Source: Opitutia bacterium
Lineage (GTDB): Bacteria > Verrucomicrobiota > Verrucomicrobiia > Opitutales > Opitutaceae
Length of the DNA: 64,000 nucleotides
Reading direction: 5' to 3'
Assembly (NCBI GenBank): GCA_947453695.1
Contig: CANGHW010000009.1
Coordinates: 1 to 64,000 of the forward strand
Shown: positions 1-64,000 of the stretch, piece by piece
How the letters are laid out: each line of letters opens with the position of its first letter
Numbering within the stretch: position 1 is the stretch's first letter
The notes under the pieces: generated by a model
What the model saw: the letters and a program-made list of their open reading frames with translations, nothing else
What the model was told of the DNA's origin: nothing
Database searches by the model: none
Translations under genes and position numbers: made by a program

Positions 1-2
1 AG

Positions 3-968
3 AAAGTCGTGGCCTGCGACGACGTTGACCTCGTGATTCTGGCCACGCCGCCCGGCTTCCGTCCGGCGCATTTCGCGGCGGCGGTCGCCGCGGGCAAGCA
101 TGTCTTCATGGAGAAGCCCGTGGCGGTCGATCCGGTGGGCGTGCGCTCCGTGATCGAGACGGCGAGGCTCGCGAAGGAGAAGAAACTCGCGGTCGTGGCC
201 GGCACCCAGCGCCGCCACCAGCCGAGCTACCTTGAGACAATGAAGCGCATCCATGGCGGCGACATCGGCGAACTCGTCGGGGGCCAGTGCTACTGGAATG
301 GCGACGGCATCTGGTTCCGCGAGAAGAACGACCCGAAGTTTCCCGACCTCGCCAAATTGAGCGACTTTGAGTGGCAGTGCTGGAACTGGTATCACTGGGA
401 CTGGTTGAGCGGTGACCAAATCGTCGAGCAGCACCTTCACAATCTTGACGTGATGAACTGGGCGTTTGGCGGGCCGCCGGTGAAATTCTACGGCATGGGC
501 GGCCGGCAGAATCGCGGCAGCATCCCGGGCAATATTTGGGATCACTTTGCAGTGGAGATGGAATATGCCAACGGCGCCCGCGTCATGAGCATGTGCCGGC
601 ACACGCCGAAATCGGCGACCCGCGTGGCCGAGCGCGTGGTGGGCACCAAGGGCACCTCGGACTGCACGCACTATATTAAAGGGGAAAAGAGCTATGAATA
701 CAAAGGCGAGAACCCGAATCCCTACGTGGTCGAGCACACGGATCTCATCAACAGCATCCGCACCGGCAATCTGCTCAACGAAGGTGAGCAAGTCGCCTTG
801 AGCACGCTCACCGCAATCGGCGGTCGCATGGCCGCGTATACCGGCCGTGAGGTCTCGTGGAAATGGCTCTTGGAAGGATCGAAACTCGACATCTTCCCGA
901 AGAACCCGGCTCCGGGGCCTGGTGTCTTCACGCCCGTGCCAATACCGGGCAGCGTGCCGCTGGTGTAA
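3..968 (+). CDS. Gfo/Idh/MocA family oxidoreductase, 5' end cut by window edge
   Basis: NAD(P)-dependent sugar or cyclitol dehydrogenase family. The reading frame is open to the window edge, so the first Rossmann strand and GxGxxG loop are missing. What remains starts in the cofactor domain (DLVILATPPGFRP) and has the family motif MEKPVAVDP, followed by the C-terminal substrate domain with EQHLHNLDVMNW, in which the His is the usual catalytic type. A GTG at base 9 is an internal codon, not a start. It is followed by an intrinsic terminator and lies upstream of a thioredoxin, a UxuA-like protein, another oxidoreductase of this family and a GH28 hydrolase, which suggests plant sugar catabolism. 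The exact substrate cannot be told. Confidence 0.9.
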   Translation, partial: KVVACDDVDLVILATPPGFRPAHFAAAVAAGKHVFMEKPVAVDPVGVRSVIETARLAKEKKLAVVAGTQRRHQPSYLETMKRIHGGDIGELVGGQCYWNGDGIWFREKNDPKFPDLAKLSDFEWQCWNWYHWDWLSGDQIVEQHLHNLDVMNWAFGGPPVKFYGMGGRQNRGSIPGNIWDHFAVEMEYANGARVMSMCRHTPKSATRVAERVVGTKGTSDCTHYIKGEKSYEYKGENPNPYVVEHTDLINSIRTGNLLNEGEQVALSTLTAIGGRMAAYTGREVSWKWLLEGSKLDIFPKNPAPGPGVFTPVPIPGSVPLV

Positions 969-1008
969 CGCCGCGTCCGATTGCTTTCCGCCGACCGGCG
1001 GACCCGAA

Positions 1009-1046
1009 GGGTGGAAACGCGCCGCTGGCGCGGTCCACCCTTTTTT
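1009..1046 (+). terminator. intrinsic terminator after the oxidoreductase
   Basis: GGGTGGA (1009-1015) pairs with TCCACCC (1034-1040), with an inner CGCGCC/GGCGCG stem, and is followed directly by six T. It lies 41 bases after the stop codon of the upstream gene. Confidence 0.85.
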
Positions 1047-1281
1047 ATGCGGCATCGTCGCCGAAATGGGCGGGGCGCCAGAATATGCTGTCTACATCGG
1101 CCAGCAGGCGGCGGCGCGGGGTATCGGCAGGTTGCGCGAGCGTTGGAGTGGGCGTGAGGGTCATTTCCGGCCGGGCGCACAGCACGAGAAACTCGTGCGT
1201 CGGCGGTGCGGGAGGGAGCGGGTGGTGGGTTTGCATGGGAGGCCTTTCGGTGATGAAGGCCCCTCGGGAAACCGGCCGGGC

Positions 1282-1316
1282 AAAAAAAAGCCCCTCCGGT
1301 TTGGCACCGGAGGGGC
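1282..1316 (-). terminator. intrinsic terminator on the minus strand, attenuator-like
   Basis: Read on the minus strand, GCCCCTCCGGT and ACCGGAGGGGC form a perfect 11-bp stem with a 5-nt loop, followed by eight U. It begins 18 nt after the stop of the Val/Ser-rich leader ORF. No minus-strand structural gene follows before the window edge; only a doubtful 63-codon ORF (1045-1236) lies downstream. The rest of 969-1611 shows no other gene. Confidence 0.75.
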
Positions 1317-1333
1317 TAAAGTCGTGTGACGTT

Positions 1334-1453
1334 TTAGAACCCTCGCGGCGCCGAAGTAACGGCGGATACGGAGACAGATACGGATACGACGGAGGCTACG
1401 ACCACGGAGGAGTGGGCGAGAGCGAGCGAGAGCGTCGTGCCAGCAAGGTTCAT
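1334..1453 (-). CDS. putative Val/Ser-rich leader peptide, 39 aa, orphan attenuator
   Basis: On the minus strand an ATG at 1453 opens a 39-codon ORF ending TAA at 1334. Residues 17-32 read VVVASVVSVSVSVSAV: nine Val and six... five Ser codons are packed into 16 positions, with several Leu before them. A strong terminator follows 18 nt after the stop. Short ORF, clustered codons for one amino-acid family, then terminator is the layout of ilv-type transcription attenuators. Against this: no clear Shine-Dalgarno, no obvious antiterminator pairing found by eye, short GTATCC-like repeats that could give Val-Ser by chance, and no branched-chain gene downstream. Confidence 0.4.
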   Translation of the reverse strand: MNLAGTTLSLALAHSSVVVASVVSVSVSVSAVTSAPRGF

Positions 1454-1611
1454 GTCTGGGCGAAGACAAAGGAGGGACGCGGGCGGCTGTCAAGGCGCGG
1501 CTGGGCGGATGCGAAGTTCGGTCGACAATGCGTTTGACTCACCGTCAGGAGGGAGGGAGGCATGGGGCGTCGGTTTGCCCGCCCCTTGCCCCTACATAAC
1601 CACGGAGAACT

Positions 1612-2055
1612 ATGATGTTTCGTCGCACCCTCACAATCGGTCTTGCCCTGGCCGCCGGCGTCGCGCTCGCGGTGGGCGCCGCCTCGACCGATCTCACCTC
1701 GAAGGGCGCCAAGCCGCGCCGCATCGCTGCGGGGCAGGAAGTGAAGATAACCGATTACCTTGTTCCCGGAAAAATCACGGTATTCGATTTCACGAGCGAG
1801 TTTTGTCCTCCTTGTCGCGCCATCGCACCAGCCCTTGAAAAGATGCATGGCAAACGGGCCGATATCGCAGTGGTCGCGGTCGATATCAACCGGCCCGATG
1901 TCAAAGGCATCGATTGGAAGTCTCCGGTGGCCCGTCAGTATAACCTCAACTCAATTCCTCACTTCAAGGTCTTCGGCCCGGATGGGAAGCTAATGGCCGA
2001 GGACGGCCCGGATGACGCCAAGGCCCGCTCGATGATCGTGAAGTGGTTGGACTGA
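1612..2055 (+). CDS. exported thioredoxin-like protein
   Basis: 147 aa thiol-disulfide protein expected in the periplasm. An N-terminal signal ([19 protein letters not shown]) precedes a short thioredoxin fold. The active site is CPPC at residues 65-68 ([13 protein letters not shown]), and the cis-proline loop is [13 protein letters not shown]. The CPPC dipeptide differs from the CGPC of cytosolic thioredoxin. The start is one of two adjacent ATG codons; GGAGA lies about 6 nt upstream. The next gene starts 40 bases or less downstream in the same direction, so the two are probably co-transcribed. The substrate is unknown. Confidence 0.85.
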
Positions 2056-2095
2056 TCCCATGAAGTCCCGTGGCATCAGTCGGCTCGAGGCTGGC

Positions 2096-3223
2096 ATGCG
2101 CCGCCGAGAGTTCTTGGGGAATATTTCGCTCGGCGCTGGGGCGCTCGGGCTGGCCGGTGTGCCGGCACAAGCGGCTGCGGCGGCGGTGCCGGCCGCCAAG
2201 GTGCCGCCGGTGTTGATGAAGGCGGGCCACCAGCACGATCACTCGGAGCCGACGCTGCGGGCGCTCGCGGCGTTTGGGGTGAAAAATATCTGCAGCGGCC
2301 AACTTGGTCGGAAGATGGATGAGTGGAGCGTTGATGCTCTCGGTCGTCTACGGAAGCACGTCGAGTCGTTTGGCATCCAGCTCGATTGCCTGCCCCTGCC
2401 GATGAGTTCGCGGGAAATCGCCAAGGCGGAAATGCCCGAGATCCTGCTCGGAAAAGACCCGGAGCGCGACCGCGCGCTGGAAGATATTTGCACGATGATC
2501 CGGAACGCCGGCCGGGCAGGCATCCCGATGGTGAAATACAATTTGACGTTTATTGGCGTGGTCCGCACCGAGCGCACTATCGGGCGGGGTGGCGCGAGCC
2601 TGAGCACGTTTGACTACGGATCGGTTAAGCAGGAGCCGCCGTTGACGGAAGCGGGGAAGGTGACCGAGGAGATATATTGGGATCGCATCGAGTATTTCCT
2701 GAAGCGCGTGGTGCCGGTGGCCGAGGAAGCGAAAGTTAGGGTCGCACTCCACCCGCAGGACCCCTCGATGCCGAAGGGTCGCGGTTGGCGTGGTGTCGAG
2801 ACGGTTCTGGGGAATGTCGACGGTCTGAAGCGGTTCGTAGCAACCTCGGCTAGCCCCTACCACGGACTAAACTTCTGTCAGGGCACGGTCTGTGAAATGC
2901 TCGCGAAGCCCAACGAAGAGATCCACGACGTGATCCGCTACTTCGGCGGGCAAAAGAAGATATTCAACGTGCACTTCCGGAATATCCGGGGCGGCTTCTT
3001 GAACTTCGCCGAGACTTTGCCGGACGATGGTGACGTCGACATGCCACGTGCGCTCCGGACTTATCGCGAGGTCGGATTCGACGGATTGATCATGCCGGAT
3101 CACGTTCCGCAGATCGCGGGCGACACCGGAGGACACAAGGCCTTCGCTTTTTGTTTCGGTTACATCCAGGCGCTTTTGCAGCAACTGCGGGCCGAATCTG
3201 CGGCCGGGCCACGGACAGTCTGA
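2096..3223 (+). CDS. Tat-exported mannonate dehydratase (UxuA)-like TIM-barrel protein
   Basis: The protein resembles UxuA, which dehydrates D-mannonate to 2-keto-3-deoxygluconate in hexuronate catabolism. Matching pieces are [22 protein letters not shown] and [11 protein letters not shown], which carry the Cys, His and Asp types used for Fe/Mn binding. Unlike ordinary cytosolic UxuA it begins with a twin-arginine signal, MRRREFLGN followed by a hydrophobic stretch to AQAAAA. I chose ATG 2096 because GAGG lies 7 nt before it and it gives a standard Tat signal; an in-frame ATG at 2060 would add 12 residues. The neighbouring GH28 hydrolase and oxidoreductases fit uronate breakdown. It could instead be a related epimerase or isomerase. 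Confidence 0.75.
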
Positions 3224-3304
3224 GCGGTCGATGGTTGTTGGTCTCCGCCGCGCATCTTTTGGTCGGTTGGTTCGTCAGATACCCGGTCAGTTAACCCAAA
3301 CCCT

Positions 3305-3718
3305 ATGAAATCCCCTCGCAAGTTCCTCGCAGCATTCTTTGCCGCTTGTCTAATCACCGTCGCAGCGTTCGCCGCCGACGCTTCCCCCACGGGCACGTGG
3401 AAGTGGACCCAACAAGGACGTCAAGGTGGCCAAGGCGTTGAGCGCTCCATCAAGCTCGAGCTGAAGGACGGCAAGTTGACCGGCACGCTGGCCGCCTGGC
3501 AGATGGGCGACAATACTATCCCGGAAGTCGCGATCGGCGACGGTTCGTTCAAGGGCGGAGTAGTCGCATTTACCGTTACGACGGAATTTAACGGCAACAA
3601 GCGCGTCTCAAAATACGAAGGTAAACTCGAGGGCGACAAGATCACCGGGTCGATCGAGAGCCCCGGCCGCGATGGTCAGGCGATGAAGCGCGATTGGGCC
3701 GCCACGCGCGCGAAATAG
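3305..3718 (+). CDS. small exported protein, lipocalin-like beta-rich
   Basis: 137 aa with a clear signal peptide (FLAAFFAACLITVAAFAADA). The mature part alternates short hydrophobic strands with charged turns: GTWKWT, IKLELKDGKLTGTLA, KYEGKLEGDKITGSIES, ending DWAATRAK. This resembles small extracytoplasmic lipocalin-like proteins that occur widely in Verrucomicrobia and Planctomycetes next to sugar-degradation genes. No catalytic motif is visible and I do not know its function. A good intrinsic terminator follows, making this the likely end of the transcript that starts at the thioredoxin. Confidence 0.8.
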   Translation: MKSPRKFLAAFFAACLITVAAFAADASPTGTWKWTQQGRQGGQGVERSIKLELKDGKLTGTLAAWQMGDNTIPEVAIGDGSFKGGVVAFTVTTEFNGNKRVSKYEGKLEGDKITGSIESPGRDGQAMKRDWAATRAK

Positions 3719-3747
3719 TTTTCTATCCTCCAGGCGATTTGAAATGC

Positions 3748-3778
3748 ATCCCGTGCCGTGATGGCGCGGGATTTTTTT
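3748..3778 (+). terminator. intrinsic terminator
   Basis: ATCCCGTGCC and GGCGCGGGAT pair (one G-T wobble) around a 4-5 nt loop, followed by seven T at 3772-3778, 29 bases after the stop of the small exported protein. Confidence 0.85.
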
Positions 3779-3947
3779 GCCCCGGATCAAGCGTCCGAAC
3801 TGTCAGGCACGCAGGGTCGTTGCACGGTGGAGGAGGCATCGCAGCGTTTGTTCCACTGTCGCTGCCGGGTTGAATGGGGGCTTGCCCGTTTTGCCGGACT
3901 CGTGTCCCTATCCCCTTGTCTTTGCGCTGAAAATTGCCACCTGCTTC

Positions 3948-5339
3948 ATGTCTGCTTCTTCTTCCTCGCGCCTGCCTGCTTCCAATCCCCTCCGTCGCCG
4001 CTACGCCATTGTCGGCCTCGGTTCGCGGCATGAATTGTATCAGGACGGCATCGAAAAAGTGCATGCGCCCACCGCCGAATTGGTGGCGTTGTGCGACTCC
4101 AACGCGGGACGACTCGAAGTGGCGCGCGGTCGCTCCGTGCGCAACGGAGCGACCGTGCCGGCCGGATATCTGGCGGCCGATTTCGCGCGCATGCTGGCCG
4201 AGACGAAGCCGCAGACCGTGATTGTGACGACGGCAGATTCGGCGCACCACGACTACATCGTGCGAGCGATGGAGGCCGGATGCGACGTCATCACGGAAAA
4301 GCCGATGACGACGGATGCGGAAAAATGTCGGGCGATCCTCGATGCGCGGAAGCGCACGGGGCGCAGCTGTCGCGTAACGTTCAACTACCGTTATTCACCG
4401 CCGCGCTCGCAGGTGAAGGATCTGCTGATGAGCGGAGAGATCGGCGACGTGCTGTCGGTGGATTTCCACTGGCTGCTCAATACGCACCATGGGGCAGACT
4501 ATTTTCGCCGCTGGCATAGTAACAAAAAGAACTCGGGCGGCTTGTTTGTGCACAAATCGACGCATCACTTCGATCTCGTGAACTGGTGGCTGGGTGCGAT
4601 GCCGGTGGCGGTGATGGCCATGGGCAAACGCGAATTCTATACGCCGGCAATGGCGAGGCGACTCGGCCTCACAGGCCCGCACGAGCGCTGCCAGACCTGT
4701 CCGGAGAAGGCGAAGTGCGGATTCTTCATGGATCTCGCCGCCGCGCCGTCGCTGAAGCAGCTCTATCTCGATCAGGAGCAGCACGACGGTTACTTCCGCG
4801 ATCGGTGTGTCTTCCGCGATGACATCGACATCGAGGACACGATGAATGCCCTCGTGACCTACGATTCCGGCGCGACGCTCAGTTACTCGCTCAATGCCTT
4901 TAACGCATGGGAAGGCTACACGGTGGCATTTAATGGCACGAAGGGTCGCATCGAGCACTCCATCGTCGAGTCGGTTTACGTAAATGGCACTGAGACCGTG
5001 CAGGGTGGGATTGCCGACGGTGGTGTGAGCACCCGCGTGATTCCGCTGCGGGGTGAGGCGCGCAATATTGTCCCGTGGTCGGCGGTGGGTGATCACGGTG
5101 GCGGTGATCGATTGATGCTGGAGGATATCTTCCTGCCGAATCCCACGCCCGACAAATATCTCAGGGCGGCGGATGAGCGAGCGGGTGCAGCGTCGATTGC
5201 CGTTGGCATCGCGGGCAACCGTTCGATGCAAACAGGTGCAGGGGTGCGGGTAGCCGACCTCTTCCCCGATTTAGGGCGCCCGGATTATGCACCGATGCCC
5301 TCCCGCACTGCGGCTTTGCCGATGCCCTCGCGTGGATAG
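3948..5339 (+). CDS. Gfo/Idh/MocA oxidoreductase with a four-cysteine insert
   Basis: 463 aa from ATG 3948. The frame is open back to 3777, but that stretch overlaps the upstream terminator. The Rossmann start is RRYAIVGLGSRHELYQDGI, the family motif is ITEKPMTTDAEKC, and the active-site helix is KSTHHFDLVNWWL. The C-terminal domain contains CQTCPEKAKC and, about 35 residues on, DRCVFRDDIDIEDTM, a cysteine set that looks able to bind metal or an Fe-S cluster. That is not a feature of ordinary members of the family. It lies 71 bases upstream of the GH28 gene and probably acts on a pectin-derived sugar. Substrate and cofactor preference are unknown. Confidence 0.88.
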   Translation: MSASSSSRLPASNPLRRRYAIVGLGSRHELYQDGIEKVHAPTAELVALCDSNAGRLEVARGRSVRNGATVPAGYLAADFARMLAETKPQTVIVTTADSAHHDYIVRAMEAGCDVITEKPMTTDAEKCRAILDARKRTGRSCRVTFNYRYSPPRSQVKDLLMSGEIGDVLSVDFHWLLNTHHGADYFRRWHSNKKNSGGLFVHKSTHHFDLVNWWLGAMPVAVMAMGKREFYTPAMARRLGLTGPHERCQTCPEKAKCGFFMDLAAAPSLKQLYLDQEQHDGYFRDRCVFRDDIDIEDTMNALVTYDSGATLSYSLNAFNAWEGYTVAFNGTKGRIEHSIVESVYVNGTETVQGGIADGGVSTRVIPLRGEARNIVPWSAVGDHGGGDRLMLEDIFLPNPTPDKYLRAADERAGAASIAVGIAGNRSMQTGAGVRVADLFPDLGRPDYAPMPSRTAALPMPSRG

Positions 5340-5410
5340 CCATCTGACCCGAGAGCGTCTGGTCTGACTGAGGGTTGGACAAGAACGGACATGCGTCCGA
5401 GCGTGGGTGC

Positions 5411-6727
5411 ATGACGACGAATATTCCCCGAATTCTGGCAGTGCTTTTCATGGTGCTGGTGACGTCGGCGATCTCGCTACCGGCGGCCGATGTCGCACCG
5501 GCCCAGCCGACCATTCCGGATCGCACGTTCAATGTGTGCGATTTTGGCGCGGTGGGAGACGGTATTGCTTCGAACACTGCCGCGTTTATGGCCGCCATCG
5601 CAGCGGTGGAGAAAGCTGGTGGGGGAAAACTTGTTGTTCCAGCCGGGCAGTGGTTTACCGGCCCCATCGATTTGTGCAGCGCGATCGATTTTCACCTCGA
5701 AGCAGGAGCGAAGATTTTGTTTTCGCCCAAGTTTGAGGACTACGGGAACTCGCCCCGCTATCGGCCTCTGCTCCAGGCGACGAATGCACATGATGTTAAG
5801 ATTTCCGGGGCGGGAACAATCAACGGCCACGGCGAGGCGTGGTGGACGGCGGCGGAGACGTTCAAGCAGGAGGCCAATGCGAAGAAGGCGCGGAGCAATA
5901 CGATGCCGCGGCCAAACATGGTCGGCTTCGAACGCTGTGAGCGTATCCGGGTTGAAGGGGTGACGCTCACTGCGTCGCCGAAATTCAATCTGGTGCCGGC
6001 GCGCAGTCAGGACGTGACGATCTATGGTATTACGATTCTCAATCCGCACAAAAAATCACCCAACACGGATGGCATTGATCCCTCGCTGTGCCAACGGGTG
6101 CTCATCTCCCACTGCGTGATTGATACCGACGATGACAATATTGCGATCAAGTCAGGCGGACCGGCGGGAGAAGGAGTGAGCGACGTATTGATCACGGACT
6201 GCACGTTCAAGCATGGGCATGGCTGTTCGTTTGGTAGCGAGACGAGTGGTGGAGTGCGACGCGTCACGGTGCGCAACTGCACCTTTGAAGGCACCGATAT
6301 TGGGGTGCGTTTTAAGTCGGACCGCACGCGTGGTGGACTGGTTGAGGACGTAGTCTATGAAAACCTGACGATGAAAAACGTCGGTCAGGCGATCGTGATC
6401 ACCAGTTATTATCCCGACCGCGAGTTGCCGAAACCGGGACAAAAAGTGGAAGCGCAGGCGGTGGGCGCGATGACTCCGAAGTGGACAAAAATCACGGTGC
6501 GCAATGTGAAGTCGGTAGGCGGCACGAAGAGCGCGGGGTTAATTATGGGGCTGCCAGAGTCGCCCGCGTCTGGGATTGTGTTGGAGAGCATCAGTCTCGA
6601 GGCGCCGACGGGACTACGAATTGGTTATGCGGCGGACCTGACGCTCAAGAATGTCGTAGTGAATGCGGCTAAAGGAGAGGCTCTGTTGGTAGAAGATTCC
6701 GTAGCGGGGTTGAAGTGCGTGGAATAA
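5411..6727 (+). CDS. exported glycoside hydrolase family 28 (polygalacturonase-like)
   Basis: Right-handed parallel beta-helix hydrolase that cleaves galacturonan or rhamnogalacturonan linkages. Using ATG 5411 (438 aa) gives a normal signal peptide ending near SLPAAD; an ATG at 5375 would put 12 polar residues before it. The GH28 motifs are complete: NTDG at 218-221, DTDDDN at 238-243, GHG at 269-271 and RFK at 300-302, supplying the three catalytic Asp, the His and the Arg/Lys pair. The mature protein starts with the typical NVCDFGAVGDGIASNTAAF. It ends the catabolic block that faces the rhamnose-type importer encoded on the other strand. Confidence 0.92.
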   Translation: MTTNIPRILAVLFMVLVTSAISLPAADVAPAQPTIPDRTFNVCDFGAVGDGIASNTAAFMAAIAAVEKAGGGKLVVPAGQWFTGPIDLCSAIDFHLEAGAKILFSPKFEDYGNSPRYRPLLQATNAHDVKISGAGTINGHGEAWWTAAETFKQEANAKKARSNTMPRPNMVGFERCERIRVEGVTLTASPKFNLVPARSQDVTIYGITILNPHKKSPNTDGIDPSLCQRVLISHCVIDTDDDNIAIKSGGPAGEGVSDVLITDCTFKHGHGCSFGSETSGGVRRVTVRNCTFEGTDIGVRFKSDRTRGGLVEDVVYENLTMKNVGQAIVITSYYPDRELPKPGQKVEAQAVGAMTPKWTKITVRNVKSVGGTKSAGLIMGLPESPASGIVLESISLEAPTGLRIGYAADLTLKNVVVNAAKGEALLVEDSVAGLKCVE

Positions 6728-6758
6728 ACCGAGCAGGCCGTTAGAACAGCCTGAGTCG

Positions 6759-7565
6759 CTACTTTTTCTCTTCCGGAGTTTTGGCCTTGTCGGGGGCGTC
6801 GGGCACGATGACTGCGGTGCCGACTTCGACTTTTCCTTCCTTGGCGATCGGCTTGGCGACGGATTCAGGGCGCTTGGTCTCGCGGCCGAAATGCGGGCCG
6901 CCGGCAGCAATCATAGAGCCGATGACCTCGGCCAAAGAGACGCGGTTGGACGGCGTGCTCATCTTGGCCTGCCACAGGAGCTTTTTCTTTTTCTCTTTGG
7001 CTGCGGCGAAATCGTAGGCGGAGAGGACGGCGAAATAGCGGTCGTCCTTTGCAGCTTGGAGGATGTCTTCGCGATCGAAACTAAAGGCGCCGAGGTTGCC
7101 GAGGGTGTTGCCGGCGACGAGGGCGAGCATCTCTTTCTGATTCCAGAAAATCGTCTGGGGATTGTCCGGATCACCCGTGTCGTCGATCTTGGGATTCATG
7201 TAGCCCCAGTGAAACACGAGTATGATCGTGGGAGCGCCGGTTTTGGGGCCGACAACGTAATAGTTTTGGGCGGCGAGGGCCTTGGCGAAGAGCTTGGCGA
7301 CCGCGGTCGGGGGCGGGCTCTTTTCACCGGCGACGAGGGCGCCTTCCTCGCGGTAGCCGGCGAGGACGGGAAAATAGAACGTCGGCTTTTCCTTGGTGGG
7401 GGGCGCGAGTTTGCGGCCTTCCTCGGTCATATCGACGACGACGTTGACATCGACGTCGTTGCGCACGCCCAGGATCGCATCGAGGATCGGGCCGGCGGAG
7501 AGACCGACGGGACTGACGAGTGCCGCCAGCGTGAGGAGAACGAGGAGGCGGCGGCGCGGGGTCAT
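6759..7565 (-). CDS. exported protein of unknown function
   Basis: 268 aa from ATG 7565; the frame is open further upstream, but that part lacks coding character. A signal peptide (RRRLLVLLTLAALVSPVGLSAG) is followed by a soluble domain with the pieces YYVVGPKTGAPTIILVFHWGYMNPK and FAVLSAYDFAAAKEKKKKLLWQAKMSTPSNR. The C-terminus is rich in Lys, Pro and Glu. No family is recognised with certainty. It is the last gene after the sugar-binding protein of the importer, 55 bases away, so it may be read from the same transcript, but nothing in it points to transport. Confidence 0.8.
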   Translation of the reverse strand: MTPRRRLLVLLTLAALVSPVGLSAGPILDAILGVRNDVDVNVVVDMTEEGRKLAPPTKEKPTFYFPVLAGYREEGALVAGEKSPPPTAVAKLFAKALAAQNYYVVGPKTGAPTIILVFHWGYMNPKIDDTGDPDNPQTIFWNQKEMLALVAGNTLGNLGAFSFDREDILQAAKDDRYFAVLSAYDFAAAKEKKKKLLWQAKMSTPSNRVSLAEVIGSMIAAGGPHFGRETKRPESVAKPIAKEGKVEVGTAVIVPDAPDKAKTPEEKK

Positions 7566-7620
7566 GGTCGGAACGACGCTGGTGGGGCGCGGAAGTTTCG
7601 CCGCGCCCTGGCAGCGTGGC

Positions 7621-8607
7621 TTAGAAGTCGAACTGGTCGATGTTGCCCTTGTTAAAGATGAAGGGCTTGCCGAGGAGGATGTTGTCGCCGGCGATTTGGA
7701 AGGTGCCGAGCGAGCCGGCTTTGACGGTCTTGGCGCCCTTCTTGAGTTCGCCTTTGGCGAGGGCGGCACCGGCGTAGACGGTGAGGTAGCCGAGGTCGCC
7801 GGTGTTCCAGAGGATGACGCTGTCGGTGACGCCTTCCTTCACGTAGCGGCGGTTTTCGTTGGGGAGGCCGAGGCCCATGACCTTAACCTTGCCGGCCTTC
7901 CCTGCTTGTTTGACGGCTTCGGCGGTGCCGGGGACGCCTGGAGAGCAGATAGCCATGATGAGCTTGAGATTGGAGTTGGCGCTGAGCATCGCGGTGGCTT
8001 CGGACTGGGCCTTGTCCTTGAGGTCGTCGCACGGGCGGACGACGACGAGTTTCATCTTGGGGTATTTTTCCTTCAGGCGGGCCTCGACGTGTTTCTGCCA
8101 TTCGCGCTGGTTGGCGGCGGTGAGGGAGCCGACGATCATGGCGAACTCGCCTTCGCCACCGGTGAGGCGCGCGGCTTCGTCCATGAGACTCTGGCCGATA
8201 CCCTCGGGCGTGGCTTGATTGACGAAGAAGGCGCGGGCGTCGGGGAGCGCGTCGGCGTCGTAGGTGATGACGTTGATGCCCTGCTTCTGGGCTTTGCGGA
8301 GGGCGGTGGAGATGCCCTCTTTATTTTCCGCGGCGACGGCGATGACGTCGACGCCGAGGGTGATCCAGTTTTCGACGATTTCGTTTTGCTTGGCGGCGTT
8401 GGAGTCGGTGGGGCCGTCGAAGAGGAGCTGGACGCCGAGTTCCTTGGCGGCTTTGTCGGCGCCGGCTTTGCAGGAGATGAAGTAGGCGTTGCCCTTGGAC
8501 TTCGGCAGCATCGCGACGACGAGTTTGGAGTCGGCGGCGACGGCTGTGGCGAGGGAGGCGAGCAACACGGCGCCAGCGGCGCAGAGGCGGAGGAGGGAGT
8601 TTTTCAT
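7621..8607 (-). CDS. sugar-binding protein of a rhamnose/AI-2-type ABC importer (RhaS-like)
   Basis: 328 aa periplasmic binding protein of the ribose/RhaS/LsrB group. A signal peptide (LLASLATAVAADSK) precedes two alpha/beta lobes. Typical pieces are GNAYFISCKAGADKAAKELG, LGVDVIAVAAENKEGIS, FVNQATPEGIGQSLMDE and SVILWNTGDLGYLTVYAG; the last two closely follow rhamnose-binding RhaS. It captures the sugar for the two permeases and the tandem ATPase encoded directly upstream. Genomic context (GH28 and a uronate enzyme) favours L-rhamnose or a related pectin sugar over autoinducer-2, but ligand identity is inferred. Confidence 0.88.
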   Translation of the reverse strand: MKNSLLRLCAAGAVLLASLATAVAADSKLVVAMLPKSKGNAYFISCKAGADKAAKELGVQLLFDGPTDSNAAKQNEIVENWITLGVDVIAVAAENKEGISTALRKAQKQGINVITYDADALPDARAFFVNQATPEGIGQSLMDEAARLTGGEGEFAMIVGSLTAANQREWQKHVEARLKEKYPKMKLVVVRPCDDLKDKAQSEATAMLSANSNLKLIMAICSPGVPGTAEAVKQAGKAGKVKVMGLGLPNENRRYVKEGVTDSVILWNTGDLGYLTVYAGAALAKGELKKGAKTVKAGSLGTFQIAGDNILLGKPFIFNKGNIDQFDF

Positions 8608-8636
8608 GGGGGAACGAAAGTGGGGAGAACTGAAGG

Positions 8637-9692
8637 CTAAACGGCGGGAGCGTGGCGGCGCGGGCGGAGTTTAGACAACATTTTTGGCAAGACGCCGGCG
8701 GTGAGGGCGAGGAGGAGGAGGGCGCCGGTGAGAAGGCCGGACATCTCCTCAGCGGCGTTCATGCGCATGACGACCGGGAGGCAGGCGAGGCCGTTCTTCA
8801 GGACGGCGATGGCAGCGACACCAAGGAGCGTGCCGTGGACGGAGCCGGTGCCGCCGAATATGCTCGTGCCGCCGAGGACGACGGCGGTGATGGCGAAGAG
8901 TTCGTAGCCGGTGCCGGCGTCGGCCTTGGCTTGGCCGAGGCGGGCGGTGTAGATGATCGCGGCGAGGGCGGCGATGAGACCGGCGAGCACGTAGACGAGG
9001 GCGACGCGGCGCCCGACGGGAAGGCCGGCGTAGCGGGCGCCCTCGGGCGCGAGGCCGATCGCGCGGAAGGAGCGGCCGAATGTGGTGCGGTGCATGAGCA
9101 GCCAGACTGCGGCGGCGACGGCGAAAAAGATCCAGGCCTGCGTCGGCAGGCCGAGCCAGCGCTCCTGGCCGAAGAAAAGGAAGCTCTCGGGGAAATCGGT
9201 GTAGGTGACCGAGCCGCGTGTGATGGCTTCGGCGAGTCCGCGGAAGAGGGAATACGTGCCAAGCGTGACGATCAGTGGCGGCAGGCGGAGCGTCGTGATG
9301 AGGAGGGCGTTGAGCCCGCCGGCGAGCGCGCCGAGCACGAGGGTGAAGGCGATGGCGAGGGGGATCGGGAGACCGGCGTCGTGCCAGAGTTGGCCGAAGA
9401 GAATGGCGCTGAGGCCGAGGAGGGAGCCGACAGAGAGGTCGATGCCGGCGGTGATGATGACAGGCGTGAGTGCGAGGGCGAGGAGGCCGATTTCGCAAGA
9501 GTGGCGGAGAATGTCGAACTGACGGTCCCAAGTGCCGAAGCCGACGACGACCCCGCGGCGATTGGTCGTAGTGCCCGCAAAGTAGAAGAAGAGCCACTCG
9601 GCGAGCAGCACGTAGAGCAGCAGCATCTCGTGGGACAGCAGGCGGGCTTTCCAGGGGCGGGAGTTGCCAGGAGCGGGTGTTACGTGGGACAT
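8637..9692 (-). CDS. ABC importer permease, rhamnose/ribose type (first of two)
   Basis: 351 aa inner-membrane protein with about ten hydrophobic helices. The family sequence VIITAGIDLSVGSLLGL marks the RbsC/LsrC/RhaP group, and the cytoplasmic coupling loop is IGLAPEGARYAGLPVGRR. It has a longer, more polar N-terminus than the second permease. It starts 3 bases after the stop of the preceding permease and is followed 29 bases later by the binding-protein gene, so the four transport genes form one operon. Confidence 0.9.
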   Translation of the reverse strand: MSHVTPAPGNSRPWKARLLSHEMLLLYVLLAEWLFFYFAGTTTNRRGVVVGFGTWDRQFDILRHSCEIGLLALALTPVIITAGIDLSVGSLLGLSAILFGQLWHDAGLPIPLAIAFTLVLGALAGGLNALLITTLRLPPLIVTLGTYSLFRGLAEAITRGSVTYTDFPESFLFFGQERWLGLPTQAWIFFAVAAAVWLLMHRTTFGRSFRAIGLAPEGARYAGLPVGRRVALVYVLAGLIAALAAIIYTARLGQAKADAGTGYELFAITAVVLGGTSIFGGTGSVHGTLLGVAAIAVLKNGLACLPVVMRMNAAEEMSGLLTGALLLLALTAGVLPKMLSKLRPRRHAPAV

Positions 9693-9695
9693 GGC

Positions 9696-10625
9696 TCAGT
9701 TTCCCGCCTTTCGGCTGCGCAGACCGTCGGCGACAACGGCGAGGAGGATGATGGCGCCTTGGATGGCTTTTTCCCAGTAAGCTTCGATGTGAAGATGCGT
9801 GAGCGCGGGCGAGACGCAGGCAAGGAGGAGGAGGCCGGCGAAGGCGCCCCAGAGGTTGCCGCGTCCACCGGAGATCGCGACGCCGCCAACGACGACGGCG
9901 GCGATGACTTTGAGTTCAAGGCCGGCGCCGGAGAGGGGCTGCACTTGGGGGGACTGCACGATGTTCATCATCGCGGCGAGGCCGGTGAGGGCGCCGATGA
10001 AGACGAAGACGAGGAACGTGACGAGTTGCGGGCGGATACCGGCGAGGCGGGAGGCCTCGGCATCGGTGCCGACAGCGTAGACGAAACGACCGGCGGCGAG
10101 GTGACGCATCGCGAGCGCAAGGGCGATGAGCAGCGCGACGGAGAGGGCGACGAGGACGAGTTGGCCGGTGGCTTGGGGGAGACCGAACCACTGGATGGCG
10201 TCGGGCATGTTTACGAATTCGCCCTGCCGCACGAGGTTCAGGCCCTGACGGAGCGTGACCATCGTCGCGAGCGTGACGACGATGGAGGGGAGACGGAGGC
10301 CAGCGACGAGGGCGCCATTGATCGCCCCGAGGAGGGCGCCCATGGTAATAGAGGCAGGGAGCACGAGGGCTAGGGGCCAGCCGCGGGCGGCGAGAAGGCC
10401 GGCGCATACGCTGCAGACAGAGAATTGGGAGCCGACGGAGATATCGATCTGGCGCGAGATGATCACGAGTGCCATGCCGCAGGCGACCACAAGGGTTGGG
10501 GCTTCGCGCGTGACCAGCGAGAGGAGCGGCTGCGGAGAAAAAAAGGCCGGCGCGAAAATCGCGAGGCCGAGCAATAGAGCGGCGAGCGCGCCGACCACGG
10601 AGAGTTCGCGGAAGTAGCGGCTCAT
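9696..10625 (-). CDS. ABC importer permease, rhamnose/ribose type (second of two)
   Basis: 309 aa from ATG 10625. The start overlaps the ATPase stop by 4 nt (ATGA), which indicates translational coupling and rules out the open frame further upstream. It has about ten membrane helices with the family motif ALVIISRQIDISVGSQFSV. The coupling loop is VGTDAEASRLAGIRPQL. It pairs with the other permease to form the transmembrane channel, as in RhaP/RhaQ and LsrC/LsrD systems, which use two different permeases rather than a homodimer. Confidence 0.9.
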   Translation of the reverse strand: MSRYFRELSVVGALAALLLGLAIFAPAFFSPQPLLSLVTREAPTLVVACGMALVIISRQIDISVGSQFSVCSVCAGLLAARGWPLALVLPASITMGALLGAINGALVAGLRLPSIVVTLATMVTLRQGLNLVRQGEFVNMPDAIQWFGLPQATGQLVLVALSVALLIALALAMRHLAAGRFVYAVGTDAEASRLAGIRPQLVTFLVFVFIGALTGLAAMMNIVQSPQVQPLSGAGLELKVIAAVVVGGVAISGGRGNLWGAFAGLLLLACVSPALTHLHIEAYWEKAIQGAIILLAVVADGLRSRKAGN

Positions 10626-12130
10626 GCGGCGCCTTTTTCCGCCTGCCCGAGAGCGGCGGCCATGACGGTGTGGGCGTCGGTGCCAGCGGGGAAAATCGCG
10701 GTTAAGGTGCCGCCGCGCATGACGCCGAGGCGGTCGCTCATGCCGAGGACTTCGGGCAGGTCGCTGGAGATGAGGAGCACGGCGAGGCCGTCTTTGGCGA
10801 GACCGCGGATGATCTTGTGGATCTCGCTCTTGGCGCCGACGTCTACGCCTTGAGTGGGTTCGTCGAGAATGAGGACGCGGGGCTTCGTTGCGAGCCAGCG
10901 GGCGAGGGAAACTTTTTGCTGGTTGCCGCCGGAGAGGCTGCCGCCGGGGGCGTCGGGGCTGGAGCACTTCACGGCGAGGTCGCGGATGTAGTCGAGGGCG
11001 AGAGAGCGTTCGGCGCCGAAGCGGAGCCAGGTCGTCGGGAAGAGGCGGCGATGGATAGCCATCGTCATGTTGTGCGCGATGGGCAGGTCGAGCACGACGC
11101 CGTGTCGGCGACGATCTTCGGGGACATAGGCGATGCCGTGGGCGATGGCATCCTGCGGCGAGCGCAGGGCGACCGGTTGGCCGCGGAGAAGAACCTCGCC
11201 GGTGTCGGCGGGGGTGAGTCCGAAGAGGACGCGGGCGAGTTCGGTGCGGCCGGCGCCGACCAGGCCGGCCAGGCCGAAGATTTCGCCGGCGCGGACTTCG
11301 AGGGAAATGTCGCGCACGCCGGACGAGGCGCAGCCGACGGCGCGGAGCGCGAGGGCGACTTCACCGGGGGCGGACTCGGCCGGAGGGTAGATCTGCGCGA
11401 CCTCGCGGCCGACCATGTAGCGGATGAGCGCGCCCTCGCTCATGTCGGCTACGGGATGCGTGCCGACGCTCTCGCCGTCGCGGAGCACAGTGACGCGATC
11501 GGCGAGGGCAAAAATTTCCTCGAGGCGGTGGGAAATGTAGATGACGCCGACGCCGTTTTTGCGGAGGTCGCGGACGACGGAAAAGAGGAGGTGCTGTTCC
11601 TTCTGGGTGAGCGAGGCAGTAGGCTCGTCCATGATGACGATGCGCGCGCCGGCCCCGAGGGCGCAGGCGATTTCCACGAGCTGCTGCTCCGGCATGGAGA
11701 GCGAGCGGACCTCGGCGTCGGGCGAGATCGTGGCGCCGACGCGGGCGAGGAGTTCGGCGGCGCGGGTGCGACGGGCGGACCAGCGCACGCGGCCGAGAGC
11801 CCCCAGCGACTCAAGGCGGAGCGCAATGTTTTCAGCGACGGTGAGATCGGGGAAGAGCGCGGGCTGTTGGTAAATACACGCAATGCCGAGCGCTTGGGCG
11901 GAGGCGGGCGTGAGCTCGGAGACAGGCTGGCCGGCGACGGTGATTTCGCCAGTGTCGGGCTGGTGGGCACCGGTGATGACTTTGATGAGCGTGCTTTTGC
12001 CTGCGCCATTTTCACCGAGGAGGGCGTGGACCTCGCCGGCGTGGAGTTCAAAGTCGACGCCCCGGAGCGCACGCACACCGGCGAACGATTTCGCGATGCG
12101 GCGGAGTGCGAGGAGCGGGGCGGCGGACAT
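10622..12130 (-). CDS. tandem ATP-binding protein of sugar ABC importer (RhaT/RbsA-like)
   Basis: 502 aa fused double ATPase. In the N-terminal half the Walker A is GENGAGKST (39-47), the signature LSMPEQQ and the Walker B IVIMDEPTAS. In the C-terminal half the Walker A is degenerate (GLVGAGRTE) while the signature LSGGNQQ and Walker B VLILDEPTQGVD are intact. One degenerate site is normal for this family. I use ATG 12130; an upstream in-frame TTG at 12181 would overlap the TPR gene stop by 4 nt and is possible but adds 17 unconserved residues. It powers the two permeases encoded next to it. Confidence 0.93.
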   Translation of the reverse strand: MSAAPLLALRRIAKSFAGVRALRGVDFELHAGEVHALLGENGAGKSTLIKVITGAHQPDTGEITVAGQPVSELTPASAQALGIACIYQQPALFPDLTVAENIALRLESLGALGRVRWSARRTRAAELLARVGATISPDAEVRSLSMPEQQLVEIACALGAGARIVIMDEPTASLTQKEQHLLFSVVRDLRKNGVGVIYISHRLEEIFALADRVTVLRDGESVGTHPVADMSEGALIRYMVGREVAQIYPPAESAPGEVALALRAVGCASSGVRDISLEVRAGEIFGLAGLVGAGRTELARVLFGLTPADTGEVLLRGQPVALRSPQDAIAHGIAYVPEDRRRHGVVLDLPIAHNMTMAIHRRLFPTTWLRFGAERSLALDYIRDLAVKCSSPDAPGGSLSGGNQQKVSLARWLATKPRVLILDEPTQGVDVGAKSEIHKIIRGLAKDGLAVLLISSDLPEVLGMSDRLGVMRGGTLTAIFPAGTDAHTVMAAALGQAEKGAA

Positions 12131-12177
12131 GCGGGCGTGGGGAAAAGGGGCGATGGCGACGGAGGGGTTTCGCGCTG

Positions 12178-12675
12178 TCAAACGGGGGGCTCGGTTGACA
12201 GTCCGTCCGCGGGTGCGTCGCGCAGGGGCGCGAGGTCGGGATCGGTGCCGGCGAGGGCGCGAAACGAGGCGTCGAGCGCAATGGCGCGGTCGACGCGGAG
12301 ACGGGCGTCGTCGAGCCGGCCAAGTTGGCAGGCGTAGCAGCCAAGGTTGAACTGGATGGTGGGTTCGGCGGGGTGTTTCGTTTCGGCGACGAGCAGGACC
12401 TCCTCAGCGGCAGCGAGTGAGTCAGCGCGGCGCGTGGCGTAGGCGAGCGTGATCCACCACGCGGCTTCGTTGGGGGCGCGCCGGGCGAGTTCAGCGGAGG
12501 CGTCGCGGAGGGCGGGCCAGTTTTGGCGCTCTTGGAAAATGGCGACGCGGAGGGCGAGGACGTCGAGCGGATCGACCACCGTGGCGGGAAGGTGGTCCAG
12601 TTCCGCGGCGGCCTCTGCGACCATGCCAAGGCCCAGGTAGCCGCGGGCATGGGAGACGCGCCATTTAGGTTTCAT
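12178..12675 (-). CDS. TPR-like repeat protein
   Basis: 165 aa soluble protein built of antiparallel helix pairs with TPR spacing: LGMVAEAAAELDHLP, DVLALRVAIFQERQNWPAL, NEAAWWITLAYATRRADSL and PTIQFNLGCYACQLGRLDDAR. There is no signal peptide. The last helix pair carries the classic TPR residues (NLG...A..A...G). Such proteins scaffold other proteins; no partner is evident. It stops 47 bases before the ATPase start in the same direction and may share its transcript. Confidence 0.8.
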   Translation of the reverse strand: MKPKWRVSHARGYLGLGMVAEAAAELDHLPATVVDPLDVLALRVAIFQERQNWPALRDASAELARRAPNEAAWWITLAYATRRADSLAAAEEVLLVAETKHPAEPTIQFNLGCYACQLGRLDDARLRVDRAIALDASFRALAGTDPDLAPLRDAPADGLSTEPPV

Positions 12676-12734
12676 CGCGTGGGGAGTGAAACCGGCCCCA
12701 GCTTTGTGGTCAACGGGCGCGTGGCGAACTGTGA

Positions 12735-13400
12735 TCAGGCCGGTGGCGGACTGCCGTAGTGGGCGCGGTGGGCGGCGTAGGCGGCGGTGTCGGCGAGCAT
12801 GGCTTCTATCGTGGCGACCAGAGGCTCGAGGCGGACGAGACCCGAGAAGACGGCCTTGTCGCCGATGGCGTCGGTGAGGACGAACGCGGGGCGCTGGGAG
12901 ATCTGGTGCGCGAAGAACTCGGCGGTGCTGGAGTCAACGCGGGCGCGGACAGAAGCCGACTCGGCGGCGGCGCGAAGTTTCTTAGCGGGGAGTTTCTTGC
13001 CGCCGGCTTGAGCGGCGACGGCTACGGCAGTGGCGAGATCGCCGATTTTTTGGCCTTCGCGGACGCCGGCGTGCGCGAGAGCGAGACGGATTTTGTCGCC
13101 ATTGAAGCCGAAATCGCGGGCGGCCTCGGCCACGAGGTTGGGGGCTTCGTAGTGGCCGGCGCGTTCGGCTTCGAACCAGCCGGAGTTGAGCTTGAACGGC
13201 GAACGCATGACGGTGCCGCCGCTGCGCTGGTAGAACCAATCGCATTGGGCGCGGGAGGCGGGAAAGTCGGACGGGTTCATGAGTGCGATGCGCCATTCGA
13301 ACTCGGCGCGACCGGCATAGCGGGATTTCAGTTCGGCCCACGTGGGCTCGGCCCACGTGCACCAGGACGAGATAACTTCAAGATAGTAGGTGATTTTCAT
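12735..13400 (-). CDS. DsbA/FrnE-family thioredoxin-fold protein with one active-site Cys
   Basis: 221 aa. The N-terminal strand and active-site turn read YLEVISSWCTWAEPTW; a helical insertion follows, and the C-terminal half returns to the fold with FAHQISQRPAFVLTDAIGDKAVFSGL. In FrnE/2-hydroxychromene-2-carboxylate isomerase relatives this turn is CPWC or SPYC. Here it is CTWA, so only Cys14 remains and the resolving cysteine is Ala17. A dithiol oxidoreductase reaction is therefore unlikely; a monothiol or glutathione-dependent isomerase role is more plausible. No signal peptide is seen. It is separated by 59 bases from the TPR gene downstream. Confidence 0.82.
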   Translation of the reverse strand: MKITYYLEVISSWCTWAEPTWAELKSRYAGRAEFEWRIALMNPSDFPASRAQCDWFYQRSGGTVMRSPFKLNSGWFEAERAGHYEAPNLVAEAARDFGFNGDKIRLALAHAGVREGQKIGDLATAVAVAAQAGGKKLPAKKLRAAAESASVRARVDSSTAEFFAHQISQRPAFVLTDAIGDKAVFSGLVRLEPLVATIEAMLADTAAYAAHRAHYGSPPPA

Positions 13401-13576
13401 GCGGGAAGAGGGGAGGGCTGGGAGCCGAGAGCGTCAACGGATGAGGTGGTGCGGGGGAGCACAGTGATCAGGTGAAATCGACTGGGAGTGGAGTCGGAAG
13501 ATTTTCAGGCGGGACGCTTGCGGCGGAGCGAGTCGGGAGGTAACTCCTCGGTTCATCCCCGTTTTCGTTTTCCCCC

Positions 13577-16500
13577 ATGCGCCTAATTGCTTCTTTCGTC
13601 GTGCTGACTGTGGTCTCGCGTTTCGCTGTCGCGGCTGCCGGGGCGACGGAGGTTAACTACAGTCGCGACATCAAACCGATCCTGTCAGAACACTGTTTCT
13701 CGTGCCATGGTTTCGACGAGAAGGCACGCAAGGGAAAGCTGCGTCTCGACGTCGCGGAGTCGGCTTATGCGGTGCGCAATGGCCTCACGCGCATCAAGCC
13801 TGGTGATCTCGCAAACAGCGAAGTGTGGTTGCGGATTACGACCACGGAGAAAGAGGAAATGATGCCGCCGCCGAAGGACCACGCACCACTGACCGCCGGG
13901 CAGAAGGAGAAAATCAAGGCGTGGATCGAGGCCGGCGCGAAATACTCGGAGCATTGGTCGTTTGTGGCACCGAAGAAAATACCGCTGCCGGTGGCTGCGA
14001 CGAGTGGAGGTGTGGTAAGTCCAATCGACGCCTGGGTGCGGGAGCAGTTGGCCAAGGAGGGATTGCACCCCGCAGCCGAGGCCGACCGCCGCACACTGAT
14101 CCGGCGGTTGGCGCTGGACCTAACCGGGCTACCGCCGTCCGCAACCGAGGCCGAGGCTTTTGCGGCGGACCGCGACCCGATGGCCTACGAAAAACTCGTG
14201 ACGCGGTTGCTCGCGAGCCCGCATTTCGGCGAACGAATGGCGCTCGATTGGCTCGATGCGGCGCGCTACGCGGACACAAACGGATTCTCCATCGACGGAG
14301 GCCGCCACATGTGGCTCTGGCGAGATTGGGTGATTCAGGCGTTCAATGACAACAAACCCTACGACCGTTTTCTCGTGGAGCAGCTGGCGGGAGATCTGCT
14401 GCCGAACCGCACGGATGCGGATCTCATCGCCTCAGGCTTTCAGCGCAACAACATGGTGACTCACGAAGGCGGCACGATCCCCGAGGAGAATCTCACCAAC
14501 TACAATGCCGACCGGGTAAAGACCATGGGTGAGGCGGTGCTGGGGCTCACACTCGGTTGCGCGCAGTGCCACGATCACAAATTCGACCCGATAACTCAGC
14601 GGGACTACTTTCGGACCTTCGCTTTCTTCAATACGCTCGGCGACAAAGGGCTCGACGGCAACGCGGGGGTGAATCCTGGACCAAGCGTGCGCGCTCGGAC
14701 TGTGCTAAAGACAGGTGAGGAGGCGGCATTACAGAGGGAAATTGCCGGGCTGGAGGCCAAACTGGCCGGGCGTGATGACGCGGTGCTAGCGGCGTGGGAG
14801 GCACGGGAACAGGTCCGCCTGGGCGGCCGCGGGCGCGGCCTCGAGGTGCATCCCGTGAAGGTGATGAAAATATCGACACCCAACCGCGGGGCGGGCTTCG
14901 AAGTGGAGGGCGAACATCGCGTGCGTATTCGCAAGGCAGGTGATCTTGCGGCGTTCGATATTTTGGCGGAATTGCCCAAGACAGGCGCGCCCATCACCGG
15001 GTTGAGATTTACGATGTTCCCGGTGGAAGAAGCGGCGTTGGGCGGTTGGGGTAGTGGACCAACCAAACCTGCCGCACCTCGAGCTGCGAAGAAGAAATCG
15101 GCTACTCCTGCCGCGCCCGAGGAACCGGAGCAGAAGGGGACGTTCAAGCTCACGGCCTTGGCGGCATCAGTGGATGCCGTTCCAGGCGATCAGGTTAATC
15201 TACATAAGCTCGAGGCATTTTCCCGTGTGACCGCCAGCTCGTGGGAATCGCAGAATCCGCCGGCAGGAGTGCTCGATCCGCGCAATGACTCCGGTTGGTC
15301 GCCCGACCTGCAGACCGAAGGCCCCGTGCACCTTACGGCGACTTTGGTTCGGCCCATCGACGGAAGGGCGACGCCGTTTCTGACGGCTCAACTCAACTTC
15401 GGTGCGGGCAAGGCCATGATCGCGGGATTGATTGAGGTAGCGGTAGTCACCGGCACCGATGACGGCACTGATTTGCCTGCCGAGGTGGTGGCGGTGCTAG
15501 GCAAGCCGGTGGCGCAGCGCACGCCCGTGGAAGTGGCCCGGCTGTGGACGCACTGTGCGGCTCACGCCAGTGAACTTCACTGTGACCGCGTAGCCCTCGA
15601 AAATCTCCGCGAACGCCTCGCGACGCTGACCGAGCCGTTTACGACCATGGTGATGGAGATTGCGGACAAGCCGCGGGACACGTTCATCCTCAACCGCGGT
15701 GACTATGCGCAGCCTGGGGAGAAGGTTACGGCGGGCACTCCCGCAGTGCTTCCTCCGATGCCTGCGGGCGCGCCGGCCAATCGGCTGGGCTTGGCCCAAT
15801 GGATCGTGATGAAAGAGAATCCGCTCACCGCGCGCGTGGCGGTGAACCGGATTTGGAAGTTACTATTCGGCACGGGATTGGTCGCGACGCCGGCCGATTT
15901 TGGTGCGCAGGGCGAGTGGCCGAGCCACCCTGAGTTGCTCGACTGGCTGGCGGTGGATTTCGTTGAACACGGCTGGAATGTGAAACGTCTCGTGGCGCAG
16001 ATCGTGATTAGCGCGACCTATCGACAGACGTCAGCGGCCACACCTGCGCTCTTGGAACGTGATCCGCAGAACCGCCTGCTCGCGCGCGGTCCGCGCTTTC
16101 GGCTACCGGCTGAAATGGTGCGCGACCAAGCGCTCGCGGTGAGCGGTCTCCTCGTGCCGCGCCTCGGCGGTCCGAGCGTAAATCCCTACACGCCGGGCGA
16201 TTTGTGGCGAGAGGTCAGCCACTACGGCAGCTCACCCGCAACGGCTCAGACCTTTGTGCAGGACCACGGCGAAAAACTCTACCGCCGCTCGCTCTATACC
16301 TATTGGAAACGCACGGCGCCGCCGCCCAGCATGATGGCTTTTGATGCGCCGAATCGCGAGGTCTGCACGGTCGCGCGTGGCAATACCACAACGCCGCTGC
16401 AGGCGCTCGTGACGCTGAATGATCCGCAGTTTGTCGAGGCGGCGCGGGTATTTGCCGAGCGGATCATTGCACAGCGCGGAAGCGATGCGTCGCGCCTGCG

Positions 16501-16735
16501 GTGGGCGTTTGCCGAGTGCCTCGCCCGACCGCCGCAGAATCGGGAACTAGCGGTGATCTCGGCTGCGCTGCAGCGCGAGCGTTCCCGCTATGCGAAGGAT
16601 GAGCGGTCGGCCAAAGCACTCGTCGAAGTGGGTGAGGCTCCACGCAACGAAAACCTGCCGGTTGTCGAACATGCAGCGTGGGCGCAGATCGCGGCCACGT
16701 TGCTCAATCTCAGTGAAACCATCACGCGCAACTGA
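13577..16735 (+). CDS. PSD1 protein: planctomycete-type cytochrome c + DUF1549 + DUF1553
   Basis: 1052 aa exported protein. After a short signal peptide comes the planctomycete cytochrome C domain (PSCyt1) with VNYSRDIKPILSEH followed by the haem site CFSCH at 40-44. DUF1549 follows (LIRRLALDLTGLPPS, ERMALDWLDAARYADTNGFSIDGG, CAQCHDHKFDPI), which has a second CxxCH. A middle region contains an Ala/Lys/Pro linker. DUF1553 closes the protein (NPLTARVAVNRIWKLLFGTGLV, LYRRSLYTYWKR). These proteins are characteristic of the PVC group and are usually paired with DUF1501, as here (2 bases apart). A role in polysaccharide or sulfated-sugar metabolism has been proposed, but the reaction is unknown. 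Confidence 0.95.
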   Translation: MRLIASFVVLTVVSRFAVAAAGATEVNYSRDIKPILSEHCFSCHGFDEKARKGKLRLDVAESAYAVRNGLTRIKPGDLANSEVWLRITTTEKEEMMPPPKDHAPLTAGQKEKIKAWIEAGAKYSEHWSFVAPKKIPLPVAATSGGVVSPIDAWVREQLAKEGLHPAAEADRRTLIRRLALDLTGLPPSATEAEAFAADRDPMAYEKLVTRLLASPHFGERMALDWLDAARYADTNGFSIDGGRHMWLWRDWVIQAFNDNKPYDRFLVEQLAGDLLPNRTDADLIASGFQRNNMVTHEGGTIPEENLTNYNADRVKTMGEAVLGLTLGCAQCHDHKFDPITQRDYFRTFAFFNTLGDKGLDGNAGVNPGPSVRARTVLKTGEEAALQREIAGLEAKLAGRDDAVLAAWEAREQVRLGGRGRGLEVHPVKVMKISTPNRGAGFEVEGEHRVRIRKAGDLAAFDILAELPKTGAPITGLRFTMFPVEEAALGGWGSGPTKPAAPRAAKKKSATPAAPEEPEQKGTFKLTALAASVDAVPGDQVNLHKLEAFSRVTASSWESQNPPAGVLDPRNDSGWSPDLQTEGPVHLTATLVRPIDGRATPFLTAQLNFGAGKAMIAGLIEVAVVTGTDDGTDLPAEVVAVLGKPVAQRTPVEVARLWTHCAAHASELHCDRVALENLRERLATLTEPFTTMVMEIADKPRDTFILNRGDYAQPGEKVTAGTPAVLPPMPAGAPANRLGLAQWIVMKENPLTARVAVNRIWKLLFGTGLVATPADFGAQGEWPSHPELLDWLAVDFVEHGWNVKRLVAQIVISATYRQTSAATPALLERDPQNRLLARGPRFRLPAEMVRDQALAVSGLLVPRLGGPSVNPYTPGDLWREVSHYGSSPATAQTFVQDHGEKLYRRSLYTYWKRTAPPPSMMAFDAPNREVCTVARGNTTTPLQALVTLNDPQFVEAARVFAERIIAQRGSDASRLRWAFAECLARPPQNRELAVISAALQRERSRYAKDERSAKALVEVGEAPRNENLPVVEHAAWAQIAATLLNLSETITRN

Positions 16736-16737
16736 CC

Positions 16738-18201
16738 ATGCAACCTGCCCACGATTATCTCCGGCATCTCACCCGACGCACTTTTATTGGCCAAGCGGCG
16801 CGCGGCATCGGCGGCGTCGCGCTGGGATCGTTGTTATCCTCAAGCATAGCGCAGGCAGTCGAGGTGAACGGAAAAGGCAAGGGCCTCGCCGGTCTGCCGC
16901 ATTTTGCTCCGAAGGCGAAGCGGGTGCTTTGCCTCTTCCAGAGCGGAGGGCTCTCCCATGTCGATCTATTCGACAATAAGGCGATGTTACAAAAATACGC
17001 GGGCCAGGAAATCCCTGCCTCGGTGAAAGGCACGCAGCGCCTCACGGGCATGACGAGTGGCCAGAGCGCCTATCCGGTCGTGCCGCCGCTGAAGCCCGGC
17101 AAGCTTTGTGGCAAACACGGCACTTGGATCAGTGATTTGCTGCCTCACATTCAGACGATCGCGGACGACATTTGCATCATCAAGAGTCTGCACACGGAGG
17201 CGATCAACCATGACCCGGCGATCACCTACATGAACACGGGCAACCAGCTACCGGGCTATGCGAGCATGGGAGCCTGGGCGAGCTACGGCCTCGGCACGGA
17301 GAACGCGAATCTGCCGGCCTTTATCGCGATGGTTTCCCAGGGCACGGGGAAGAATCCGGGACAGCCGGTGTTTTCGCGCCTTTGGGGTAGCGGTTTCCTG
17401 CCGGCATCGCACCAAGGTGTGGGTCTGCGCCCGGGAGCAAACCCGGTGCTGTATTTGAACAATCCGCCCGGGGTTGACCGCGACCAGCGGCGTGCTCAGC
17501 TCGACGATCTGGCCAAGTTGAATCACTTCCGCGCAGCTGAGCTCGGTGACCCCGAGACGATTGCCCGCATTGACGCCTACGAGATGGCATTTCGGATGCA
17601 GACTTCTGTTCCGGAGCTGACCGATATCAGTAAGGAGTCGGCGGAAACGTTGGCGGCTTACGGCCCGGAGGTGCGCAAGCCCGGTAGCTATGCGGCGAAC
17701 TGCCTGCTCGCGCGTCGACTGCTGGAGCGTGACGTGCGGTTTGTGCAACTCTTCCACCGCGGATGGGATCAGCATATCGCGATCGCTCGTCAGCTCCCGA
17801 ACCAGTGCGGCGACATTGACCAACCGACGGCGGCGTTGGTGAAAGATTTGAAGCAACGAGGCCTGCTAGAGGACACGCTGGTGGTGTTCGCGACAGAGTT
17901 CGGCCGCACGGTATTCAGTCAGGGCAAGCTAGGTGATCCGGGGATGGGGCGCGATCATCACGGGCGGGCGTTTACGGTTTGGCTCGCAGGTGGTGGCATC
18001 AAGGGCGGCATCGAATACGGCGCCACTGACGACTTCTGCTACAACATTACCGAAAACCCGGTGCACTTGCGCGACCTGCATGCGACGATCTTGCACTGCC
18101 TTGGGATCGACCATGCGCGGTTCACGCACAAATTTCGCGGTCTCAACGTGCGCCTCACGGGCGTCGAAGAGGCGCACGTGGTGAAGGCGATTTTGGCTTA
18201 G
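16738..18201 (+). CDS. DUF1501 Tat-exported protein (sulfatase-like fold)
   Basis: 487 aa. The N-terminus LTRRTFIGQAARGIGG is a twin-arginine signal. The body follows DUF1501: AKRVLCLFQSGGLSHVDLFDNK, SYAANCLLARRLLERDVRFVQLFHRGWDQH and VVFATEFGRTVFSQGKLGDPGMGRDHH. The last stretch carries the His/Asp cluster that resembles alkaline-phosphatase/sulfatase metal sites. It starts 2 bases after the PSD1 stop, so the pair is translated together and probably works together in the periplasm. The activity is unproven. Confidence 0.94.
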   Translation: MQPAHDYLRHLTRRTFIGQAARGIGGVALGSLLSSSIAQAVEVNGKGKGLAGLPHFAPKAKRVLCLFQSGGLSHVDLFDNKAMLQKYAGQEIPASVKGTQRLTGMTSGQSAYPVVPPLKPGKLCGKHGTWISDLLPHIQTIADDICIIKSLHTEAINHDPAITYMNTGNQLPGYASMGAWASYGLGTENANLPAFIAMVSQGTGKNPGQPVFSRLWGSGFLPASHQGVGLRPGANPVLYLNNPPGVDRDQRRAQLDDLAKLNHFRAAELGDPETIARIDAYEMAFRMQTSVPELTDISKESAETLAAYGPEVRKPGSYAANCLLARRLLERDVRFVQLFHRGWDQHIAIARQLPNQCGDIDQPTAALVKDLKQRGLLEDTLVVFATEFGRTVFSQGKLGDPGMGRDHHGRAFTVWLAGGGIKGGIEYGATDDFCYNITENPVHLRDLHATILHCLGIDHARFTHKFRGLNVRLTGVEEAHVVKAILA

Positions 18202-18293
18202 GGGCGAGAAGCCGTGATGCGGGGTGGGGTAGCGATCAAACGCGCCGTAATCGTCGCGCCTACGCCCATTTTCACGCGGGCACTGGCAGGGTA

Positions 18294-18315
18294 GCCGCAC
18301 CGGTTACGGTGCGGC
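18294..18315. terminator. hairpin between convergent genes, possible bidirectional terminator
   Basis: GCCGCACCG and CGGTGCGGC form a perfect 9-bp stem with a 4-nt loop. It lies between two converging genes but has no T-run on either side, so termination is only suggested by position. Confidence 0.45.
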
Positions 18316-18335
18316 AGGGATATACGCTCGCCCGC

Positions 18336-19079
18336 TTACTTCTTCCCGCCAAAGAGATTCTTGATCGCTTCGCCCGTCTTCTTGACTCCCTCGACCGTGG
18401 CCGCGCCGCTGGTCGAGCCGATTTGACCGGCGGCTTTCACGGTGGCGCTCACCACACTGCTGGTAACGCTCTTCATGACGGCGAAGACGAGTTGATCGGG
18501 CGTAATTCCACCTTCTTTGGTGCCGAGGTCCGTGAGTTCGATATCTGGCATCGGGAGGGTCATGCCGGCGCCAGCTACGCCAAGGCGGACCTTGCCACTC
18601 GCGAGGCGGAATTTCTTCACCTCGAATTTGATGGGCTTACCGCTCTTCGTAGTGGCCTGGGGCGCGGCGTCTTTGCCGCCTCCCATGGCGGCTTCAATGT
18701 TTTTGAGGAGATCGTTGACGTTGCTGGCGATGATCTTCGTCTCGTAGTTGAACTCGGGTGCCTCGATGGAGATTTCGTTCACGATGATGTGGTCGCCCAG
18801 AAGGGAGAACGGTGCGACGTCGACGTGGATCTTGCCCAGCGAACAGATGTTGCCGTCGCTCCAGCCCTTGGGATTGCCGACGACGAGGCCCTTCAAAGTG
18901 CCTCGGCCGCTAAGGGGAGAGATCGTGGCGCCATCGAGGACGACCTTGGTTTGGGTGAGCTTGGGGGCGAAGTTGTTGACGCCGGCGGTGATGACGGAAC
19001 CGAGAAAAAATTCGAGGGCGACGAAGGCGATGAGCGCAAGCACGACCAGACCGCCGCCGATGAAGAGGAGTTTTTTCAT
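18336..19079 (-). CDS. membrane-anchored AsmA/DUF748-like protein
   Basis: 247 aa from ATG 19079. One N-terminal membrane helix ([27 protein letters not shown]) anchors a periplasmic beta-rich domain. The domain starts [32 protein letters not shown] and continues [12 protein letters not shown], the pattern found at the start of AsmA/DUF748-type proteins that sit in the cell envelope. The C-terminus has a short amphipathic stretch ending in GGKK. Function is not established beyond an envelope location. Confidence 0.8.
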
Positions 19080-19167
19080 GGTCGTTAGCAAGGCACGGTG
19101 CCGGGGGCGCGTCCAGATTGCACTTGTCAGGCCGGGATTCCGTCACTCCCTCACAGCTTCATCCATC

Positions 19168-21015
19168 ATGGCCCAAGCTTACACCGAAGCATCGATCAAA
19201 ACCCTGTCCTCGCTCGAGCACATCCGCCTGCGCCCCGGCATGTATATCGGACGCCTTGGCAACGGCACTCACGCTGAGGATGGCATCTACGTGCTACTCA
19301 AAGAGACGATCGATAACTGCATCGACGAATTCACCATGGGCCACGGCAAGAAGGTTGAAGTTGAGCTGAATGAGCGGACCTTGCGCGTGCGCGACTACGG
19401 TCGCGGCATCCCGCTCGGTAAACTTATCGACTGCGTCTCGATCATCAACACGGGCGCGAAATACGACAGCGAGACCTTCCAGAAATCCGTCGGCCTGAAC
19501 GGCGTCGGCCAGAAAGCGGTGAACGCGCTCGCTTTCGAGTATCGTGCCCAGGCGTTTCGCGAAGGGCAGACGAAGCTCGTGGAATTCTCCCAGGGTAGGC
19601 TCAAGAAAGAGCATAAGATCGTGAAGAGCGACGAGCGGCAGGGCACGCTGATCGAGTTTACGCCGGACGAGGCGCTCTTCGGGAAAGACTTCAAGTTCCG
19701 CTTGGAGTTCATCGAGGACATGCTCTGGAACTACGCGTTCTTGAATCGCGGGCTGACGCTCACGCTTAACGGAAAGTCGTTTCGGTCGGAAAATGGACTG
19801 AAGGACCTGCTCCAAAAAAACCTCAGCGGCGAGCCGCTCTACCCGATCATCCACCTCGAAGGGGAGGACATCGAGGTGGCGTTCACGCACGGTGCCCACT
19901 ACGGCGAGGAGTATTACTCGTTCGTCAACGGCCAGCACACGACGATGGGGGGGACGCATCTCGCGGCGTTTCGCGAAGCGCTCACCGACACGCTGCGCAA
20001 TTTCTTCAAGAAGGATTACGACGCGGCGGATATCCGCCAGTCGATTGACGCGGCCGTGGCGGTGCGCGTGATGGAGCCGGTCTTCGAGTCGCAGACGAAG
20101 ACGAAGCTTGGTTCCACCAACGTTGGCCCCGGTGGTCCGACGTTGAAGGAGTTTGTGGGCAAATTCATCCAGCAGTCCCTCGACGTTTATCTCCACAAGA
20201 ACAAGGAGACGGCGGAGGCGTTGAAGCGGAAGATCGAGGAAAGCGAACTCGAGCGCAAAGAACTCGCCGGCATCCGCGGTCTGGCCCGCGACCGCGCGAA
20301 GAAGGCCTCACTGCACAACAAGAAACTCCGCGACTGCCGCCTCCACCTGGGAGACAAGAATCCACGCGCCGAAGAGAGCACGATCTTCATCGTCGAAGGT
20401 GACTCGGCGGCGGGATCCCTGACCGCGACACGTGACGTGCAGACGCAGGCGGTCTTCGCACTGAAAGGCAAACCGCTCAACACCTATGGGCTTTCGAAGA
20501 AAGTGATCTACGAGAACGAGGAGTTTCATCTCCTGCAGTCGGCGCTCAACGTCGAGGAGGGCATGGATGGTCTACGCTATAACAAGATCGTGATCGCGAC
20601 CGATGCTGACGTGGACGGGATGCACATCCGCCTGCTGCTGATCTCGTTTTTTCTGCAATTCTTTCCGGACCTGATCCGCAACGGCCATGTGTTCATCCTC
20701 GAGACGCCGCTCTTCCGCGTGCGCAACAAGAAGAAAACCATTTATTGCTACAACGAGACCGAAAAGCAGACGGCGATTGTCGAGCTCGGTGCGAGCCACG
20801 AGATCACGCGATTCAAGGGACTCGGCGAAATATCGGCGGGCGAGTTCAAGGACTTCATCGGCGAAAACATCCGCCTGGAGCCCGTGAGCCTGAACCACCT
20901 CCACAATAGCGACGAGCTTCTGAGCTTCTTCATGGGGAAGAACACCCCGGAGCGGCAGGATTTCATCATCTGGAATCTGAAGATTGAGAAGGACCTAGTG
21001 GAGGTCGGCGACTGA
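19168..21015 (+). CDS. parE: DNA topoisomerase IV subunit B (ParE)
   Basis: 615 aa, the usual ParE length. The GHKL ATPase domain begins [12 protein letters not shown] and has [18 protein letters not shown] and [11 protein letters not shown]; the lid is [13 protein letters not shown]. The transducer domain contains [13 protein letters not shown]. The TOPRIM domain has EGDSAAG (Glu410) and DADVDG (Asp479/481/483), then [15 protein letters not shown] use ATG 19168, as upstream codons lie in the convergent gene. ParE decatenates chromosomes with ParC; no parC is adjacent, unlike in many bacteria, so the partner must lie elsewhere. It could be called gyrB-like, but the length without the GyrB insert and the motif spacing fit ParE. 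Confidence 0.92.
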
Positions 21016-21038
21016 CCTGCGGACGGGATACTCATTTT

Positions 21039-21358
21039 CCGTGGGTGATGCGTTGCGGCGGAAGCATCGCTCTGGAGATCCCCTGCCGCGTGACTTCTAA
21101 AGAGCGCGTGCAGGCCGGCCGGCCGACGGGTTTCTCTGCGTCGATCAGCGATCGTCCAGGCAGACTCGCGCGTTTGTGCCGAGTGTTTTCCGATTTAGGC
21201 GTGAGCATCAAGGACATCGCTCACGACCGCACCTTCAGCGGTCCCGATGTGAGCGCGGTGCCCGCCCTCTCCAAGGTGGAAGCGAACGACTAGCGGCACA
21301 TCGCGGACCGTAACTGGGCGTTCAAGTTGAGGACTTTTCGCCGAACGCCTATTGAGTG
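21039..21358 (+). pseudogene. decayed threonine dehydratase C-terminus (ACT domain remnant)
   Basis: Reading the + frame from 21042 gives VMRCGGSIALEIPCRV, then SASISDRPGRLARLCRVF, GVSIKDIAHDRTFSGPDVSA and VEAND. This matches the end of catabolic-type threonine dehydratases: the CGGNID strand, then the ACT domain with ISDRPGGLA and SIKDI.HDR.FSGPDVS. A TAG at 21291 interrupts the frame, and RHIADRNWAF continues the family pattern after it until TGA at 21357. The whole PLP catalytic domain is missing upstream, where parE ends. Recognition is by motif; an alignment would settle it. Confidence 0.75.
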
Positions 21359-21476
21359 ACCAGCGACCGCGTTTAGGGCGGGTGTGTTCTTCTTTGATGG
21401 ACGGAAGAATTGGCCCGGTCGCCCTTGAGGATGACAGTGATCTATGATTTGTTGCTAAGAAGAGCATGGTTTTCTC

Positions 21477-24400
21477 ATGACCGACATTAATTCCGTCCCG
21501 TCAGAGCCGCCTTTGCTGATCACAGAAGGCTACCCTCCAGGGGAAAGGCGAAGTGGGCCGCCCTGGGTGAGAATCGGTGTGATTATGGCAGTCTACTTCT
21601 GCGCCGCTACAATGTCACTCTGGCTCACCGAGGACCGCGATCTGGAGGCGAGCTACTGGCTGCCGGGCGGGCTTGTCCTCGGGTTGTTGTTGATCACACC
21701 GCCACGGGAATGGTGGACGGTGATGGTGGGCATGTTTGTCGGAGATCTTCTCTACAATCTGGCCGGTGCGGCGTGGCCGTTCGGATATTGGTTCATCGTC
21801 ACAGTGGGTAATGCTCTAACGGCTTTGCTGGGTGCATGGCTGGTGCGGCGCCTCGTCACGCCGCGTCCGGAGATTCGCACCGTGGGTGAACTTGCCGGGA
21901 TCGTCGGGTTGGGGGCAGTCAGCCTTGTCGTGACCGCGACGATCGGGGCTTGGACGATCCGGCAATTGGGCGGCCAAACGTCTTTTTCTGGGATTTGGAC
22001 CTCGTGGTTTAGTAGTGATCTCTTGGGGATCATTTTGGTCGCACCGCTGATTTTGGTGTGGCGCGGAGCATCGGGCCGGCGTTTTTTTTTGCGATGGTCT
22101 AAGCGTCATCTGGAAGCCGGGATTTTGGCGGCCGCGCTGATAGGGAGTGTAATCGCCGTTGTGCGCATAGAATCGCTGCAGGCGCTGCCGCTGCGCTATG
22201 CGGTGGTGCCATTCGTAATCTGGGCGGCGGTTCGCTTCGGCCCCCGCGGAGTCACGTTGGTCAGTCTGGTGGCGGCCATTCTGGTAGGTTGGTTTGCGAT
22301 GAACGGCCACGGCAGTTTGCTCTTCAGCCTGCCGACGACGCATGAGCGTAATGCTCAGATGCAGCTGGCACTTGGCTTCATCGGTTTTTTTGGGCTCGTC
22401 CCGGCGATCGTGATCGAAACGCTGCGGCGCACGGAGGCCGAACTGCGGGAGCAGAGGAATGTTCTGAAGGCCGTTTTCGACAGCGACCTGGAGTTCGTGA
22501 AAGTAATCGGTCCCGACGGCAAGCTGGTGCAGATGAATGGGGCCGGTTTGGCTATGCTCGAGGTAGAAAACGTCGAGGAGGCCCGGGCTCACGGAGTTTT
22601 AAGTTTCGTGCAGGCGGAGTTCCGAGAACGCTTTGTGGACCTTACGTTGAGGGCGCTGGCGGGTGAACCCGGTTCGCTGATCTTTCCCATTAAGGGCCGC
22701 AAGGGCACCGTGCGATGGCTGGAGACACACGCGAGCGGTTTGCGCGATGGTGCCGGGAGGGTGATCTCGGTGTTGGGCGTGACCCGCGATGTGAGCGCGC
22801 GGCGTCAGGCAGAAGAAGCGTTGCAGCGCGCGCGTTTCACCGTGGACCGCGCCACAATCGCGATATTCTGGGTGCGGCGGGACGCTTCCATTGCCGATGC
22901 CAATGTCGCCGCATGCGGAATGCTGGGATTTTCCCACGATGAAATTACTCGGCTACGGGTGCCGGACTTCGATCCGGAATTTCGCGAGGAGCGTTGGCCG
23001 CAACACTGGGAGAATTTGAAAGCGCGACAGTCCATCAGTTTTGCGAGCCGGCTGCGGCGGAAGGATGGCATGTCAATCGATGTCATCATCAGCGACCACC
23101 GCCTCAGTTTTGGCGGCGAAGAGTTGAATTGCGCGTTCGTGCAGGATGTCTCCGAACGCCGGCAGGCCGAACTTCGGATCGAGAATCTCAACCAAAGGCT
23201 GGCGATGGCGGTGCAAGGGGCGGGTTACGGGGTGTGGGAGTTTGGCGTCGATACGGGCAAGCTCATCTGGGACGAGCGCATGTATGCCGTTTATGGTCAC
23301 ACGCGAGCGACCTTCGACGGCTCGGTGGATGCTTGGCTAGCGTGCCTTCATCCGGATTCACGTGCGCTGGTGGCCGAGCGTTTCGCGGCGCTGATGGACG
23401 GCAGGCGGGTGGGTGATTTTGAGTTTCGAATCCTCCGCGCCCCGGACGGCGCCGAGCGGGTGATCGAGGCCAACGGCTTCTTGCAGCGTGACGCGGAGGG
23501 TCGCCCGCAACGCCTTGTGGGCCTGAACCGCGACGTCACCGAGCAGAAGCAGGCCGGCGAGGCGCGGCGCAAAAGTGAGGAGCAATTGAAGTCGATCTTC
23601 AGCGCAGTCTCCGAAGGTATCGTCGTCCTGGACCGGAAACTGCGTGTCATTCAGACGAACGCCGCTGCCGAGCGGATTCTCGGGCTCCCGGCGAATTACC
23701 TCCTGGGCCGCACGGACGACGAACGCCTGGCCCGGGAAGTCCGCGAGGATGGCAGCCTATTTACTCCCGAGGATATTCCCTCGGCGGTCGCGCTCCGCAC
23801 GGGCCGGCCGGTGCGCGACGTGGTCATTGGCTTGCAACGGCCCGACGGAGGGCTGGCGTGGATCTGCGTCAATGTTGAGCCACTGCTCGACCCGCAGGGC
23901 GAGGTCACGATGTTGGTGAAGAGCTTTTCGGATATTACGGCGAGTCGCGCCCTGCAGGAGCAGGTGAGACAGGCGCAGAAGATGGAGGTCGTTGGTCAGC
24001 TCGCGGGCGGCGTTGCCCATGATTTCAACAACATTCTCACGGCGATGACGCTGAACCTGCAGATTTTCGAATCGGACCGGCAGCTCCCGGTCGAGTTGAA
24101 GCCACAGCTGGCGGATTTGCAGTCCATGACGCGGCGCGCGGCCAAACTCACCGAGCAGTTGCTGCTGTTTGCCCGCCGACGGGTCATGCAGACCCAGCCG
24201 CTGGAATTCAATTCGGGGCTCGCCAGTGTGCTGAAGTTGCTCCGCCGCCTACTCGGCGAGCACGTTGCGATCAACCTGAGCCTCAGTGCGGAAGCACTAT
24301 GGATCAATGCGGACGCCGGCATGCTCGACCAGGTGGTGATGAATCTCTGCGTGAACGCCCGCGACGCGATGTCGGCGGGTGGGGTGCTCACGATCGAGAC

Positions 24401-25133
24401 CGCGCTTGTGCCAGTCGGTTTTCCTACCACGCATCCGGATGCTCGCCCCGGACTTTATGCCTGCCTCCGAGTGAGCGACACCGGTAGCGGCATCGCACCA
24501 GAAGTGCGGGCGCATCTTTTCGAGCCCTTCTTCACGACGAAGGAAGTCGGCAAAGGCACGGGGCTCGGCCTCGCCACCGTGCATGGCATCATCCACCAGC
24601 ATCAGGGCTGGATAGAGGTCGAGAGTGTCGTGGGGCAGGGCAGCACCTTCGTGGTTTACCTGCCTATCACCCAACCGACGGAGATGGTGCGGGTCAAACC
24701 GACCGAGGGCGAGAGCCGAGGCGGCACCGAGACGATTTTGCTGGTGGAGGATGAGGACGCCGTCCGACAGGTAGCCGGGATCATGTTGCGCAAGATTGGC
24801 TACAGAGTCATCGAGGCCGCCAACGGTCCCGAGGCTCTGGCGATCTGGGCAAAGCAGGGTAAGCAAATCGACTTGCTGATCACTGACATGGTGATGCCGC
24901 ACGGGCTTACCGGCATCGACCTTGGTGAAAAACTCCGGGCTGATCGTCCCTCACTGGGCGTGATCCTGATGAGCGGATACAATGACGAGATTCTGAAGGG
25001 TGAGGCTGGCCGAACGGCCGGCGTTACGCTGGTCGCTAAGCCTTTCGAATTCGCGGATTTCGCTGCGGTTGTGCGGCAAAAACTGGGGCCGGTCGCCGAT
25101 GGTGCCACGGTCGATTACGGCGGCGGACTCTAG
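21477..25133 (+). CDS. hybrid sensor histidine kinase: MASE1, four PAS, HisKA, HATPase, receiver
   Basis: 1218 aa. The N-terminal third is a membrane sensor of MASE1 type, with about eight helices and the family pieces YWLPGGLVLGLLL, IWTSWFSSDLLGIILVAPLIL and WAAVRFGPRGV. Four PAS/PAC segments follow between about residues 330 and 825. The kinase core has the phospho-acceptor in GQLAGGVAHDFNNI (His848), then the N box LDQVVMNLCVNARDAM, SDTGSGIAPEV and GTGLGLATVHGI. The C-terminal receiver has LLVEDEDA and acceptor Asp1137 in LLITDMVMP, then Lys in LVAKPF. The internal receiver suggests a phosphorelay or feedback. No dedicated regulator gene is adjacent; the ligand is unknown. Confidence 0.95.
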   Translation: MTDINSVPSEPPLLITEGYPPGERRSGPPWVRIGVIMAVYFCAATMSLWLTEDRDLEASYWLPGGLVLGLLLITPPREWWTVMVGMFVGDLLYNLAGAAWPFGYWFIVTVGNALTALLGAWLVRRLVTPRPEIRTVGELAGIVGLGAVSLVVTATIGAWTIRQLGGQTSFSGIWTSWFSSDLLGIILVAPLILVWRGASGRRFFLRWSKRHLEAGILAAALIGSVIAVVRIESLQALPLRYAVVPFVIWAAVRFGPRGVTLVSLVAAILVGWFAMNGHGSLLFSLPTTHERNAQMQLALGFIGFFGLVPAIVIETLRRTEAELREQRNVLKAVFDSDLEFVKVIGPDGKLVQMNGAGLAMLEVENVEEARAHGVLSFVQAEFRERFVDLTLRALAGEPGSLIFPIKGRKGTVRWLETHASGLRDGAGRVISVLGVTRDVSARRQAEEALQRARFTVDRATIAIFWVRRDASIADANVAACGMLGFSHDEITRLRVPDFDPEFREERWPQHWENLKARQSISFASRLRRKDGMSIDVIISDHRLSFGGEELNCAFVQDVSERRQAELRIENLNQRLAMAVQGAGYGVWEFGVDTGKLIWDERMYAVYGHTRATFDGSVDAWLACLHPDSRALVAERFAALMDGRRVGDFEFRILRAPDGAERVIEANGFLQRDAEGRPQRLVGLNRDVTEQKQAGEARRKSEEQLKSIFSAVSEGIVVLDRKLRVIQTNAAAERILGLPANYLLGRTDDERLAREVREDGSLFTPEDIPSAVALRTGRPVRDVVIGLQRPDGGLAWICVNVEPLLDPQGEVTMLVKSFSDITASRALQEQVRQAQKMEVVGQLAGGVAHDFNNILTAMTLNLQIFESDRQLPVELKPQLADLQSMTRRAAKLTEQLLLFARRRVMQTQPLEFNSGLASVLKLLRRLLGEHVAINLSLSAEALWINADAGMLDQVVMNLCVNARDAMSAGGVLTIETALVPVGFPTTHPDARPGLYACLRVSDTGSGIAPEVRAHLFEPFFTTKEVGKGTGLGLATVHGIIHQHQGWIEVESVVGQGSTFVVYLPITQPTEMVRVKPTEGESRGGTETILLVEDEDAVRQVAGIMLRKIGYRVIEAANGPEALAIWAKQGKQIDLLITDMVMPHGLTGIDLGEKLRADRPSLGVILMSGYNDEILKGEAGRTAGVTLVAKPFEFADFAAVVRQKLGPVADGATVDYGGGL

Positions 25134-25656
25134 CAGGGGGCGTCGATAAGGATTTGGAGTTTGATCGCTGAGATCACAAAGCGAAAAGCCCTCCTCCCGT
25201 TCGTCGTCAACCGGCGGTTTTTCAGTCCAATTCCGGTGCGTCGGCCTAGTTGAGGTGGTCGTTAGCGAACAACTGGCCTTGGTCGATCACATCAGCCGTG
25301 TCGTCGACCGAGGCAGGAAACCCGAAACCGGTCTGGTCAAAAGCGTCCGAGGACTATGTCATCCGGGATCGCTAGGCAGGTTGTCGGCGGGGCCGGATAG
25401 CGCTGGTGAGGCGCATTGAGGTGAATTAATCGGATAGGTGATGGCAGATTCGGCGTCGATCGGTCTGGCGGCCCCGGGCCGCGGTGGGTCGCCGGTAAAC
25501 GTTGAGTCTTGTGGGTGGGCGAGACGGAGCAGGGCAGGAATGGCGTGAGAGGTCTGCAAATAGAGTCCGCGCTGTGGCGTTGCGTTCGCGTGCGGAGGTC
25601 GCGGCTTTTGTTGCTTTGCCAGCCGGAGCGGCGGACCGGGGCGCGCTGTATGGTTC
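25134..25656. other. gap without an intact gene
   Basis: No start-to-stop frame here has convincing coding character. It lies between the kinase and the GGDEF remnant and may contain the decayed front of that gene, but I could not match any stretch to a family. Confidence 0.5.
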
Positions 25657-25911
25657 CGGCAGTCGCTTTGTCTGATCATATGGGAACTCGACCGCTGCAG
25701 GCTCATCGACGAAGCGCACGGCCATCCTGTCGGGGAAAAAGTGTTGCGCCATCTGGCTGGGCTGCCTCCTGGACAAATCCGGCAAGCCGACGGTTTGGTC
25801 CGTTAGTGTGGCGATGAAATCATCCTGCTTTTCGTAGAGAAGGATAGGAAGAGCGCCAATGCCGTCGCAGCTCGCCTTTGGGCGTTGGTGGAGGACAGCC
25901 TCGACGAATCG
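25657..25911 (+). pseudogene. decayed GGDEF (diguanylate cyclase) domain with amber codon at the active loop
   Basis: The + frame through 25681 reads SLCLIIWELDRCRLIDEAHG, HPVGEKVLRHLAGLPPGQIR, QADGLVR, then TAG, then CGDEIILLFVEKDRK and SANAVAARLWALVED. This follows the GGDEF layout: DxDxFKxINDxxGHxxGDxVLR, then IRxxDxxxRxGGDEFxxLL, then AxxxAxRL. The TAG at 25804 falls immediately before the signature, which itself reads CGDEI instead of GGDEF. No start codon or upstream domain is intact. It ends against the convergent MauG-like gene. It is therefore a relic and not a functional cyclase. Confidence 0.75.
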
Positions 25912-25971
25912 AAACGGCGCGCGGTGCGGGGATGGCTTAAAATCGACGGTGGCCCCAGGGAACGGGAAGAA

Positions 25972-27486
25972 TCAAGGCCCCGGAGCAAAGCCGTCCTCCG
26001 TGCCCGATGAGGCATGGTAGGCGCCGGTGCGGATCGTGTTGGAACGGTAATTGTAGAACTCCATCACTCGTGAGAGCTCGGTCAGGTCGATTTTTCCATT
26101 CCGGTTGGAGTCTGCTGCATGATAGCGGGTGAGTATGACCACGCTGTCGGTGGAGCGGCCTCGATCGACCACGAAGCCATCTTCGTTGGCTTCTGTTGCG
26201 ACCGCGTAACTGCCGGTCCGGACCGAGCCGTAGCAGGTGTTGAACAGATCGATCAGCCGGGTCAGCTCTCCGAGGCTGATTCGGCCGTCGCGATTCAGAT
26301 CGGCATCGTGAAAATTGATTTTGGGGAACGGGTCGGCAAAGCGCTCATCTGCGACCAGTGCCGTATCGGTCAGCGTCTTCATAAAAGCGACCAATGCGGC
26401 CTTTTCCGCCGCCGTGAGGTTGAGGCGCAGTGCGCCTTGGGCTGGCGGGCGCGCGCGCAGCGGGGGCGAAAGGTTCGGGTGGGCAACCACGCCCGAATTG
26501 TAGAACTCGACCACCTCCTCAAGCGTGGCAAAGCGGCCGTCGTGCATATACGGTGCCGAAAGGGCGACGTTGCGCAAAGAGGGCACCTTGAACAACCCCT
26601 CATCCTGTGGGCGTCCGGAAATCGCCCCAACGCCCTTGTCCACGTAGGGGTTTTCCAGTCCGTTGTTGTTGATCCGCGGGCCGGGGGAAAAATTGTCAGT
26701 GCCATGACACTGCGCACAGGTTGCCGCTCCGGTTTCCCCGTTGAACAGGCGCCGACCCAGATTCTCTTCGGGAGTGAAATTGCTGAAATTTACGCCCACG
26801 CCCACATCGTATTTGGTGCGCGTCGAAACGAGGGAGCGGACGAATTGCGCCAGTGCCCGGCTTATCCGGTCGGACGTAATCGTCGGAGATCCGAAGGCGG
26901 CGGTAAAAAGATTCGCGTAGAACGGCTCGGCGCTGAGTCGGCTGACCAAGGTCGGCAACGACAGTCCCATTTCCACCGTATTCTGGATGGGTTGCAGGAC
27001 CTGCACCTCCAACGTGGCGGCGCGCTCATCCCAGAAAAACGCGCGTCGTTGATACCAGCGGGCATTGGTAAGGCCCATCGAATTACGGTCCGTGAGGCCT
27101 CCGGCCAGACCGATGCTGAAGCGGCGTGGATCACTAAATCCGCTTTCTTGGCGATGGCACGAGCCGCACGAAACGGTTTGATTGTCGGAGAGGCGTTTGT
27201 CGTAGAACAGCACCTTTCCGAGGGTCGCGCCTGCATCGGTTACTGGGTTGTCCGCGGGCGTGTTGTCCTGTTGCGCGACGGCGGGAACTAAAAAGTGGGG
27301 CGGCAAGACCGCGGTGTAGTTGGCGAGCTGCGCCGGTAGCGTGGGAACGGGCGAAGTCTGGGCGTGCAGGTCACCGCGGACGCCTATGATGATGAGGGCT
27401 GCGGCAAGACCACGACGATACGAGGTCAAACCGGGTAGACCGATTTTCCGCAAGAGTGAGTTGGGTGCTGAAACGGGCGGATGCAT
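25972..27486 (-). CDS. MauG/cytochrome c peroxidase-like dihaem protein with two EF-hand/dockerin-like repeats
   Basis: 504 aa from ATG 27486. After a signal segment (GLAAALIIIGVRGDLHAQ) the dihaem domain carries LGKVLFYDKRLS, the haem site CGSCH at 107-111, and a second site CAQCH at 257-261. It continues with KVPSLRNVALSAPYMHDGRF, the typical C-terminal part of bacterial cytochrome c peroxidases and MauG. An added C-terminal region of about 100 residues has two calcium-loop repeats, DLNRDGRISLGELTRLIDL and DSNRNGKIDLTELSRVMEF. Each is followed by a short segment containing RTG and DGF. The combination suggests an exported peroxidase or oxidase anchored to something by Ca-binding repeats. 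A partner is not evident. Confidence 0.88.
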   Translation of the reverse strand: MHPPVSAPNSLLRKIGLPGLTSYRRGLAAALIIIGVRGDLHAQTSPVPTLPAQLANYTAVLPPHFLVPAVAQQDNTPADNPVTDAGATLGKVLFYDKRLSDNQTVSCGSCHRQESGFSDPRRFSIGLAGGLTDRNSMGLTNARWYQRRAFFWDERAATLEVQVLQPIQNTVEMGLSLPTLVSRLSAEPFYANLFTAAFGSPTITSDRISRALAQFVRSLVSTRTKYDVGVGVNFSNFTPEENLGRRLFNGETGAATCAQCHGTDNFSPGPRINNNGLENPYVDKGVGAISGRPQDEGLFKVPSLRNVALSAPYMHDGRFATLEEVVEFYNSGVVAHPNLSPPLRARPPAQGALRLNLTAAEKAALVAFMKTLTDTALVADERFADPFPKINFHDADLNRDGRISLGELTRLIDLFNTCYGSVRTGSYAVATEANEDGFVVDRGRSTDSVVILTRYHAADSNRNGKIDLTELSRVMEFYNYRSNTIRTGAYHASSGTEDGFAPGP

Positions 27487-28168
27487 GCACGCGGATTCGG
27501 CTTTGTCGGCCCGAAGCGCGTTTGCAGCACGCACGCATAGATGAATCTTGGAAAGACCTTTTGTGTTAAGCCGGTGTAAAGGCCGGTCAGAGACTTCCGC
27601 GCGTGCGCGGGACGGTGCGCCCACCCTGGATTTTCGTTGGAGTTACGGATAACGTTTTCGTGAGAAAAAAACTCCGAAGCCGCAGTAGATCGTCGTCGAT
27701 TTTTTAGAGAAGGCTTTGGTGGCGAGGTGTTTCAACGGTATAAAATCGTGGGCGAAATGAGGCGGGATAAAACGATTTTGAGATATAGTGTTATGGCTCG
27801 ATGGATGAAAGTTAACTGTGCGAAACTTCGTCCGTAATGCTTTGTCCGCGCCAAGTTAATCCTTTCGACCTTTCGCCTTGTCTAGGGACGCGTGGTTCGT
27901 TGTCGGCGCCGGCTTTGGCCACGGCGGCCGGCGTTAATCGCTCCAGAATTGGCCGCGCGCTGATATTGCCGGAGATTGGGCCGCAGGCAGTTCGTCGTGG
28001 CGGCACGCGTGGGGCGACCTATGTGCTCGGGCGTCCGGTGGGTGGGCGTGGAAACGATTTTCTCCTTCGCCGGGTCTGGGCCGCCGGTCGATCCAGGGCT
28101 TGGACGCAATTTGGCGCGCTCCATGACGCCCGGCGGTGGGAATGGGCCGGGCCTGCGCCCTCATCCGA
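27487..28168. other. AT-richer gap, no gene recognised
   Basis: 27630-27830 is clearly lower in GC than the surroundings and probably contains promoters for the diverging genes, but no well-spaced -35/-10 pair was convincing. 27837-28168 is open in the same frame as the protease but shows no conserved features, so I do not treat it as coding. Confidence 0.5.
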
Positions 28169-29564
28169 GATGTTAGATAGTGTGATCGGTCTCCGTGGTT
28201 ATGCTGAACGAGCGGGGAACCTGATCGGAGGCGGCGGCCCGGGCGGGAGAATCGTCGCGACGCGCAGCGGACGATGTGATGGGGACGCAGGAGTTTCGGA
28301 AAATCACGCGGCGCGCAGGGGACCACGTGGACCGCATGCGGGGACTTTTCGTCTGAGGACGACAAAGATTTTTCAGGTCACGCTCGCGGCGGCGACGCTG
28401 TGGCTCGCGGGGTGCACAACGACGCCGGCGCCGCGGGTTTCGCTGGTGGCAGTGCCGACGGAACAGCGGGGGCGGGCAGAGAAAAATGTGCGGGTTTTTG
28501 AGCGGGTGTGGAGTCTCGTGGCGGACTGGCACTACGATCCGAAATTGCGCGATGTCGATTGGCCGGCGGCGGGTGCAAGGTATGGCGCGGAAGCTGCCGC
28601 GGCGACCGATGAAAAGGCGCTCTATGAGTCGCTCAATGCGATGGTGGGGCTGCTCAAGGACAGTCATACGCACGCGTTGCCGCCGGCTCAGGTGCTGGAG
28701 CGGCACACGCACACGCGGGCGCGCACGGGTTTTTACATGACGCGGGAGGGTGGGCGTTGGATTGTGAATGAGGTGATCGCGGGGAGTCCGGCGGAGGTCG
28801 CAGGGGTTAAAACGGGTTGGATCGTCGTCGCGCGCAACGGCACCCCGTTTGGCGAACGCAGCGAAGCGCGCCCGAAGGAAGGCGAAGTCGCGCGATGGGA
28901 ATTCGTGGACGATCAGGATCGGCCGGTGGCATTGGACATCGCGGCGAAGAGCCTATCTACGAAACCGCGACAGGAGGTGCGCGCGTTGGCGGGTGGGTTT
29001 GTATATCTTCGCTTCGATGCGTTCGACACGGCGGACCGGCGTTGGCTGAGCGAACAGTTGAAGGCGAATCGGGCCGCGCCTGGCGTCGTGATCGATTTGC
29101 GGCGCAATCCGGGCGGCGGCACGATTTCGCTGGGCATCACGATCGGTGAGTTTTTCGAGAAATCCGTGGACTGCGGGACCTTTATTACGCGAGGCGGCTA
29201 TCGCGGAGGGAAGAGTTCATGGCAGATCGGCTCGGCCCGCTACGCCGGGCGTGTTGCGGTGCTCGTGGACGGTGCGACGGGAAGTGCGGCGGAGATTTTT
29301 TCGGCCGTGCTGCAGGAGCACGGGCGCGCGACCATCGTCGGACGCAAGACGGCGGGGGCGGTGCTGGCGAGTTGGTTTCACTCGCTGCCCGATGGTGGCG
29401 AACTGCAGCTCAGTCGGGAGGACTACGTGACGCCAAAAGGGCGGCGGCTGGAGCTCGACGGAGTGGAGCCAGACGTGAAGGTCACGCGCTCTCTCGCGGA
29501 TCTGCGCGTCGGGCGGGATGCCGATTTGGAGGCAGCGCTGCGGGTGTTGGCTGAGCAACGCTGA
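28169..29564 (+). CDS. S41-family C-terminal processing protease, lipoprotein; start uncertain
   Basis: Mature protein of about 390 aa. The signal is FQVTLAAATLWLAGC, with lipobox LAGC. It is followed by a helical region (VWSLVADWHYDP), a PDZ-like segment (GSPAEVAGVKTGWIVVARNG) and the S41 core: VVIDLRRNPGGGT, then VLVDGATGSAAEIFSAVL with the nucleophile Ser in TGSAAE, then VGRKTAGAV. The first ATG in frame (28169) would place about 60 residues ahead of the signal. A CTG at 28353 would give a normal lipoprotein start and overlaps the TGA of a 25-codon ORF beginning ATG 28278. The true start is probably near 28353. Substrate unknown. Confidence 0.82.
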
Positions 29565-29619
29565 GCACGGGCGCTCACGGCTAAGTGGAAAATGGTGGCT
29601 GATAGGTCGCGCTCTACCG

Positions 29620-30444
29620 TTAGGGCAGTAGGCCATCGAGGCCGGCGGCGGAAAAGCGGTGTTTGAGTTCCGCGACTTGGCGGCGGCTGGCGGGCACTGG
29701 GGCGAGTGGCACGGTGAGTTCGAAGAGCACGTCGTCTTCACCCGTGCGCGTGATCCGTTTTACGTGCGCGAGGTTGACGAGGGCCTGGCGATGCACGCGA
29801 AGGAAGTGGCTCTCGGGGAGTGTCTCTTCCCATGCTTTCAACGGTCGGAGGACGAGGAGGCGCTGTCCATCGGCGAGGAAGAGTTCGGTGTAGTTCTCGC
29901 AGGATTTGATCACGCCAATATCGGCCACGGGGACGAAGCGCGTGGTGCCGCCGGTCTTGATGAAGGCGCGGTCATCCATCGCGAGGCGGGCTGCCCCGAA
30001 GGGGGAATTGCTGCCGGTGGTGGTGGTGGCGACCGTGGCGGTGCGATGGTCGGTGAGGCGCTGGAGGGCGGTGGCGAGGCGGGAGGGCGTGACGGGCTTG
30101 AGGAGGTAGTCGAGGGCGTTGACCTCGAAGGCGCGGACGGCGTAGCGGTCGAAGGCCGTGACGAAGACCAACTGAGCGCCCGGTGCAATGTGGTCCAGCA
30201 GGTCAAAGCCGGTGCCGCCGCGGAGCTGCACGTCGAGAAACACGAGGTCGTAACCCGGGCGGCCGAGGGTGTGGCGGGCTTCTTGGAGCGTGCTGGCTTC
30301 GGCGACGATCGTGACCTGGGAGTGCGCTTTGAGGAGGCGGCGCAGTTCGAGTCGGGCCAGGGGTTCATCGTCGATGAGCAAGGCGCGACGATTCGCAACT
30401 GCGTCGGAGGCGGGCGGAAGGATCGGAGTGCTGGCGGAATTCAT
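29620..30444 (-). CDS. LytTR-family response regulator
   Basis: 274 aa. The receiver domain has DDEPLARLELRRLL (Asp25-26), the acceptor Asp71 in YDLVFLDVQLRGGTGFD, and LDYLLKPV. The C-terminal LytTR DNA-binding domain includes RFVPVADIGVIKSCENYTEL, LRPLKAWEETLPESHFLRVHRQALVNL. Such regulators bind imperfect direct repeats upstream of targets. Its start overlaps the stop of the sensor kinase gene by 4 nt (ATGA), so the two form a coupled two-component pair. Confidence 0.94.
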   Translation of the reverse strand: MNSASTPILPPASDAVANRRALLIDDEPLARLELRRLLKAHSQVTIVAEASTLQEARHTLGRPGYDLVFLDVQLRGGTGFDLLDHIAPGAQLVFVTAFDRYAVRAFEVNALDYLLKPVTPSRLATALQRLTDHRTATVATTTTGSNSPFGAARLAMDDRAFIKTGGTTRFVPVADIGVIKSCENYTELFLADGQRLLVLRPLKAWEETLPESHFLRVHRQALVNLAHVKRITRTGEDDVLFELTVPLAPVPASRRQVAELKHRFSAAGLDGLLP

Positions 30445-33400
30445 GACGAAGGAAAGGGATCGCGGGAGGTGCGTTTGACCGGAGTGAGCGCGAGACCGCG
30501 TTTGAGCCGGAGGCGCATGCGGACCCAGCCTTGATCGCGCACGATTTCGAGCAGACAGGTCGGGCCGTAGTGGCGGGCGAGGCGCTGGCGGAGGTTGTCG
30601 AGGCCGATGAGCGTGGAGGTGGGCGAGCTCTCAGTGGCGGGCACGACCCAGTGGCCGGTGTTGGCGACTTCGCAGGCGAGGTAGTCGCCGTCGAGGTGGA
30701 TACCGACGCGGATTTCGAGCACGCCGGGGCTGGTTTTGCTGCCGTATTTGATGGCGTTCTCGATCAAGGGCAGGAGGAGAAACTGCGGTAGGCGTTCAGT
30801 GCGAATCGCGTCGTCGACTTGAATCGTGGTGACGAGGCCCTCCTGCCAGCGGACTTTCTCCACCTCGAGGTAGGTGCGAACCATTTCAAGTTCGTCGGAG
30901 ATGGTCGCGGTTTCGTCGCTGCCGCGAGTGAGGGTCCAGCGGCAAAACTCCGAGAGTTTGGTGACCATCTCGCCGGCCGCCTCGGGGTGGGCAAAGACTA
31001 GGGCGCGGATGGAGTTAAGGGAGTTAAAGAGGAAGTGGGGATTGAGTTGATAGCGGAGGAGCTCGAGGCGGGCTTTCTCCTCGGCGAGGAGGGCGGCGAG
31101 TTTTTCGTCCTGCTCGACGCGGTTGAGGCGCTCGAGTTCGCGATTCTTGGCGGCGAGTTCGGCAGTGCGGTCGGCGACAATGCCTTCGAGCCGGGTGCGC
31201 TCGCGGGTAAGTCGACGGATGCGCCAGCGGATGTAGACGAAGACGAGGAGGCCGGCGGTGATGACGTAGAGTGCCCAGGCCCAGCCAGTCTGCCACCAAG
31301 GGGCGAGCACGACGAAGGCGAGGCGGGCGGGCTCGCTCCAGCGGGCATCGGCGGTGCGACCGCGCACTTCGAAAGTGTAGTGGCCAGCAGGCAAGTTGGT
31401 GAAGGCGCGTTCGCTGCCGGCGGCGAGTTGGGCCTCGCCACCGCTGAATCCGATCAGGCGGGATTCGTGGACGACGTCGGGTTCACCGGAGAACGCGGGA
31501 GTGCCAAACGAGAACCGCACGGAGTTTTCCCGCGCGGCGATGACAAGTGAGTCCGGCGCGAGGGGGCGCGTAGTCGTGCCGGCGACGAGCGAACGAATGA
31601 GGGTGTTCGCGGGGGCGCGGCCTTTGGTGTCGGTGGCACGCCAGAGTCCGATGTCGCAGCGCAATACGCCGTTTTCCGTGGTAAGCCAGAGGGTTTCGGC
31701 GTCTCCGCAGCGCTCCCAGTTGAGCGATTTGGGCCGGCCGATGGCTTGGGAATCTGGGATGGCGACTTGCTGGAGGCGGCCGTCGTGCAGGTAGTAGAGC
31801 CGGGCGTCGACTTGTCCGTCGGGGTCGGGGAGGAGCCAGAGCCCACCGCGGTCGTCGGCGGCAATTAGGCGCACCGCGGTTTTGCGAGGAAACAACTGGG
31901 GGGATTGGTAGCGCGGCTCGAGTGCGAAGCGTTGCGTGGCGGAATCGAAGCGAAATATGCCCGCGGCGGTGGAGAACAGCGGAGTGCCGCCAACCACGAT
32001 CATGAAGACGCGCTCTTTTCCGACTGGGATGCCTTCAGTATCGGCGAATAGTCGGGTCGTGGCCGGTTGGCCAGGATCGGCGGCCGGGTGCACGAGGAGG
32101 AGTCCACTCGTCGGAGTGGAGATCCAGAGTGAACCATCGGGATTTTCATGGAGACCGCGGACCTCGCCTTTTATGCCGGGCCACTCGCCCTCGTGTTTCC
32201 AAGTGTTGCCCTCGCGGCGCCAGGAAGTGAGTCCGCCCAAGTGGGTGGCGTAGTAGCGACCGGGATAGCGGCGCGAAGGGATGATTTCGCGGATGTTGGA
32301 CGGACTCTTGATGGACTCGATCCGGCCTTGAGCGATCCAGAACAGTCCGGTGATTCCGCCGGCGAGAATGCCGTCGTCGAGGCGCAGGTAGAACGTGAAT
32401 TTGTCGACCGCATCGGAGCGCTGGACGAAGACGGCGTGTCCGGGACGCTTTTCGGGGAGTTCCAGCACGAGTGATCCCCGGCCGCTGGCAGAGGTAATGC
32501 GGCCATTGACGCGCTCGAGGCTTTCGGCGCCGTCGCTTCCGAGTCCCATGGTGCGATTGAAGACCGTGAACGGCGAGGCGAGGTCGACGCGGGTGATGCC
32601 GCGATCGGTGGTGAGCCAGAGAGCGCCGAAGCGGTCTTCGACGCCGCGGATTACGCTCATCGTCGGCAAGCCGGCAACCTCATCGAGCCAGACTTCGGAC
32701 GAGAAATCAGGCGGCGTGATGACGGCGCCACCTTGCAGCGAAGTAATTAACAGCCGCCCATCCGCGAGCACTTTGAGACTATAGGCTTTCTTCGTCTTCA
32801 GCCATTCGTCGATCGGGGTGGGGTAGGGGTGGAGCGTCGTGCCGTCGAAGCGTTTGAAGCCTTGGGAGCCGCTGAGCATGAGCACGGTGCCATCGGCGAG
32901 GGTATGGAAGCCGCGGGGCAAGAACTCGCCGGTCTTGGTATCGCCGATCGGCTCCCACTGGCCGCCAGGGCGGGTGAGAAACCAGCCCTGATCCCGGGCG
33001 ACGAGGAGGCTATCACGCCAAGGGAAGGACAGGACGACCTTGCGATCGTCCATGCGCCAGACGTCGAACGTGGTGCCATTCCACCGGAGGGCGGCGATAT
33101 TGCTTTGGAACCAGACGCCATCTGCGAGGGCGTAGACGCACCAGATGGCGCCGAGATCGCCGAGCTCGGACGGCACCAAGGCGCGCAAGGAATCAAAGCG
33201 GAGCCGGCCGTCGGCGCCCGGGACGAGGCGGCCGAGCTCGTTGGTGCCGGCGACCCAGATCGTGCCTGCGGCGTCCCGGGCCATCGCACGCATGTAGCTG
33301 CCGCCGGGAATATCGATGTGGCGCCACGTGAGTCCGTCGTATTCGAGCACGCGGTGATGGTTGCCGAACACCATGGTGCCGTTGGTGCTCTCCACTCCGC

Positions 33401-33644
33401 ACCAGACCTGCTCGTGACCGCGATAGGCGCGTGGCGCGAAACTCCGGAGCAAGGGCGCGCCCACCTCGCGCGCCGGCTCGGGCGTGACCGGGATTTGGAG
33501 CAGCGGAGAAGATTGGCCGGCGGTGCTGGAGGGAGTGGCCGCCGGTTGGCTCCATGCCGGGACGACTGCGAGCAGCAGGGCGGCTCGCCGGAGCAGGCTA
33601 AGGAGGGAATGGAGGCACGCACGGGCCGGCATCGCGCCACCCAT
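30441..33644 (-). CDS. sensor histidine kinase, propeller + Y_Y_Y + LytS-type kinase
   Basis: 1067 aa. A signal peptide is followed by a large periplasmic beta-propeller region of two-component-regulator repeats (TMVFGNHHRVLEYDGLTWRH, GALWLTTDRGITRVD, GSLWISTPTSGLLLV). A Y_Y_Y domain (NLPAGHYTFEVRGRTADARW) and one membrane helix (WALYVITAGLLVFVYIRWRI) come next, then a coiled coil. The His_kinase domain has LNPHFLFNSLNSIRAL with His870, and the ATPase part LPLIENAIKYGSK. This architecture usually detects polysaccharide breakdown products. ATG 33632 is an alternative start four codons in. The regulator follows directly. Confidence 0.94.
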   Translation of the reverse strand: MGGAMPARACLHSLLSLLRRAALLLAVVPAWSQPAATPSSTAGQSSPLLQIPVTPEPAREVGAPLLRSFAPRAYRGHEQVWCGVESTNGTMVFGNHHRVLEYDGLTWRHIDIPGGSYMRAMARDAAGTIWVAGTNELGRLVPGADGRLRFDSLRALVPSELGDLGAIWCVYALADGVWFQSNIAALRWNGTTFDVWRMDDRKVVLSFPWRDSLLVARDQGWFLTRPGGQWEPIGDTKTGEFLPRGFHTLADGTVLMLSGSQGFKRFDGTTLHPYPTPIDEWLKTKKAYSLKVLADGRLLITSLQGGAVITPPDFSSEVWLDEVAGLPTMSVIRGVEDRFGALWLTTDRGITRVDLASPFTVFNRTMGLGSDGAESLERVNGRITSASGRGSLVLELPEKRPGHAVFVQRSDAVDKFTFYLRLDDGILAGGITGLFWIAQGRIESIKSPSNIREIIPSRRYPGRYYATHLGGLTSWRREGNTWKHEGEWPGIKGEVRGLHENPDGSLWISTPTSGLLLVHPAADPGQPATTRLFADTEGIPVGKERVFMIVVGGTPLFSTAAGIFRFDSATQRFALEPRYQSPQLFPRKTAVRLIAADDRGGLWLLPDPDGQVDARLYYLHDGRLQQVAIPDSQAIGRPKSLNWERCGDAETLWLTTENGVLRCDIGLWRATDTKGRAPANTLIRSLVAGTTTRPLAPDSLVIAARENSVRFSFGTPAFSGEPDVVHESRLIGFSGGEAQLAAGSERAFTNLPAGHYTFEVRGRTADARWSEPARLAFVVLAPWWQTGWAWALYVITAGLLVFVYIRWRIRRLTRERTRLEGIVADRTAELAAKNRELERLNRVEQDEKLAALLAEEKARLELLRYQLNPHFLFNSLNSIRALVFAHPEAAGEMVTKLSEFCRWTLTRGSDETATISDELEMVRTYLEVEKVRWQEGLVTTIQVDDAIRTERLPQFLLLPLIENAIKYGSKTSPGVLEIRVGIHLDGDYLACEVANTGHWVVPATESSPTSTLIGLDNLRQRLARHYGPTCLLEIVRDQGWVRMRLRLKRGLALTPVKRTSRDPFPSS

Positions 33645-33755
33645 AACCTTGCCCTCGGTCCGCGCGAGACCTCATTGACGAACGGTCGGGCGATTTTCGG
33701 ATGGGCACACGATGGGCCGGACGCATGCTGGCCGAAACTTAGAACCCCGCCTGCG

Positions 33756-36700
33756 ATGTCTTCCGCCCCCTGTGTTGTCCTGCGTCGATTGTTCCTGCTC
33801 CTGGCCATCCTGCCCGCGTGGGCGGTCGGCCAATCCATCCCCGCGCCGGCGGCCAATGATGACGTGCGCAAAGTCGTCGAGACCTTTGGCGGACGTGGGC
33901 AGCAGAAGGACGGCTCGAAGCCGCGCACGCCGGCCGAGGCGGTGGCGACCTTCAAGGTGCGCGAAGGCCTTACGGTCGATGTGATCGCAGCGGAGCCAGA
34001 CGTGGTGCAGCCCTTGTATCTCAGTTTCGACTCCCGCGGACGACTCTGGGTGACCGAATATATTCAATATCAATTTCCGGCGGGGCTGAAGGTGACGAGC
34101 TACGATACTCACCTGCGCGCGCAGTTCGACAAAGTGCCGGAGCCGCCTCCACGCGGCGTGAAAGGCGCGGATAAAATCGCGGTGTGGGAAGATCGCGATG
34201 GCGATGGCATCTATGAGACGCACAAGGACGTGATCACGGGCCTCAATATCGCGACCGCGGCGCTCAAAGGCGCCGGCGGCATTTGGGTGATGAATCCGCC
34301 GTATCTGCTGTTTTATCCTGATGCCAACGATGACGACGTGCCGGACGGTGATCCAGTCGTGTGCCTGAGCGGGTTTGGGTTGGAGGACACGCACTCTGTG
34401 GCGAACTCGTTGCAGTTCGGGCCCGACGGCTGGCTCTACGGCGCCGTCGGTAGCACGACGACGGGCAACGTGAGCAGCGCGGTGACGAAGAACGTGAAGT
34501 TCGAGGGCCAGCACATTTGGCGCTATCATCCGGACACGAAAGTTTTCGAGATCTATGCGGAAGGTGGCGGCAACACGTTTAGCTGCGAGATCGATGCCCA
34601 GGGCCGAATCTTCAGCGGCACCAATGGAAGCGAGCGCGGAATGCACTACGACCAAGGGATGAGTGGAGTGAAGAACTTCGGGAAGCACGGCTTCGCGCTG
34701 AATCCGTATGCGTTTGGCTATTTTGAGCACATGTCGACGACGGGCGACCGGAAGCGGTTCTCGCAGGCGCTGGTCGTCTACGACGGCGATCTGATGGCCA
34801 AGGAGTTTGGCGGGAAGTTCCTCGCGCCGAATTCGCTGCAAAACATGGTCTACGTCACGGCGCGGGTGCCGGATACCTCGACCTTCAAAGCCGTGGATGA
34901 AGCACCACTGCTCACGAGTAATGACCGGTGGTTTCGTCCGGTGGATGCAAAGGTCGGTCCCGATGGCGCGCTGTGGATGGCCGATTGGTATGATTCGCGT
35001 CTGAGCCACGTGCGACCGGTCGACGATTGGAGTAAGGGCGACGGACGTATTTACCGCGTGCGACCCACGACCGCTTCGATGCGGCGCGAAAAGGCGTTTG
35101 ATCTGCATACCGCGCCCGTGGCGGAGTTGCTTGGCTGGCTGGGGCATCCGAACAAGTGGTATCGGCGCCAAGCGGTGCTCGAGCTGGCGTGGCGGAAGGA
35201 AAAAAGTGCGCTGCCGGAACTCGTGCGGCGCGCACGTGATGGAAACAATCTGTATGCGCTCGATGCGCTGTCTGCGCTCCAGTTGCTGGGCGGCTTAAAT
35301 GAAGCGCTCGCGGTGGAGCTGCTCTCCCACTCCGACCCTTATGTGCGGCGCTGGGTCGTGCGGTGCGCAGGCGATGCCGGAACGGTGGGCGGCGCGTTGG
35401 CCGATGCGCTGGTCGCGCTGGGTCGCACGGAAGTGCACCCCGAAGTGCGCACGCAACTCGCCGCCAGCGCGAAGCGCATGCCGGATGCGGTCGCGCTACC
35501 GGTGGTGCGCGCGATGTGGGAGCGAGCAGCAGACGTTAACGACAAACGCGTGCCGCTGCTGACCTGGTGGGCGATCGAGGCGCGGGCCGAGACGGCGCGC
35601 GAGGCGTTGCTCGGAATATTTGCGGAAAAGAACGTGTGGGCGCTTACGCTGGCGCAGTCGCACGGCGCGCGATTACTTGCGCGGCGTTGGGCGCAGGCCG
35701 GCGGGGCGGAGAATTATGCGGCCTGCGTGCGGTTGTTGGAGCTGGCGCCGAGCGAGCGCGAACGTGCCGTCGTCGTCGAAGGGGTGGCGGCGGCGTTTGA
35801 GGGCGGGAAAATCCCGGTGCTGCCAGCGCGATTGGCGGTGGCGCTGGAGATGTTTTTTAAGAGCCGGCTCGATACCGACCTCGCGGTAGCGGTGAAGACG
35901 GGCAATGCCGAGGCCGTGGCGCGGGCGCTCCGCACCGTGGCCGACGAGAAGGCTCCGCCAGAGGCGAGGGCGGCGCTGGTGCAAGCGCTGGCCGAGGCAG
36001 GCAACGCGGAGGTCGTGCCCGCGATGGTGCGCATCCTCGGACGGGCGGGCGGACCCGGCCTGAAGCGCGCCGTGCTTGGCGTCGCCGCGCGGTTTGATGA
36101 CAAGCGCCTGGCGGACGCGGTGGTGAGTGGCTACGAAGCGCGATTCGCAGGGGAGCCGGCGTTGCGCGAGGCCGCTCTGCGGATGCTGGCGAGCCGGCAG
36201 GGCTGGGCGCAGCGCTTGCTCAACGAAGTCGCCGAAGGGCGGATCCGCCCGCGTGAAGTGGCGGGCGATATTGTGCAGCAATTGGAGAGCTACGGTGACG
36301 CGACCATGGGCGCGCAGGTGCGCAAATACTGGCCGCCGGCGGGCCAGCGCTTGTCCGGCGCGGAAAAGATCGCCGAGGCGGCGCGCATCAAGGCGGTGTT
36401 AGGCGGCGGAGCGCGGGGCGATGCGAACCAAGGCAAGGCGCTCTTCGTCGAACGCTGCGCGGCCTGCCACACGCTGTTCGAGGAGGGGGGCACGATTGGG
36501 CCGAATCTCACGGGCTACGAGCGCGGCAATCCCGATTTCTGGCTCGTCGGTGTGCTCGATCCGAGCATTGAGATCCGCGAAGGATATGGAGCCTACACGG
36601 CGAAGCTGAAGAACGGTCAGACCCTGATGGGCCAGCTCACGCGGCAAGACGCAAAAGGCTCGGTGCTGCGCGACATGGCGGGCCAATTGCACCCGATGAA

Positions 36701-36818
36701 AACCGAGGACGTGGAAAGTCTCACCGCGCTGCCGGTATCGCTGATGCCGGAGGGATTGCTGACCGGGCTCAACGATGCGGCGCTGCGGGACCTGTTCGCG
36801 TATTTGATGAAGCCGTGA
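33756..36818 (+). CDS. PVC-type membrane-bound dehydrogenase with HEAT-like region and C-terminal haem domain
   Basis: 1020 aa from ATG 33756, with a signal peptide (RRLFLLLAILPAWAVGQ). The N-terminal beta-propeller of about 450 residues has PLYLSFDSRGRLWVTEYIQY and KVGPDGALWMADWYDSRLSH, as in the putative membrane-bound dehydrogenase domain of Planctomycetes and Verrucomicrobia. A middle all-helical region of repeated Ala/Leu-rich helices is HEAT-like. The C-terminus is a haem-binding domain with CAACH at 901-905 and the family sequence GGTIGPNLTGYERGN and DPSIEIREGYGAYT. Expected in the periplasm as an electron-transferring sugar dehydrogenase. The substrate is unknown; it diverges from the propeller kinase, which might control it. 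Confidence 0.92.
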   Translation: MSSAPCVVLRRLFLLLAILPAWAVGQSIPAPAANDDVRKVVETFGGRGQQKDGSKPRTPAEAVATFKVREGLTVDVIAAEPDVVQPLYLSFDSRGRLWVTEYIQYQFPAGLKVTSYDTHLRAQFDKVPEPPPRGVKGADKIAVWEDRDGDGIYETHKDVITGLNIATAALKGAGGIWVMNPPYLLFYPDANDDDVPDGDPVVCLSGFGLEDTHSVANSLQFGPDGWLYGAVGSTTTGNVSSAVTKNVKFEGQHIWRYHPDTKVFEIYAEGGGNTFSCEIDAQGRIFSGTNGSERGMHYDQGMSGVKNFGKHGFALNPYAFGYFEHMSTTGDRKRFSQALVVYDGDLMAKEFGGKFLAPNSLQNMVYVTARVPDTSTFKAVDEAPLLTSNDRWFRPVDAKVGPDGALWMADWYDSRLSHVRPVDDWSKGDGRIYRVRPTTASMRREKAFDLHTAPVAELLGWLGHPNKWYRRQAVLELAWRKEKSALPELVRRARDGNNLYALDALSALQLLGGLNEALAVELLSHSDPYVRRWVVRCAGDAGTVGGALADALVALGRTEVHPEVRTQLAASAKRMPDAVALPVVRAMWERAADVNDKRVPLLTWWAIEARAETAREALLGIFAEKNVWALTLAQSHGARLLARRWAQAGGAENYAACVRLLELAPSERERAVVVEGVAAAFEGGKIPVLPARLAVALEMFFKSRLDTDLAVAVKTGNAEAVARALRTVADEKAPPEARAALVQALAEAGNAEVVPAMVRILGRAGGPGLKRAVLGVAARFDDKRLADAVVSGYEARFAGEPALREAALRMLASRQGWAQRLLNEVAEGRIRPREVAGDIVQQLESYGDATMGAQVRKYWPPAGQRLSGAEKIAEAARIKAVLGGGARGDANQGKALFVERCAACHTLFEEGGTIGPNLTGYERGNPDFWLVGVLDPSIEIREGYGAYTAKLKNGQTLMGQLTRQDAKGSVLRDMAGQLHPMKTEDVESLTALPVSLMPEGLLTGLNDAALRDLFAYLMKP

Positions 36819-36895
36819 GGAGCGGAATCCGACCTCTGGTCCCGGCTGCAAAATATTCTTTGCGCAGGAGGACGGCGTAAGCAGATTGCTCGATC

Positions 36896-37093
36896 ATGAC
36901 CTCAACCGAACAAGCAATCGAAGAAGCCGAGAGAGCCGGATTCGATTTGAGCCTGGTCGATGTGAGCCTACGGCTCAGCTACGAGGAACGTGTGTTGCAA
37001 CATGCGGCTGCCTTGGAATTTTCGTTTCAGTTAGCCGAAGCGGGAGCTTCCTATTATGCACAATCTGCATCTGTTGCTCCATCGACTCGCTGA
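36896..37093 (+). CDS. small conserved-type protein preceding a nucleotidyltransferase
   Basis: 65 aa, mostly helical and acidic (STEQAIEEAERAGFDLSLVD, LRLSYEERVLQHAAALEFSF). GCGCAGGAGG lies upstream of the ATG at a somewhat long distance. The 3' end overlaps the next gene by 38 nt in another frame, indicating coupled expression. Small proteins of this form precede nucleotidyltransferase genes and could be the antitoxin or adaptor of a toxin-antitoxin-like pair. That role is inferred from position only. Confidence 0.65.
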   Translation: MTSTEQAIEEAERAGFDLSLVDVSLRLSYEERVLQHAAALEFSFQLAEAGASYYAQSASVAPSTR

Positions 37094-37562
37094 CGCGGGA
37101 GTCGATTTTGTTGTGGTGGGAGGGTTCGCGGGGGTGATACATGGTTCCGCGTTGGTAACGCGAGACGTTGATGTTTGCGCTGTGTTGTCGGCCGAGAACG
37201 TTGATAAAATTCGGAAGGCGTTGGCGGATATCAATCCGGTTCATCGGCAAACCCATCGCCAACTGTCATTTTTGGAGCACCCGGCACCAGGGCAGCCATT
37301 GGTAAACCTGTATTTGAAGACCGACAGTGGAGTTATCGACGTTTTGTCCTCGATTCTGGGGGTGGGAGATTTTGAGCGGCTGCGGCAGCGTGCGGTCAAT
37401 ATGCCGATGTTTGGACGCACGTTCGCGGTTATCTCAATCGAGGACTTAATCGTCGCGAAAGAGGCAGTGGGCCGTGAAAAAGACCTTCTCGCGGCCAAGG
37501 AGCTTCGAGCTATCCAAGCGAAGCTTGCGCAGCAATCGTCAGGTCACCCCGAAAAACTTTAG
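37056..37562 (+). CDS. nucleotidyltransferase-fold protein (MNT/AbiEii-like)
   Basis: 168 aa. The nucleotidyltransferase fold is shown by FVVVGGFAGVIHG, then RDVDVCAVLS carrying the DxD metal ligands, and a later Asp in DVLSS; the helical end has SIEDLIVAKEAVGREKDLL. Proteins of this type adenylylate or otherwise nucleotidylate RNA or protein, and several act as toxins. The gene overlaps its small partner upstream and, at its 3' end, the convergent sufS gene by 24 nt. A defence or toxin-antitoxin role is plausible but not shown. Confidence 0.8.
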   Translation: MHNLHLLLHRLADAGVDFVVVGGFAGVIHGSALVTRDVDVCAVLSAENVDKIRKALADINPVHRQTHRQLSFLEHPAPGQPLVNLYLKTDSGVIDVLSSILGVGDFERLRQRAVNMPMFGRTFAVISIEDLIVAKEAVGREKDLLAAKELRAIQAKLAQQSSGHPEKL

Positions 37563-38774
37563 CGTGCGGCGCATGCTGGCGACGAGGGCGTCGACTTCCT
37601 GCTCGGTGTTGTAGAGGTAGAAGCTCGCGCGGGTCGTGCTGGTGAGGCCGAGCTTGCGCATGAGCGGTTGGTTGCAGTGATGGCCGCCGCGGAGGGCGAC
37701 GCCGTCTTCGTCGGCAAACGTCACGATGTCGTGCGCGTGGATGTCGGCGAAGGCAAAGCTCACGAGGCCGCCGCGGGGTTCACCGTTGCGCGGGCCGAGG
37801 ATGCGGATGCCGGGGAGCACGGAGAGTTTTTCGCGGGCGAGCTGGGCGAGGGCGGCGTCGTGGTGCGCGATCGCCGGGCGGCCGATCGTATCGAGATAGT
37901 CACAGGCCGCGCCGAGGCCGATGGCGTCGGCGATGTTGGGGGTGCCGGCTTCGAAGCGTTCGGGGGCGGGTTTCCACCGGGCGCCGGTGTAGTCGACCGT
38001 GACGACCATGCCGCCACCGGTTTCGTCAGGGGCGAGGGTATCAAGGAGCGCGCGGCGGCCGTAGAGGGCGCCGATGCCGGTGGGGGCGCACATCTTGTGA
38101 CCGGAGAAGGCGAGGAAGTCGCAGCCGATGGCCTGAACGTCGATTGTCTCGTGGCCGATGGACTGGGCGGCGTCTATCACGGTGACGATCCCACGGGCGC
38201 GCGCTTTGGCACAGAACGCGGTGGCGGGATTAATCGTGCCGGTGGTGTTGGAAATATGGGTGAAGGCGAAGACCTTGACCTCCGGTGTGAGCAGGGCGTC
38301 GAGTTGCGCGAGGTCGAGGCCGTCTTCGACGTTGGCGCCGAGGAACGGCACGTAGCGGATGGTCGCGCCGCTGGCCTTGGCCGCTTGCTGCCACGGGACC
38401 ATGTTCGAGTGATGCTCGATCTCGGTGGTGAGGATGACGTCGCCGGGTTTGAGACGGGCCGCGTAGCTGTGGGCGACGACATTGATGCTCTCGGTCGTGC
38501 CGCGCGTGAAAATGACTTCGGCGGGATCGGCGGCGTTGATGAATTTTGCGACGCGGGCGCGGGCGCCTTCGTAGGCATCGGTCGCGCGCATGGACAGGGC
38601 GTGGAGGCCGCGGTGGACGTTGCTGTTGTCGCGCTCGTAGTAGCGGACGAGGGCGTCGATCACGGCGCGCGGCTTTTGGGTGGTTGCGGCGTTGTCGAGG
38701 TAGACGAGCGGTTTGCCGTGCACCTGCTGATGCAGAATGGGAAAATCAGCGCGAATTTTGGTTAGATCGAGCAT
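37539..38774 (-). CDS. sufS: cysteine desulfurase SufS
   Basis: 411 aa from ATG 38774. PLP enzyme that removes sulfur from L-cysteine for Fe-S cluster assembly. Key pieces: VYLDNAATTQKP; the PLP-contacting TEIEHHSNMVPW; the PLP lysine in FLAFSGHKMCAPTGIGALYG; and the catalytic Cys367 in ALRGGHHCNQP. The lack of the long Cys loop marks it as group II (SufS/CsdA) and not IscS. The stop-proximal end overlaps the convergent nucleotidyltransferase. The sulfur acceptor SufU is encoded 11 bases upstream. No sufBCD genes lie in the window. Confidence 0.96.
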   Translation of the reverse strand: MLDLTKIRADFPILHQQVHGKPLVYLDNAATTQKPRAVIDALVRYYERDNSNVHRGLHALSMRATDAYEGARARVAKFINAADPAEVIFTRGTTESINVVAHSYAARLKPGDVILTTEIEHHSNMVPWQQAAKASGATIRYVPFLGANVEDGLDLAQLDALLTPEVKVFAFTHISNTTGTINPATAFCAKARARGIVTVIDAAQSIGHETIDVQAIGCDFLAFSGHKMCAPTGIGALYGRRALLDTLAPDETGGGMVVTVDYTGARWKPAPERFEAGTPNIADAIGLGAACDYLDTIGRPAIAHHDAALAQLAREKLSVLPGIRILGPRNGEPRGGLVSFAFADIHAHDIVTFADEDGVALRGGHHCNQPLMRKLGLTSTTRASFYLYNTEQEVDALVASMRRTLKFFGVT

Positions 38775-38785
38775 GGGCGGGCGCC

Positions 38786-39262
38786 TCAGTCGTGGTGCGT
38801 CTCGGTGGTGGTCGGGGTGACGAGCGGATCGCTCTTCAAGGCCTCGATCGCGGCGTGCCAGCCGAGGGTGGCGCACTTGATCCGGGCAGGGAAGGCGTGG
38901 ACGCCGGCAAAGGCGGCCAAGTCGCTGATCTCCTCCGGGGCGTTACCCGTGGTGACGATCTCGTGGAAACTCTTGTAGAGGGCCTGGACCTCGGGGGCGG
39001 TCTTGCCCTTGACCTGGGTGGTCATGAGGGAGGCGCTGGCCTGGGAGATGGCGCAGCCGGAGCCGTCGAAGGAGATCTCGGCGATACGGTCGGGCTGGCC
39101 GAGCACGGTCTCGAGGCGGAGGTAGACGCTGCATTGGTCGCCGCAGGTCGGATTGTCACCGTGGGCCACGCGATTGGCGGTGGGGAGCTTGCCGCGATTG
39201 CGGGGGCGTTTGTTGTGGTCGAGGATGACCTGCTGGTAGAGCTCGGTGAGATCGGCGGACAT
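38786..39262 (-). CDS. sufU: sulfur acceptor protein SufU
   Basis: 158 aa from ATG 39262. SufU receives persulfide sulfur from SufS through ligand exchange at a zinc site. The ligands are all present: Cys40 and Asp42 (NPTCGDQC), Cys70 (FDGSGCAISQAS) and Cys130 (ARIKCATLGW). The insertion between the second and third ligand, about residues 100-120, separates SufU from IscU. It is the upstream member of the sufU-sufS pair. Confidence 0.94.
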   Translation of the reverse strand: MSADLTELYQQVILDHNKRPRNRGKLPTANRVAHGDNPTCGDQCSVYLRLETVLGQPDRIAEISFDGSGCAISQASASLMTTQVKGKTAPEVQALYKSFHEIVTTGNAPEEISDLAAFAGVHAFPARIKCATLGWHAAIEALKSDPLVTPTTTETHHD

Positions 39263-39392
39263 TGTGAAGAGGGAGGAATGTCGAGGGCCGGGGACGGAAT
39301 GGCAACTCGGCAGCGCAGGTAGGGCCGGCGGGTGGCAAAGGTCCACTCGGTCCTTGGCGCGGTGATGCCAGGCCCGCTATGGTCTTCATGCG

Positions 39393-41108
39393 ATGCCCGA
39401 TTGGTTTTATCGAACAGTGGCGCAACCGGCACTCTTCCGCATGTCGGACCGGAACGCACGCGCGCTGGCGCTCGGATTGTTGGGGCAACTGGGAAAGTGG
39501 TCCGTGGGTCGGGCGGTGATTGATTTCATGGGGCACATGCGGGCAGACCGCAGTTTGCGGACAAAGTTAGGGGCGACGGAAATTGATTCTCCGATGGGAA
39601 TCGGCTGGCGGGTTGATCCGGAATGCAGGGCCACGGCCGCGCTGGCTCGATTTGGCGTCGGAGTAGTTGAGGTGCGGGAAGATGGCGGGCGCGAGGTCGT
39701 GCGAGCTGGCAACCGGTGCCTCAGCGAGGGAAGGGCGCGGATGGTCGGAACGCACTCGGAGAACGATGGTGTGGTGCGGCTGAAGCGTCGGGAGCACGAG
39801 GCGGGTATTGAGGCGGTCATTTTGCCGGATGGTGAGAAAGTCCCTGTGGTGCCGTGGGACACGGAGCCATCGGCCGATCTCGGTGTTTTTCTTCACGGTG
39901 TGTTTCTGCAATACGGTGAAGAGCAGGCGGGGGGCGGGTGGTCGGTGCCGGCGACGGGCTCAGATGCTTTGGTCGTGCGTGTGAGGCAGTGGCGCCGTGT
40001 GCTGGGTCCGGATCGCCCAATAATCGTATCGGGGGGCGTGGCGCAGCCGAGCGACGCGCGCGCGCTCCGGCTTGCCGGGGCCACGTTGATCTTGGTGGAT
40101 GCGGGCTTGGTGTTTCATGGTCCGGGCTTGATCAAGCGCTGCAATGCCGCGTTGGTGCCCGAGCGAAGTGCGGCGATGGAGACGGCGCCAACACCGGGAT
40201 TGGCCAGGCACGCGTGGTTTTGGGCCACGGCGTTGGGCGCAGCTCTGGCCTTGGGCGGCGCGCTTACGCTGGGGCTTGCGATGACAAGGGTATTGCTGCC
40301 CTACGATGAGCACTATCTCGGAATTTCGGCTGAACTCTTGGCCCGCACCCAAGCCAAGCTATTTGCGTTCATGGCGCATGATCGAGGCACGCTGGCCGGG
40401 ACCATGCTCGGGCTAGGTTGGCTCTATGTTGTCTTGGCGATGGGCGGAATACGCCGCGGCGTGCATGGGGTGCGAATGGCGGTGGTGGCATCGGCCGTGA
40501 CGGGATTCGCCACTTTCTTCTCCTTTCTGGGATTTGGATATTTCGACGCCCTGCACGCTTTTGTCGCCGTGGTTCTGTTCCAGCTGACGGTGCAAATCAT
40601 GGTGTCGGCGGAAAGCATTGAACGAGGTCCGTTGCCGTTATCAGACGATGAGGATGCTGCGTGGATCGCGGCGCAGTGGGGCCAGTTGCTCTGGCTGGTT
40701 CATGCGGTTGGATTGATCCTGGCCGGTGCCGTGATTCTTCGGATCGGTATGACGTCAGTGTTTGTGGCAGAGGATTTGGATTTCCTATGTCTTACGGCCA
40801 AGGACGCAGCGGTAATGAACGAGCGATTGATCGGAGTCGTAGCGCATGATCGCGCCACGCTCGGAGGCATGCTGCTGGCCTCAGGGGTGGGCGCGCTGTT
40901 GCCCGTCCTCTGGTGTTACCAACGTGGCGCGACGTGGTTGTGGTGGGCGATGGCCGGCCTCGGTGTGCCGGCCTATAGTGCTGCTCTGGGGGTGCACCTT
41001 TGGGTCGGCTATACGGACTGGCGGCACTTGCTTCCGGCCGTGATCGGTTTGGCGCTTTGGCTGGCTGGGCTACTGTTGTCGCGGAGGTATCTGACCGCTC
41101 AGAAATGA
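39393..41108 (+). CDS. dihydroorotate dehydrogenase-like N-terminus fused to a duplicated 4+4 TM domain
   Basis: 571 aa. The start MPDWFYRTVAQPALFRMSDR and PMGIGWRVDPECR resemble the front of class 2 dihydroorotate dehydrogenase. Residues 208-254 (RPIIVSGGVAQPSDARALRL, AGATLILVDAGLVFHGPGLI) match its FMN-phosphate end. The stretch between is short and lacks the catalytic Ser/Lys and substrate Asn motifs, so pyrimidine synthesis is unlikely. Residues 270-571 form about eight membrane helices in two related halves: TRVLLPYDEHYLGIS...MAHDRGTLAG (328-336) and TSVFVAEDLDFLCLT...VAHDRATLGG (484-492). The membrane half matches nothing I recognise. It converges on the oligopeptide-binding gene. Confidence 0.82.
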   Translation: MPDWFYRTVAQPALFRMSDRNARALALGLLGQLGKWSVGRAVIDFMGHMRADRSLRTKLGATEIDSPMGIGWRVDPECRATAALARFGVGVVEVREDGGREVVRAGNRCLSEGRARMVGTHSENDGVVRLKRREHEAGIEAVILPDGEKVPVVPWDTEPSADLGVFLHGVFLQYGEEQAGGGWSVPATGSDALVVRVRQWRRVLGPDRPIIVSGGVAQPSDARALRLAGATLILVDAGLVFHGPGLIKRCNAALVPERSAAMETAPTPGLARHAWFWATALGAALALGGALTLGLAMTRVLLPYDEHYLGISAELLARTQAKLFAFMAHDRGTLAGTMLGLGWLYVVLAMGGIRRGVHGVRMAVVASAVTGFATFFSFLGFGYFDALHAFVAVVLFQLTVQIMVSAESIERGPLPLSDDEDAAWIAAQWGQLLWLVHAVGLILAGAVILRIGMTSVFVAEDLDFLCLTAKDAAVMNERLIGVVAHDRATLGGMLLASGVGALLPVLWCYQRGATWLWWAMAGLGVPAYSAALGVHLWVGYTDWRHLLPAVIGLALWLAGLLLSRRYLTAQK

Positions 41109-41121
41109 AGCGGGTGGGCGG

Positions 41122-42777
41122 CTACTTGGCGGCGGCGGAGGCGTCGAGGTAGACGCCTTTCAGGGCGTGGTAGTCGAGGAGGTTGCCATACCAGCCCTTG
41201 ACCTCGGGGCGGACGAGGTTGTTGCGCGTGTAGAAGTAGATCGGGGCGAGGGGGCACTCGTCGGCGAGGATTTGCTCGCAGCGTTGATAGAGGGCGTAGC
41301 GGCGCGCGGTGTCGGCCGTGCGGTTGGCCTCGTCGATGAGGCGGTCAAATTCGGCGTTTTTCCAGCCGGTCTGATTATTACCGCTGTCGCTCTTCATGAT
41401 GTCGAGGAAGGTGCTCGGATCGAGGTAGTCACCGATCCACGCGAAGCGGGCGATCTGGTAGTTGAGGGTGCGCATGGAGTCGGTCCACACCTTGCCCTCC
41501 TGATTGTAGAGGCCGACCTCGATGCCGAGGTTCTTACGCCAGATTTGCTGGATGGCTTCGGCGATCTGCCGGTGCCCTTCGTTGGTGTTGAAGAGAATGT
41601 CGACTTTGGGAAAGCCGGCGCCACCGGGGAAGCCGGCTGCGGCGAGGAGCTTTTGGGCGGCGGCGATGTCTTGCGGGACACTCGCGGTGGCGGTGAAGCC
41701 GGCGAGATTGGGCGGGCACAAGTTGCCGGCGGGAGTCTGGTGGCCGCGGGCGACGTCGCGCACGATGCGCTCGCGGTCGATGGCCATGGCAAGGGCGCGG
41801 CGCACGCGGACATCGTTGAAGGGCGGCTTGGTGACGTTGAAGCGGTAGACGTAGGTTCCGAGGAAGGTCGAAGGTTTATAGAACGGAGATTTCTCCTTCT
41901 CGTAGACGGCGATCTTGGCGATCGGCATCGTGCTGGTGACGTGGAGCTGGCCGGCGCGGAAGGTGCGCTCCTCGGCGTCTTCGCTTTCGATGGGATAGAA
42001 GAAGACTTCCTTGAGCTTCACTTGGTCGCGGTCCCAGTAGGTCGGGCTCTTGGTGCCGCGGACGTATTGGTGGGGCTTCCATTCAGTGAGGGTGAAGTAG
42101 CCGTTGCTCACCATATTGCCGGGGCGGGTCCAAGCCGTGCCGCGTTGGTCGATTTTGCCAAACTTCTCGATGGTCGGTCGGTGCAGGGGATACCAGGCGC
42201 TGTGGCAGGCCATCGCGGGCAAGTAAGGCACGGGGTGCTCGAGGGTGAGGACGAGCGTCGTGGCGTCGGCCGCGCGGGCGCCGATCAAAGCCGGGTCCTT
42301 GATTTTGCCGGCGTTGAAGGCTTCGCCGTTTTTCAACGCGAAGAGGAAGTAGGCATACTCGGCGGCGAGGCCGGGGGAGAGCATGCGCTGGAAGGCGAAG
42401 ACGTAGTCGTGGGCCGTGACGGGGTCGCCGTTGGACCACTTGGCCTGCGGCCGGAGATGGAAGGTCCAGGTAAGGTTGTCGGCCGACACTTCCCAGCGCT
42501 CGGCGCCGGCGGCGACGGGCTCGCAGGTCTTGGCGTCGTATTGGGTGAGGCCCTCGAAGAAGGCTTGGATGATGTTAAAGGTCTGCTGGCTGTCGGCGAT
42601 CTGCGGATCGAGATCGTTGGGCTCCGAGAGATTGCCGAGATGGAGGACTTGGTCGCGATTGCCGGACTCGACGGCGGAGGGTTTCTTGCCGCAGCCGAGG
42701 GAGAAGAGGAGGGCGCAAGTGGCGAACAGCGCGAGGACGGGGCGAAGGGCGCGAGGGGAAAGAGCGGAGACGAGCAT
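41122..42777 (-). CDS. oligopeptide-binding lipoprotein (OppA-like, SBP family 5)
   Basis: 551 aa from ATG 42777. The lipobox LFSLGC places the lipidated Cys at 29. Family-5 solute-binding features are LGNLSEPNDLDPQIADS, QAFFEGLTQYD, WTFHLRPQAKWSNGDPVTAH, DVRVRRALAMAIDRE and ARFAWIGDYLDPSTFLDI. It would deliver peptides to an Opp/Dpp-type permease, but no permease or ATPase gene is nearby. It is an isolated binding protein, or serves another role such as murein peptide recycling or sensing. Confidence 0.93.
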   Translation of the reverse strand: MLVSALSPRALRPVLALFATCALLFSLGCGKKPSAVESGNRDQVLHLGNLSEPNDLDPQIADSQQTFNIIQAFFEGLTQYDAKTCEPVAAGAERWEVSADNLTWTFHLRPQAKWSNGDPVTAHDYVFAFQRMLSPGLAAEYAYFLFALKNGEAFNAGKIKDPALIGARAADATTLVLTLEHPVPYLPAMACHSAWYPLHRPTIEKFGKIDQRGTAWTRPGNMVSNGYFTLTEWKPHQYVRGTKSPTYWDRDQVKLKEVFFYPIESEDAEERTFRAGQLHVTSTMPIAKIAVYEKEKSPFYKPSTFLGTYVYRFNVTKPPFNDVRVRRALAMAIDRERIVRDVARGHQTPAGNLCPPNLAGFTATASVPQDIAAAQKLLAAAGFPGGAGFPKVDILFNTNEGHRQIAEAIQQIWRKNLGIEVGLYNQEGKVWTDSMRTLNYQIARFAWIGDYLDPSTFLDIMKSDSGNNQTGWKNAEFDRLIDEANRTADTARRYALYQRCEQILADECPLAPIYFYTRNNLVRPEVKGWYGNLLDYHALKGVYLDASAAAK

Positions 42778-42813
42778 GGGCAATGGTGGCGGGAGCGAGA
42801 CGGATCGGAAATG

Positions 42814-42839
42814 AAAAAGCCACGCGGTGAGGCGTGGCT
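42814..42839 (-). terminator. intrinsic terminator, minus strand
   Basis: On the minus strand AGCCACGC and GCGTGGCT form an 8-bp stem followed by UUUUC, 28 bases after the coiled-coil gene stop and upstream of the lipoprotein gene, so the two are transcribed separately. Confidence 0.75.
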
Positions 42840-42866
42840 GGAGGGGAGAACCGGGCCGGCGGGCCG

Positions 42867-43679
42867 TTATTTCTTGGGGGACTGGGCCTGAATTTCGTTC
42901 AGGCGCTTGTTGAGGTCGGCCATCTTGGCGACGAGCTCTTCTTCCCGCTTCTTGCGCTCACTGCTGTTCACGATGCTGAGGCTGGCGGCGTCTTTGACGA
43001 CGGCGGCGGGCAGGGTGAGCAGGCGGGTGATGAGGCCCTGATCCTTAAACGAGCTCAGGTAGAGCGCGGTGATTTCCGCGGAGAGCTTGAGCGAGTCCTG
43101 GGCGACGGTCTGCGTGCTCACGAGGTTGTTCTGGAGCTGCTGGTTCTTGGCGAGCTCGGCGGTGAGCACATTGCCGACTTGGTCGGAGATGCGCTGGCTG
43201 TATTTCTCGATGGATTCGCGGGTGAGGTTCTGGTCCTTCGACATCTCGGCCAAGATGGGCGAGATCTTGTCGGCCATGCGGGAGGAGACTTTGTCGACCT
43301 GCTCGTTCTGCATCTTCTCGGCCTCTTCAGGCGACTTCGGGAGGGGGTTGTAGGGCTGGACCTTCTTGGCGATGGCGGCGGCGAGGGCGTCCATGCGTTC
43401 GCCGTTGAGCTTCTCGATCTCGACGTCGGTGCGGAACATGTCGGCCTCACGCTTGGAAATCGCATCGCGGAGGAGCTTGTTCGTCGCGTCGATCTGGCGG
43501 CGGTTCTCCTCGGAGGCGGCTTTCAGGGCGTCGTTCTGCTCACGCAGGGGTTTGATTTCCTCCTGTTGCTTGGCGGCGAGCTGCTCGACGGTCTGCTGGT
43601 GGAACCAGAAGGCGCCACCGATGACGAGGATCGCGGTGAGGATGACCGCGGGGAGTTGTTCTTTGAATTTTTGCCACAT
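42867..43679 (-). CDS. membrane-anchored coiled-coil protein of unknown function
   Basis: 270 aa. One N-terminal helix (LPAVILTAILVIGGAFWFH) is followed by a long heptad coiled coil rich in Gln, Lys and Glu (QQTVEQLAAKQQEEIKPL, AASEENRRQIDATNKLLRD), a Pro-containing hinge (KKVQPYNPLPKSPEEAE), and further helices to the end, where ERKKREEELVAKMADLNKRL is again a coiled coil. The topology suggests a periplasmic rod or scaffold. No family name can be given. Confidence 0.82.
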   Translation of the reverse strand: MWQKFKEQLPAVILTAILVIGGAFWFHQQTVEQLAAKQQEEIKPLREQNDALKAASEENRRQIDATNKLLRDAISKREADMFRTDVEIEKLNGERMDALAAAIAKKVQPYNPLPKSPEEAEKMQNEQVDKVSSRMADKISPILAEMSKDQNLTRESIEKYSQRISDQVGNVLTAELAKNQQLQNNLVSTQTVAQDSLKLSAEITALYLSSFKDQGLITRLLTLPAAVVKDAASLSIVNSSERKKREEELVAKMADLNKRLNEIQAQSPKK

Positions 43680-43802
43680 GGCGGGAGGGATTTTGAGTTG
43701 GCGGACGAAGGCAGGTTAGTGCTGGAGGGAAAGTGAATGCAACGTCGCGCTGGCGGGCGGTTTTGCAGTTGTTTTTCGAGAGACGCGACGCACGGTGGCG
43801 GC

Positions 43803-44129
43803 ATGAGTCTCAATCGGTGCGAGCAACGGGTCTTTGACTACTGGCAAGGTCATGCCACGGAGAGACAGTTCTGGCAGGAGAAAGTTCGCGGCGTGGCGAA
43901 ATCGACGGGCGATGACTTTGTGGCAGCGGCGCGGCTCGATGCGGAATTGTGGCGCTACTACCAGGAGCGTTGTGGCGTGGTGCCGGTCTTCAAGGACGCG
44001 GCCCGGCACGAGGGTTTGCAGCGCACCAGCATGAAGAACCTCGCAGAGTTGGTGTTGCGCCTCTGGTTGGAGCCACGGCCCAAGAAAAAGCGGGCCGAGT
44101 GCGAGCCTCCCCAGCTCCCTTACGCGTAA
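43803..44129 (+). CDS. small protein of unknown function
   Basis: 108 aa from ATG 43803, the second in-frame ATG; the first at 43737 adds 22 residues of unlikely composition. It is helical, with SLNRCEQRVFDYWQGHATER and DAELWRYYQERC, no signal and no membrane segment, and a basic tail (EPRPKKKRAEC). It does not match any family I know. It is followed directly by the 21-bp repeat array. Confidence 0.65.
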   Translation: MSLNRCEQRVFDYWQGHATERQFWQEKVRGVAKSTGDDFVAAARLDAELWRYYQERCGVVPVFKDAARHEGLQRTSMKNLAELVLRLWLEPRPKKKRAECEPPQLPYA

Positions 44130-44168
44130 CTAACGCTGGTAGCGGCGATCCGGGAAGCGGTGGGCGGG

Positions 44169-44504
44169 AGCGGGATGGGTCGGCCGGGACTTGGGTCGCG
44201 GCGGACGAGGGTTGGGCCAGAGCGGCTCCGCAGATCGACGCGGCGGCGTCCCGTTTGGCTGCGACGTCTGGGCGCAGGGGAGGCGCGGTGGTGGGTAAGA
44301 TAGCGGGGGAGGTGGGTTTGGACCCGGCGGAAGCGAGTTGGGCCGGGGCGGCGACGAGATTGTCGGCGGCGGACGGCGCCTAGGTCGCAGGGGTTGGGCC
44401 GATTAAGGAGGCGGCCCGCGGTAAGATCACGGCGGCTCGAAGTTTGGTCGGTGCGGATCGCTGTTTGGCTGCTCCAGCGCGCAGTTTGGACGCAGCGGAC
44501 GCGC
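44169..44504. repeat. degenerate 21-bp tandem repeat, about 16 units
   Basis: Cutting the sequence every 21 bases from 44169 aligns the units. Many begin GTTTGG or GTTGGG (44211, 44253, 44316, 44337, 44442, 44463, 44484), and GCGG recurs at unit positions 12-15 in about ten of sixteen units. In one + frame (unit starts 44168+21n) the units read as heptapeptides such as TWVAADE, GWARAAP, RLSAADG, SLVGADR, CLAAPAR, SLDAADA, with a single TAG in the unit at 44378. No start codon with a ribosome site heads this frame. The rest of 44130-44725 shows no other feature. Confidence 0.7.
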
Positions 44505-44725
44505 GAGAGAGAAATGGTGCGGCGGGGTGGTAATCAGCGCGCGGATGGAAAAAGGCCGAAAATGCCAAAAAAGGCGGTTTGGGGCCTATTTTTGAGGGCA
44601 AAATAAGGCCAAAAATTGCTGCTAACCACCGTTAGATAAGTTATTTGAGTGAAAAAACACCGAAACGAGCGAAAGTTGAGAGGGTGCCCCATAGTCTGAC
44701 ACACCCCCATGATAAGCTGGTGGGC

Positions 44726-44926
44726 ATGAATCCCAATCATTCCCGCAAAAACTACGGTGTTCTCCCGCTCTCTCCGGCCTTGGTGGCCGCGCTCCAGTTG
44801 GAATTCGCGTTTGTCGAGGCTCCGGCCCGGCGGGCGCGTTTTTTGAACTTCCCCTGCATCGACGAAGCGCCGGTTGCGCGTCGGTCGAGCCCCCTCCTCC
44901 GGCGGTCGCGCGCACTTGCCGCCTGA
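44726..44926 (+). CDS. possible small protein or leader, 66 aa
   Basis: ATG 44726 preceded by AAGCTGGTGGGC, so the ribosome site is weak. The product is PNHSRKNYGVLPLSPALVAA with a basic, Arg-rich end (RRSSPLLRRSRALAA). It ends 55 bases before the next gene in the same direction. Codon usage is compatible with coding, but no family is recognised, so it may be spurious. Confidence 0.35.
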   Translation: MNPNHSRKNYGVLPLSPALVAALQLEFAFVEAPARRARFLNFPCIDEAPVARRSSPLLRRSRALAA

Positions 44927-44981
44927 TCCACCGCGACCCTGCTTCACCATTATCCCTGGTAACTGCTCCCTTGGCTCTCCC

Positions 44982-45731
44982 ATGAAAACCATCCAAGTCG
45001 AACGCCTCGAAAGTTATCGCGCGCGCTACGCGTGGCTCGTCGCTGCCCCCGAAATCGCGGGTCGCACGGCACTCGCCCGTCAAATCGCCGCCTATGGTGA
45101 GCAGCTCGCCGTCGTGGATCAGCTGATCGCGGAACAGCGCCGCTACCTGCCGGCCGAGCACGCGCGGCGCGATGCGATCTTTGGGGAGATGGTGCATGCG
45201 GCGTTGGTGGTAGCGGGGATCGTGGAGAGCTATGCCTCCGAGCACGCCGTTCCCGGACTCCGCGATCAGGTGCGGCTGGTGCCGAGCGACTTCGCCCTCG
45301 CGCGATTTGACGATCGGGTCACGCTCGCCCAACAGCTGCACGATGCCGTGCTCCCATTCGTGCCGGAGCTCTCCGGATACGACCTCACGCCCGAGGTGAT
45401 GGCGGACCTGCAGGCCAAGATCCGTGCCGCGGCGCACGCCCTCCCCACCCTGAGAGGAGTGATCATCAGTAAACAAGTGGCGACCGTGGGGCTGGCGGCC
45501 GCGCTACAGCGGCTTTGCCAACTGGAGCGGGAGCGGATCCTGCCGCTGCTTTTCCCGCTGCAGAAAAGTGAGCCGGGGTTCTATCGACGCTACCAACTCT
45601 TCCGCGAAGTGTCCCACCGGCGACGGACACGCGCGGCCGGCGAGACCGCCGAGATGACCGCGCAACTCCAGGCCGTCGAGACCATCGGGCAAACGACCCG
45701 CGTAGACGAGGACACGAAGCTCGCGGCCTAG
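44982..45731 (+). CDS. all-helical protein of unknown function
   Basis: 249 aa from ATG 44982; the frame is open upstream, but the preceding Pro-rich codons are unlikely. The protein begins KTIQVERLESYRARYAWLVA and is predicted almost entirely helical, with many Arg, Leu, Ala and Gln, and no membrane helix or signal. The middle part contains SKQVATVGLAAALQRLCQLE; the C-terminus is polar (TAEMTAQLQAVETIGQTTRV). I do not recognise it. Confidence 0.7.
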   Translation: MKTIQVERLESYRARYAWLVAAPEIAGRTALARQIAAYGEQLAVVDQLIAEQRRYLPAEHARRDAIFGEMVHAALVVAGIVESYASEHAVPGLRDQVRLVPSDFALARFDDRVTLAQQLHDAVLPFVPELSGYDLTPEVMADLQAKIRAAAHALPTLRGVIISKQVATVGLAAALQRLCQLERERILPLLFPLQKSEPGFYRRYQLFREVSHRRRTRAAGETAEMTAQLQAVETIGQTTRVDEDTKLAA

Positions 45732-45746
45732 GTCGGACTCCGGGCG

Positions 45747-46190
45747 TTATCCTCGGGAGGGGATGGTCGCCACGTTGCGTGAAATCATCACCCAGGTGGC
45801 GCCGTCGCGCCGCCAGACGTTGGTGAAACGTCGCCGGGTCGTCGTTCCGGCCGAGACGCCGGTTTCACTCTGGATTTCTTCCGTGCCCGCCGTGATGACC
45901 GTGTCACCGAATACCTGACACACCTCGATCACCGTGCTGCGGAGCGACCACTGGGCAAAGTCGCTGCGCAGGGCGGCGAGCACCTGGTCGCGCGACATGA
46001 TGCGGTCATTGGCCGCGGTATACACCAGGGCCGGGGACTGAAGGCGCAGGAGCGCCGGCACATCGCCGGATTTCACGGCTTGGACATATTCCTGGGAGAT
46101 TTTCTCCACCTGGGCTTTGGCCATTTCGTCCTGCGCGAAGGTGGCGGTGATCACGCTGAGGAATAGTCCGAGGAGGGCGGCAGCTTTCAT
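45747..46190 (-). CDS. exported SnoaL/DUF4440-like protein (NTF2 fold)
   Basis: 147 aa from ATG 46190. The signal peptide is KAAALLGLFLSVITATFAQD. The mature part has a small cone-shaped NTF2-like fold: ISQEYVQAVKSGDVPALLRL, VYTAANDRIMSRDQVLAALR, TVIEVCQVFGDTVITAGTEE and RRRFTNVWRRDGATWVMISR. These are the standard elements of the DUF4440/SnoaL group, in which the cavity binds small molecules. No catalytic residues can be named. It faces the + strand gene that ends at 45731. Confidence 0.82.
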   Translation of the reverse strand: MKAAALLGLFLSVITATFAQDEMAKAQVEKISQEYVQAVKSGDVPALLRLQSPALVYTAANDRIMSRDQVLAALRSDFAQWSLRSTVIEVCQVFGDTVITAGTEEIQSETGVSAGTTTRRRFTNVWRRDGATWVMISRNVATIPSRG

Positions 46191-46364
46191 GGCGGAAGAG
46201 GATGGGGCAAAAAACCGCAGGTGGTGAGGGTGTTCGGTCAGGACGTGCGCAGGGCGGAGTAATTCAAGCTCAGAATCCGCCAAAATATCCGGGCGACCGC
46301 CGGACGGATTTTCTCCGTGCGACAAACGCTCGCGCCCCGGGGGTGGAGTCGACCAAGGTGGGAG

Positions 46365-46724
46365 ATGGCCAAGCGTATGCTGAACGTTGAGTGCGGCGAA
46401 GGGCTCCCGCCGGTGGAGCTGTGGCGGGCGTTGTGCGCGAAGCCGCCGGAGACTTGGCTGCCTCTGCTCCCTCCGCTGGAGCAGCATCACGCCAATGCTA
46501 GGCTGACCGAAGGCTCGTTGCGCCTGGAAGCCGTGGAGACGGTCGAGGGGCGCCCGGCGCTCTTCGCGCTGCATTTTTGCTACGAGTGGACGGCGCAGCT
46601 GGGCTGCAGTGACGTGAATTACCGCGATACCGAACGCGCGCACGCGCACTTCACGTATGCGAACGGCCGGGTGACGTTGGCGTGGGAAGAGGCGGGCGCC
46701 CGCTCGACGGTGGACGAATTCTGA
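46365..46724 (+). CDS. small protein of unknown function
   Basis: 119 aa from ATG 46365 with GGGAG just upstream; an alternative GTG/ATG start lies upstream in the open frame to 46317. The sequence contains LLPPLEQHHANARLTEGSLR, ALHFCYEWTAQLGCSDVNYR and ends in an acidic ARSTVDEF. It appears to be a single compact alpha/beta domain and has no signal. Family unknown. Confidence 0.6.
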   Translation: MAKRMLNVECGEGLPPVELWRALCAKPPETWLPLLPPLEQHHANARLTEGSLRLEAVETVEGRPALFALHFCYEWTAQLGCSDVNYRDTERAHAHFTYANGRVTLAWEEAGARSTVDEF

Positions 46725-46861
46725 CCCACTGACGCGAGAGGGGCGGCGGACGCAGGGAGGGGACGGTGAAGGACGGCGTGCGCGGGCGGCGAAATCGACC
46801 TGAGCCGGAAAGTTTGTCCGATTCGGACTTTGGTGCTGTTGATAAGGTGTATTCCCGCCCC

Positions 46862-48202
46862 ATGAAAAAAATCATCCTCAGTCTCTTGCTCCCCCTGGTC
46901 TTGGTCTCGTGGCTCCGCGGCCTGCCGGCCGGGGTGACGAGCATCGCGTTTTCCACGTCGCAGGCGCAGTTTGCCGCGGGCGACGTTATCACGATTCAGG
47001 AAGTGTTCGCCTCCTCGGCCAATCTCGCGCCGGGCGATGTCGTCGTCGTGCGCGGCACGTATACGCTGCAGAGCCGGGCGGCGGCGATCATCGGACTGAG
47101 TTTAACGACCAGCGGTCCGAGTGGACCGACGCCGGTGTCGCCGCTGGCGCGGAGCCAGATCGCGGCGGGGAGCGGCACGTTTGAGTTGGAATACTCGATC
47201 CAGCAAGTGGGCTCGATGCACGTTACCTTTTCGCCGACGACGAGCGGCTCGTCGTTTGGTGGAGTCTATTTCGCGGGAACGGCGGGGTCGGGCACGCCAT
47301 CAACGCCCGCGACTCCCTTAACGCCGGTCGTCACGCCGCCGGTGATCAATCCGGTGGGCGTGAGCAGTGTGCCGTTTGTGACCTCGCAGGCGAAATTCGA
47401 AACCGGCGATGCCATCACGATCACGGAGGTGCGCGCTTCGTCACCTAATCTGGCGCCGGGCGATGTCGTGGTGGTGCGGGGTTCGTTTGTCCTGCAAAGC
47501 CGCACGGCGGCGGTGCTGATGATCAGCTTGACGTCCAATGCGCCGGGCGCGACGGAGGTGGTGGCGAGCAACTCGCGCATGACGGTCGCCGCGGGCACGG
47601 GCACGTTTGAACTCGCTTATGAAGTGAAACAACCGGGGGCGCTGCACGTGACCTTCTATCCGGCGGCGGGCGGGTCATCGTTTGGCGGCGTGTATTTCGC
47701 CGCGCCGGGGGCAGCGGCCAGCGCGGGTGGGGCAGGCGGGGTCGCCGTGACGAATCCGACGACGAATGTGGGCAAGCTGGGCAATCTCTCGATCCGCAGT
47801 TTGGTGGGACCGGGCGAAGGGGTGTTGGTGGCTGGGCTGACCGTCACGGAGCAGGAGCGCTATGTGGTGATCCGTGGCGTGGGGCCGTCGCTCAATGCCT
47901 TTGGGCTGAGTAATTTTCTGCGGAAACCGGTGCTGACCGTCTACAATGCAAGTGGCGAAGTAGTGGCGACAGCGGGCGGCTGGGGCGCGGCCTACTCCGG
48001 TGATCAGCGGGCCGGCATCGTGTTGCTGATGAACTCGGTCGGCGCGTTTCCGCTGACGGCGGGTTCGGATGATGCCGTGTTGAATCTGCGCCTCTTGCCG
48101 GGCGGCTACACGGTGTCGGTCGCGCCGGGCGATGGACAATCGGGCGTGGCGCTCCTGGAGATTTACGCTTCGTCGACCTTTTCGCTACCCCTCCCGCGTT
48201 GA
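46862..48202 (+). CDS. exported protein with two tandem repeats and a shared C-terminal domain
   Basis: 446 aa from ATG 46862. A signal peptide is followed by two repeats of about 115 residues. Both contain FxTSQAxFxxGDxITI, NLAPGDVVVVRG, LQSRxAA and GSSFGGVYFA, and are joined by a Thr/Pro linker. Residues from about 300 form another domain, LGNLSIRSLVGPGEGVLVAG, RYVVIRGVGPSLNAFGL, ending in ALLEIYAS. This last domain also occurs twice at the end of the large protein at 56237-59539. Both are secreted, so the domain probably has a surface or export role in this lineage. It may be an adhesion or sorting module; function is unknown. Confidence 0.85.
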   Translation: MKKIILSLLLPLVLVSWLRGLPAGVTSIAFSTSQAQFAAGDVITIQEVFASSANLAPGDVVVVRGTYTLQSRAAAIIGLSLTTSGPSGPTPVSPLARSQIAAGSGTFELEYSIQQVGSMHVTFSPTTSGSSFGGVYFAGTAGSGTPSTPATPLTPVVTPPVINPVGVSSVPFVTSQAKFETGDAITITEVRASSPNLAPGDVVVVRGSFVLQSRTAAVLMISLTSNAPGATEVVASNSRMTVAAGTGTFELAYEVKQPGALHVTFYPAAGGSSFGGVYFAAPGAAASAGGAGGVAVTNPTTNVGKLGNLSIRSLVGPGEGVLVAGLTVTEQERYVVIRGVGPSLNAFGLSNFLRKPVLTVYNASGEVVATAGGWGAAYSGDQRAGIVLLMNSVGAFPLTAGSDDAVLNLRLLPGGYTVSVAPGDGQSGVALLEIYASSTFSLPLPR

Positions 48203-48296
48203 GGAGAGAAATCCCACGGGGCCAGGAGTTTACGCCCGTGCGAAAAAAATCGTGCGGCGATTTGGAACTTTCGCGGACCTGTGCTCTCATAAGAGA

Positions 48297-48393
48297 CAGA
48301 TCACTTTTCTCCTCCGCCTAGCGGGGGAGAATGGGGTAAGTAAGAAAGCAATGGACGGGCCGCTTAGGGGTAGGCGGCCCGTCCTCTTTTTTT
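48297..48393 (+). ncRNA. structured small RNA, copy 1 of a tandem pair
   Basis: Hairpin 1 is TCTCCTCCGC (48308-48317) with GCGGGGGAGA (48321-48330) and a 3-nt loop. A linker ATGGGGTAAGTAAGAAAGCA follows, then hairpin 2, GACGGGCCGC (48354-48363) with GCGGCCCGTC (48374-48383), loop TTAGGGGTAG, then CTC and seven T. Upstream, TTTGGAAC (48261-48268) is shared with copy 2 at the same distance, a candidate ECF-sigma -35. No ORF fits the segment. The second copy has the same layout with compensatory changes, which supports an RNA gene. Confidence 0.78.
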
Positions 48394-48502
48394 GCCCAGA
48401 CGGGCGGGCGGAGCCGGACGGGCAATCTACCAACCGGGCGAAAAAGGCGGAAAAAATGCGGGTGCGATTTGGAACAATCAGTGAACCGTGCTTTCGTAGA
48501 TT

Positions 48503-48598
48503 CAGATCACTTTTCTCCTCCGCTTAGCGGGGGAGAATGGGGGAAGTAAGAAAGCAATGGGCGGACTGCTTAGGGATAGGCAGTCCGCCCTCTTTTTT
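48503..48598 (+). ncRNA. structured small RNA, copy 2 of a tandem pair
   Basis: Same layout 206 bases after copy 1: CAGATCACTT, hairpin 1 TCTCCTCCGC/GCGGGGGAGA with loop TTA, linker ATGGGGGAAGTAAGAAAGCA, and hairpin 2 GGCGGACTGC (48560-48569) with GCAGTCCGCC (48580-48589), loop TTAGGGATAG, then CTC and six T. Compared with copy 1, three pairs of hairpin 2 change on both sides (A-T to G-C, G-C to A-T, C-G to T-A) so pairing is kept. The loop differs by one base. TTTGGAAC occurs at 48468-48475. Confidence 0.78.
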
Positions 48599-48883
48599 GC
48601 CCAAAGGGCAAGGTGGGGAGGGATTTGACCTTCAAAATGACCGAGGTCGAAACATCTCTCCCCGACTTCGGCGCCGATTTCGGTAAACCGGGGCAGCGTG
48701 GTGGCGGAATTACTGCCTCAGCTTTTGGCTCAGTTCCCCTTTGATTCGAACTCAGCGTGCCCGTCGCCGGGGAAACTCGATGGCAGGTTGGGCAGTAGCA
48801 GCCGACGAGTCCGCGGACGACGCGCTTGGCAACGGGCCACACGTGGAGTCGCGGATCACGGCGGCGGCCAGGGCGCGCGCGGA
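48599..48883. other. gap, nothing recognised
   Basis: Between the second small RNA and the convergent dehydrogenase subunit gene. No ORF with coding character and no strong hairpin apart from the short GCCC/GGGC immediately after the T-run. Confidence 0.5.
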
Positions 48884-49534
48884 CTAGGCGAGGCCGAGTC
48901 GTTGCAACACTTCAGGCGAAGGGCCGGCGAAGGTTGCGATCGGGACGTTGCCGATGTAGCCGAGGTCTTTCATGCCGGCGGGGGTCGTATAGAAACCGCC
49001 GGCGGTGAGGTCGCGGAACTTTTTGAAGAACTCCGCGGCACTCTTAAATTCGGCCTTTGCCTTGGGGAGGTAGCAGATGTCCTCGCAGATCGCATTTTTT
49101 TGGCGGAGGACGAGATTGGAAAAATCCCCTTGAAAGCGACGTTGCGACTCGGCTTCGAGCCAGGCGAGGCCGGTGAGGATGATGGTGCGATCCCGGTCGT
49201 GACCGGGGTAGGGGGCGCTAATCCACTCGTCGATGAAGTCGGGCACGCCGACGGCGGACGCGCTGGGTGATTTGGCGTCGGCGGGAATGATCACGTCGCA
49301 AAGGGCCGCGGTGGTGATCCGTTGTTCCGCGGTCAAGGTCAGGGGCCAAAGGTCGCCCGGCTTGTAGTCTTTGAGCAGGTCCGGATCGGGGCCGTAGCCC
49401 TTGGCGGCCGGGGACTTCGCGGGTTCGGCGGCGAGGGCGTCGCGTTCGAGGACGGCGGCCGCCGCGACGGCGGTGAGCATCCACGTGATCGCGGTGCGAC
49501 GGTCCATGCGGGCAGGAAGAGGTGCGGTGCTCAT
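48884..49534 (-). CDS. gluconate 2-dehydrogenase subunit 3-like protein, Tat-exported
   Basis: 216 aa. The start contains MDRRTAITWMLTAVAAAAVL, a twin-arginine signal. The body matches the subunit 3 family of membrane gluconate dehydrogenases: LTAEQRITTAALCDVIIPAD, GVPDFIDEWIS and FFKKFRDLTAGGFYTTPAGM, ending YIGNVPIATFAG. It is encoded 1 base after the GMC flavoprotein, its expected catalytic partner, and probably escorts it through the Tat pathway. ATG 49507 is an alternative start closer to the RR motif. Confidence 0.9.
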   Translation of the reverse strand: MSTAPLPARMDRRTAITWMLTAVAAAAVLERDALAAEPAKSPAAKGYGPDPDLLKDYKPGDLWPLTLTAEQRITTAALCDVIIPADAKSPSASAVGVPDFIDEWISAPYPGHDRDRTIILTGLAWLEAESQRRFQGDFSNLVLRQKNAICEDICYLPKAKAEFKSAAEFFKKFRDLTAGGFYTTPAGMKDLGYIGNVPIATFAGPSPEVLQRLGLA

Positions 49535-49535
49535 G

Positions 49536-51338
49536 TCAAAGATTTCCCCGGCGGAGTTCTTCGAGGAGGTAGTCGCTGGCGCGCCAGGCGAGGGCCATGA
49601 TGGTGAGAGTGGGGTTTTTGTCGGCGTTGGAGCAGAACGGGGCGGCGTCGGTGAGGAAGAGATTTTTGACGTCCCAGGTTTGGCCGAAAGCGTTGGTGAC
49701 GGATTTTTTCGGGTCGCTGCCCATGCGGGCGCCGCCGACTTCGTGTTTCACGTTGCCCCCGGGGCGGATGACCGTGCTCGGATCGGCGGCGGGCGGGGTC
49801 CGGACCTTGCCGCCCATGGACTCGATAATAGCTGCGATGCTTTTCTGCTGGTGGGCGACTTGGCGGAGTTCCTGGTCGGACCATTTCCAGTGGAAGCGGA
49901 GCACGGGGATGCCCCATTTGTCCTTCACGGTGGGATCGAGTTCGCAGAAGCAGTCCTCGTTGGGCACCATATCGCCGCGGCCGCCGAAGCTGATAAACGA
50001 GCCGTAGTAGCGGCGGGCGTCTTCCTTGAACGCGCGACCGAAGGAACCGCCCGTGAGCCATTCGAGGCCCGACGCGGTGCCGAGGTTGGGCATGCGACGG
50101 CCGGTGCTAAACTCGAGGTGATAGCCGCGGGCGAAGTCGAGCTTGCCGGCGTGTTGTTCGCCGTAGAGCCACCACGGCACATAGACATGGATGCCGCCGG
50201 CTCCGTCGTCGTGGGTGGGCGGCAGATTTTCGAGTGCGGGGATCTGGCCACTGAGAGACGTGGCGACCGTATCCATGATGTATTTGCCCACGGTGCCGCT
50301 TGAGTTGGCGACGCCATTCGGGAAGCGCGGTGATTTGGAATTGAGGAGAATGCGCACCGTCTCGCAGGAGCTGGCCGCGAGGACGACCACGCGGGCGGAG
50401 ACGCGGCGCTCCTCGCCGGTGAAGCGATCGACGTAGACGATACCGGTGGCCTTGCCGTTTTCGTCGAGCGTGACCTCGCGCACCATGGCATCCGTGAGGA
50501 TGTCGAGGTTGCCGGTGGCGAGGGCGGGAGGAAGGTGGACGGTGGGTGACTGGTAGTTGGCCTTGATGGAGCATCCGCGCCCGCAGTCGGTGGCCCAGAA
50601 GCAAGCGGCGCGGGAGCGCATGGCCTCGGCGAGGATGCGCTGGGCGCGGGGATTGCCGGGGTGGAGTTTGGCGGGGATGTTATCGGCGTCCTGCTTGACG
50701 CTGAGGACGGCGCGATGGGCCGAGATGACCGGGATGCCGAGGCCCTTGGCGCGTTGGCGCGCGAGGAGTTCGCCGGCGCGCATGGCGGGTGGGGGAAGGA
50801 GGACGCCGGGGGAAGAGTTGGGGGTATTTTCGAGGCCGTCGTTGTTGCCGTAGATGCCGACGAGCATTTCGACTTTGTCGTAGTAGGGGGCCACGTCGTC
50901 GTAGCTGATGGGCCAGTCGAAGCCGAGACCGTCGCGGCTGTAGCCCTTGAAATCATAGGGGCCGTTGCGGAGGGAAATACGCCCCCAGTGATTGGTGCGC
51001 CCGCCGAGCATGCGCGCCCGCCACCAGGTGAACTGGCGCTTGGGATCGGACGACGCGTTGGTGAACGGCTCGCCGGGGACATTCCAGCCGCCATCCACGG
51101 TGGAATCATAGAAACCGAGATCCTTGTCGGGCGTGCCGGCGGCGCGGAGGGGCGCCTGGGCATCGGTCTGGAACATGGGCGTTTCCTTCACCGGGTCGTA
51201 ATTGCGACCGGCCTCGACCATGAGGACCTTGGCGCCAGCCATGGTGAGCGTGTAGGCGGTTTGGCCGCCGGCGGCGCCGGAGCCGACGACGATGACGTCG
51301 TAGGTGGGCTGGGTTTTGCGATTGGTGAGGAAGGGCAT
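49536..51338 (-). CDS. GMC-family FAD oxidoreductase (gluconate dehydrogenase large subunit type)
   Basis: 600 aa from ATG 51338. FAD-binding N-terminus YDVIVVGSGAAGGQTAYTL with Glu in KVLMVEAG, then GRTNHWGRISLR, CGRGCSIKANYQSP, the second FAD strand VVVLAASSCETVRILLNSKS, and the C-terminal end HEVGGARMGSDPKKSV and NLFLTDAAPFCSNADKNPTL, which carries the catalytic His and Asn region. It oxidises a sugar or sugar acid and passes electrons to a membrane cytochrome. Subunit 3 follows, but the usual cytochrome subunit is not adjacent. No signal peptide of its own, in keeping with co-export through its Tat partner. Confidence 0.92.
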   Translation of the reverse strand: MPFLTNRKTQPTYDVIVVGSGAAGGQTAYTLTMAGAKVLMVEAGRNYDPVKETPMFQTDAQAPLRAAGTPDKDLGFYDSTVDGGWNVPGEPFTNASSDPKRQFTWWRARMLGGRTNHWGRISLRNGPYDFKGYSRDGLGFDWPISYDDVAPYYDKVEMLVGIYGNNDGLENTPNSSPGVLLPPPAMRAGELLARQRAKGLGIPVISAHRAVLSVKQDADNIPAKLHPGNPRAQRILAEAMRSRAACFWATDCGRGCSIKANYQSPTVHLPPALATGNLDILTDAMVREVTLDENGKATGIVYVDRFTGEERRVSARVVVLAASSCETVRILLNSKSPRFPNGVANSSGTVGKYIMDTVATSLSGQIPALENLPPTHDDGAGGIHVYVPWWLYGEQHAGKLDFARGYHLEFSTGRRMPNLGTASGLEWLTGGSFGRAFKEDARRYYGSFISFGGRGDMVPNEDCFCELDPTVKDKWGIPVLRFHWKWSDQELRQVAHQQKSIAAIIESMGGKVRTPPAADPSTVIRPGGNVKHEVGGARMGSDPKKSVTNAFGQTWDVKNLFLTDAAPFCSNADKNPTLTIMALAWRASDYLLEELRRGNL

Positions 51339-51865
51339 CTTCGGCCTCGATCGGGGATAACGTTGCAGTGCCGGAACGCGAAACGGGAGGAAGAATGCGA
51401 TCCATGATGCGCCTGACCGCGTCAAGCGGCATTAAAGCAGATCGGGGCGCGGAGAATGGGTCAGGCGCGCGAACCACGGGAAGAGCGACGGGCGAAATCC
51501 CAGGTCCGAAGGCCGGCAGGCGGGTAAAACGAAGTGGCTGCGAAGGCCTCTGGGTGCGCTTCGGGTTGAAGAAAGAGGCGATCGCATGGCTGCATCACTT
51601 GCTGAGCGTGCCTCGCAAGTGACCGTGCCGCTGGCGGCGGCGAGACCGCGTGGGACAGTTTCAGCGACGAGACCGAATGGATAGCACTCCTCGCCGATCC
51701 AAAAAAATCCACGCCGCTGTGACGGATTAGCCTGTCGTTAGATGCACCGTCATTGGCGTCAGACTGCGATCAACGGCTTACGTGATTATCCGAGATGAGA
51801 AAGTGGTTGATCGAATCCGGCGAAAACGGGGCGTTCCAAAATGTTATGAGGTCGGAAACGGCCAT
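51339..51865. other. gap, nothing recognised
   Basis: Upstream of the GMC gene and downstream of hicB. No conserved ORF and no strong terminator. It marks the left edge of the accessory island. Confidence 0.5.
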
Positions 51866-52225
51866 TCACGCGTTGGCGATAGCTTCGGCGACGAATTGAT
51901 TGAGACTTTCTCCGCGGGCCGAAGCTTTGATGGCGGCTTTTTGGTGAAGGTCGGGCCCTACTCGAACGACGAATTTACCGCTGTAGCTTTTCCCTGCGGT
52001 ATTCGGAGGCAATTTCTCCTTGTTGGCCAATAAGTCGCTTACGTGTTCCTCGACGATCTTGCAGACCTCCCCGTAGACCGCGGTCTCGTCCTTGCCGTGG
52101 CATCCACCGAAGAACAACCCTGGGCAGCGACCGACGAAACATTGATCCTCGTCTGACCACTCAACAATTTTGAGATAACGGGCCGCTGCTTCTTTAACAG
52201 CATCTTGGTTATTCTTGTTCTTCAT
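51866..52225 (-). CDS. hicB: HicB-family antitoxin, with C-terminal ribbon-helix-helix
   Basis: 119 aa. The N-terminal partially degraded RNase H-like fold is YLKIVEWSDEDQCFVGRCPG, then LFFGGCHGKDETAVYGEVCK. The C-terminal segment KFVVRVGPDLHQKAAIKASA and SLNQFVAEAIANA is a ribbon-helix-helix DNA-binding domain. HicB neutralises HicA and represses the operon. It overlaps hicA by 4 nt and is the second gene. A palindrome over the promoter (52431-52444) is the likely operator. Confidence 0.93.
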   Translation of the reverse strand: MKNKNNQDAVKEAAARYLKIVEWSDEDQCFVGRCPGLFFGGCHGKDETAVYGEVCKIVEEHVSDLLANKEKLPPNTAGKSYSGKFVVRVGPDLHQKAAIKASARGESLNQFVAEAIANA

Positions 52226-52425
52226 AGCTTTGGCTCCTTCGTGGCAACGATCGCTCGTTGCACGTCTTTCTCTTGGTAGTGATGGGCATCTGCCCCAGAT
52301 TGACCTGAGATGATAACGGTAGTCCCTGTGGCGTGTCTGAATTTCCGATGGCTGCTTTTGGTAGGGACTAGCATGAAACCCGCGTGCTCCAAGTCAGCGA
52401 TGAGTTGACGAATCTTACGCGGCAT
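52222..52425 (-). CDS. hicA: HicA-family mRNA interferase toxin
   Basis: 67 aa. It has the compact dsRBD-like fold, RQLIADLEHAGFMLV, then the catalytic region KSSHRKFRHATG with His26, and TVIISGQSGADAHHYQEKDV. HicA cleaves mRNA and tmRNA in the absence of HicB. Its start lies only 6 bases after the palindrome and close to the predicted transcription start, so it may be translated from a very short leader. Confidence 0.93.
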   Translation of the reverse strand: MPRKIRQLIADLEHAGFMLVPTKSSHRKFRHATGTTVIISGQSGADAHHYQEKDVQRAIVATKEPKL

Positions 52426-52430
52426 CGCTT

Positions 52431-52461
52431 AGTATCATGATACTGCTTGTCCAGATGTCAA
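52431..52461 (-). promoter_or_regulatory. hicAB promoter with overlapping palindromic operator
   Basis: On the minus strand TTGACA (52461-52456, perfect -35) is followed after 16 bases by CATGAT (52439-52434) as the -10. The -10 lies within the perfect palindrome AGTATCATGATACT (52431-52444). Expected transcription starts at or within a few bases of the hicA ATG. HicB is the likely binder. Confidence 0.7.
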
Positions 52462-52782
52462 GCGATGCACTTTTGTGGTGTGGTCGTTTCCTAATCGTTC
52501 GTTTGGGAAACACCTCGTTCATCGCCGATTCCTCCTATGACCGGAGCCGATTTACGCCAACTTGGTCTTGGGGCGAAAGTCCGGCAATTTCATCCACCGA
52601 AATGGGGCGGACGTTGAATCTTGCCGGATCAACATGGATTTGCGACCGAGGTTGATCTTCGCGAGGCTACGAGCTACGACTACCAAAATATGATCCACCG
52701 ACACTCAGTGGCATAATCAACGTGGGTAAAGAATGAGCATAAACATTCAACGGTTGCGTCGCCGCTTGGAGGCAGGCGGATA
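52462..52782. other. gap between hicA and the membrane protein
   Basis: No gene recognised. A 16-codon ORF from ATG 52733 ends in TAATG at the start of the next gene and might be a coupled leader. The bases GTTAGGC near 52796 resemble an integron core site, but no partner box was found. Confidence 0.45.
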
Positions 52783-53679
52783 ATGCGATCGTTAGGCACA
52801 GCTGGAGCGATCTTGTTTTCTACGTTGATCGCGATTGTCACGGCGATCGTTTGCTTCATTTTTTTCCTCGCACTCGGCTATGCGGTTTTCCTGTTTTCAG
52901 GAGGCGTGCAGTTTTTCTGGATCTCGATTTTCGCTCTATGTCCAGCCGTAAGTATCTTCGTAGGTGTGATGCTTGGCATACGGATTTATCGCCAACTCAC
53001 CAAAACGAAAATGCCTCAAACCCAACCTCCTCAGCAGACGTTGGAGGTAGGGTTGACCACGACGTTGTCTGGGCAAAACAAGATGAGGCCCCTCGACTAC
53101 AAAGACTCCCTGGCGGAACTTAAGCGGCGGGCACTCATTGCAGAAGAAGAAGAAGCGCAGTTCACGTGGGCGGTATGTTGGATAATCGCGCCGCTTGTAG
53201 CGATAAGTGCAGTAGCGGGAGTATTTGTTTTCTTGTCCGCAGCGCTTGAAAAACGGTTCAGTGGAGGCAGCGCACTTTTGATCGTGTTTAGCCTCTCATG
53301 CTTGTTGTTCGCCATCGATAAGATGAAGAAAGCGAAGCGGCAAATGACCGCTCTTTACGACGACCTTTCACGGATGTTTATCACTATCAATTTTTTGAAT
53401 AGAAAGGGATGCGATGCCACTGACATAACGGTTGGCCATTTGAAGAATTACGCTAGATCGTCAACTCCCGCACTGGTTGCGGGATTTCTGCACCACTATG
53501 CCAACCTACATCCTGAGCTGGTTGAAGAGTGCGCGGCATTTTCAGAAGAGTTGCCCTGCTCTGCAGTGATTTTCCGCCTTAGATCATACGCATCTTGTCC
53601 CAAGCACGCGGAACTCGCAGCGCTTCTTGATTCATTCCGAGGGAAAATACATAACTCAAAGTGTTCTGTTGCGCCGTAG
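52783..53679 (+). CDS. membrane protein of unknown function, lower GC than neighbours
   Basis: 298 aa with four membrane helices in two pairs: AGAILFSTLIAIVTAIVCFI, SIFALCPAVSIFVGVMLGI, then WAVCWIIAPLVAISAVAGVF and ALLIVFSLSCLLFAID. A cytosolic segment with coiled-coil tendency (SLAELKRRALIAEEEEAQF) lies between the pairs. A soluble, Cys-containing helical domain of about 100 residues ends the protein (LPCSAVIFRLRSYASCPKHA). GC and codon use are lower than in the core genes, as in an acquired gene. No family recognised. Confidence 0.75.
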   Translation: MRSLGTAGAILFSTLIAIVTAIVCFIFFLALGYAVFLFSGGVQFFWISIFALCPAVSIFVGVMLGIRIYRQLTKTKMPQTQPPQQTLEVGLTTTLSGQNKMRPLDYKDSLAELKRRALIAEEEEAQFTWAVCWIIAPLVAISAVAGVFVFLSAALEKRFSGGSALLIVFSLSCLLFAIDKMKKAKRQMTALYDDLSRMFITINFLNRKGCDATDITVGHLKNYARSSTPALVAGFLHHYANLHPELVEECAAFSEELPCSAVIFRLRSYASCPKHAELAALLDSFRGKIHNSKCSVAP

Positions 53680-53881
53680 CGCGCAACGAGACTCTGGCTG
53701 AAGAAGCCCGTCTCGACTGATAGCGCGCTGTGAACCGCGGCTTATGCGGATTGGGTTAGTCCGAATATGCGTGTTCCAAAAACCACCGAATTCGGCACAA
53801 AACGATAACCGGCCCAAAAACGTATGGAGACAGAAACACCGTTCGACTTGCGGCGATCCAGGGTCCGCCTCCAAGGGGAAA

Positions 53882-54217
53882 TTAAGCGACCGCCACAGAT
53901 TGTAGCTTTCGCGGGCGTCCTCCGCGAGCGCCGTTGCGTTTTGCAGCAAGTCGCTTCGCTTTCGTGCGGACGCTGCCTCCGCGACTTCCGAGCGCAACGG
54001 CGGCGTGATTCTTTGGCACCGGCGGCGGCTTTCCAATCTCCTCGTAGGCATCGAGGGCGAGTTGCAGGGCCGTTTGAATTTCTCGTGCCGCTTCTTCGCG
54101 CGTGTCGCCATGGGCCATGATTCCAGGCATATTGAGAACTTGCGCGACAAAGCATTCGTCACCCGGCTCCGGGCTATACCAGATTCGGACTTCGTAATCG
54201 TTTGAGTCGGTTTTCAT
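53882..54217 (-). CDS. hicB: HicB-family antitoxin (second module)
   Basis: 111 aa. HicB fold: YEVRIWYSPEPGDECFVAQV, LNMPGIMAHGDTREEAAREI and QTALQLALDAYEEIG. The tail is a basic stretch (GGSVRTKAKRLAAKRNGARG) instead of the ribbon-helix-helix of the first module, so DNA binding may differ. Its start overlaps the upstream hicA by 4 nt. Confidence 0.85.
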   Translation of the reverse strand: MKTDSNDYEVRIWYSPEPGDECFVAQVLNMPGIMAHGDTREEAAREIQTALQLALDAYEEIGKPPPVPKNHAAVALGSRGGSVRTKAKRLAAKRNGARGGRPRKLQSVAVA

Positions 54218-54456
54218 TTTTGATATTTACTGAGTTGATCTCGCACTTGGCGGACTTGGTAGCTCTTCGCCATTCCGCCGGCATCCTGAAGGTTGATGAA
54301 GTCGCGGCCTTCAAACCGAAAGACCCGGTGGCTGCCGCCAGCCTGACTGGGCGTGTAACCAAGCCGTCGGAGCAGCAGGCAAAGGTCGTCATATCGAATG
54401 TTGGCATCGGCTCTGCCACTCATGACCTTGGTAAGCGTCTTCTTCCAGTTGCTCAT
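54214..54456 (-). CDS. hicA: HicA-family toxin (second module)
   Basis: 80 aa. IRYDDLCLLLRRLGYTPSQA then GGSHRVFRFEG with the catalytic His43, then DFINLQDAGGMAKSYQVRQV. It differs strongly from the first HicA in sequence and carries an N-terminal helix (SNWKKTLTKVMSGRADAN). It is the first gene of the pair. ATG 54423 is a shorter alternative start. Confidence 0.87.
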   Translation of the reverse strand: MSNWKKTLTKVMSGRADANIRYDDLCLLLRRLGYTPSQAGGSHRVFRFEGRDFINLQDAGGMAKSYQVRQVRDQLSKYQK

Positions 54457-54883
54457 CGCACGTGGATAAAACCGAAGCGGTTGGGTTAAGCGAGAAAAAT
54501 CAGGGTTGAGATTGCTCCAGATACGTCTCCGAGAAGTCAGGCTATCGCGTTGTTGCGCAATGGTTCCTTTTCGGAACGAGAGATCGGTCGATGCTCATTT
54601 CGTTCGCCGGGGAGCGGTCACGGCCTTTACGGCATACTGATTGGGGATGGTTTTATTCGCCGCAGAATTCCGCGCCATACTCAGACTCCATATAGAAACT
54701 CTCGTTGGTAGATTTTGAGTTACGCTGTAGGCGCCGTCTTTAAACGATGGTTGGATTTTTTGTAGTATTCATTGGGCGATGCGTTGTGCATCGCCCCACG
54801 CTACCCAAATTTTCCTAGTCTGCGCTCGGCGGGGCATCCCGAAATTGACGGCGCATGAAGCAGGCTTGTTTGCCGGCAAGGAT
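54457..54883. other. gap containing one strong inverted repeat
   Basis: AT-richer than the rest of the window and without a recognisable gene. It holds the hairpin at 54774-54796 and leads into the brnT promoter. Confidence 0.5.
54774..54796. repeat. inverted repeat, 9-bp arms
   Basis: GGGCGATGC and GCATCGCCC around a 5-nt GTTGT loop. No T-run follows. The GGGCGATGC...GCATCGCCC form resembles REP-type extragenic palindromes, but only one copy was noticed in the window. Confidence 0.5.
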
Positions 54884-54916
54884 TTGACTTGCCGCGTTTG
54901 ATACCATAATTATGGT
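54884..54916 (+). promoter_or_regulatory. brnTA promoter with overlapping palindromic operator
   Basis: TTGACT (54884-54889) as -35 and CATAAT (54905-54910) as -10, 15 bases apart. The -10 lies in the perfect palindrome ACCATAATTATGGT (54903-54916), the likely BrnA site. Expected transcription starts near 54917, after the first ATG. Confidence 0.65.
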
Positions 54917-55190
54917 TTCAAATGTGAAGTTCGATTGGGATCCGGTCAAAAGCACCAGCAATCAGGCAAAGCATGGCATCAGCTTGGCCGAGGCATGTGT
55001 TCTTTGGCAGGGTCCTGTCGTCACGCTCCCGTCAAGAAACCCGGACGAGTTACGGCATCTCGCCATCGGGCTAATTGAGGGGAAACACTGGACGGTGGTT
55101 TACGCCCCGCGCGGCGACCACCTACGACTCATCTCTGCGCGCCGCTCCCGCACCAATGAAAAAGCTCTCTTCCAAGAACTCATCAGCTAA
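54912..55190 (+). CDS. brnT: BrnT-family ribonuclease toxin
   Basis: 92 aa with ATG 54912; GTG 54924 gives the usual BrnT start KFDWDPVKSTSNQAKHGISL and fits the predicted transcription start better. The core includes AEACVLWQGP, RHLAIGLIEGKHWTVVYAPR and LRLISARRSRTNEKALF, all characteristic of BrnT, a RelE-like mRNase. The 3' end overlaps the antitoxin gene by 35 nt. Confidence 0.93.
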   Translation: MVSNVKFDWDPVKSTSNQAKHGISLAEACVLWQGPVVTLPSRNPDELRHLAIGLIEGKHWTVVYAPRGDHLRLISARRSRTNEKALFQELIS

Positions 55191-55437
55191 GACGACTGAG
55201 TCCAACCTTGAATCGCGCTTCGCGAGCGGTCGCGACGTTCTGGACTATTTTGATGCCGCACGCGCGGTAGTCACCCACGGTGGAGCACGTCCGGGAGCAG
55301 GCCGTAAACCGACCGGGAAATTACAGAAGACAGTGAAACTCTCTCCCCAGGCCATACGCCGTTTTCAGGCTTATGCCCGTCGCGAACGCCTGCCAGATTT
55401 CTCTGCGGCCCTTGAGGCAGCCTCGCGCGTCGTCTAG
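55156..55437 (+). CDS. brnA: BrnA-family antitoxin
   Basis: 93 aa from ATG 55156, in the other frame within the toxin's end. The N-terminus is Lys/Ser-rich and disordered; the segment SRFASGRDVLDYFDAARAV binds BrnT in the family, and the C-terminus KTVKLSPQAIRRFQAYARRE is a DNA-binding part ending in ALEAASRVV. It should bind the palindrome over the promoter and repress the pair. Confidence 0.85.
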   Translation: MKKLSSKNSSAKTTESNLESRFASGRDVLDYFDAARAVVTHGGARPGAGRKPTGKLQKTVKLSPQAIRRFQAYARRERLPDFSAALEAASRVV

Positions 55438-55562
55438 GGACCATCATGCATCCGTTCGAACTGCATCGTGGTTCGAGATTCAGACCGCGGCTTCCTCGTG
55501 CCGAATAGGTTCGATTTTGAGACACGCCATTTTTGATCCGGTCCTCTGGCACCAGCAACCCG

Positions 55563-55838
55563 CTAAGCCCATCGCATGCGCTGCACCTGCTTGCGGCTCA
55601 CGCTCCAGCGTTCCCGGCGCTGCAGCGCAACGATCCGGCGTAAGCCGAAGCGTGGGTGCGCCGCCGACAACGCTTGGACGCTTGCCACCAGCCGAGACCG
55701 GTGCTCAGCCGGTGGCCGCGCCCGATAGCGATGCGTCGCCCGTGATAGCCCAAGATAGCGGCTGACCGCTCGCCCGGAACACAGGCCGCCTGCGACGGCA
55801 AAGGCGGCCATCTGGCGCTTGTGCCCCGGGCTCACCAT
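55563..55838 (-). pseudogene. IS3-family orfB transposase, truncated
   Basis: 91 codons, KRQMAAFAVAGGLCSGRAVS, RYLGLSRATHRYRARPPAEH and HPRFGLRRIVALQRRERW, the helix-turn-helix and first part of an IS3 orfB. The frame ends at VQRMRWA, where normal elements continue to the integrase core (DDE). ATG 55838 overlaps the orfA stop by 7 nt (ATGGTGA), so orfB would be coupled to orfA. Confidence 0.82.
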
Positions 55839-56098
55839 TTTTGGGCTTTTATCGCCTCCAGCATCCGGTTCCTCAGCAGCAATTCTGCCAGCATCTTCTT
55901 CAGCTCGCTGTTCTCCTTCTCCAGTTCTTGCAGTCGCTTCGCCTCGTTGATGTCCATCATGCCAAACTCACGCTTCCAGCGGTGGAACGTGACTTCGGAA
56001 ATGTTCCGGTCCTTGGAGACCTCGATGCTGCTTTTGCCTACGTCGGACTCCCGCAGAATGCGGATCTTTTCCTTGGTCGTGTGTCGTTTGCCCTTCAT
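55832..56098 (-). CDS. IS3-family orfA transposase component
   Basis: 88 aa. The N-terminal helix-turn-helix is KRHTTKEKIRILRESDVGKS then DRNISEVTFHRWKREFG, and the C-terminal leucine zipper is ELEKENSELKKMLAELLLRN. This binds the inverted repeats of the element. It is full length, but useless on its own because orfB is truncated. Confidence 0.93.
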   Translation of the reverse strand: MKGKRHTTKEKIRILRESDVGKSSIEVSKDRNISEVTFHRWKREFGMMDINEAKRLQELEKENSELKKMLAELLLRNRMLEAIKAQKW

Positions 56099-56236
56099 GA
56101 TCTGGGTTCCTTTCTGCAGGCCCCAAACTGTTATCGCCAGCGGATCAGTTTCCGGCGGTCACCCCAGGTGGAGTATTGACCAACGTGAGGCGGGAATTTT
56201 ATCAACCCGGATGTTGTCGGTGACTCTAGTGAGGTC

Positions 56237-59200
56237 TCACGGCACCTCATAGACTTCGATCAGGGCCTCGCCGGTGGCGCCGAGCACGCCAATCACTTGG
56301 ACGGTATAAACCGAACCGGCGTCGAGGCTGAGCAGAATCGCGGCATCGCGACTGGAGGACAAGGGAAACGCACCGACTTTGGTGAACACAGGTGCCAGCG
56401 AAGAATCCCAGTCATCGTTGGCCGCGAGCAATGCCCCCTTGCTGTCATACACGAAAAGCATCGGATCGCTCAAAGCACCGGCGACGCCGAATGCGGCCAA
56501 GGTCCCGCCCACGGCCCGGATCAGGAGCTGTTTCTTGCCCGTGCCCGAAATCCCAAAACCGGCGATCATGATATCGGCACCGGTGCCGACACGATTGCGC
56601 GCGGAGAGATTGATGAAACGACTGGCGGTCCCTCCTGTCACGTCATAGGCCTCCACCAGAATGGTTCCGCCGCCAGTGCCGCGTGCCTGCACGGTGAAGG
56701 CACCATTGAGCGGCTGACTGATGGCGGCATCGCGTGATTCGGCGCCGAAAGCAAATGCACCTACGGAAGTAAAAGTTCCCGTGAGGGCGGGTGACCAGTC
56801 ATCATTGGCTGCGATCGGCAGCGTTCCGGTTGAATATAGCTCGAGCTTTGGGTCCGCCATTCCGGAGAGACCAAACTGGTTCAGCGCCGGCCCCACGCCG
56901 CGGATGAGTACACTTTTTCTCCCGCCATCAAGCACAGCGCCAACGATCAGGGTCTGGCCTGCTGCCATCGTAGTTCGCACTGAGAGATTCGAGAGGGCGC
57001 TGGCCATCAGCGCCGTGGAAGTAACACCCACCGTCACCCCATCGCTCAGAACGCTACCCCAGGCGTTACTCACTTGCACCGAGTAAACGCCGTTGTCGTC
57101 CGCCTGAAGGTTGTTCAACGTGAGGGTGCTTGAGGTCTTGCCCGGCAAATCGACGTCGTCCTTCTGCCATTGGTAGGTTGGGTTGCCAGAGGCGGCCGCT
57201 GTCAGAGTCACGGATACCCCCGGTGTCGCAATCTGGCCGACGGGGTTGGTGGATACGACTGGGGTACCGGTTGGGGCCTTGTAAGTAGCATTGCCGGAGC
57301 CGGTGAAGGATCCCTTGTAAGACGTGCCATTGTATGTTCCAGCGTAACTGCCGCTGGAGGTGTATGTCCCGGTCGTCGCTGATAGGAACGAGATCAGGAC
57401 CATGCCATCTTCAGTCTCGGATCCATCGGCATCGGAGGTGGTCAGCCGGTAGACGATCCGCGCCGTTGTTGGTCCCGTGCGCGTGTAGGTGTAGGTGCCG
57501 CCCATGAATAACGTTTGGGAAAACACCTGGAAGCTTGCTGAATCATTGTAATTTCCCTGCAGAGTATCGGATACACGACCGGTATAGCTGATGAGGGCCC
57601 CTAGTTCGAGATAAGGAGGCGCGAAATTATTGATTGCCGGCGGCGCAGCTGCGGTCGCTGAGGCTGATACTGTCAGAGCCAACGTGCCGGTGCCGGTTCC
57701 GGTGGCATTGGTTGCAGTGAATATGATGGTCGATATCGCCGCGGCCGTTGGGGTTCCTGAAAGCACGCCGGTCGTCGTGTTGAACGAAAGTCCAGCCGGA
57801 AGGCCTGAAGCGGAAAGTGAGGTAGGCGATCCGCTGAAAGCGGCCGTATAGGAAAACGATTGACCGACCGTGGCCGTGGCCGTGGTGCCTGAGCTCAGGG
57901 CAGGCTTGGTGCTGATGCCGCCCGCCGCGGCGACCGTGAGCGCCAAGTTGCCGGTGCCGCTGCCCGCCGCGTTGGTGGCGGTGAATACCACCGTATAGCT
58001 GCCCGCCGTCGTCGGGGTGCCCGAAAGCACGCCAGTGCTGGTGTTGAACGCGAGCCCGGCCGGAACGCCGGTGGCGGACAGCGAAGTCGGCGAACCGCTG
58101 AACGTGGCGGTGTAGGTGAAGGTTTGGCCCGCAGTGGCGCTCGCGGAGGTGGCGCTGCTCAAGGCGGGCTTGGTCCCTGCGCTGGCGGAGACGGTTACTC
58201 GGGCACTGTTGCTCGTCACGGATCCGGCGAGGTTTGTGACCGTCACGGTGTAAGTGGCATCGTCTGCGGCGGTCACCGCCGTGAGACTCAACGTCGCGTT
58301 CGTGGCGCCAGTGATGGCCGTTCCGCTCTTCTTCCATTGGTAGGTGAGTGTCGGGCTGCCGGTAGCGACGACGGTCAGCGTGACATTGGCCCCTGGCGCG
58401 ACGGTGGTCGCCGCCGGCTGCGTCGAGATGGAAGGGGGCGTGAGCGCGGGACCCGGCTTCCAAATCTCCAGCGTTTGGTTGGTCATGGCGCGCGCGAGTA
58501 TGTTTGGGGTCGGGAAGAACCTGAAACAATTACCAGTGTAATTGGTTCCAGTGGTGTTGGGGTAGGTTTTGATGACCGAAATCATGTTGGGGTTACTCAC
58601 GTCCACGGTATAGAACCAGTTGCCGAGGCTATCCCTTACGATCAGCACATTGTTCGCGTATTGCACGGCACCGGGATGGGGAATTTGGCTGGTGACGGTG
58701 AAGTAGGTGGCGGTGCCGGCCTTCAAATCGACCGCATAAATGTAGGCAGGGCCAAGTCCCTCTGATGTCACCCATGCTCTGCCAGTTGAATCATCGAGGA
58801 CGATGTCGTTTGGATCGCCGAGCATGTCGATGGTCCCCGTTGCTGTCAGGACTCCGCTCGCGCTCAGCGTTGAGAAATAACCCTTATAGTCGTCCACGGA
58901 AAAGATGATGTTTCCAGCGCCCACCATCCCCCGATAGCCCGAGCCCACCATCGATATCGATCCGGCAACCGATATCGATCGCCCGGAGTCGAAGACTCTG
59001 AGAGTCATCATCCCCGAAAATCCGTCGTCGATGAAGACATAGTTACCAAAGACATCGACTTCGTTGGAGTTAAGACTGGGGTACTGGCCGTTGGCTTTGG
59101 GCGCCGTGGCGGCGTAGGTAATCTGGCGGGGACTCGTAGGCGTAGATATATCGAATACCGTGAATCCAAGCCCCACAGCATAGAGCCTGGTACCGTCAAT

Positions 59201-59539
59201 TGCCAGTCGGTCGAAATAGCGGTCTGAGAAATCAAGTTCGGTGACCAAGGTGGGATTCGCTGGATCTGACACATTGTAAACCACTAGGGCACCACGGGGG
59301 GTGGATGAGCTTCCATTGCTATAGGCCACGTATAGCAGCGATCCTACTAGCTGGGCGTCATTAGGCTTGGGCGTGCCGCTGGCTGACTTGATAAAGCTGA
59401 TTGGCTGAATAACCGCAATGCGCTGAAAATCTCCCCCGCTTTGTGCGAGCAGAAAAGGTGTCAGGACCGCCAGAACCAGAACAAGTAGGGCTAGGCTTCG
59501 GTGCAGCACGGGGGTAGGGAGGTCAATGGAGGTGCACAT
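56237..59539 (-). CDS. very large exported protein: propeller, Ig-like/He_PIG repeats, duplicated C-terminal domain
   Basis: 1100 aa from ATG 59539. The signal peptide is SLALLVLVLAVLTPFLLAQS. Residues to about 365 are a LVIVD-type propeller (SDPANPTLVTELDFSDRYFD, VFDISTPTSPRQI). Then comes an Ig-like domain (GSPTLTYQWKKSGTAITGAT), two putative Ig repeats of He_PIG type (FSGSPTSLSATGVPAGLAFN and FSGSPTSLSASGLPAGLSFN), a middle domain, another Ig-like domain (SGNPTYQWQKDDVD), and two copies of the C-terminal module, KSVLIRGVGPALNQFGL and KQLLIRAVGGTLAAFGV. The module matches the end of the 46862-48202 protein. It is likely a cell-surface adhesin or binding protein. The segment 56099-56236 upstream of the IS fragment shows nothing. 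Confidence 0.9.
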   Translation of the reverse strand: MCTSIDLPTPVLHRSLALLVLVLAVLTPFLLAQSGGDFQRIAVIQPISFIKSASGTPKPNDAQLVGSLLYVAYSNGSSSTPRGALVVYNVSDPANPTLVTELDFSDRYFDRLAIDGTRLYAVGLGFTVFDISTPTSPRQITYAATAPKANGQYPSLNSNEVDVFGNYVFIDDGFSGMMTLRVFDSGRSISVAGSISMVGSGYRGMVGAGNIIFSVDDYKGYFSTLSASGVLTATGTIDMLGDPNDIVLDDSTGRAWVTSEGLGPAYIYAVDLKAGTATYFTVTSQIPHPGAVQYANNVLIVRDSLGNWFYTVDVSNPNMISVIKTYPNTTGTNYTGNCFRFFPTPNILARAMTNQTLEIWKPGPALTPPSISTQPAATTVAPGANVTLTVVATGSPTLTYQWKKSGTAITGATNATLSLTAVTAADDATYTVTVTNLAGSVTSNSARVTVSASAGTKPALSSATSASATAGQTFTYTATFSGSPTSLSATGVPAGLAFNTSTGVLSGTPTTAGSYTVVFTATNAAGSGTGNLALTVAAAGGISTKPALSSGTTATATVGQSFSYTAAFSGSPTSLSASGLPAGLSFNTTTGVLSGTPTAAAISTIIFTATNATGTGTGTLALTVSASATAAAPPAINNFAPPYLELGALISYTGRVSDTLQGNYNDSASFQVFSQTLFMGGTYTYTRTGPTTARIVYRLTTSDADGSETEDGMVLISFLSATTGTYTSSGSYAGTYNGTSYKGSFTGSGNATYKAPTGTPVVSTNPVGQIATPGVSVTLTAAASGNPTYQWQKDDVDLPGKTSSTLTLNNLQADDNGVYSVQVSNAWGSVLSDGVTVGVTSTALMASALSNLSVRTTMAAGQTLIVGAVLDGGRKSVLIRGVGPALNQFGLSGMADPKLELYSTGTLPIAANDDWSPALTGTFTSVGAFAFGAESRDAAISQPLNGAFTVQARGTGGGTILVEAYDVTGGTASRFINLSARNRVGTGADIMIAGFGISGTGKKQLLIRAVGGTLAAFGVAGALSDPMLFVYDSKGALLAANDDWDSSLAPVFTKVGAFPLSSSRDAAILLSLDAGSVYTVQVIGVLGATGEALIEVYEVP

Positions 59540-60131
59540 GGCGTGTAAGCAGCCAGAAAGCCCTCTGGGTATTTCCATACGCTGGAAGTAGTGCTGCTGG
59601 GGAGGAATAATATTTGTCCCAAAAGACCAGGCCCGATGAGAGCAGCAAAATTCTGGGCGAATAAAGCGATGGAAAAACGACTAAACATCGGATTCACAGA
59701 AACACTACAGCGACACTCCGTTAAGTAGTATAAGGTAAAATTAACTAAATTCAAAAGCAATGCCACCCGCGCAAGACAAAACTGCTACAGTCTTTTCCCT
59801 CCAAATTGAGCGGAAAACCTTACTCAATTATAGCTTCGCCGTAACCTTTAGCTATAGCCGAATTATCCCATCGATACACCGGGTTTCACTCAGGCCAACT
59901 TATCGGGAAGCTTTCTGCGCCGTCGTCGCCCACTCTATCAATTTCTTCAAGGCCGCGGAAACAGCCAACGCGAAAATCGTGTCCCAAGAGGCACCCGATT
60001 CAGAATATCGAAACTAGATCAGCGGTTTTGGCGCTCGAATATAGAATCGGAGAAATGGGCTCGAAGTGCGCCAGATTGGCGTGGATTTTGAGTTTCAGAA
60101 ATAACGCGTTCTAGCACGAGACGACGATCAG

Positions 60132-60164
60132 CGAGTTGCGACGCCGGCGTGATCGCGCAACTCG
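60132..60164. repeat. inverted repeat with a nested palindrome
   Basis: CGAGTTGCG (60132-60140) and CGCAACTCG (60156-60164) are exact complements. The 15-nt loop contains ACGCCGGCGT, itself a perfect palindrome. No T-run follows. Confidence 0.6.
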
Positions 60165-60362
60165 TCGAAAGATTCGCCGTGCAATTCGCCCGTGCCGGAT
60201 AGGACCCATTCAGCACCGCGGCAGCGGAAGTCAGACCGACGGAGTGGGGGAATCTTCCCGAAAGGGCCCCCGTTTTTGGCACGGCAGATTTCAGTTCTTG
60301 CGGATCGATCAACCGCGTGAATGAGGAAGCATACGTTGTCCTCCCCGCATGGCAGCATGGGC

Positions 60363-60377
60363 TGTCCGGACCGGACA
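60363..60377. repeat. perfect 15-bp palindrome TGTCCGG-A-CCGGACA
   Basis: Two 7-bp arms around a single A, a size and symmetry typical of a dimeric regulator site. It ends 5 bases before ATG 60358 of a 76-codon minus-strand ORF of unknown status. Confidence 0.55.
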
Positions 60378-60472
60378 ACTTTGGGGTAGTCGACAGATGG
60401 ACGGGACGTGGCCGGCAGGAGGCTGGACCGAAAACGTTTGAGCGGCGCGAAGGGCGGATGGGCGCGGGCACG

Positions 60473-60500
60473 AAAAAGGCGTCGCGGGTGAGGCGACGCC
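60473..60500 (-). terminator. intrinsic terminator of the siroheme/sulfite reductase operon
   Basis: On the minus strand GGCGTCGC and GCGACGCC form an 8-bp stem, followed by five U, 58 bases after the cysI stop. Confidence 0.82.
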
Positions 60501-60557
60501 GAGAAGGGAGGGCGGCAGGGTCAGCTGTTAAGCGCTCGCCGCCTAGAGGGGATGCGA

Positions 60558-62327
60558 TCAGGCCGGGGCGGCGGCAGCGGCTCCACCGACCTTGTCGTGG
60601 AAGTCAGACGGGGTGCCCGTTTGCTTCACGTAGCCGGTGCGGTGGACGAAGTCGCCGAAGCGCTCGCCCCTGTTGCGCTCGAGGGCGTAGCGGCGGATGA
60701 TCGGGCCGAGGGTGGCGACGATCTCCGTCTCCGGGACATTCGGTTTATAGAGCGTATTGAGGCGGGAGCCGTTGAAGGCGGCGCCGAGGTAGATGTTGTA
60801 TTTGCCAGGCGATTTGCCGACGAAGCCGATCTCGGCGAGGTAGGGTCGGCCGCATCCATTGGGGCAGCCCGTGATGCGGAGGGTAATTTCGTCGTGCCGG
60901 AGGCCGGCTGCTTCCAGCTCGTTTTCGAGGAGCGACACGAGTTCCGGGAGGTAGCGCTCGCTCTCGGCGAGGGCGAGGCCGCAGGTGGGCAAGGCGACGC
61001 ACGACATGGCATTGCGGGCGAGGCCGGAAATGTCGTTGGCGGTGTCGAGGCCGTGCTTTTTCAGCAGGGCTTCGATCACGGGGCGCTCTTCGGGGCGGAC
61101 GCCGGCGATGATGAGATTTTGATTCGCGGTGAGGCGGAAGTCGCCTTTGTGCGCGAGGGCGATCTCGCGCAGGGCCGTTTTGAGTTTCAGCTGGGCGGTG
61201 TCCTTGATGCGACCGCTCATGAGAAACAGGGTGTAGTGGCTGGTGCCGTTTTCCCCCTCTACCCAGCCGTAGCGATCGCCCATGTGGGTGAACTCGAAGG
61301 CGCGGGGCGAACCAAGACGGTAGCCGAGGCGACGTTCCACTTCCTCGCGGAACCAGACGATGCCGCGGTCGGCGATCGTATATTTGAGGCGGGCGTGCTT
61401 GCGGTCGGTGCGGTCGCCGAAATCGCGCTGGGTGGTGAGGATTTTTTCGGCGACGTCGGTGACCTGGTCGACGCGGCAGAAGCCGAGGACATCGGCAATG
61501 CGGGGGAAGGTCTCGGCCTGATTGTGCGACATGCCGAGGCCGCCGCCGACGGTGATGTTGAAGCCGAGGAGTTTCTTCCCGGAGGCATCAGGGATGGCGA
61601 TGAAGCCGAGATCGTGGGCGTAGATGTCGACGTCGTTGGAGGGCGGGACGGCGACGACGATCTTGAATTTACGGGGGAGATAGGTTGCGCCGTAGATCGG
61701 CTCGGACTCGGGCTCGCCGCCGGCGACGAGGGTGTCGCCGCCGACCCAGATCTCGTGATACGCCTTGGTGCGCGGCAGGAGGTGCTCGGAAATTGCCTTG
61801 GTGACCCGGTAGGTCTCCGCGTGCAGTTCGGACTGCTCGGGATTGGGGTTGCACATCACGTTGCGGTTGACGTCGCCGCAGGCGGCGAGCGTGTCGAGGA
61901 GGGCGCGGTTGACGGCGTTGATGGCGCCCCAGAGGTTGCCCTTGAGGATGCCGTGAAACTGGAAGGCCTGACGGGTCGTGAGCTTGAGGGTGCCGTTGGC
62001 GTGCGAGTCCGCGAGGGCGTCGAGGGTGACCCATTGAGCGGGCGTGCAGACGCCGCCCGGCACGCGAATGCGGGCCATGAAGGAGAACGCTTTTTCCTTA
62101 CCCTCCCTGCGGAGTTGGTTGCGGAGGTCGCGGTCGTCTTGCGCGTAGATGCCGTGGAATTTGGTGAGCTGGCTGCTGTCCTCCGAGATGCCGCCGGTGG
62201 ATTGGTCGGCGAGGTCGCGGAGGATATTTCCGCGGAGGAAATTGGAGGAGGCCTTCAGGCCCTCGTTCTTGGCGAGAGGCTTGGCGGCGGGGGCGGGCGA
62301 GGCGGCGGGTGTGGCAGTGGAACTCAT
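60558..62327 (-). CDS. cysI: assimilatory sulfite reductase, hemoprotein (CysI-like)
   Basis: 589 aa. It reduces sulfite to sulfide by six electrons using siroheme and a 4Fe-4S cluster. The cluster/siroheme Cys are C443 and C449 (CVALPTC), C488 and C492 (GCPNGC). The siroheme-binding parts LKLTTRQAFQFHGILKG and CGDVNRNVMCNP, and the repeat half TANQNLIIAGV, are also typical. It is close in length to E. coli CysI (570). The first 25 residues are an Ala/Pro-rich extension. It overlaps the chelatase gene by 4 nt. The alternative, a ferredoxin-type sulfite or nitrite reductase, cannot be excluded without alignment. Confidence 0.93.
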   Translation of the reverse strand: MSSTATPAASPAPAAKPLAKNEGLKASSNFLRGNILRDLADQSTGGISEDSSQLTKFHGIYAQDDRDLRNQLRREGKEKAFSFMARIRVPGGVCTPAQWVTLDALADSHANGTLKLTTRQAFQFHGILKGNLWGAINAVNRALLDTLAACGDVNRNVMCNPNPEQSELHAETYRVTKAISEHLLPRTKAYHEIWVGGDTLVAGGEPESEPIYGATYLPRKFKIVVAVPPSNDVDIYAHDLGFIAIPDASGKKLLGFNITVGGGLGMSHNQAETFPRIADVLGFCRVDQVTDVAEKILTTQRDFGDRTDRKHARLKYTIADRGIVWFREEVERRLGYRLGSPRAFEFTHMGDRYGWVEGENGTSHYTLFLMSGRIKDTAQLKLKTALREIALAHKGDFRLTANQNLIIAGVRPEERPVIEALLKKHGLDTANDISGLARNAMSCVALPTCGLALAESERYLPELVSLLENELEAAGLRHDEITLRITGCPNGCGRPYLAEIGFVGKSPGKYNIYLGAAFNGSRLNTLYKPNVPETEIVATLGPIIRRYALERNRGERFGDFVHRTGYVKQTGTPSDFHDKVGGAAAAAPA

Positions 62328-63166
62328 GCGGAAAGAGGAGCGTGAAGGCGGGTAATGGTGGTGCGCAAGGCGGCAGCAAGGGCTGTCGCTGCGAGCGGAT
62401 GGGTGCCGACGAGGTCGGTGAGATGGCAGCGGAGCGCGGGCAGAGCAGTCTCGGCGGTGCCGCAGATCTGCGCGATATCTCCACCGGGGCCGGCGTGACG
62501 GCCGGGGGAGAGAAAGAGCAGCGCAATCACGACATCGCGGGGAGCACCGGTGGGGGAGGCACCGAGAGTGGCCAGTGCATCGGCGAGGAGCGGGTGATTG
62601 TGCGGGTGCTCTTCGCCCTCCATCGAGACGGCGGTGGCAGAGGCGATCTCGGTGCCGAGGTGGGCGCGCACTTCGTCGGCGAGCCGATTGCGCAGAGCCG
62701 CCGAGGTGGGCGAGGGACCGCCATGGTCGACGACGAGCACGGGGGGGCGATCCAGCCCGGCGACGGAGATCGTGGCCCGGACGCGGGCAGCGACGATCTG
62801 CGAGATCACGCCGGCATCGGCGAGGCCGGAGGTGAAGGTAAACTCAAAAGGGGTGGCGGCGTGCTCGCGTTGGAGCTTTTCGAGGTCCTCCCGGAGCGAG
62901 GAACCAATGGCGCCCTGGGCACTGATGAAAAATGGCGTGAAGACGAAGTGCCGGCTGCCAGCGGCGACGTGGGCCCGCACGAAGGGCGCGAGGGTCACTC
63001 CGGGAGCGTCGCCATCGAGCGGGGAGAGGACGATGCGATCACTGTGCTTCCAGGAAACGGGATGCACGATGGTATCGATCTCGGCGGACAAGGTCGCGGC
63101 GACGGCGCGCAGATTGCGGGTCGCGGCAGGCTCGAGGGAGCCGTTGTCGATAACGGCAATCGTCAT
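62324..63166 (-). CDS. CbiX-family sirohydrochlorin chelatase-like protein
   Basis: 280 aa, two related halves as in long-form CbiX. The first half is AVIDNGSLEPAATRNLRAVA with VFTPFFISAQGAIGSSLRED, the second VLVVDHGGPSPTSAALRNRL with VVIALLFLSPGRHAGPGGDI. In CbiX/SirB enzymes the metal His follows LVDHG and LSPGRHA; both remain in the second half. In the first half His is replaced by Asn (VIDNGS), so only one site may be active. It inserts Fe into sirohydrochlorin to make siroheme for CysI. Overlaps of 4 nt on both sides place it in one operon with cobA and cysI. Confidence 0.85.
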   Translation of the reverse strand: MTIAVIDNGSLEPAATRNLRAVAATLSAEIDTIVHPVSWKHSDRIVLSPLDGDAPGVTLAPFVRAHVAAGSRHFVFTPFFISAQGAIGSSLREDLEKLQREHAATPFEFTFTSGLADAGVISQIVAARVRATISVAGLDRPPVLVVDHGGPSPTSAALRNRLADEVRAHLGTEIASATAVSMEGEEHPHNHPLLADALATLGASPTGAPRDVVIALLFLSPGRHAGPGGDIAQICGTAETALPALRCHLTDLVGTHPLAATALAAALRTTITRLHAPLSA

Positions 63167-63975
63167 GAGGCCGAAGCACAGACGCCGGCGCGGTCAGCGA
63201 CGGCGGATTGAAACCACGCGAGCTTGGTGGAGAGGGCGGCGACCTCGCCGATCACGACGATGGCGGGCGCGCCGAAGCCAGCGTGCTCGGACTCGAGGGC
63301 GACCTTTGCAATGGTGCTGAGGAGCTGGCGATGATCGCCGGTGGTGGCGGATTGGACGACGAGGGCGGGCGTCTCCGGAGCGAGGCCCCCGGCCTGGAGG
63401 CGGCGGGTGATGGTCTCCAGGTTCTTCATGCCCATGTAGAGGCAGAGCGTGGCGCCCAGTTTGCCGTAGTCTTCCCAATGGATGACCGAGTCGGGCTTCG
63501 TGGGATCTTCGTGGCCGGTGAGGAAGACCACGGACGAAGCATGGGCGCGATGGGTGAGGGGGACGCCGGCATAGGCGGCGGCGGCCAGCGCCGAGGTCAC
63601 GCCGGGGACAATCTCAAACGCAATCCCGGCCTCCACGAGGGCCTCGGCCTCTTCGCCGCCCCGGCCGAAGACGAACGGATCGCCGCCCTTTAGGCGCACG
63701 ACATTTTTCCCGGCGCGAGCGAGACGAACCAAAATGCTTTCGATCTCCCGTTGCGGGCAGCAGAAGCCGCCGCCCTTCTTGCCGACAAAGACGAGCTCGG
63801 CCGCGGGATTGGCCAAAGCCATGATCTCTGGGGCGACGAGATAATCGTGCACAATCGCGTCCGCTGCACCGAGCAAACGGTGGGCTTTGCGGGTCAATAA
63901 CTCCGGGTCGCCCGGGCCGGCGCCGACCAAATAGACGGTTCCAGTGGGGGCAACTTGAGTGGAGCAGTCATTCAT
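63163..63975 (-). CDS. cobA: uroporphyrinogen-III C-methyltransferase (SUMT)
   Basis: 270 aa, standard length for CobA. It methylates uroporphyrinogen III twice with SAM to precorrin-2, the first step to siroheme and B12. Motifs in order: VYLVGAGPGDPELLTRKA, DAIVHDYLV, VVRLKGGDPFVFGRGGEEAE, EIVPGVTSALAAAAYAGVPL and LYMGMKNLETI, ending APAIVVIGEVA. No CysG-type dehydrogenase domain is fused, so a separate precorrin-2 dehydrogenase is needed. First gene of the operon in this window; the 25 bases upstream are too few to see a promoter. Confidence 0.96.
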   Translation of the reverse strand: MNDCSTQVAPTGTVYLVGAGPGDPELLTRKAHRLLGAADAIVHDYLVAPEIMALANPAAELVFVGKKGGGFCCPQREIESILVRLARAGKNVVRLKGGDPFVFGRGGEEAEALVEAGIAFEIVPGVTSALAAAAYAGVPLTHRAHASSVVFLTGHEDPTKPDSVIHWEDYGKLGATLCLYMGMKNLETITRRLQAGGLAPETPALVVQSATTGDHRQLLSTIAKVALESEHAGFGAPAIVVIGEVAALSTKLAWFQSAVADRAGVCASAS

Positions 63976-64000
63976 CGGCTTGATGGATAGCAGTCAGTAG

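Follow-up and report, generated by a model that had tools for sequence, protein, structure and literature searches.

A conserved leader and predicted valine attenuator ahead of a small protein gene in Opitutaceae

Leader-peptide attenuators ahead of ilvB are well known. In E. coli ivbL-ilvBN, a Val-rich leader peptide, a terminator, and an antiterminator precede the AHAS I operon. The unit described here lies on the minus strand of the window, by which we mean the whole 64,000-nt stretch of DNA that was analyzed, and by analogy it resembles ivbL-ilvBN: it has a Val-rich leader, a terminator, and a putative antiterminator, and homologous leaders in relatives (class A, defined below) head the AHAS I operon. 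It differs in that its target would be a 63-aa ORF and in that its leader mixes Val with Ser.

Other described systems share parts of this arrangement. In the accessible portion of one paper (PMC10272879), the ilvB-II, ilvB-OMG, and ilvB RNA motifs, from Corynebacterium, various phyla, and Leptospira, are attenuators before ilvB whose leader peptides, like that of the window, are rich in branched-chain codons; unlike the window unit, none of them is placed before a small ORF in that portion. The ilvB leaders of Actinobacteria (PMC1262725) likewise combine short ORFs containing Ile, Val, or Leu codons with a terminator before ilvB, but in those leaders codon runs and terminator overlap and the mode of action is unclear, whereas the window unit has a supported antiterminator. 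A further likeness is to peTrpL of Sinorhizobium (PMC7298713), where an attenuator yields a small product with its own job; there the leader peptide itself acts, whereas in the window unit it is a separate small gene downstream that is conserved. Within the accessible open literature, we found nothing relevant under Verrucomicrobiota or Opitutus combined with leader peptides and attenuation, and no described attenuator with a stand-alone microprotein gene as its conserved target.

The leader, its terminator, and their recurrence in relatives

The original prediction placed a 39-codon Val/Ser-rich ORF, a stem, and eight T on the minus strand, and this layout was confirmed at 1453-1282:

1453-1334, minus strand: leader peptide ORF of 39 codons, with a peptide pattern conserved in relatives
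1411-1358, minus strand: Val/Ser control codons (codons 15-32) within the leader ORF
1317-1282, minus strand: intrinsic terminator with a 12-bp stem and 8 T (hairpin 1317-1289, T run 1289-1282)

The peptide, MNLAGTTLSLALAHSSVVVASVVSVSVSVSAVTSAPRGF, contains 9 Val and 9 Ser and has the C-terminal end SAPRGF; a 6-nt repeat lies inside the ORF, which stops with TAA at 1336-1334 (minus strand). This short ORF thus carries codons for the residue presumed to be sensed, and the intrinsic terminator stands right behind it. The stem had been predicted to have 11 bp and to begin 18 nt after the stop. Eleven pairs are indeed obtained when the stem is begun at 1316, but the outer A-T brings the count to 12, and the distance from stop to hairpin is 17-18 nt. 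A generic terminator scan over 5 kb returned 5 sites vs. 4.3 in shuffles; since terminator-like sites are nearly as frequent in shuffled sequence, the hairpin by itself is little proof. Assignment of the leader to a known RNA family was rejected because no Rfam match reached the gathering score in the window, and 13 loci had sub-threshold matches only.

A DNA search with the leader produced matches in 86 of 150 same-family genomes (E ≤ 0.01), the short weak ones of which may be due to chance. The strongest matches cover the whole leader at 70-80% identity, and strong matches were present in all six other same-genus genomes of this sample. A covariance model detected the leader in 131 of 200 family genomes (E ≤ 0.01), representing 38 of 49 genera, and in eight of the nine sampled genomes of the window's genus (the window's own counted). 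In a class-wide sample of 236 genomes, the leader (E ≤ 1e-5) turned up in 15: 14 from the same family, and one weak outsider (7.2e-6). Leader-bearing contigs are mostly labeled as Opitutaceae/Opitutae, for example, Cephaloticoccus, Rariglobus, and strain IMCC26134. The sequences of the leader tail and terminator are strikingly constant among relatives, and in 100 aligned relatives, the terminator pairing holds in 99.4% of 994 cells, with six pairs changed on both sides. Given this recurrence in family genomes, the leader-terminator arrangement is confirmed, at the level of sequence, as genuine and beyond chance.

Two leader classes and the amino acid probably sensed

We took a census of the downstream genes at 120 covariance-model places with E ≤ 2.1e-5. 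The leader precedes ilvB of the AHAS I type at 29 of these (class A) and a small ORF at 85 (class B, which includes the window and spans 24 genera). Because one covariance model finds both, the two classes are homologous. The remaining six places (L126, L131, L136, L133, L142, and L143) do not enter the counts of either class; two of them, L142 and L143, are chance matches. The ilvB-type loci include L057, which is truncated and was assigned by its leader, and L137, which has no called peptide, so that residue composition was computed on 28 loci; three class-B loci run off their contigs, and statements on the small ORF refer to the other 82. Of the 28 class-A loci examined, 25 have an ilvN-like ORF right after ilvB, and the two frequently share 8 nt. 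The original prediction had read the layout as a branched-chain attenuator and had proposed a search for the same leader before ilv genes; that reading is borne out by the homologous leaders preceding ilvB-ilvN in relatives, the search having yielded 29 ilvB loci and one ilvN locus among the 120.

The single ilvN locus, L133 (G004:C1:2404520-2408619), has a Val-rich leader and terminator directly before ilvN alone (an IlvN-type small subunit, NCBIfam PRK08178) rather than before ilvB. At L126, L131, and L136 (3 of 120), an MFS transporter gene comes after a leader-like Val-rich ORF and its related terminator; it may be yet another target, the third, of this family of attenuators. Both leader classes occur together in three of 200 genomes by script and in a fourth by eye (G125, G029, and G034; G194). 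The two classes might be complementary in their distribution, but this is suggestive only (Fisher p 8e-5, with kinship ignored and sub-cut-off matches not counted).

Val is the commonest residue in the leaders of both classes. Class-A leaders contain 29% Val and 9.5% Ser, with Val runs of 3-8 (for example, LALVVVVVVVVALGRAPRGF); in class-B leaders, Val makes up 24% and Ser 20%, and the Val runs are only 2-4 residues long. In our reading, valine is probably the amino acid sensed; in class-A relatives, the genes behind the leader, ilvB-ilvN, are genes for that amino acid, and in the window, the gene controlled would be the 63-aa ORF. Since the Val runs of class B are short and Ser nearly equals Val there, valine may not be the sole signal, and a joint Val/Ser signal may operate.

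The antiterminator and the proposed switch

The original prediction had suggested folding the leader in search of an antiterminator, and a pairing supported by covariation was found between two segments:

1352-1340, minus strand: antiterminator 5′ arm GGCGCCGCGAGGG, in the last leader codons, pairing with 1315-1303
1315-1303, minus strand: shared arm CCCCTCCGGTGCC, serving as the antiterminator 3′ arm and as the terminator 5′ arm plus loop

The alignment used (A6), which covers 100 of the 120 loci, took the terminator and not the antiterminator pairing as its guide. The pairing nevertheless holds in 94.6% of 987 cells, as against 29-72% for slid versions of it, and covariation was seen in 13 cells, with five pairs changed on both sides, a level reached by 0 of 500 shuffles. 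When the window sequence was folded with the ribosome held at V17-V29, the antiterminator formed (-28.5 to -29.1 kcal/mol); moving the ribosome to V32 left only a partial fold (-12.4 kcal/mol), and with the ribosome at the leader stop, the terminator formed (-26.9 kcal/mol). A control with shuffled leaders did not discriminate, as 378 of 565 shuffles also gave at least seven pairs, and the case for the antiterminator therefore rests on covariation. The alternative pairing shown by these comparisons is exclusive with the terminator and, in the predicted folds, is free on stalling and masked when the ribosome is at the stop.

We put the probability at roughly 0.8 that the unit is a ribosome-mediated attenuator that senses charged tRNA-Val, and possibly tRNA-Ser too, and controls the 63-aa microprotein gene. 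When valine is plentiful, the ribosome would reach the leader stop and mask the arm at 1352-1340, the terminator hairpin at 1317-1289 would form, and transcription would end. When valine is scarce, the ribosome would stall in codons 17-29, leaving this arm to pair with 1315-1303 once the latter is made; with the terminator blocked, RNA polymerase would continue into the small ORF at 1236-1045, and the protein would be made. From its distribution, the leader appears to be a family-wide valine attenuator working like ivbL-ilvBN.

A further conserved element lies upstream of the leader:

1493-1488, minus strand: TTGACA, candidate -35 box, 40 nt 5′ of the leader ATG

TTGACA (at least a 5/6 match) occurs within 60 nt 5′ of 110 of 114 leaders (a set with L133 in and L137 out) vs. 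16 of 114 in the adjoining 60 nt upstream, and its distance to the ATG has a mode of 41 nt. In the window, a 17-nt spacer leads from TTGACA to a poor -10 candidate, TTTGTC (1470-1465, minus strand), and no -10 box was recognizable at the expected place, either in 1493-1454 or in the leader loci generally. This combination of a conserved TTGACA and no consensus -10 points to a promoter of unusual type and to an mRNA that is almost leaderless. From the position of TTGACA, we infer a transcription start near the leader ATG, and the leader ORF would be nearly leaderless if the candidate -35 box is right.

The small gene and its possible role

Two features lie beyond the terminator:

1236-1045, minus strand: 63-aa ORF, the predicted controlled small gene, starting 53 nt past the terminator G-C core
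1197-1162, minus strand: core of the small protein, conserved; HEFLVLCARPEM in the window, HDFLVLNxRPDL among relatives

The first reading had lacked this ORF, the antiterminator, and TTGACA at 1493-1488. It was right that no known biosynthetic enzyme follows the leader in the window, but the term "orphan" does not apply, since the leader is succeeded by a conserved small gene, the arrangement found at 85 of the 120 places in the family. Each of the 82 class-B loci whose ORF is complete has a small ORF behind the leader; it starts 46-85 nt (median 58) beyond the terminator and measures 59-111 aa (median 69). All 82 contain [HN]D[FLM]L or a close variant of it, often within HDFLVLNxRPDLT; the window's small protein is diverged and reads HEFLV at the motif. 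The codons of the motif vary synonymously among relatives, and pooled pN/pS is 0.47 vs. 1.10 and 1.56 in shifted frames of the same alignments (same-genus pairs with at least 55% identity and at least 45 codons, a filter that the window's pairs with genus-mates failed). Together, these results show that the small ORF is protein-coding and under purifying selection in relatives. At 1004-1046 of the window, a hairpin that closes a plus-strand GFO/IDH/MocA gene abuts the small-ORF stop, with a T run in the plus direction only.

A profile built from 32 members found the small ORF in all six positive-control genomes (E ≤ 4.5e-5), and its best E in 39 genomes lacking a class-B leader was only 0.0016. 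An existence of the small ORF apart from the leader was rejected, as the profile finds it solely in class-B-leader genomes. The small protein has no NCBIfam family and no PDB relative, and Pfam gave one weak, chance-like Tymovirus match (E 0.0096) in 1 of the 32 members; on these searches, the idea that the ORF is a piece of a known protein was rejected. The AlphaFold2 model of the small protein (pLDDT 67, pTM 0.18) has no helix of four residues and no strand of three. Our guess would be that the protein is disordered, works through a short motif, and serves the metabolism of branched-chain amino acids, since sister species have this attenuator in front of ilvBN and, in other species, an aminotransferase gene comes after this ORF.

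This aminotransferase gene lies directly 3′ of the small ORF at 14 of 82 loci, in 6 of 24 genera (g8, g28, g29, g34, g35, and g41), and where examined, the small-ORF stop and the aminotransferase start overlap (ATGA or GTGA) or nearly touch. The nearest solved relatives of the enzyme include multiple-substrate and 2-aminoadipate aminotransferases, and a role in making valine is possible. The close contact of the two genes lends something to the view that the window's leader and small ORF are a stranded relic of a leader-small ORF-aminotransferase operon that lost its enzyme, as does the fact that, in all 11 sampled stand-alone class-B genomes (the window's counted), the best match to the aminotransferase has at most 35% identity. 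Three ilvB-class genomes carry a copy elsewhere, with 48-53% identity, and no such leader was seen in the stretches upstream of these three copies. We nevertheless consider a relic unlikely, and the "stranded" regulator of the original prediction a poor fit: the stand-alone unit persists throughout the genus (in eight of nine genomes) and in the majority of the 24 genera of class B, and selection on the small ORF is purifying. In a tree of the housekeeping AHAS, the window falls within 19 sampled genomes that have no aminotransferase here; the tree leaves loss vs. gain unpolarized and gives no sign that the aminotransferase came first. The original prediction also pointed to a threonine dehydratase relic at 21 kb. 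The fragment there is real, an ACT-domain piece (Pfam ACT, E 2e-6) at 20988-21293 on the plus strand, in a frame that lacks the gene belonging to it, and it is compatible with a relic of threonine dehydratase or of another ACT protein, but nothing ties it to the leader locus.

It is more improbable still that the terminated short transcript is the product, acting in trans as a leader RNA or leader peptide, with the small ORF secondary. Precedent exists for leader peptides working in trans (PMC7298713), and the constancy of the tail and terminator would fit; however, the two roles of the shared arm account for this constancy, all 82 class-B loci that stay within their contigs have the small ORF, which evolves under coding constraint, and the Rfam matches described above stay below the gathering score. 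For the small RNA raised by the original prediction, no evidence was found. Finally, the 6-nt repeat and the terminator-like sites common in the region might evoke a low-complexity repeat read as a peptide beside an unrelated terminator, but scores of genomes in which the leader peptide, the spacing, the antiterminator, and the ORF beyond them are conserved refute such chance for practical purposes.

We return to the attenuator controlling the small gene and to what it may serve. An AHAS search at E 1e-120 found exactly one gene in 28 of 31 class-B genomes and none in the other three at that cut-off. A Val-rich ORF upstream of the housekeeping ilvB was found in 0 of 29 cases (the 28 class-B genomes plus the window's own), and a hairpin, at -187, was found upstream of 1 of the 29. 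That class-B species attenuate the housekeeping ilvB instead was rejected on the 0 of 29 with an upstream Val-rich ORF. Judged from these upstream regions, the small gene appears to be under the attenuator and the housekeeping AHAS not under one. We tentatively raise the possibility, itself rather doubtful, that an enzyme-operon attenuator was re-used in a large part of the family, with a disordered microprotein made on valine (or valine/serine) starvation acting in trans through HDFLVLNxRPDL on branched-chain enzymes or regulators. If this is true, a starvation-induced peptide regulator would replace direct attenuation of ilvBN.

The loci comprise a large comparative set of predicted valine attenuators in Verrucomicrobiota, in which one attenuator would serve differing targets within one family: ilvBN, ilvN, a microprotein, and a microprotein with an aminotransferase. 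They would also tie a microprotein family to a known metabolic signal, and an anonymous 63-aa ORF thereby becomes a testable gene.

Follow-up and report, generated by a model that had tools for sequence, protein, structure and literature searches.

Tandem units in an Opitutia genome belong to an undescribed, order-wide family of predicted structured small RNAs

The LhrC family of small RNAs in Listeria comprises multicopy homologues, some of them arranged in tandem, whose single-stranded regions repeat short pairing motifs; these motifs are C-rich and target Shine–Dalgarno (SD) sequences. RNAs of the CsrB/RsmY type instead repeat a protein-binding GGA motif in loops and linkers. A 2022 review counts 8 distinct annotated small RNAs in the PVC group, including the Verrucomicrobia, versus 345 in the Proteobacteria (PMC9029176, Table 1), and our search of one open-access literature collection returned nothing on small RNAs of Opitutus or Opitutaceae. 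Here, we describe two units in a 64,000-nt stretch of DNA from an Opitutia bacterium (the window), and conclude that they are paralogues of a previously undescribed, multicopy small RNA distributed across the order Opitutales, rather than an isolated duplication.

The two units (48302-48396 and 48508-48602, both on the forward strand and each ~95 nt long) lie 206 nt apart from start to start and are 89% identical over 101 nt, and over the 52 upstream nucleotides that include a promoter-like element, identity drops to 71%. Their features are given below, with scores from a covariance model (R1) trained on the four clear copies found in the window's source genome; E-values of R1, and of the second model introduced below (R2), are approximate, and copies used in training necessarily match.

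48261-48291, forward strand: ECF-like promoter element of copy 1, TTTGGAAC (-35-like) followed after ~16 nt by CTCTCATA (-10-like); placed by orthologue spacing, with a putative function
48302-48396, forward strand: small RNA copy 1; R1 score 111.5 bits, E = 1.1e-24 (copy in the R1 training set); fold z = -6.0
48307-48331, forward strand: hairpin 1 of copy 1 (TTCTCCTCCGC - CTA - GCGGGGGAGAA), from the fold and from co-varying pairs in homologues
48332-48352, forward strand: linker of copy 1, TGGGGTAAGTAAGAAAGCAAT, with the first GGGGUAA motif and an A-rich stretch; GGGGTAA in 124 of 136 distinct homologues
48353-48384, forward strand: hairpin 2 of copy 1, with the second motif in its loop (UAGGGGUA, 48365-48372); loop in 130 of 136 distinct homologues
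48385-48393, forward strand: T-rich tract of copy 1, predicted intrinsic terminator, from the sequence; T-rich tract in most homologues
48468-48498, forward strand: ECF-like promoter element of copy 2, TTTGGAAC ... CTTTCGTA, from the sequence and comparison of the repeats
48508-48602, forward strand: small RNA copy 2; R1 score 110.5 bits, E = 2.0e-24 (copy in the R1 training set); fold z = -6.6
48513-48537, forward strand: hairpin 1 of copy 2 (loop TTA), from the fold
48538-48558, forward strand: linker of copy 2, TGGGGGAAGTAAGAAAGCAAT, with the first motif altered (GGGGGAA), from the sequence and comparison of the copies
48559-48590, forward strand: hairpin 2 of copy 2, with the loop motif altered (UAGGGAUA) and three compensatory changes relative to copy 1
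48591-48598, forward strand: T-rich tract of copy 2, predicted intrinsic terminator, from the sequence

Both units fold far more stably than dinucleotide-preserving shuffles (0 of 200 shuffles reached either fold; z-scores as listed), and both end as intrinsic terminators do, with a GC-rich hairpin followed by a T-rich tract; the transcript of copy 1 probably starts a few nucleotides upstream of the model match. The original prediction, made from the two copies only, had described tandem units at this distance whose second hairpin keeps its pairing, and both features can be read in the sequence: hairpin 2 carries three two-sided substitutions between the copies (A-U/G-C, G-C/A-U and C-G/U-A). 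The arms of hairpin 1 are identical in the two copies, as had been proposed, around a triloop of CTA in copy 1 or TTA in copy 2. The supposed 10-nt loop of hairpin 2 (TTAGGGRTAG) did not stand, as its inner U-A and A-U pairs close a tetraloop, GGGG in copy 1 and GGGA in copy 2, an arrangement kept in 99 of ~101 distinct relatives; and the linker, described as near-identical, is indeed a shared region yet differs between the copies at the first motif (GGGGTAAG versus GGGGGAAG). Copy 2 thus departs from the family form at both occurrences of an otherwise nearly invariant motif (GGGGGAA within 48538-48558, and UAGGGAUA with GGGA at 48573-48576), with its stems still paired through the compensatory changes, and because both motifs are altered this copy may be diverging from the rest of the family.

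Homologues of the units are widespread within the order. Searching the window's source genome at the DNA level revealed two further copies, both on the reverse strand of other contigs (C31:24679-24771 and C60:9944-10033), making four clear copies in all. With R1, the RNA was found in all 37 same-family genomes searched (window genome included), at one to seven copies each, with weak matches in some other families of the order; with R2, built from 105 matches and so partly from sequences that it then finds, the RNA was found in 85 of the 132 genomes of the order. Outside the order, three matches, all weak (E of 3e-5 or worse), were obtained among a 338-genome sample of the phylum. This covariance-model survey of the Verrucomicrobia, which the original prediction had called for, speaks against its alternative of a recently duplicated inert sequence, given homologues order-wide. 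Within the genus, the RNA is 90-98% identical and its flanks 31-74%. In a pattern search of ~85,000 species (GGGGTAASTAAGAAAGN{12,30}TAGGGGTA), the matches listed were records titled Opitutaceae, Opitutia and other Verrucomicrobia or Verrucomicrobiota, together with two records titled only 'bacterium' and one filed under Parcubacteria (GW2011_GWA2_36_10). The last, a perfect match to the pattern (L302), is probably a mis-binned Opitutales contig. Viral contigs gave no match.

As originally proposed, the RNA corresponds to no Rfam family: searches with Rfam 15 yielded no match in the window at or above the gathering score and, with permissive filters, a best sub-threshold score of 22.5 bits against a gathering score of 70, and none of 12 diverse homologous loci had a match at the RNA. 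A weaker fifth relative in the window's own genome (L040; G000:C31:34911-34986, reverse strand; R2 E-value, 1.2e-5) resembles a variant with three hairpins, the additional one lying between linker motif and A-rich stretch, and has UUAAGGGGUUA as its terminator loop; similar variants were seen at L100:10521-10604 and L079:3001-3082.

Selection on RNA structure, originally proposed from two copies, is borne out by more than 130 sequences. Two-sided changes were found at 23 of the 25 base pairs among 101 distinct aligned sequences, and 95.0% of cells were paired, compared with 77.3% when partners were shuffled and 38-48% when they were slid by one to three columns, a score that is favoured by the fitting of this alignment to the structure. 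RNAalifold applied to the same alignment also found the two hairpins, and 17 of the 19 pairs that it predicted show changes on both sides. As the stems change, two short elements stay fixed, the terminator loop UAGGGGUA in 130 and the linker GGGGUAA in 124 of the 136 distinct sequences, so that the conserved element is GGGGUA, presented in the linker and again in the terminator loop. The loop also appeared in all 39 sense-strand matches of a further set, drawn mostly from R2-fetched loci in other genera and families (a few of these loci are also among the sequences from which R2 was built). UAGGGGUA/TAGGGGTA occurs a single time in the 64-kb window, in copy 1, and in the other fetched loci TAGGGGTA occurs, with few exceptions, once per RNA copy; we therefore rejected the idea that it is a general terminator loop.

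Gene order around the copies was recurrent at three loci, whose orthology rests on heuristic gene calls; gene names were read from the translations. Locus 1 lies between a ygfZ-like gene and an aroF-like DAHP synthase gene (33 of the 37 same-family genomes), locus 2 adjoins a conserved small gene and in many cases precedes phoH (25 of 37), and locus 3 precedes a cvfB-like S1 gene (7 of 37). Judged from sequence, each of these three locus classes has its own promoter-like element at a fixed spacing from the tip of hairpin 1, with motifs that were picked after inspection of the sequences. In 33 of 34 aroF-linked copies (one entry with coordinates outside the scanned interval being left out), TTGAC stands 54-57 nt before the tip, compared with 1-2 of 34 in control intervals, and is followed in many copies by a TAT-rich -10-like site. 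GGAAC, GAAAC or GAACC is present 30-110 nt upstream of the tip in 20 of the 25 phoH/small-gene-class and window copies (controls, 0-9 of 25), mostly at 50-57 nt and often with a CGTC- or TTAC-like -10, and all 8 cvfB-linked copies have CTACTG exactly 75 nt upstream, with CTAATA ~16 nt before it. In the window, TTTGGAAC (48261-48268 and 48468-48475) precedes the RNA matches by 41 and 40 nt; copy 1 was the sole match when its own genome was scanned for the ECF-like element with a pattern that was too strict to be informative. The ECF-type promoter of the original prediction is thus supported by the homologues, short of proof, and we infer that the window copies may be under ECF control.

The small conserved gene (MSLNRxEQRVFDYWQ...) directly precedes the RNA in many relatives; its homologue in the window (43737-44129, forward strand) lies 4 kb upstream of the RNA instead, so the window locus appears to be rearranged. 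In a second genome of the genus, the copy next to the small gene matches copy 1 at 97% identity; given this match and the homologue 4 kb upstream, copy 1 is probably the orthologue of the small-gene/phoH class, with copy 2 probably its duplicate. Close pairs of RNA copies were also observed in other genomes (L073, L096, L104, L120, L125, L103, L175 and L176); for some of these (L073 and L104) the nearest relative is the neighbouring copy, suggesting that local duplication has happened repeatedly.

A multicopy RNA with one signal behind different promoters points to a shared regulator. With moderate confidence, we infer that the family consists of small RNAs that are transcribed and act in trans through the duplicated GGGGUA, most likely by base-pairing with target mRNAs independently of Hfq and ProQ. 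Each ~100-120-nt intergenic RNA would start at a promoter of its own and comprise a 5′ hairpin, a linker and a terminator hairpin; the linker would be single-stranded, offering GGGGUAA and the A-rich stretch, and the terminator loop would expose UAGGGGUA. GGGGUA in linker and loop would then be the recognition element and the stems its scaffolds, with pairing to C-rich mRNA sites (ACCCCA- or UACCCC-like). As paralogues with the same motif would stand behind sigma-70-like, ECF-like and a third type of promoter, different signals could feed one target set.

Independence from the two chaperones is suggested by searches of 34 genomes, in none of which was Hfq (PF17209; positive controls matched in 5 genomes) or ProQ (PF04352; matches in E. 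coli as positive control) found; for these genomes, we rejected an Hfq- or ProQ-dependent small RNA. Target sites were sought around 556 predicted starts in 0.8 Mb (~13%) of one relative's genome, where TACCCC showed no enrichment and ACCCCA was mildly raised, close to the Markov expectation, in a comparison that relied on a crude heuristic gene caller (which gave just 305 ATG starts) and would hardly detect targets numbering a few dozen. This lack of enrichment weighs against pairing, as do the failure to find either chaperone and the alteration of both motifs in copy 2. An apparent excess of CCCC immediately upstream of ATG starts (11 versus 1.4) was dropped as a candidate, as the position-wise preference for C predicts ~8.5 by hand calculation. 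In one genome (G011, L204-L243), C is strongly preferred at -1 (50%) and -2 (44%) before predicted ATG starts, these starts being heuristic calls.

The same recognition element could serve a protein rather than mRNAs. An RNA-binding protein might recognize GGGGUA in the linker and loop and be sequestered by the paralogues, in the manner of CsrB/RsmY or 6S RNA with another partner, a possibility that we entertain tentatively. The presence of the same motif twice per RNA fits such titration, as do the constancy of both motif copies, the nearly invariant U-A and A-U pairs that close the loop even though co-variation would be possible there, the failure to find Hfq or ProQ, and the lack of enrichment of complementary hexamers at predicted starts; however, a sponge with only two sites per RNA would need very high expression. 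The obvious candidate partner, CsrA, can be set aside as a general one: it was found in 16 of the 34 genomes and not in many RNA-bearing genomes, and the motif GGGGUA lacks GGA, on which grounds we rejected a CsrA sponge of the CsrB/RsmY type. A more elaborate version, an Opitutales-specific hub in which an undescribed GGGGUA-binding protein would be titrated by up to seven paralogues, each with its own sigma factor or signal, in genomes where neither Hfq nor ProQ was found, strikes us as doubtful; were it true, copy 2 would be a paralogue with changed specificity. Between pairing and titration, in both of which GGGGUA would be the recognition element, we prefer pairing.

It is unlikely that the RNA acts in cis, for example as a leader or attenuator of the DAHP synthase gene with a conditional terminator. 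The aroF-, phoH- and cvfB-linked copies do lie upstream of a gene on the same strand, but the downstream genes are unrelated between loci and, in the window as at many further loci, are encoded on the other strand, the part from linker to terminator is the same whatever gene follows, and the folds contain no alternative antiterminator; the inconsistent gene order led us to reject a leader of one gene or a riboswitch. Very unlikely, too, is a conserved terminator or mobile repeat (REP- or MITE-like) devoid of RNA function: several copies per genome, tandem pairs and, in some genomes, differing neighbours would suit a repeat, but not promoter-like elements that are particular to each locus and fixed in spacing, three loci retained vertically in different genera, conservation of the linker outside the hairpins, the lack of a match in viral contigs, or a loop that is no general terminator loop. 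Least credible, and to our mind very improbable, is an RNA directed against ribosome-binding sites through the CUCCUCC of hairpin 1, as the original prediction had suggested from its presence in both window copies, or a ribosome decoy acting through GGGG and the anti-SD (GGGGU is predicted by duplex calculation to pair weakly with the 16S rRNA 3′ end, its tail taken from general knowledge, at -6 to -6.6 kcal/mol), as just 19 of the 136 distinct homologues contain CUCCUCC, buried in the stem of highest stability, whose bases co-vary freely, which led us to reject it as a functional motif family-wide, and an SD-like GGAGGUGA would pair at -14.7 kcal/mol, yet GGAG is found in the loop of 0 of 136.

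On the preferred trans-acting reading, paralogues that share an effector motif but stand behind different promoters would allow RNA-based signal integration to be tested. Spread through the order in multiple, co-varying copies, in genomes with no detectable Hfq or ProQ, the family offers a concrete entry to riboregulation in Opitutales, with a defined motif, defined loci in the Opitutaceae and a working covariance model. Among described RNAs, asX1, the L20 leader and CC1840 show a weak structural resemblance (20-22.5 bits versus gathering scores of 50-70). With CsrB/RsmY, the family shares a motif repeated in loop and linker, but here the motif is GGGGUA and CsrA was often not found. With the LhrC family of Listeria (PMC13350326), it shares several homologous copies, partly in tandem, and a repeated short motif, which unlike that of LhrC is G-rich, with no homology between the two. 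The cyanobacterial Yfr1, Yfr2 and Yfr10 (PMC6778093) are likewise small-RNA families that extend over an entire bacterial clade; the Opitutales RNA has no sequence or Rfam match to them, belongs to another phylum and has GGGGUA as its motif, and it combines both presentations of that motif in one RNA.
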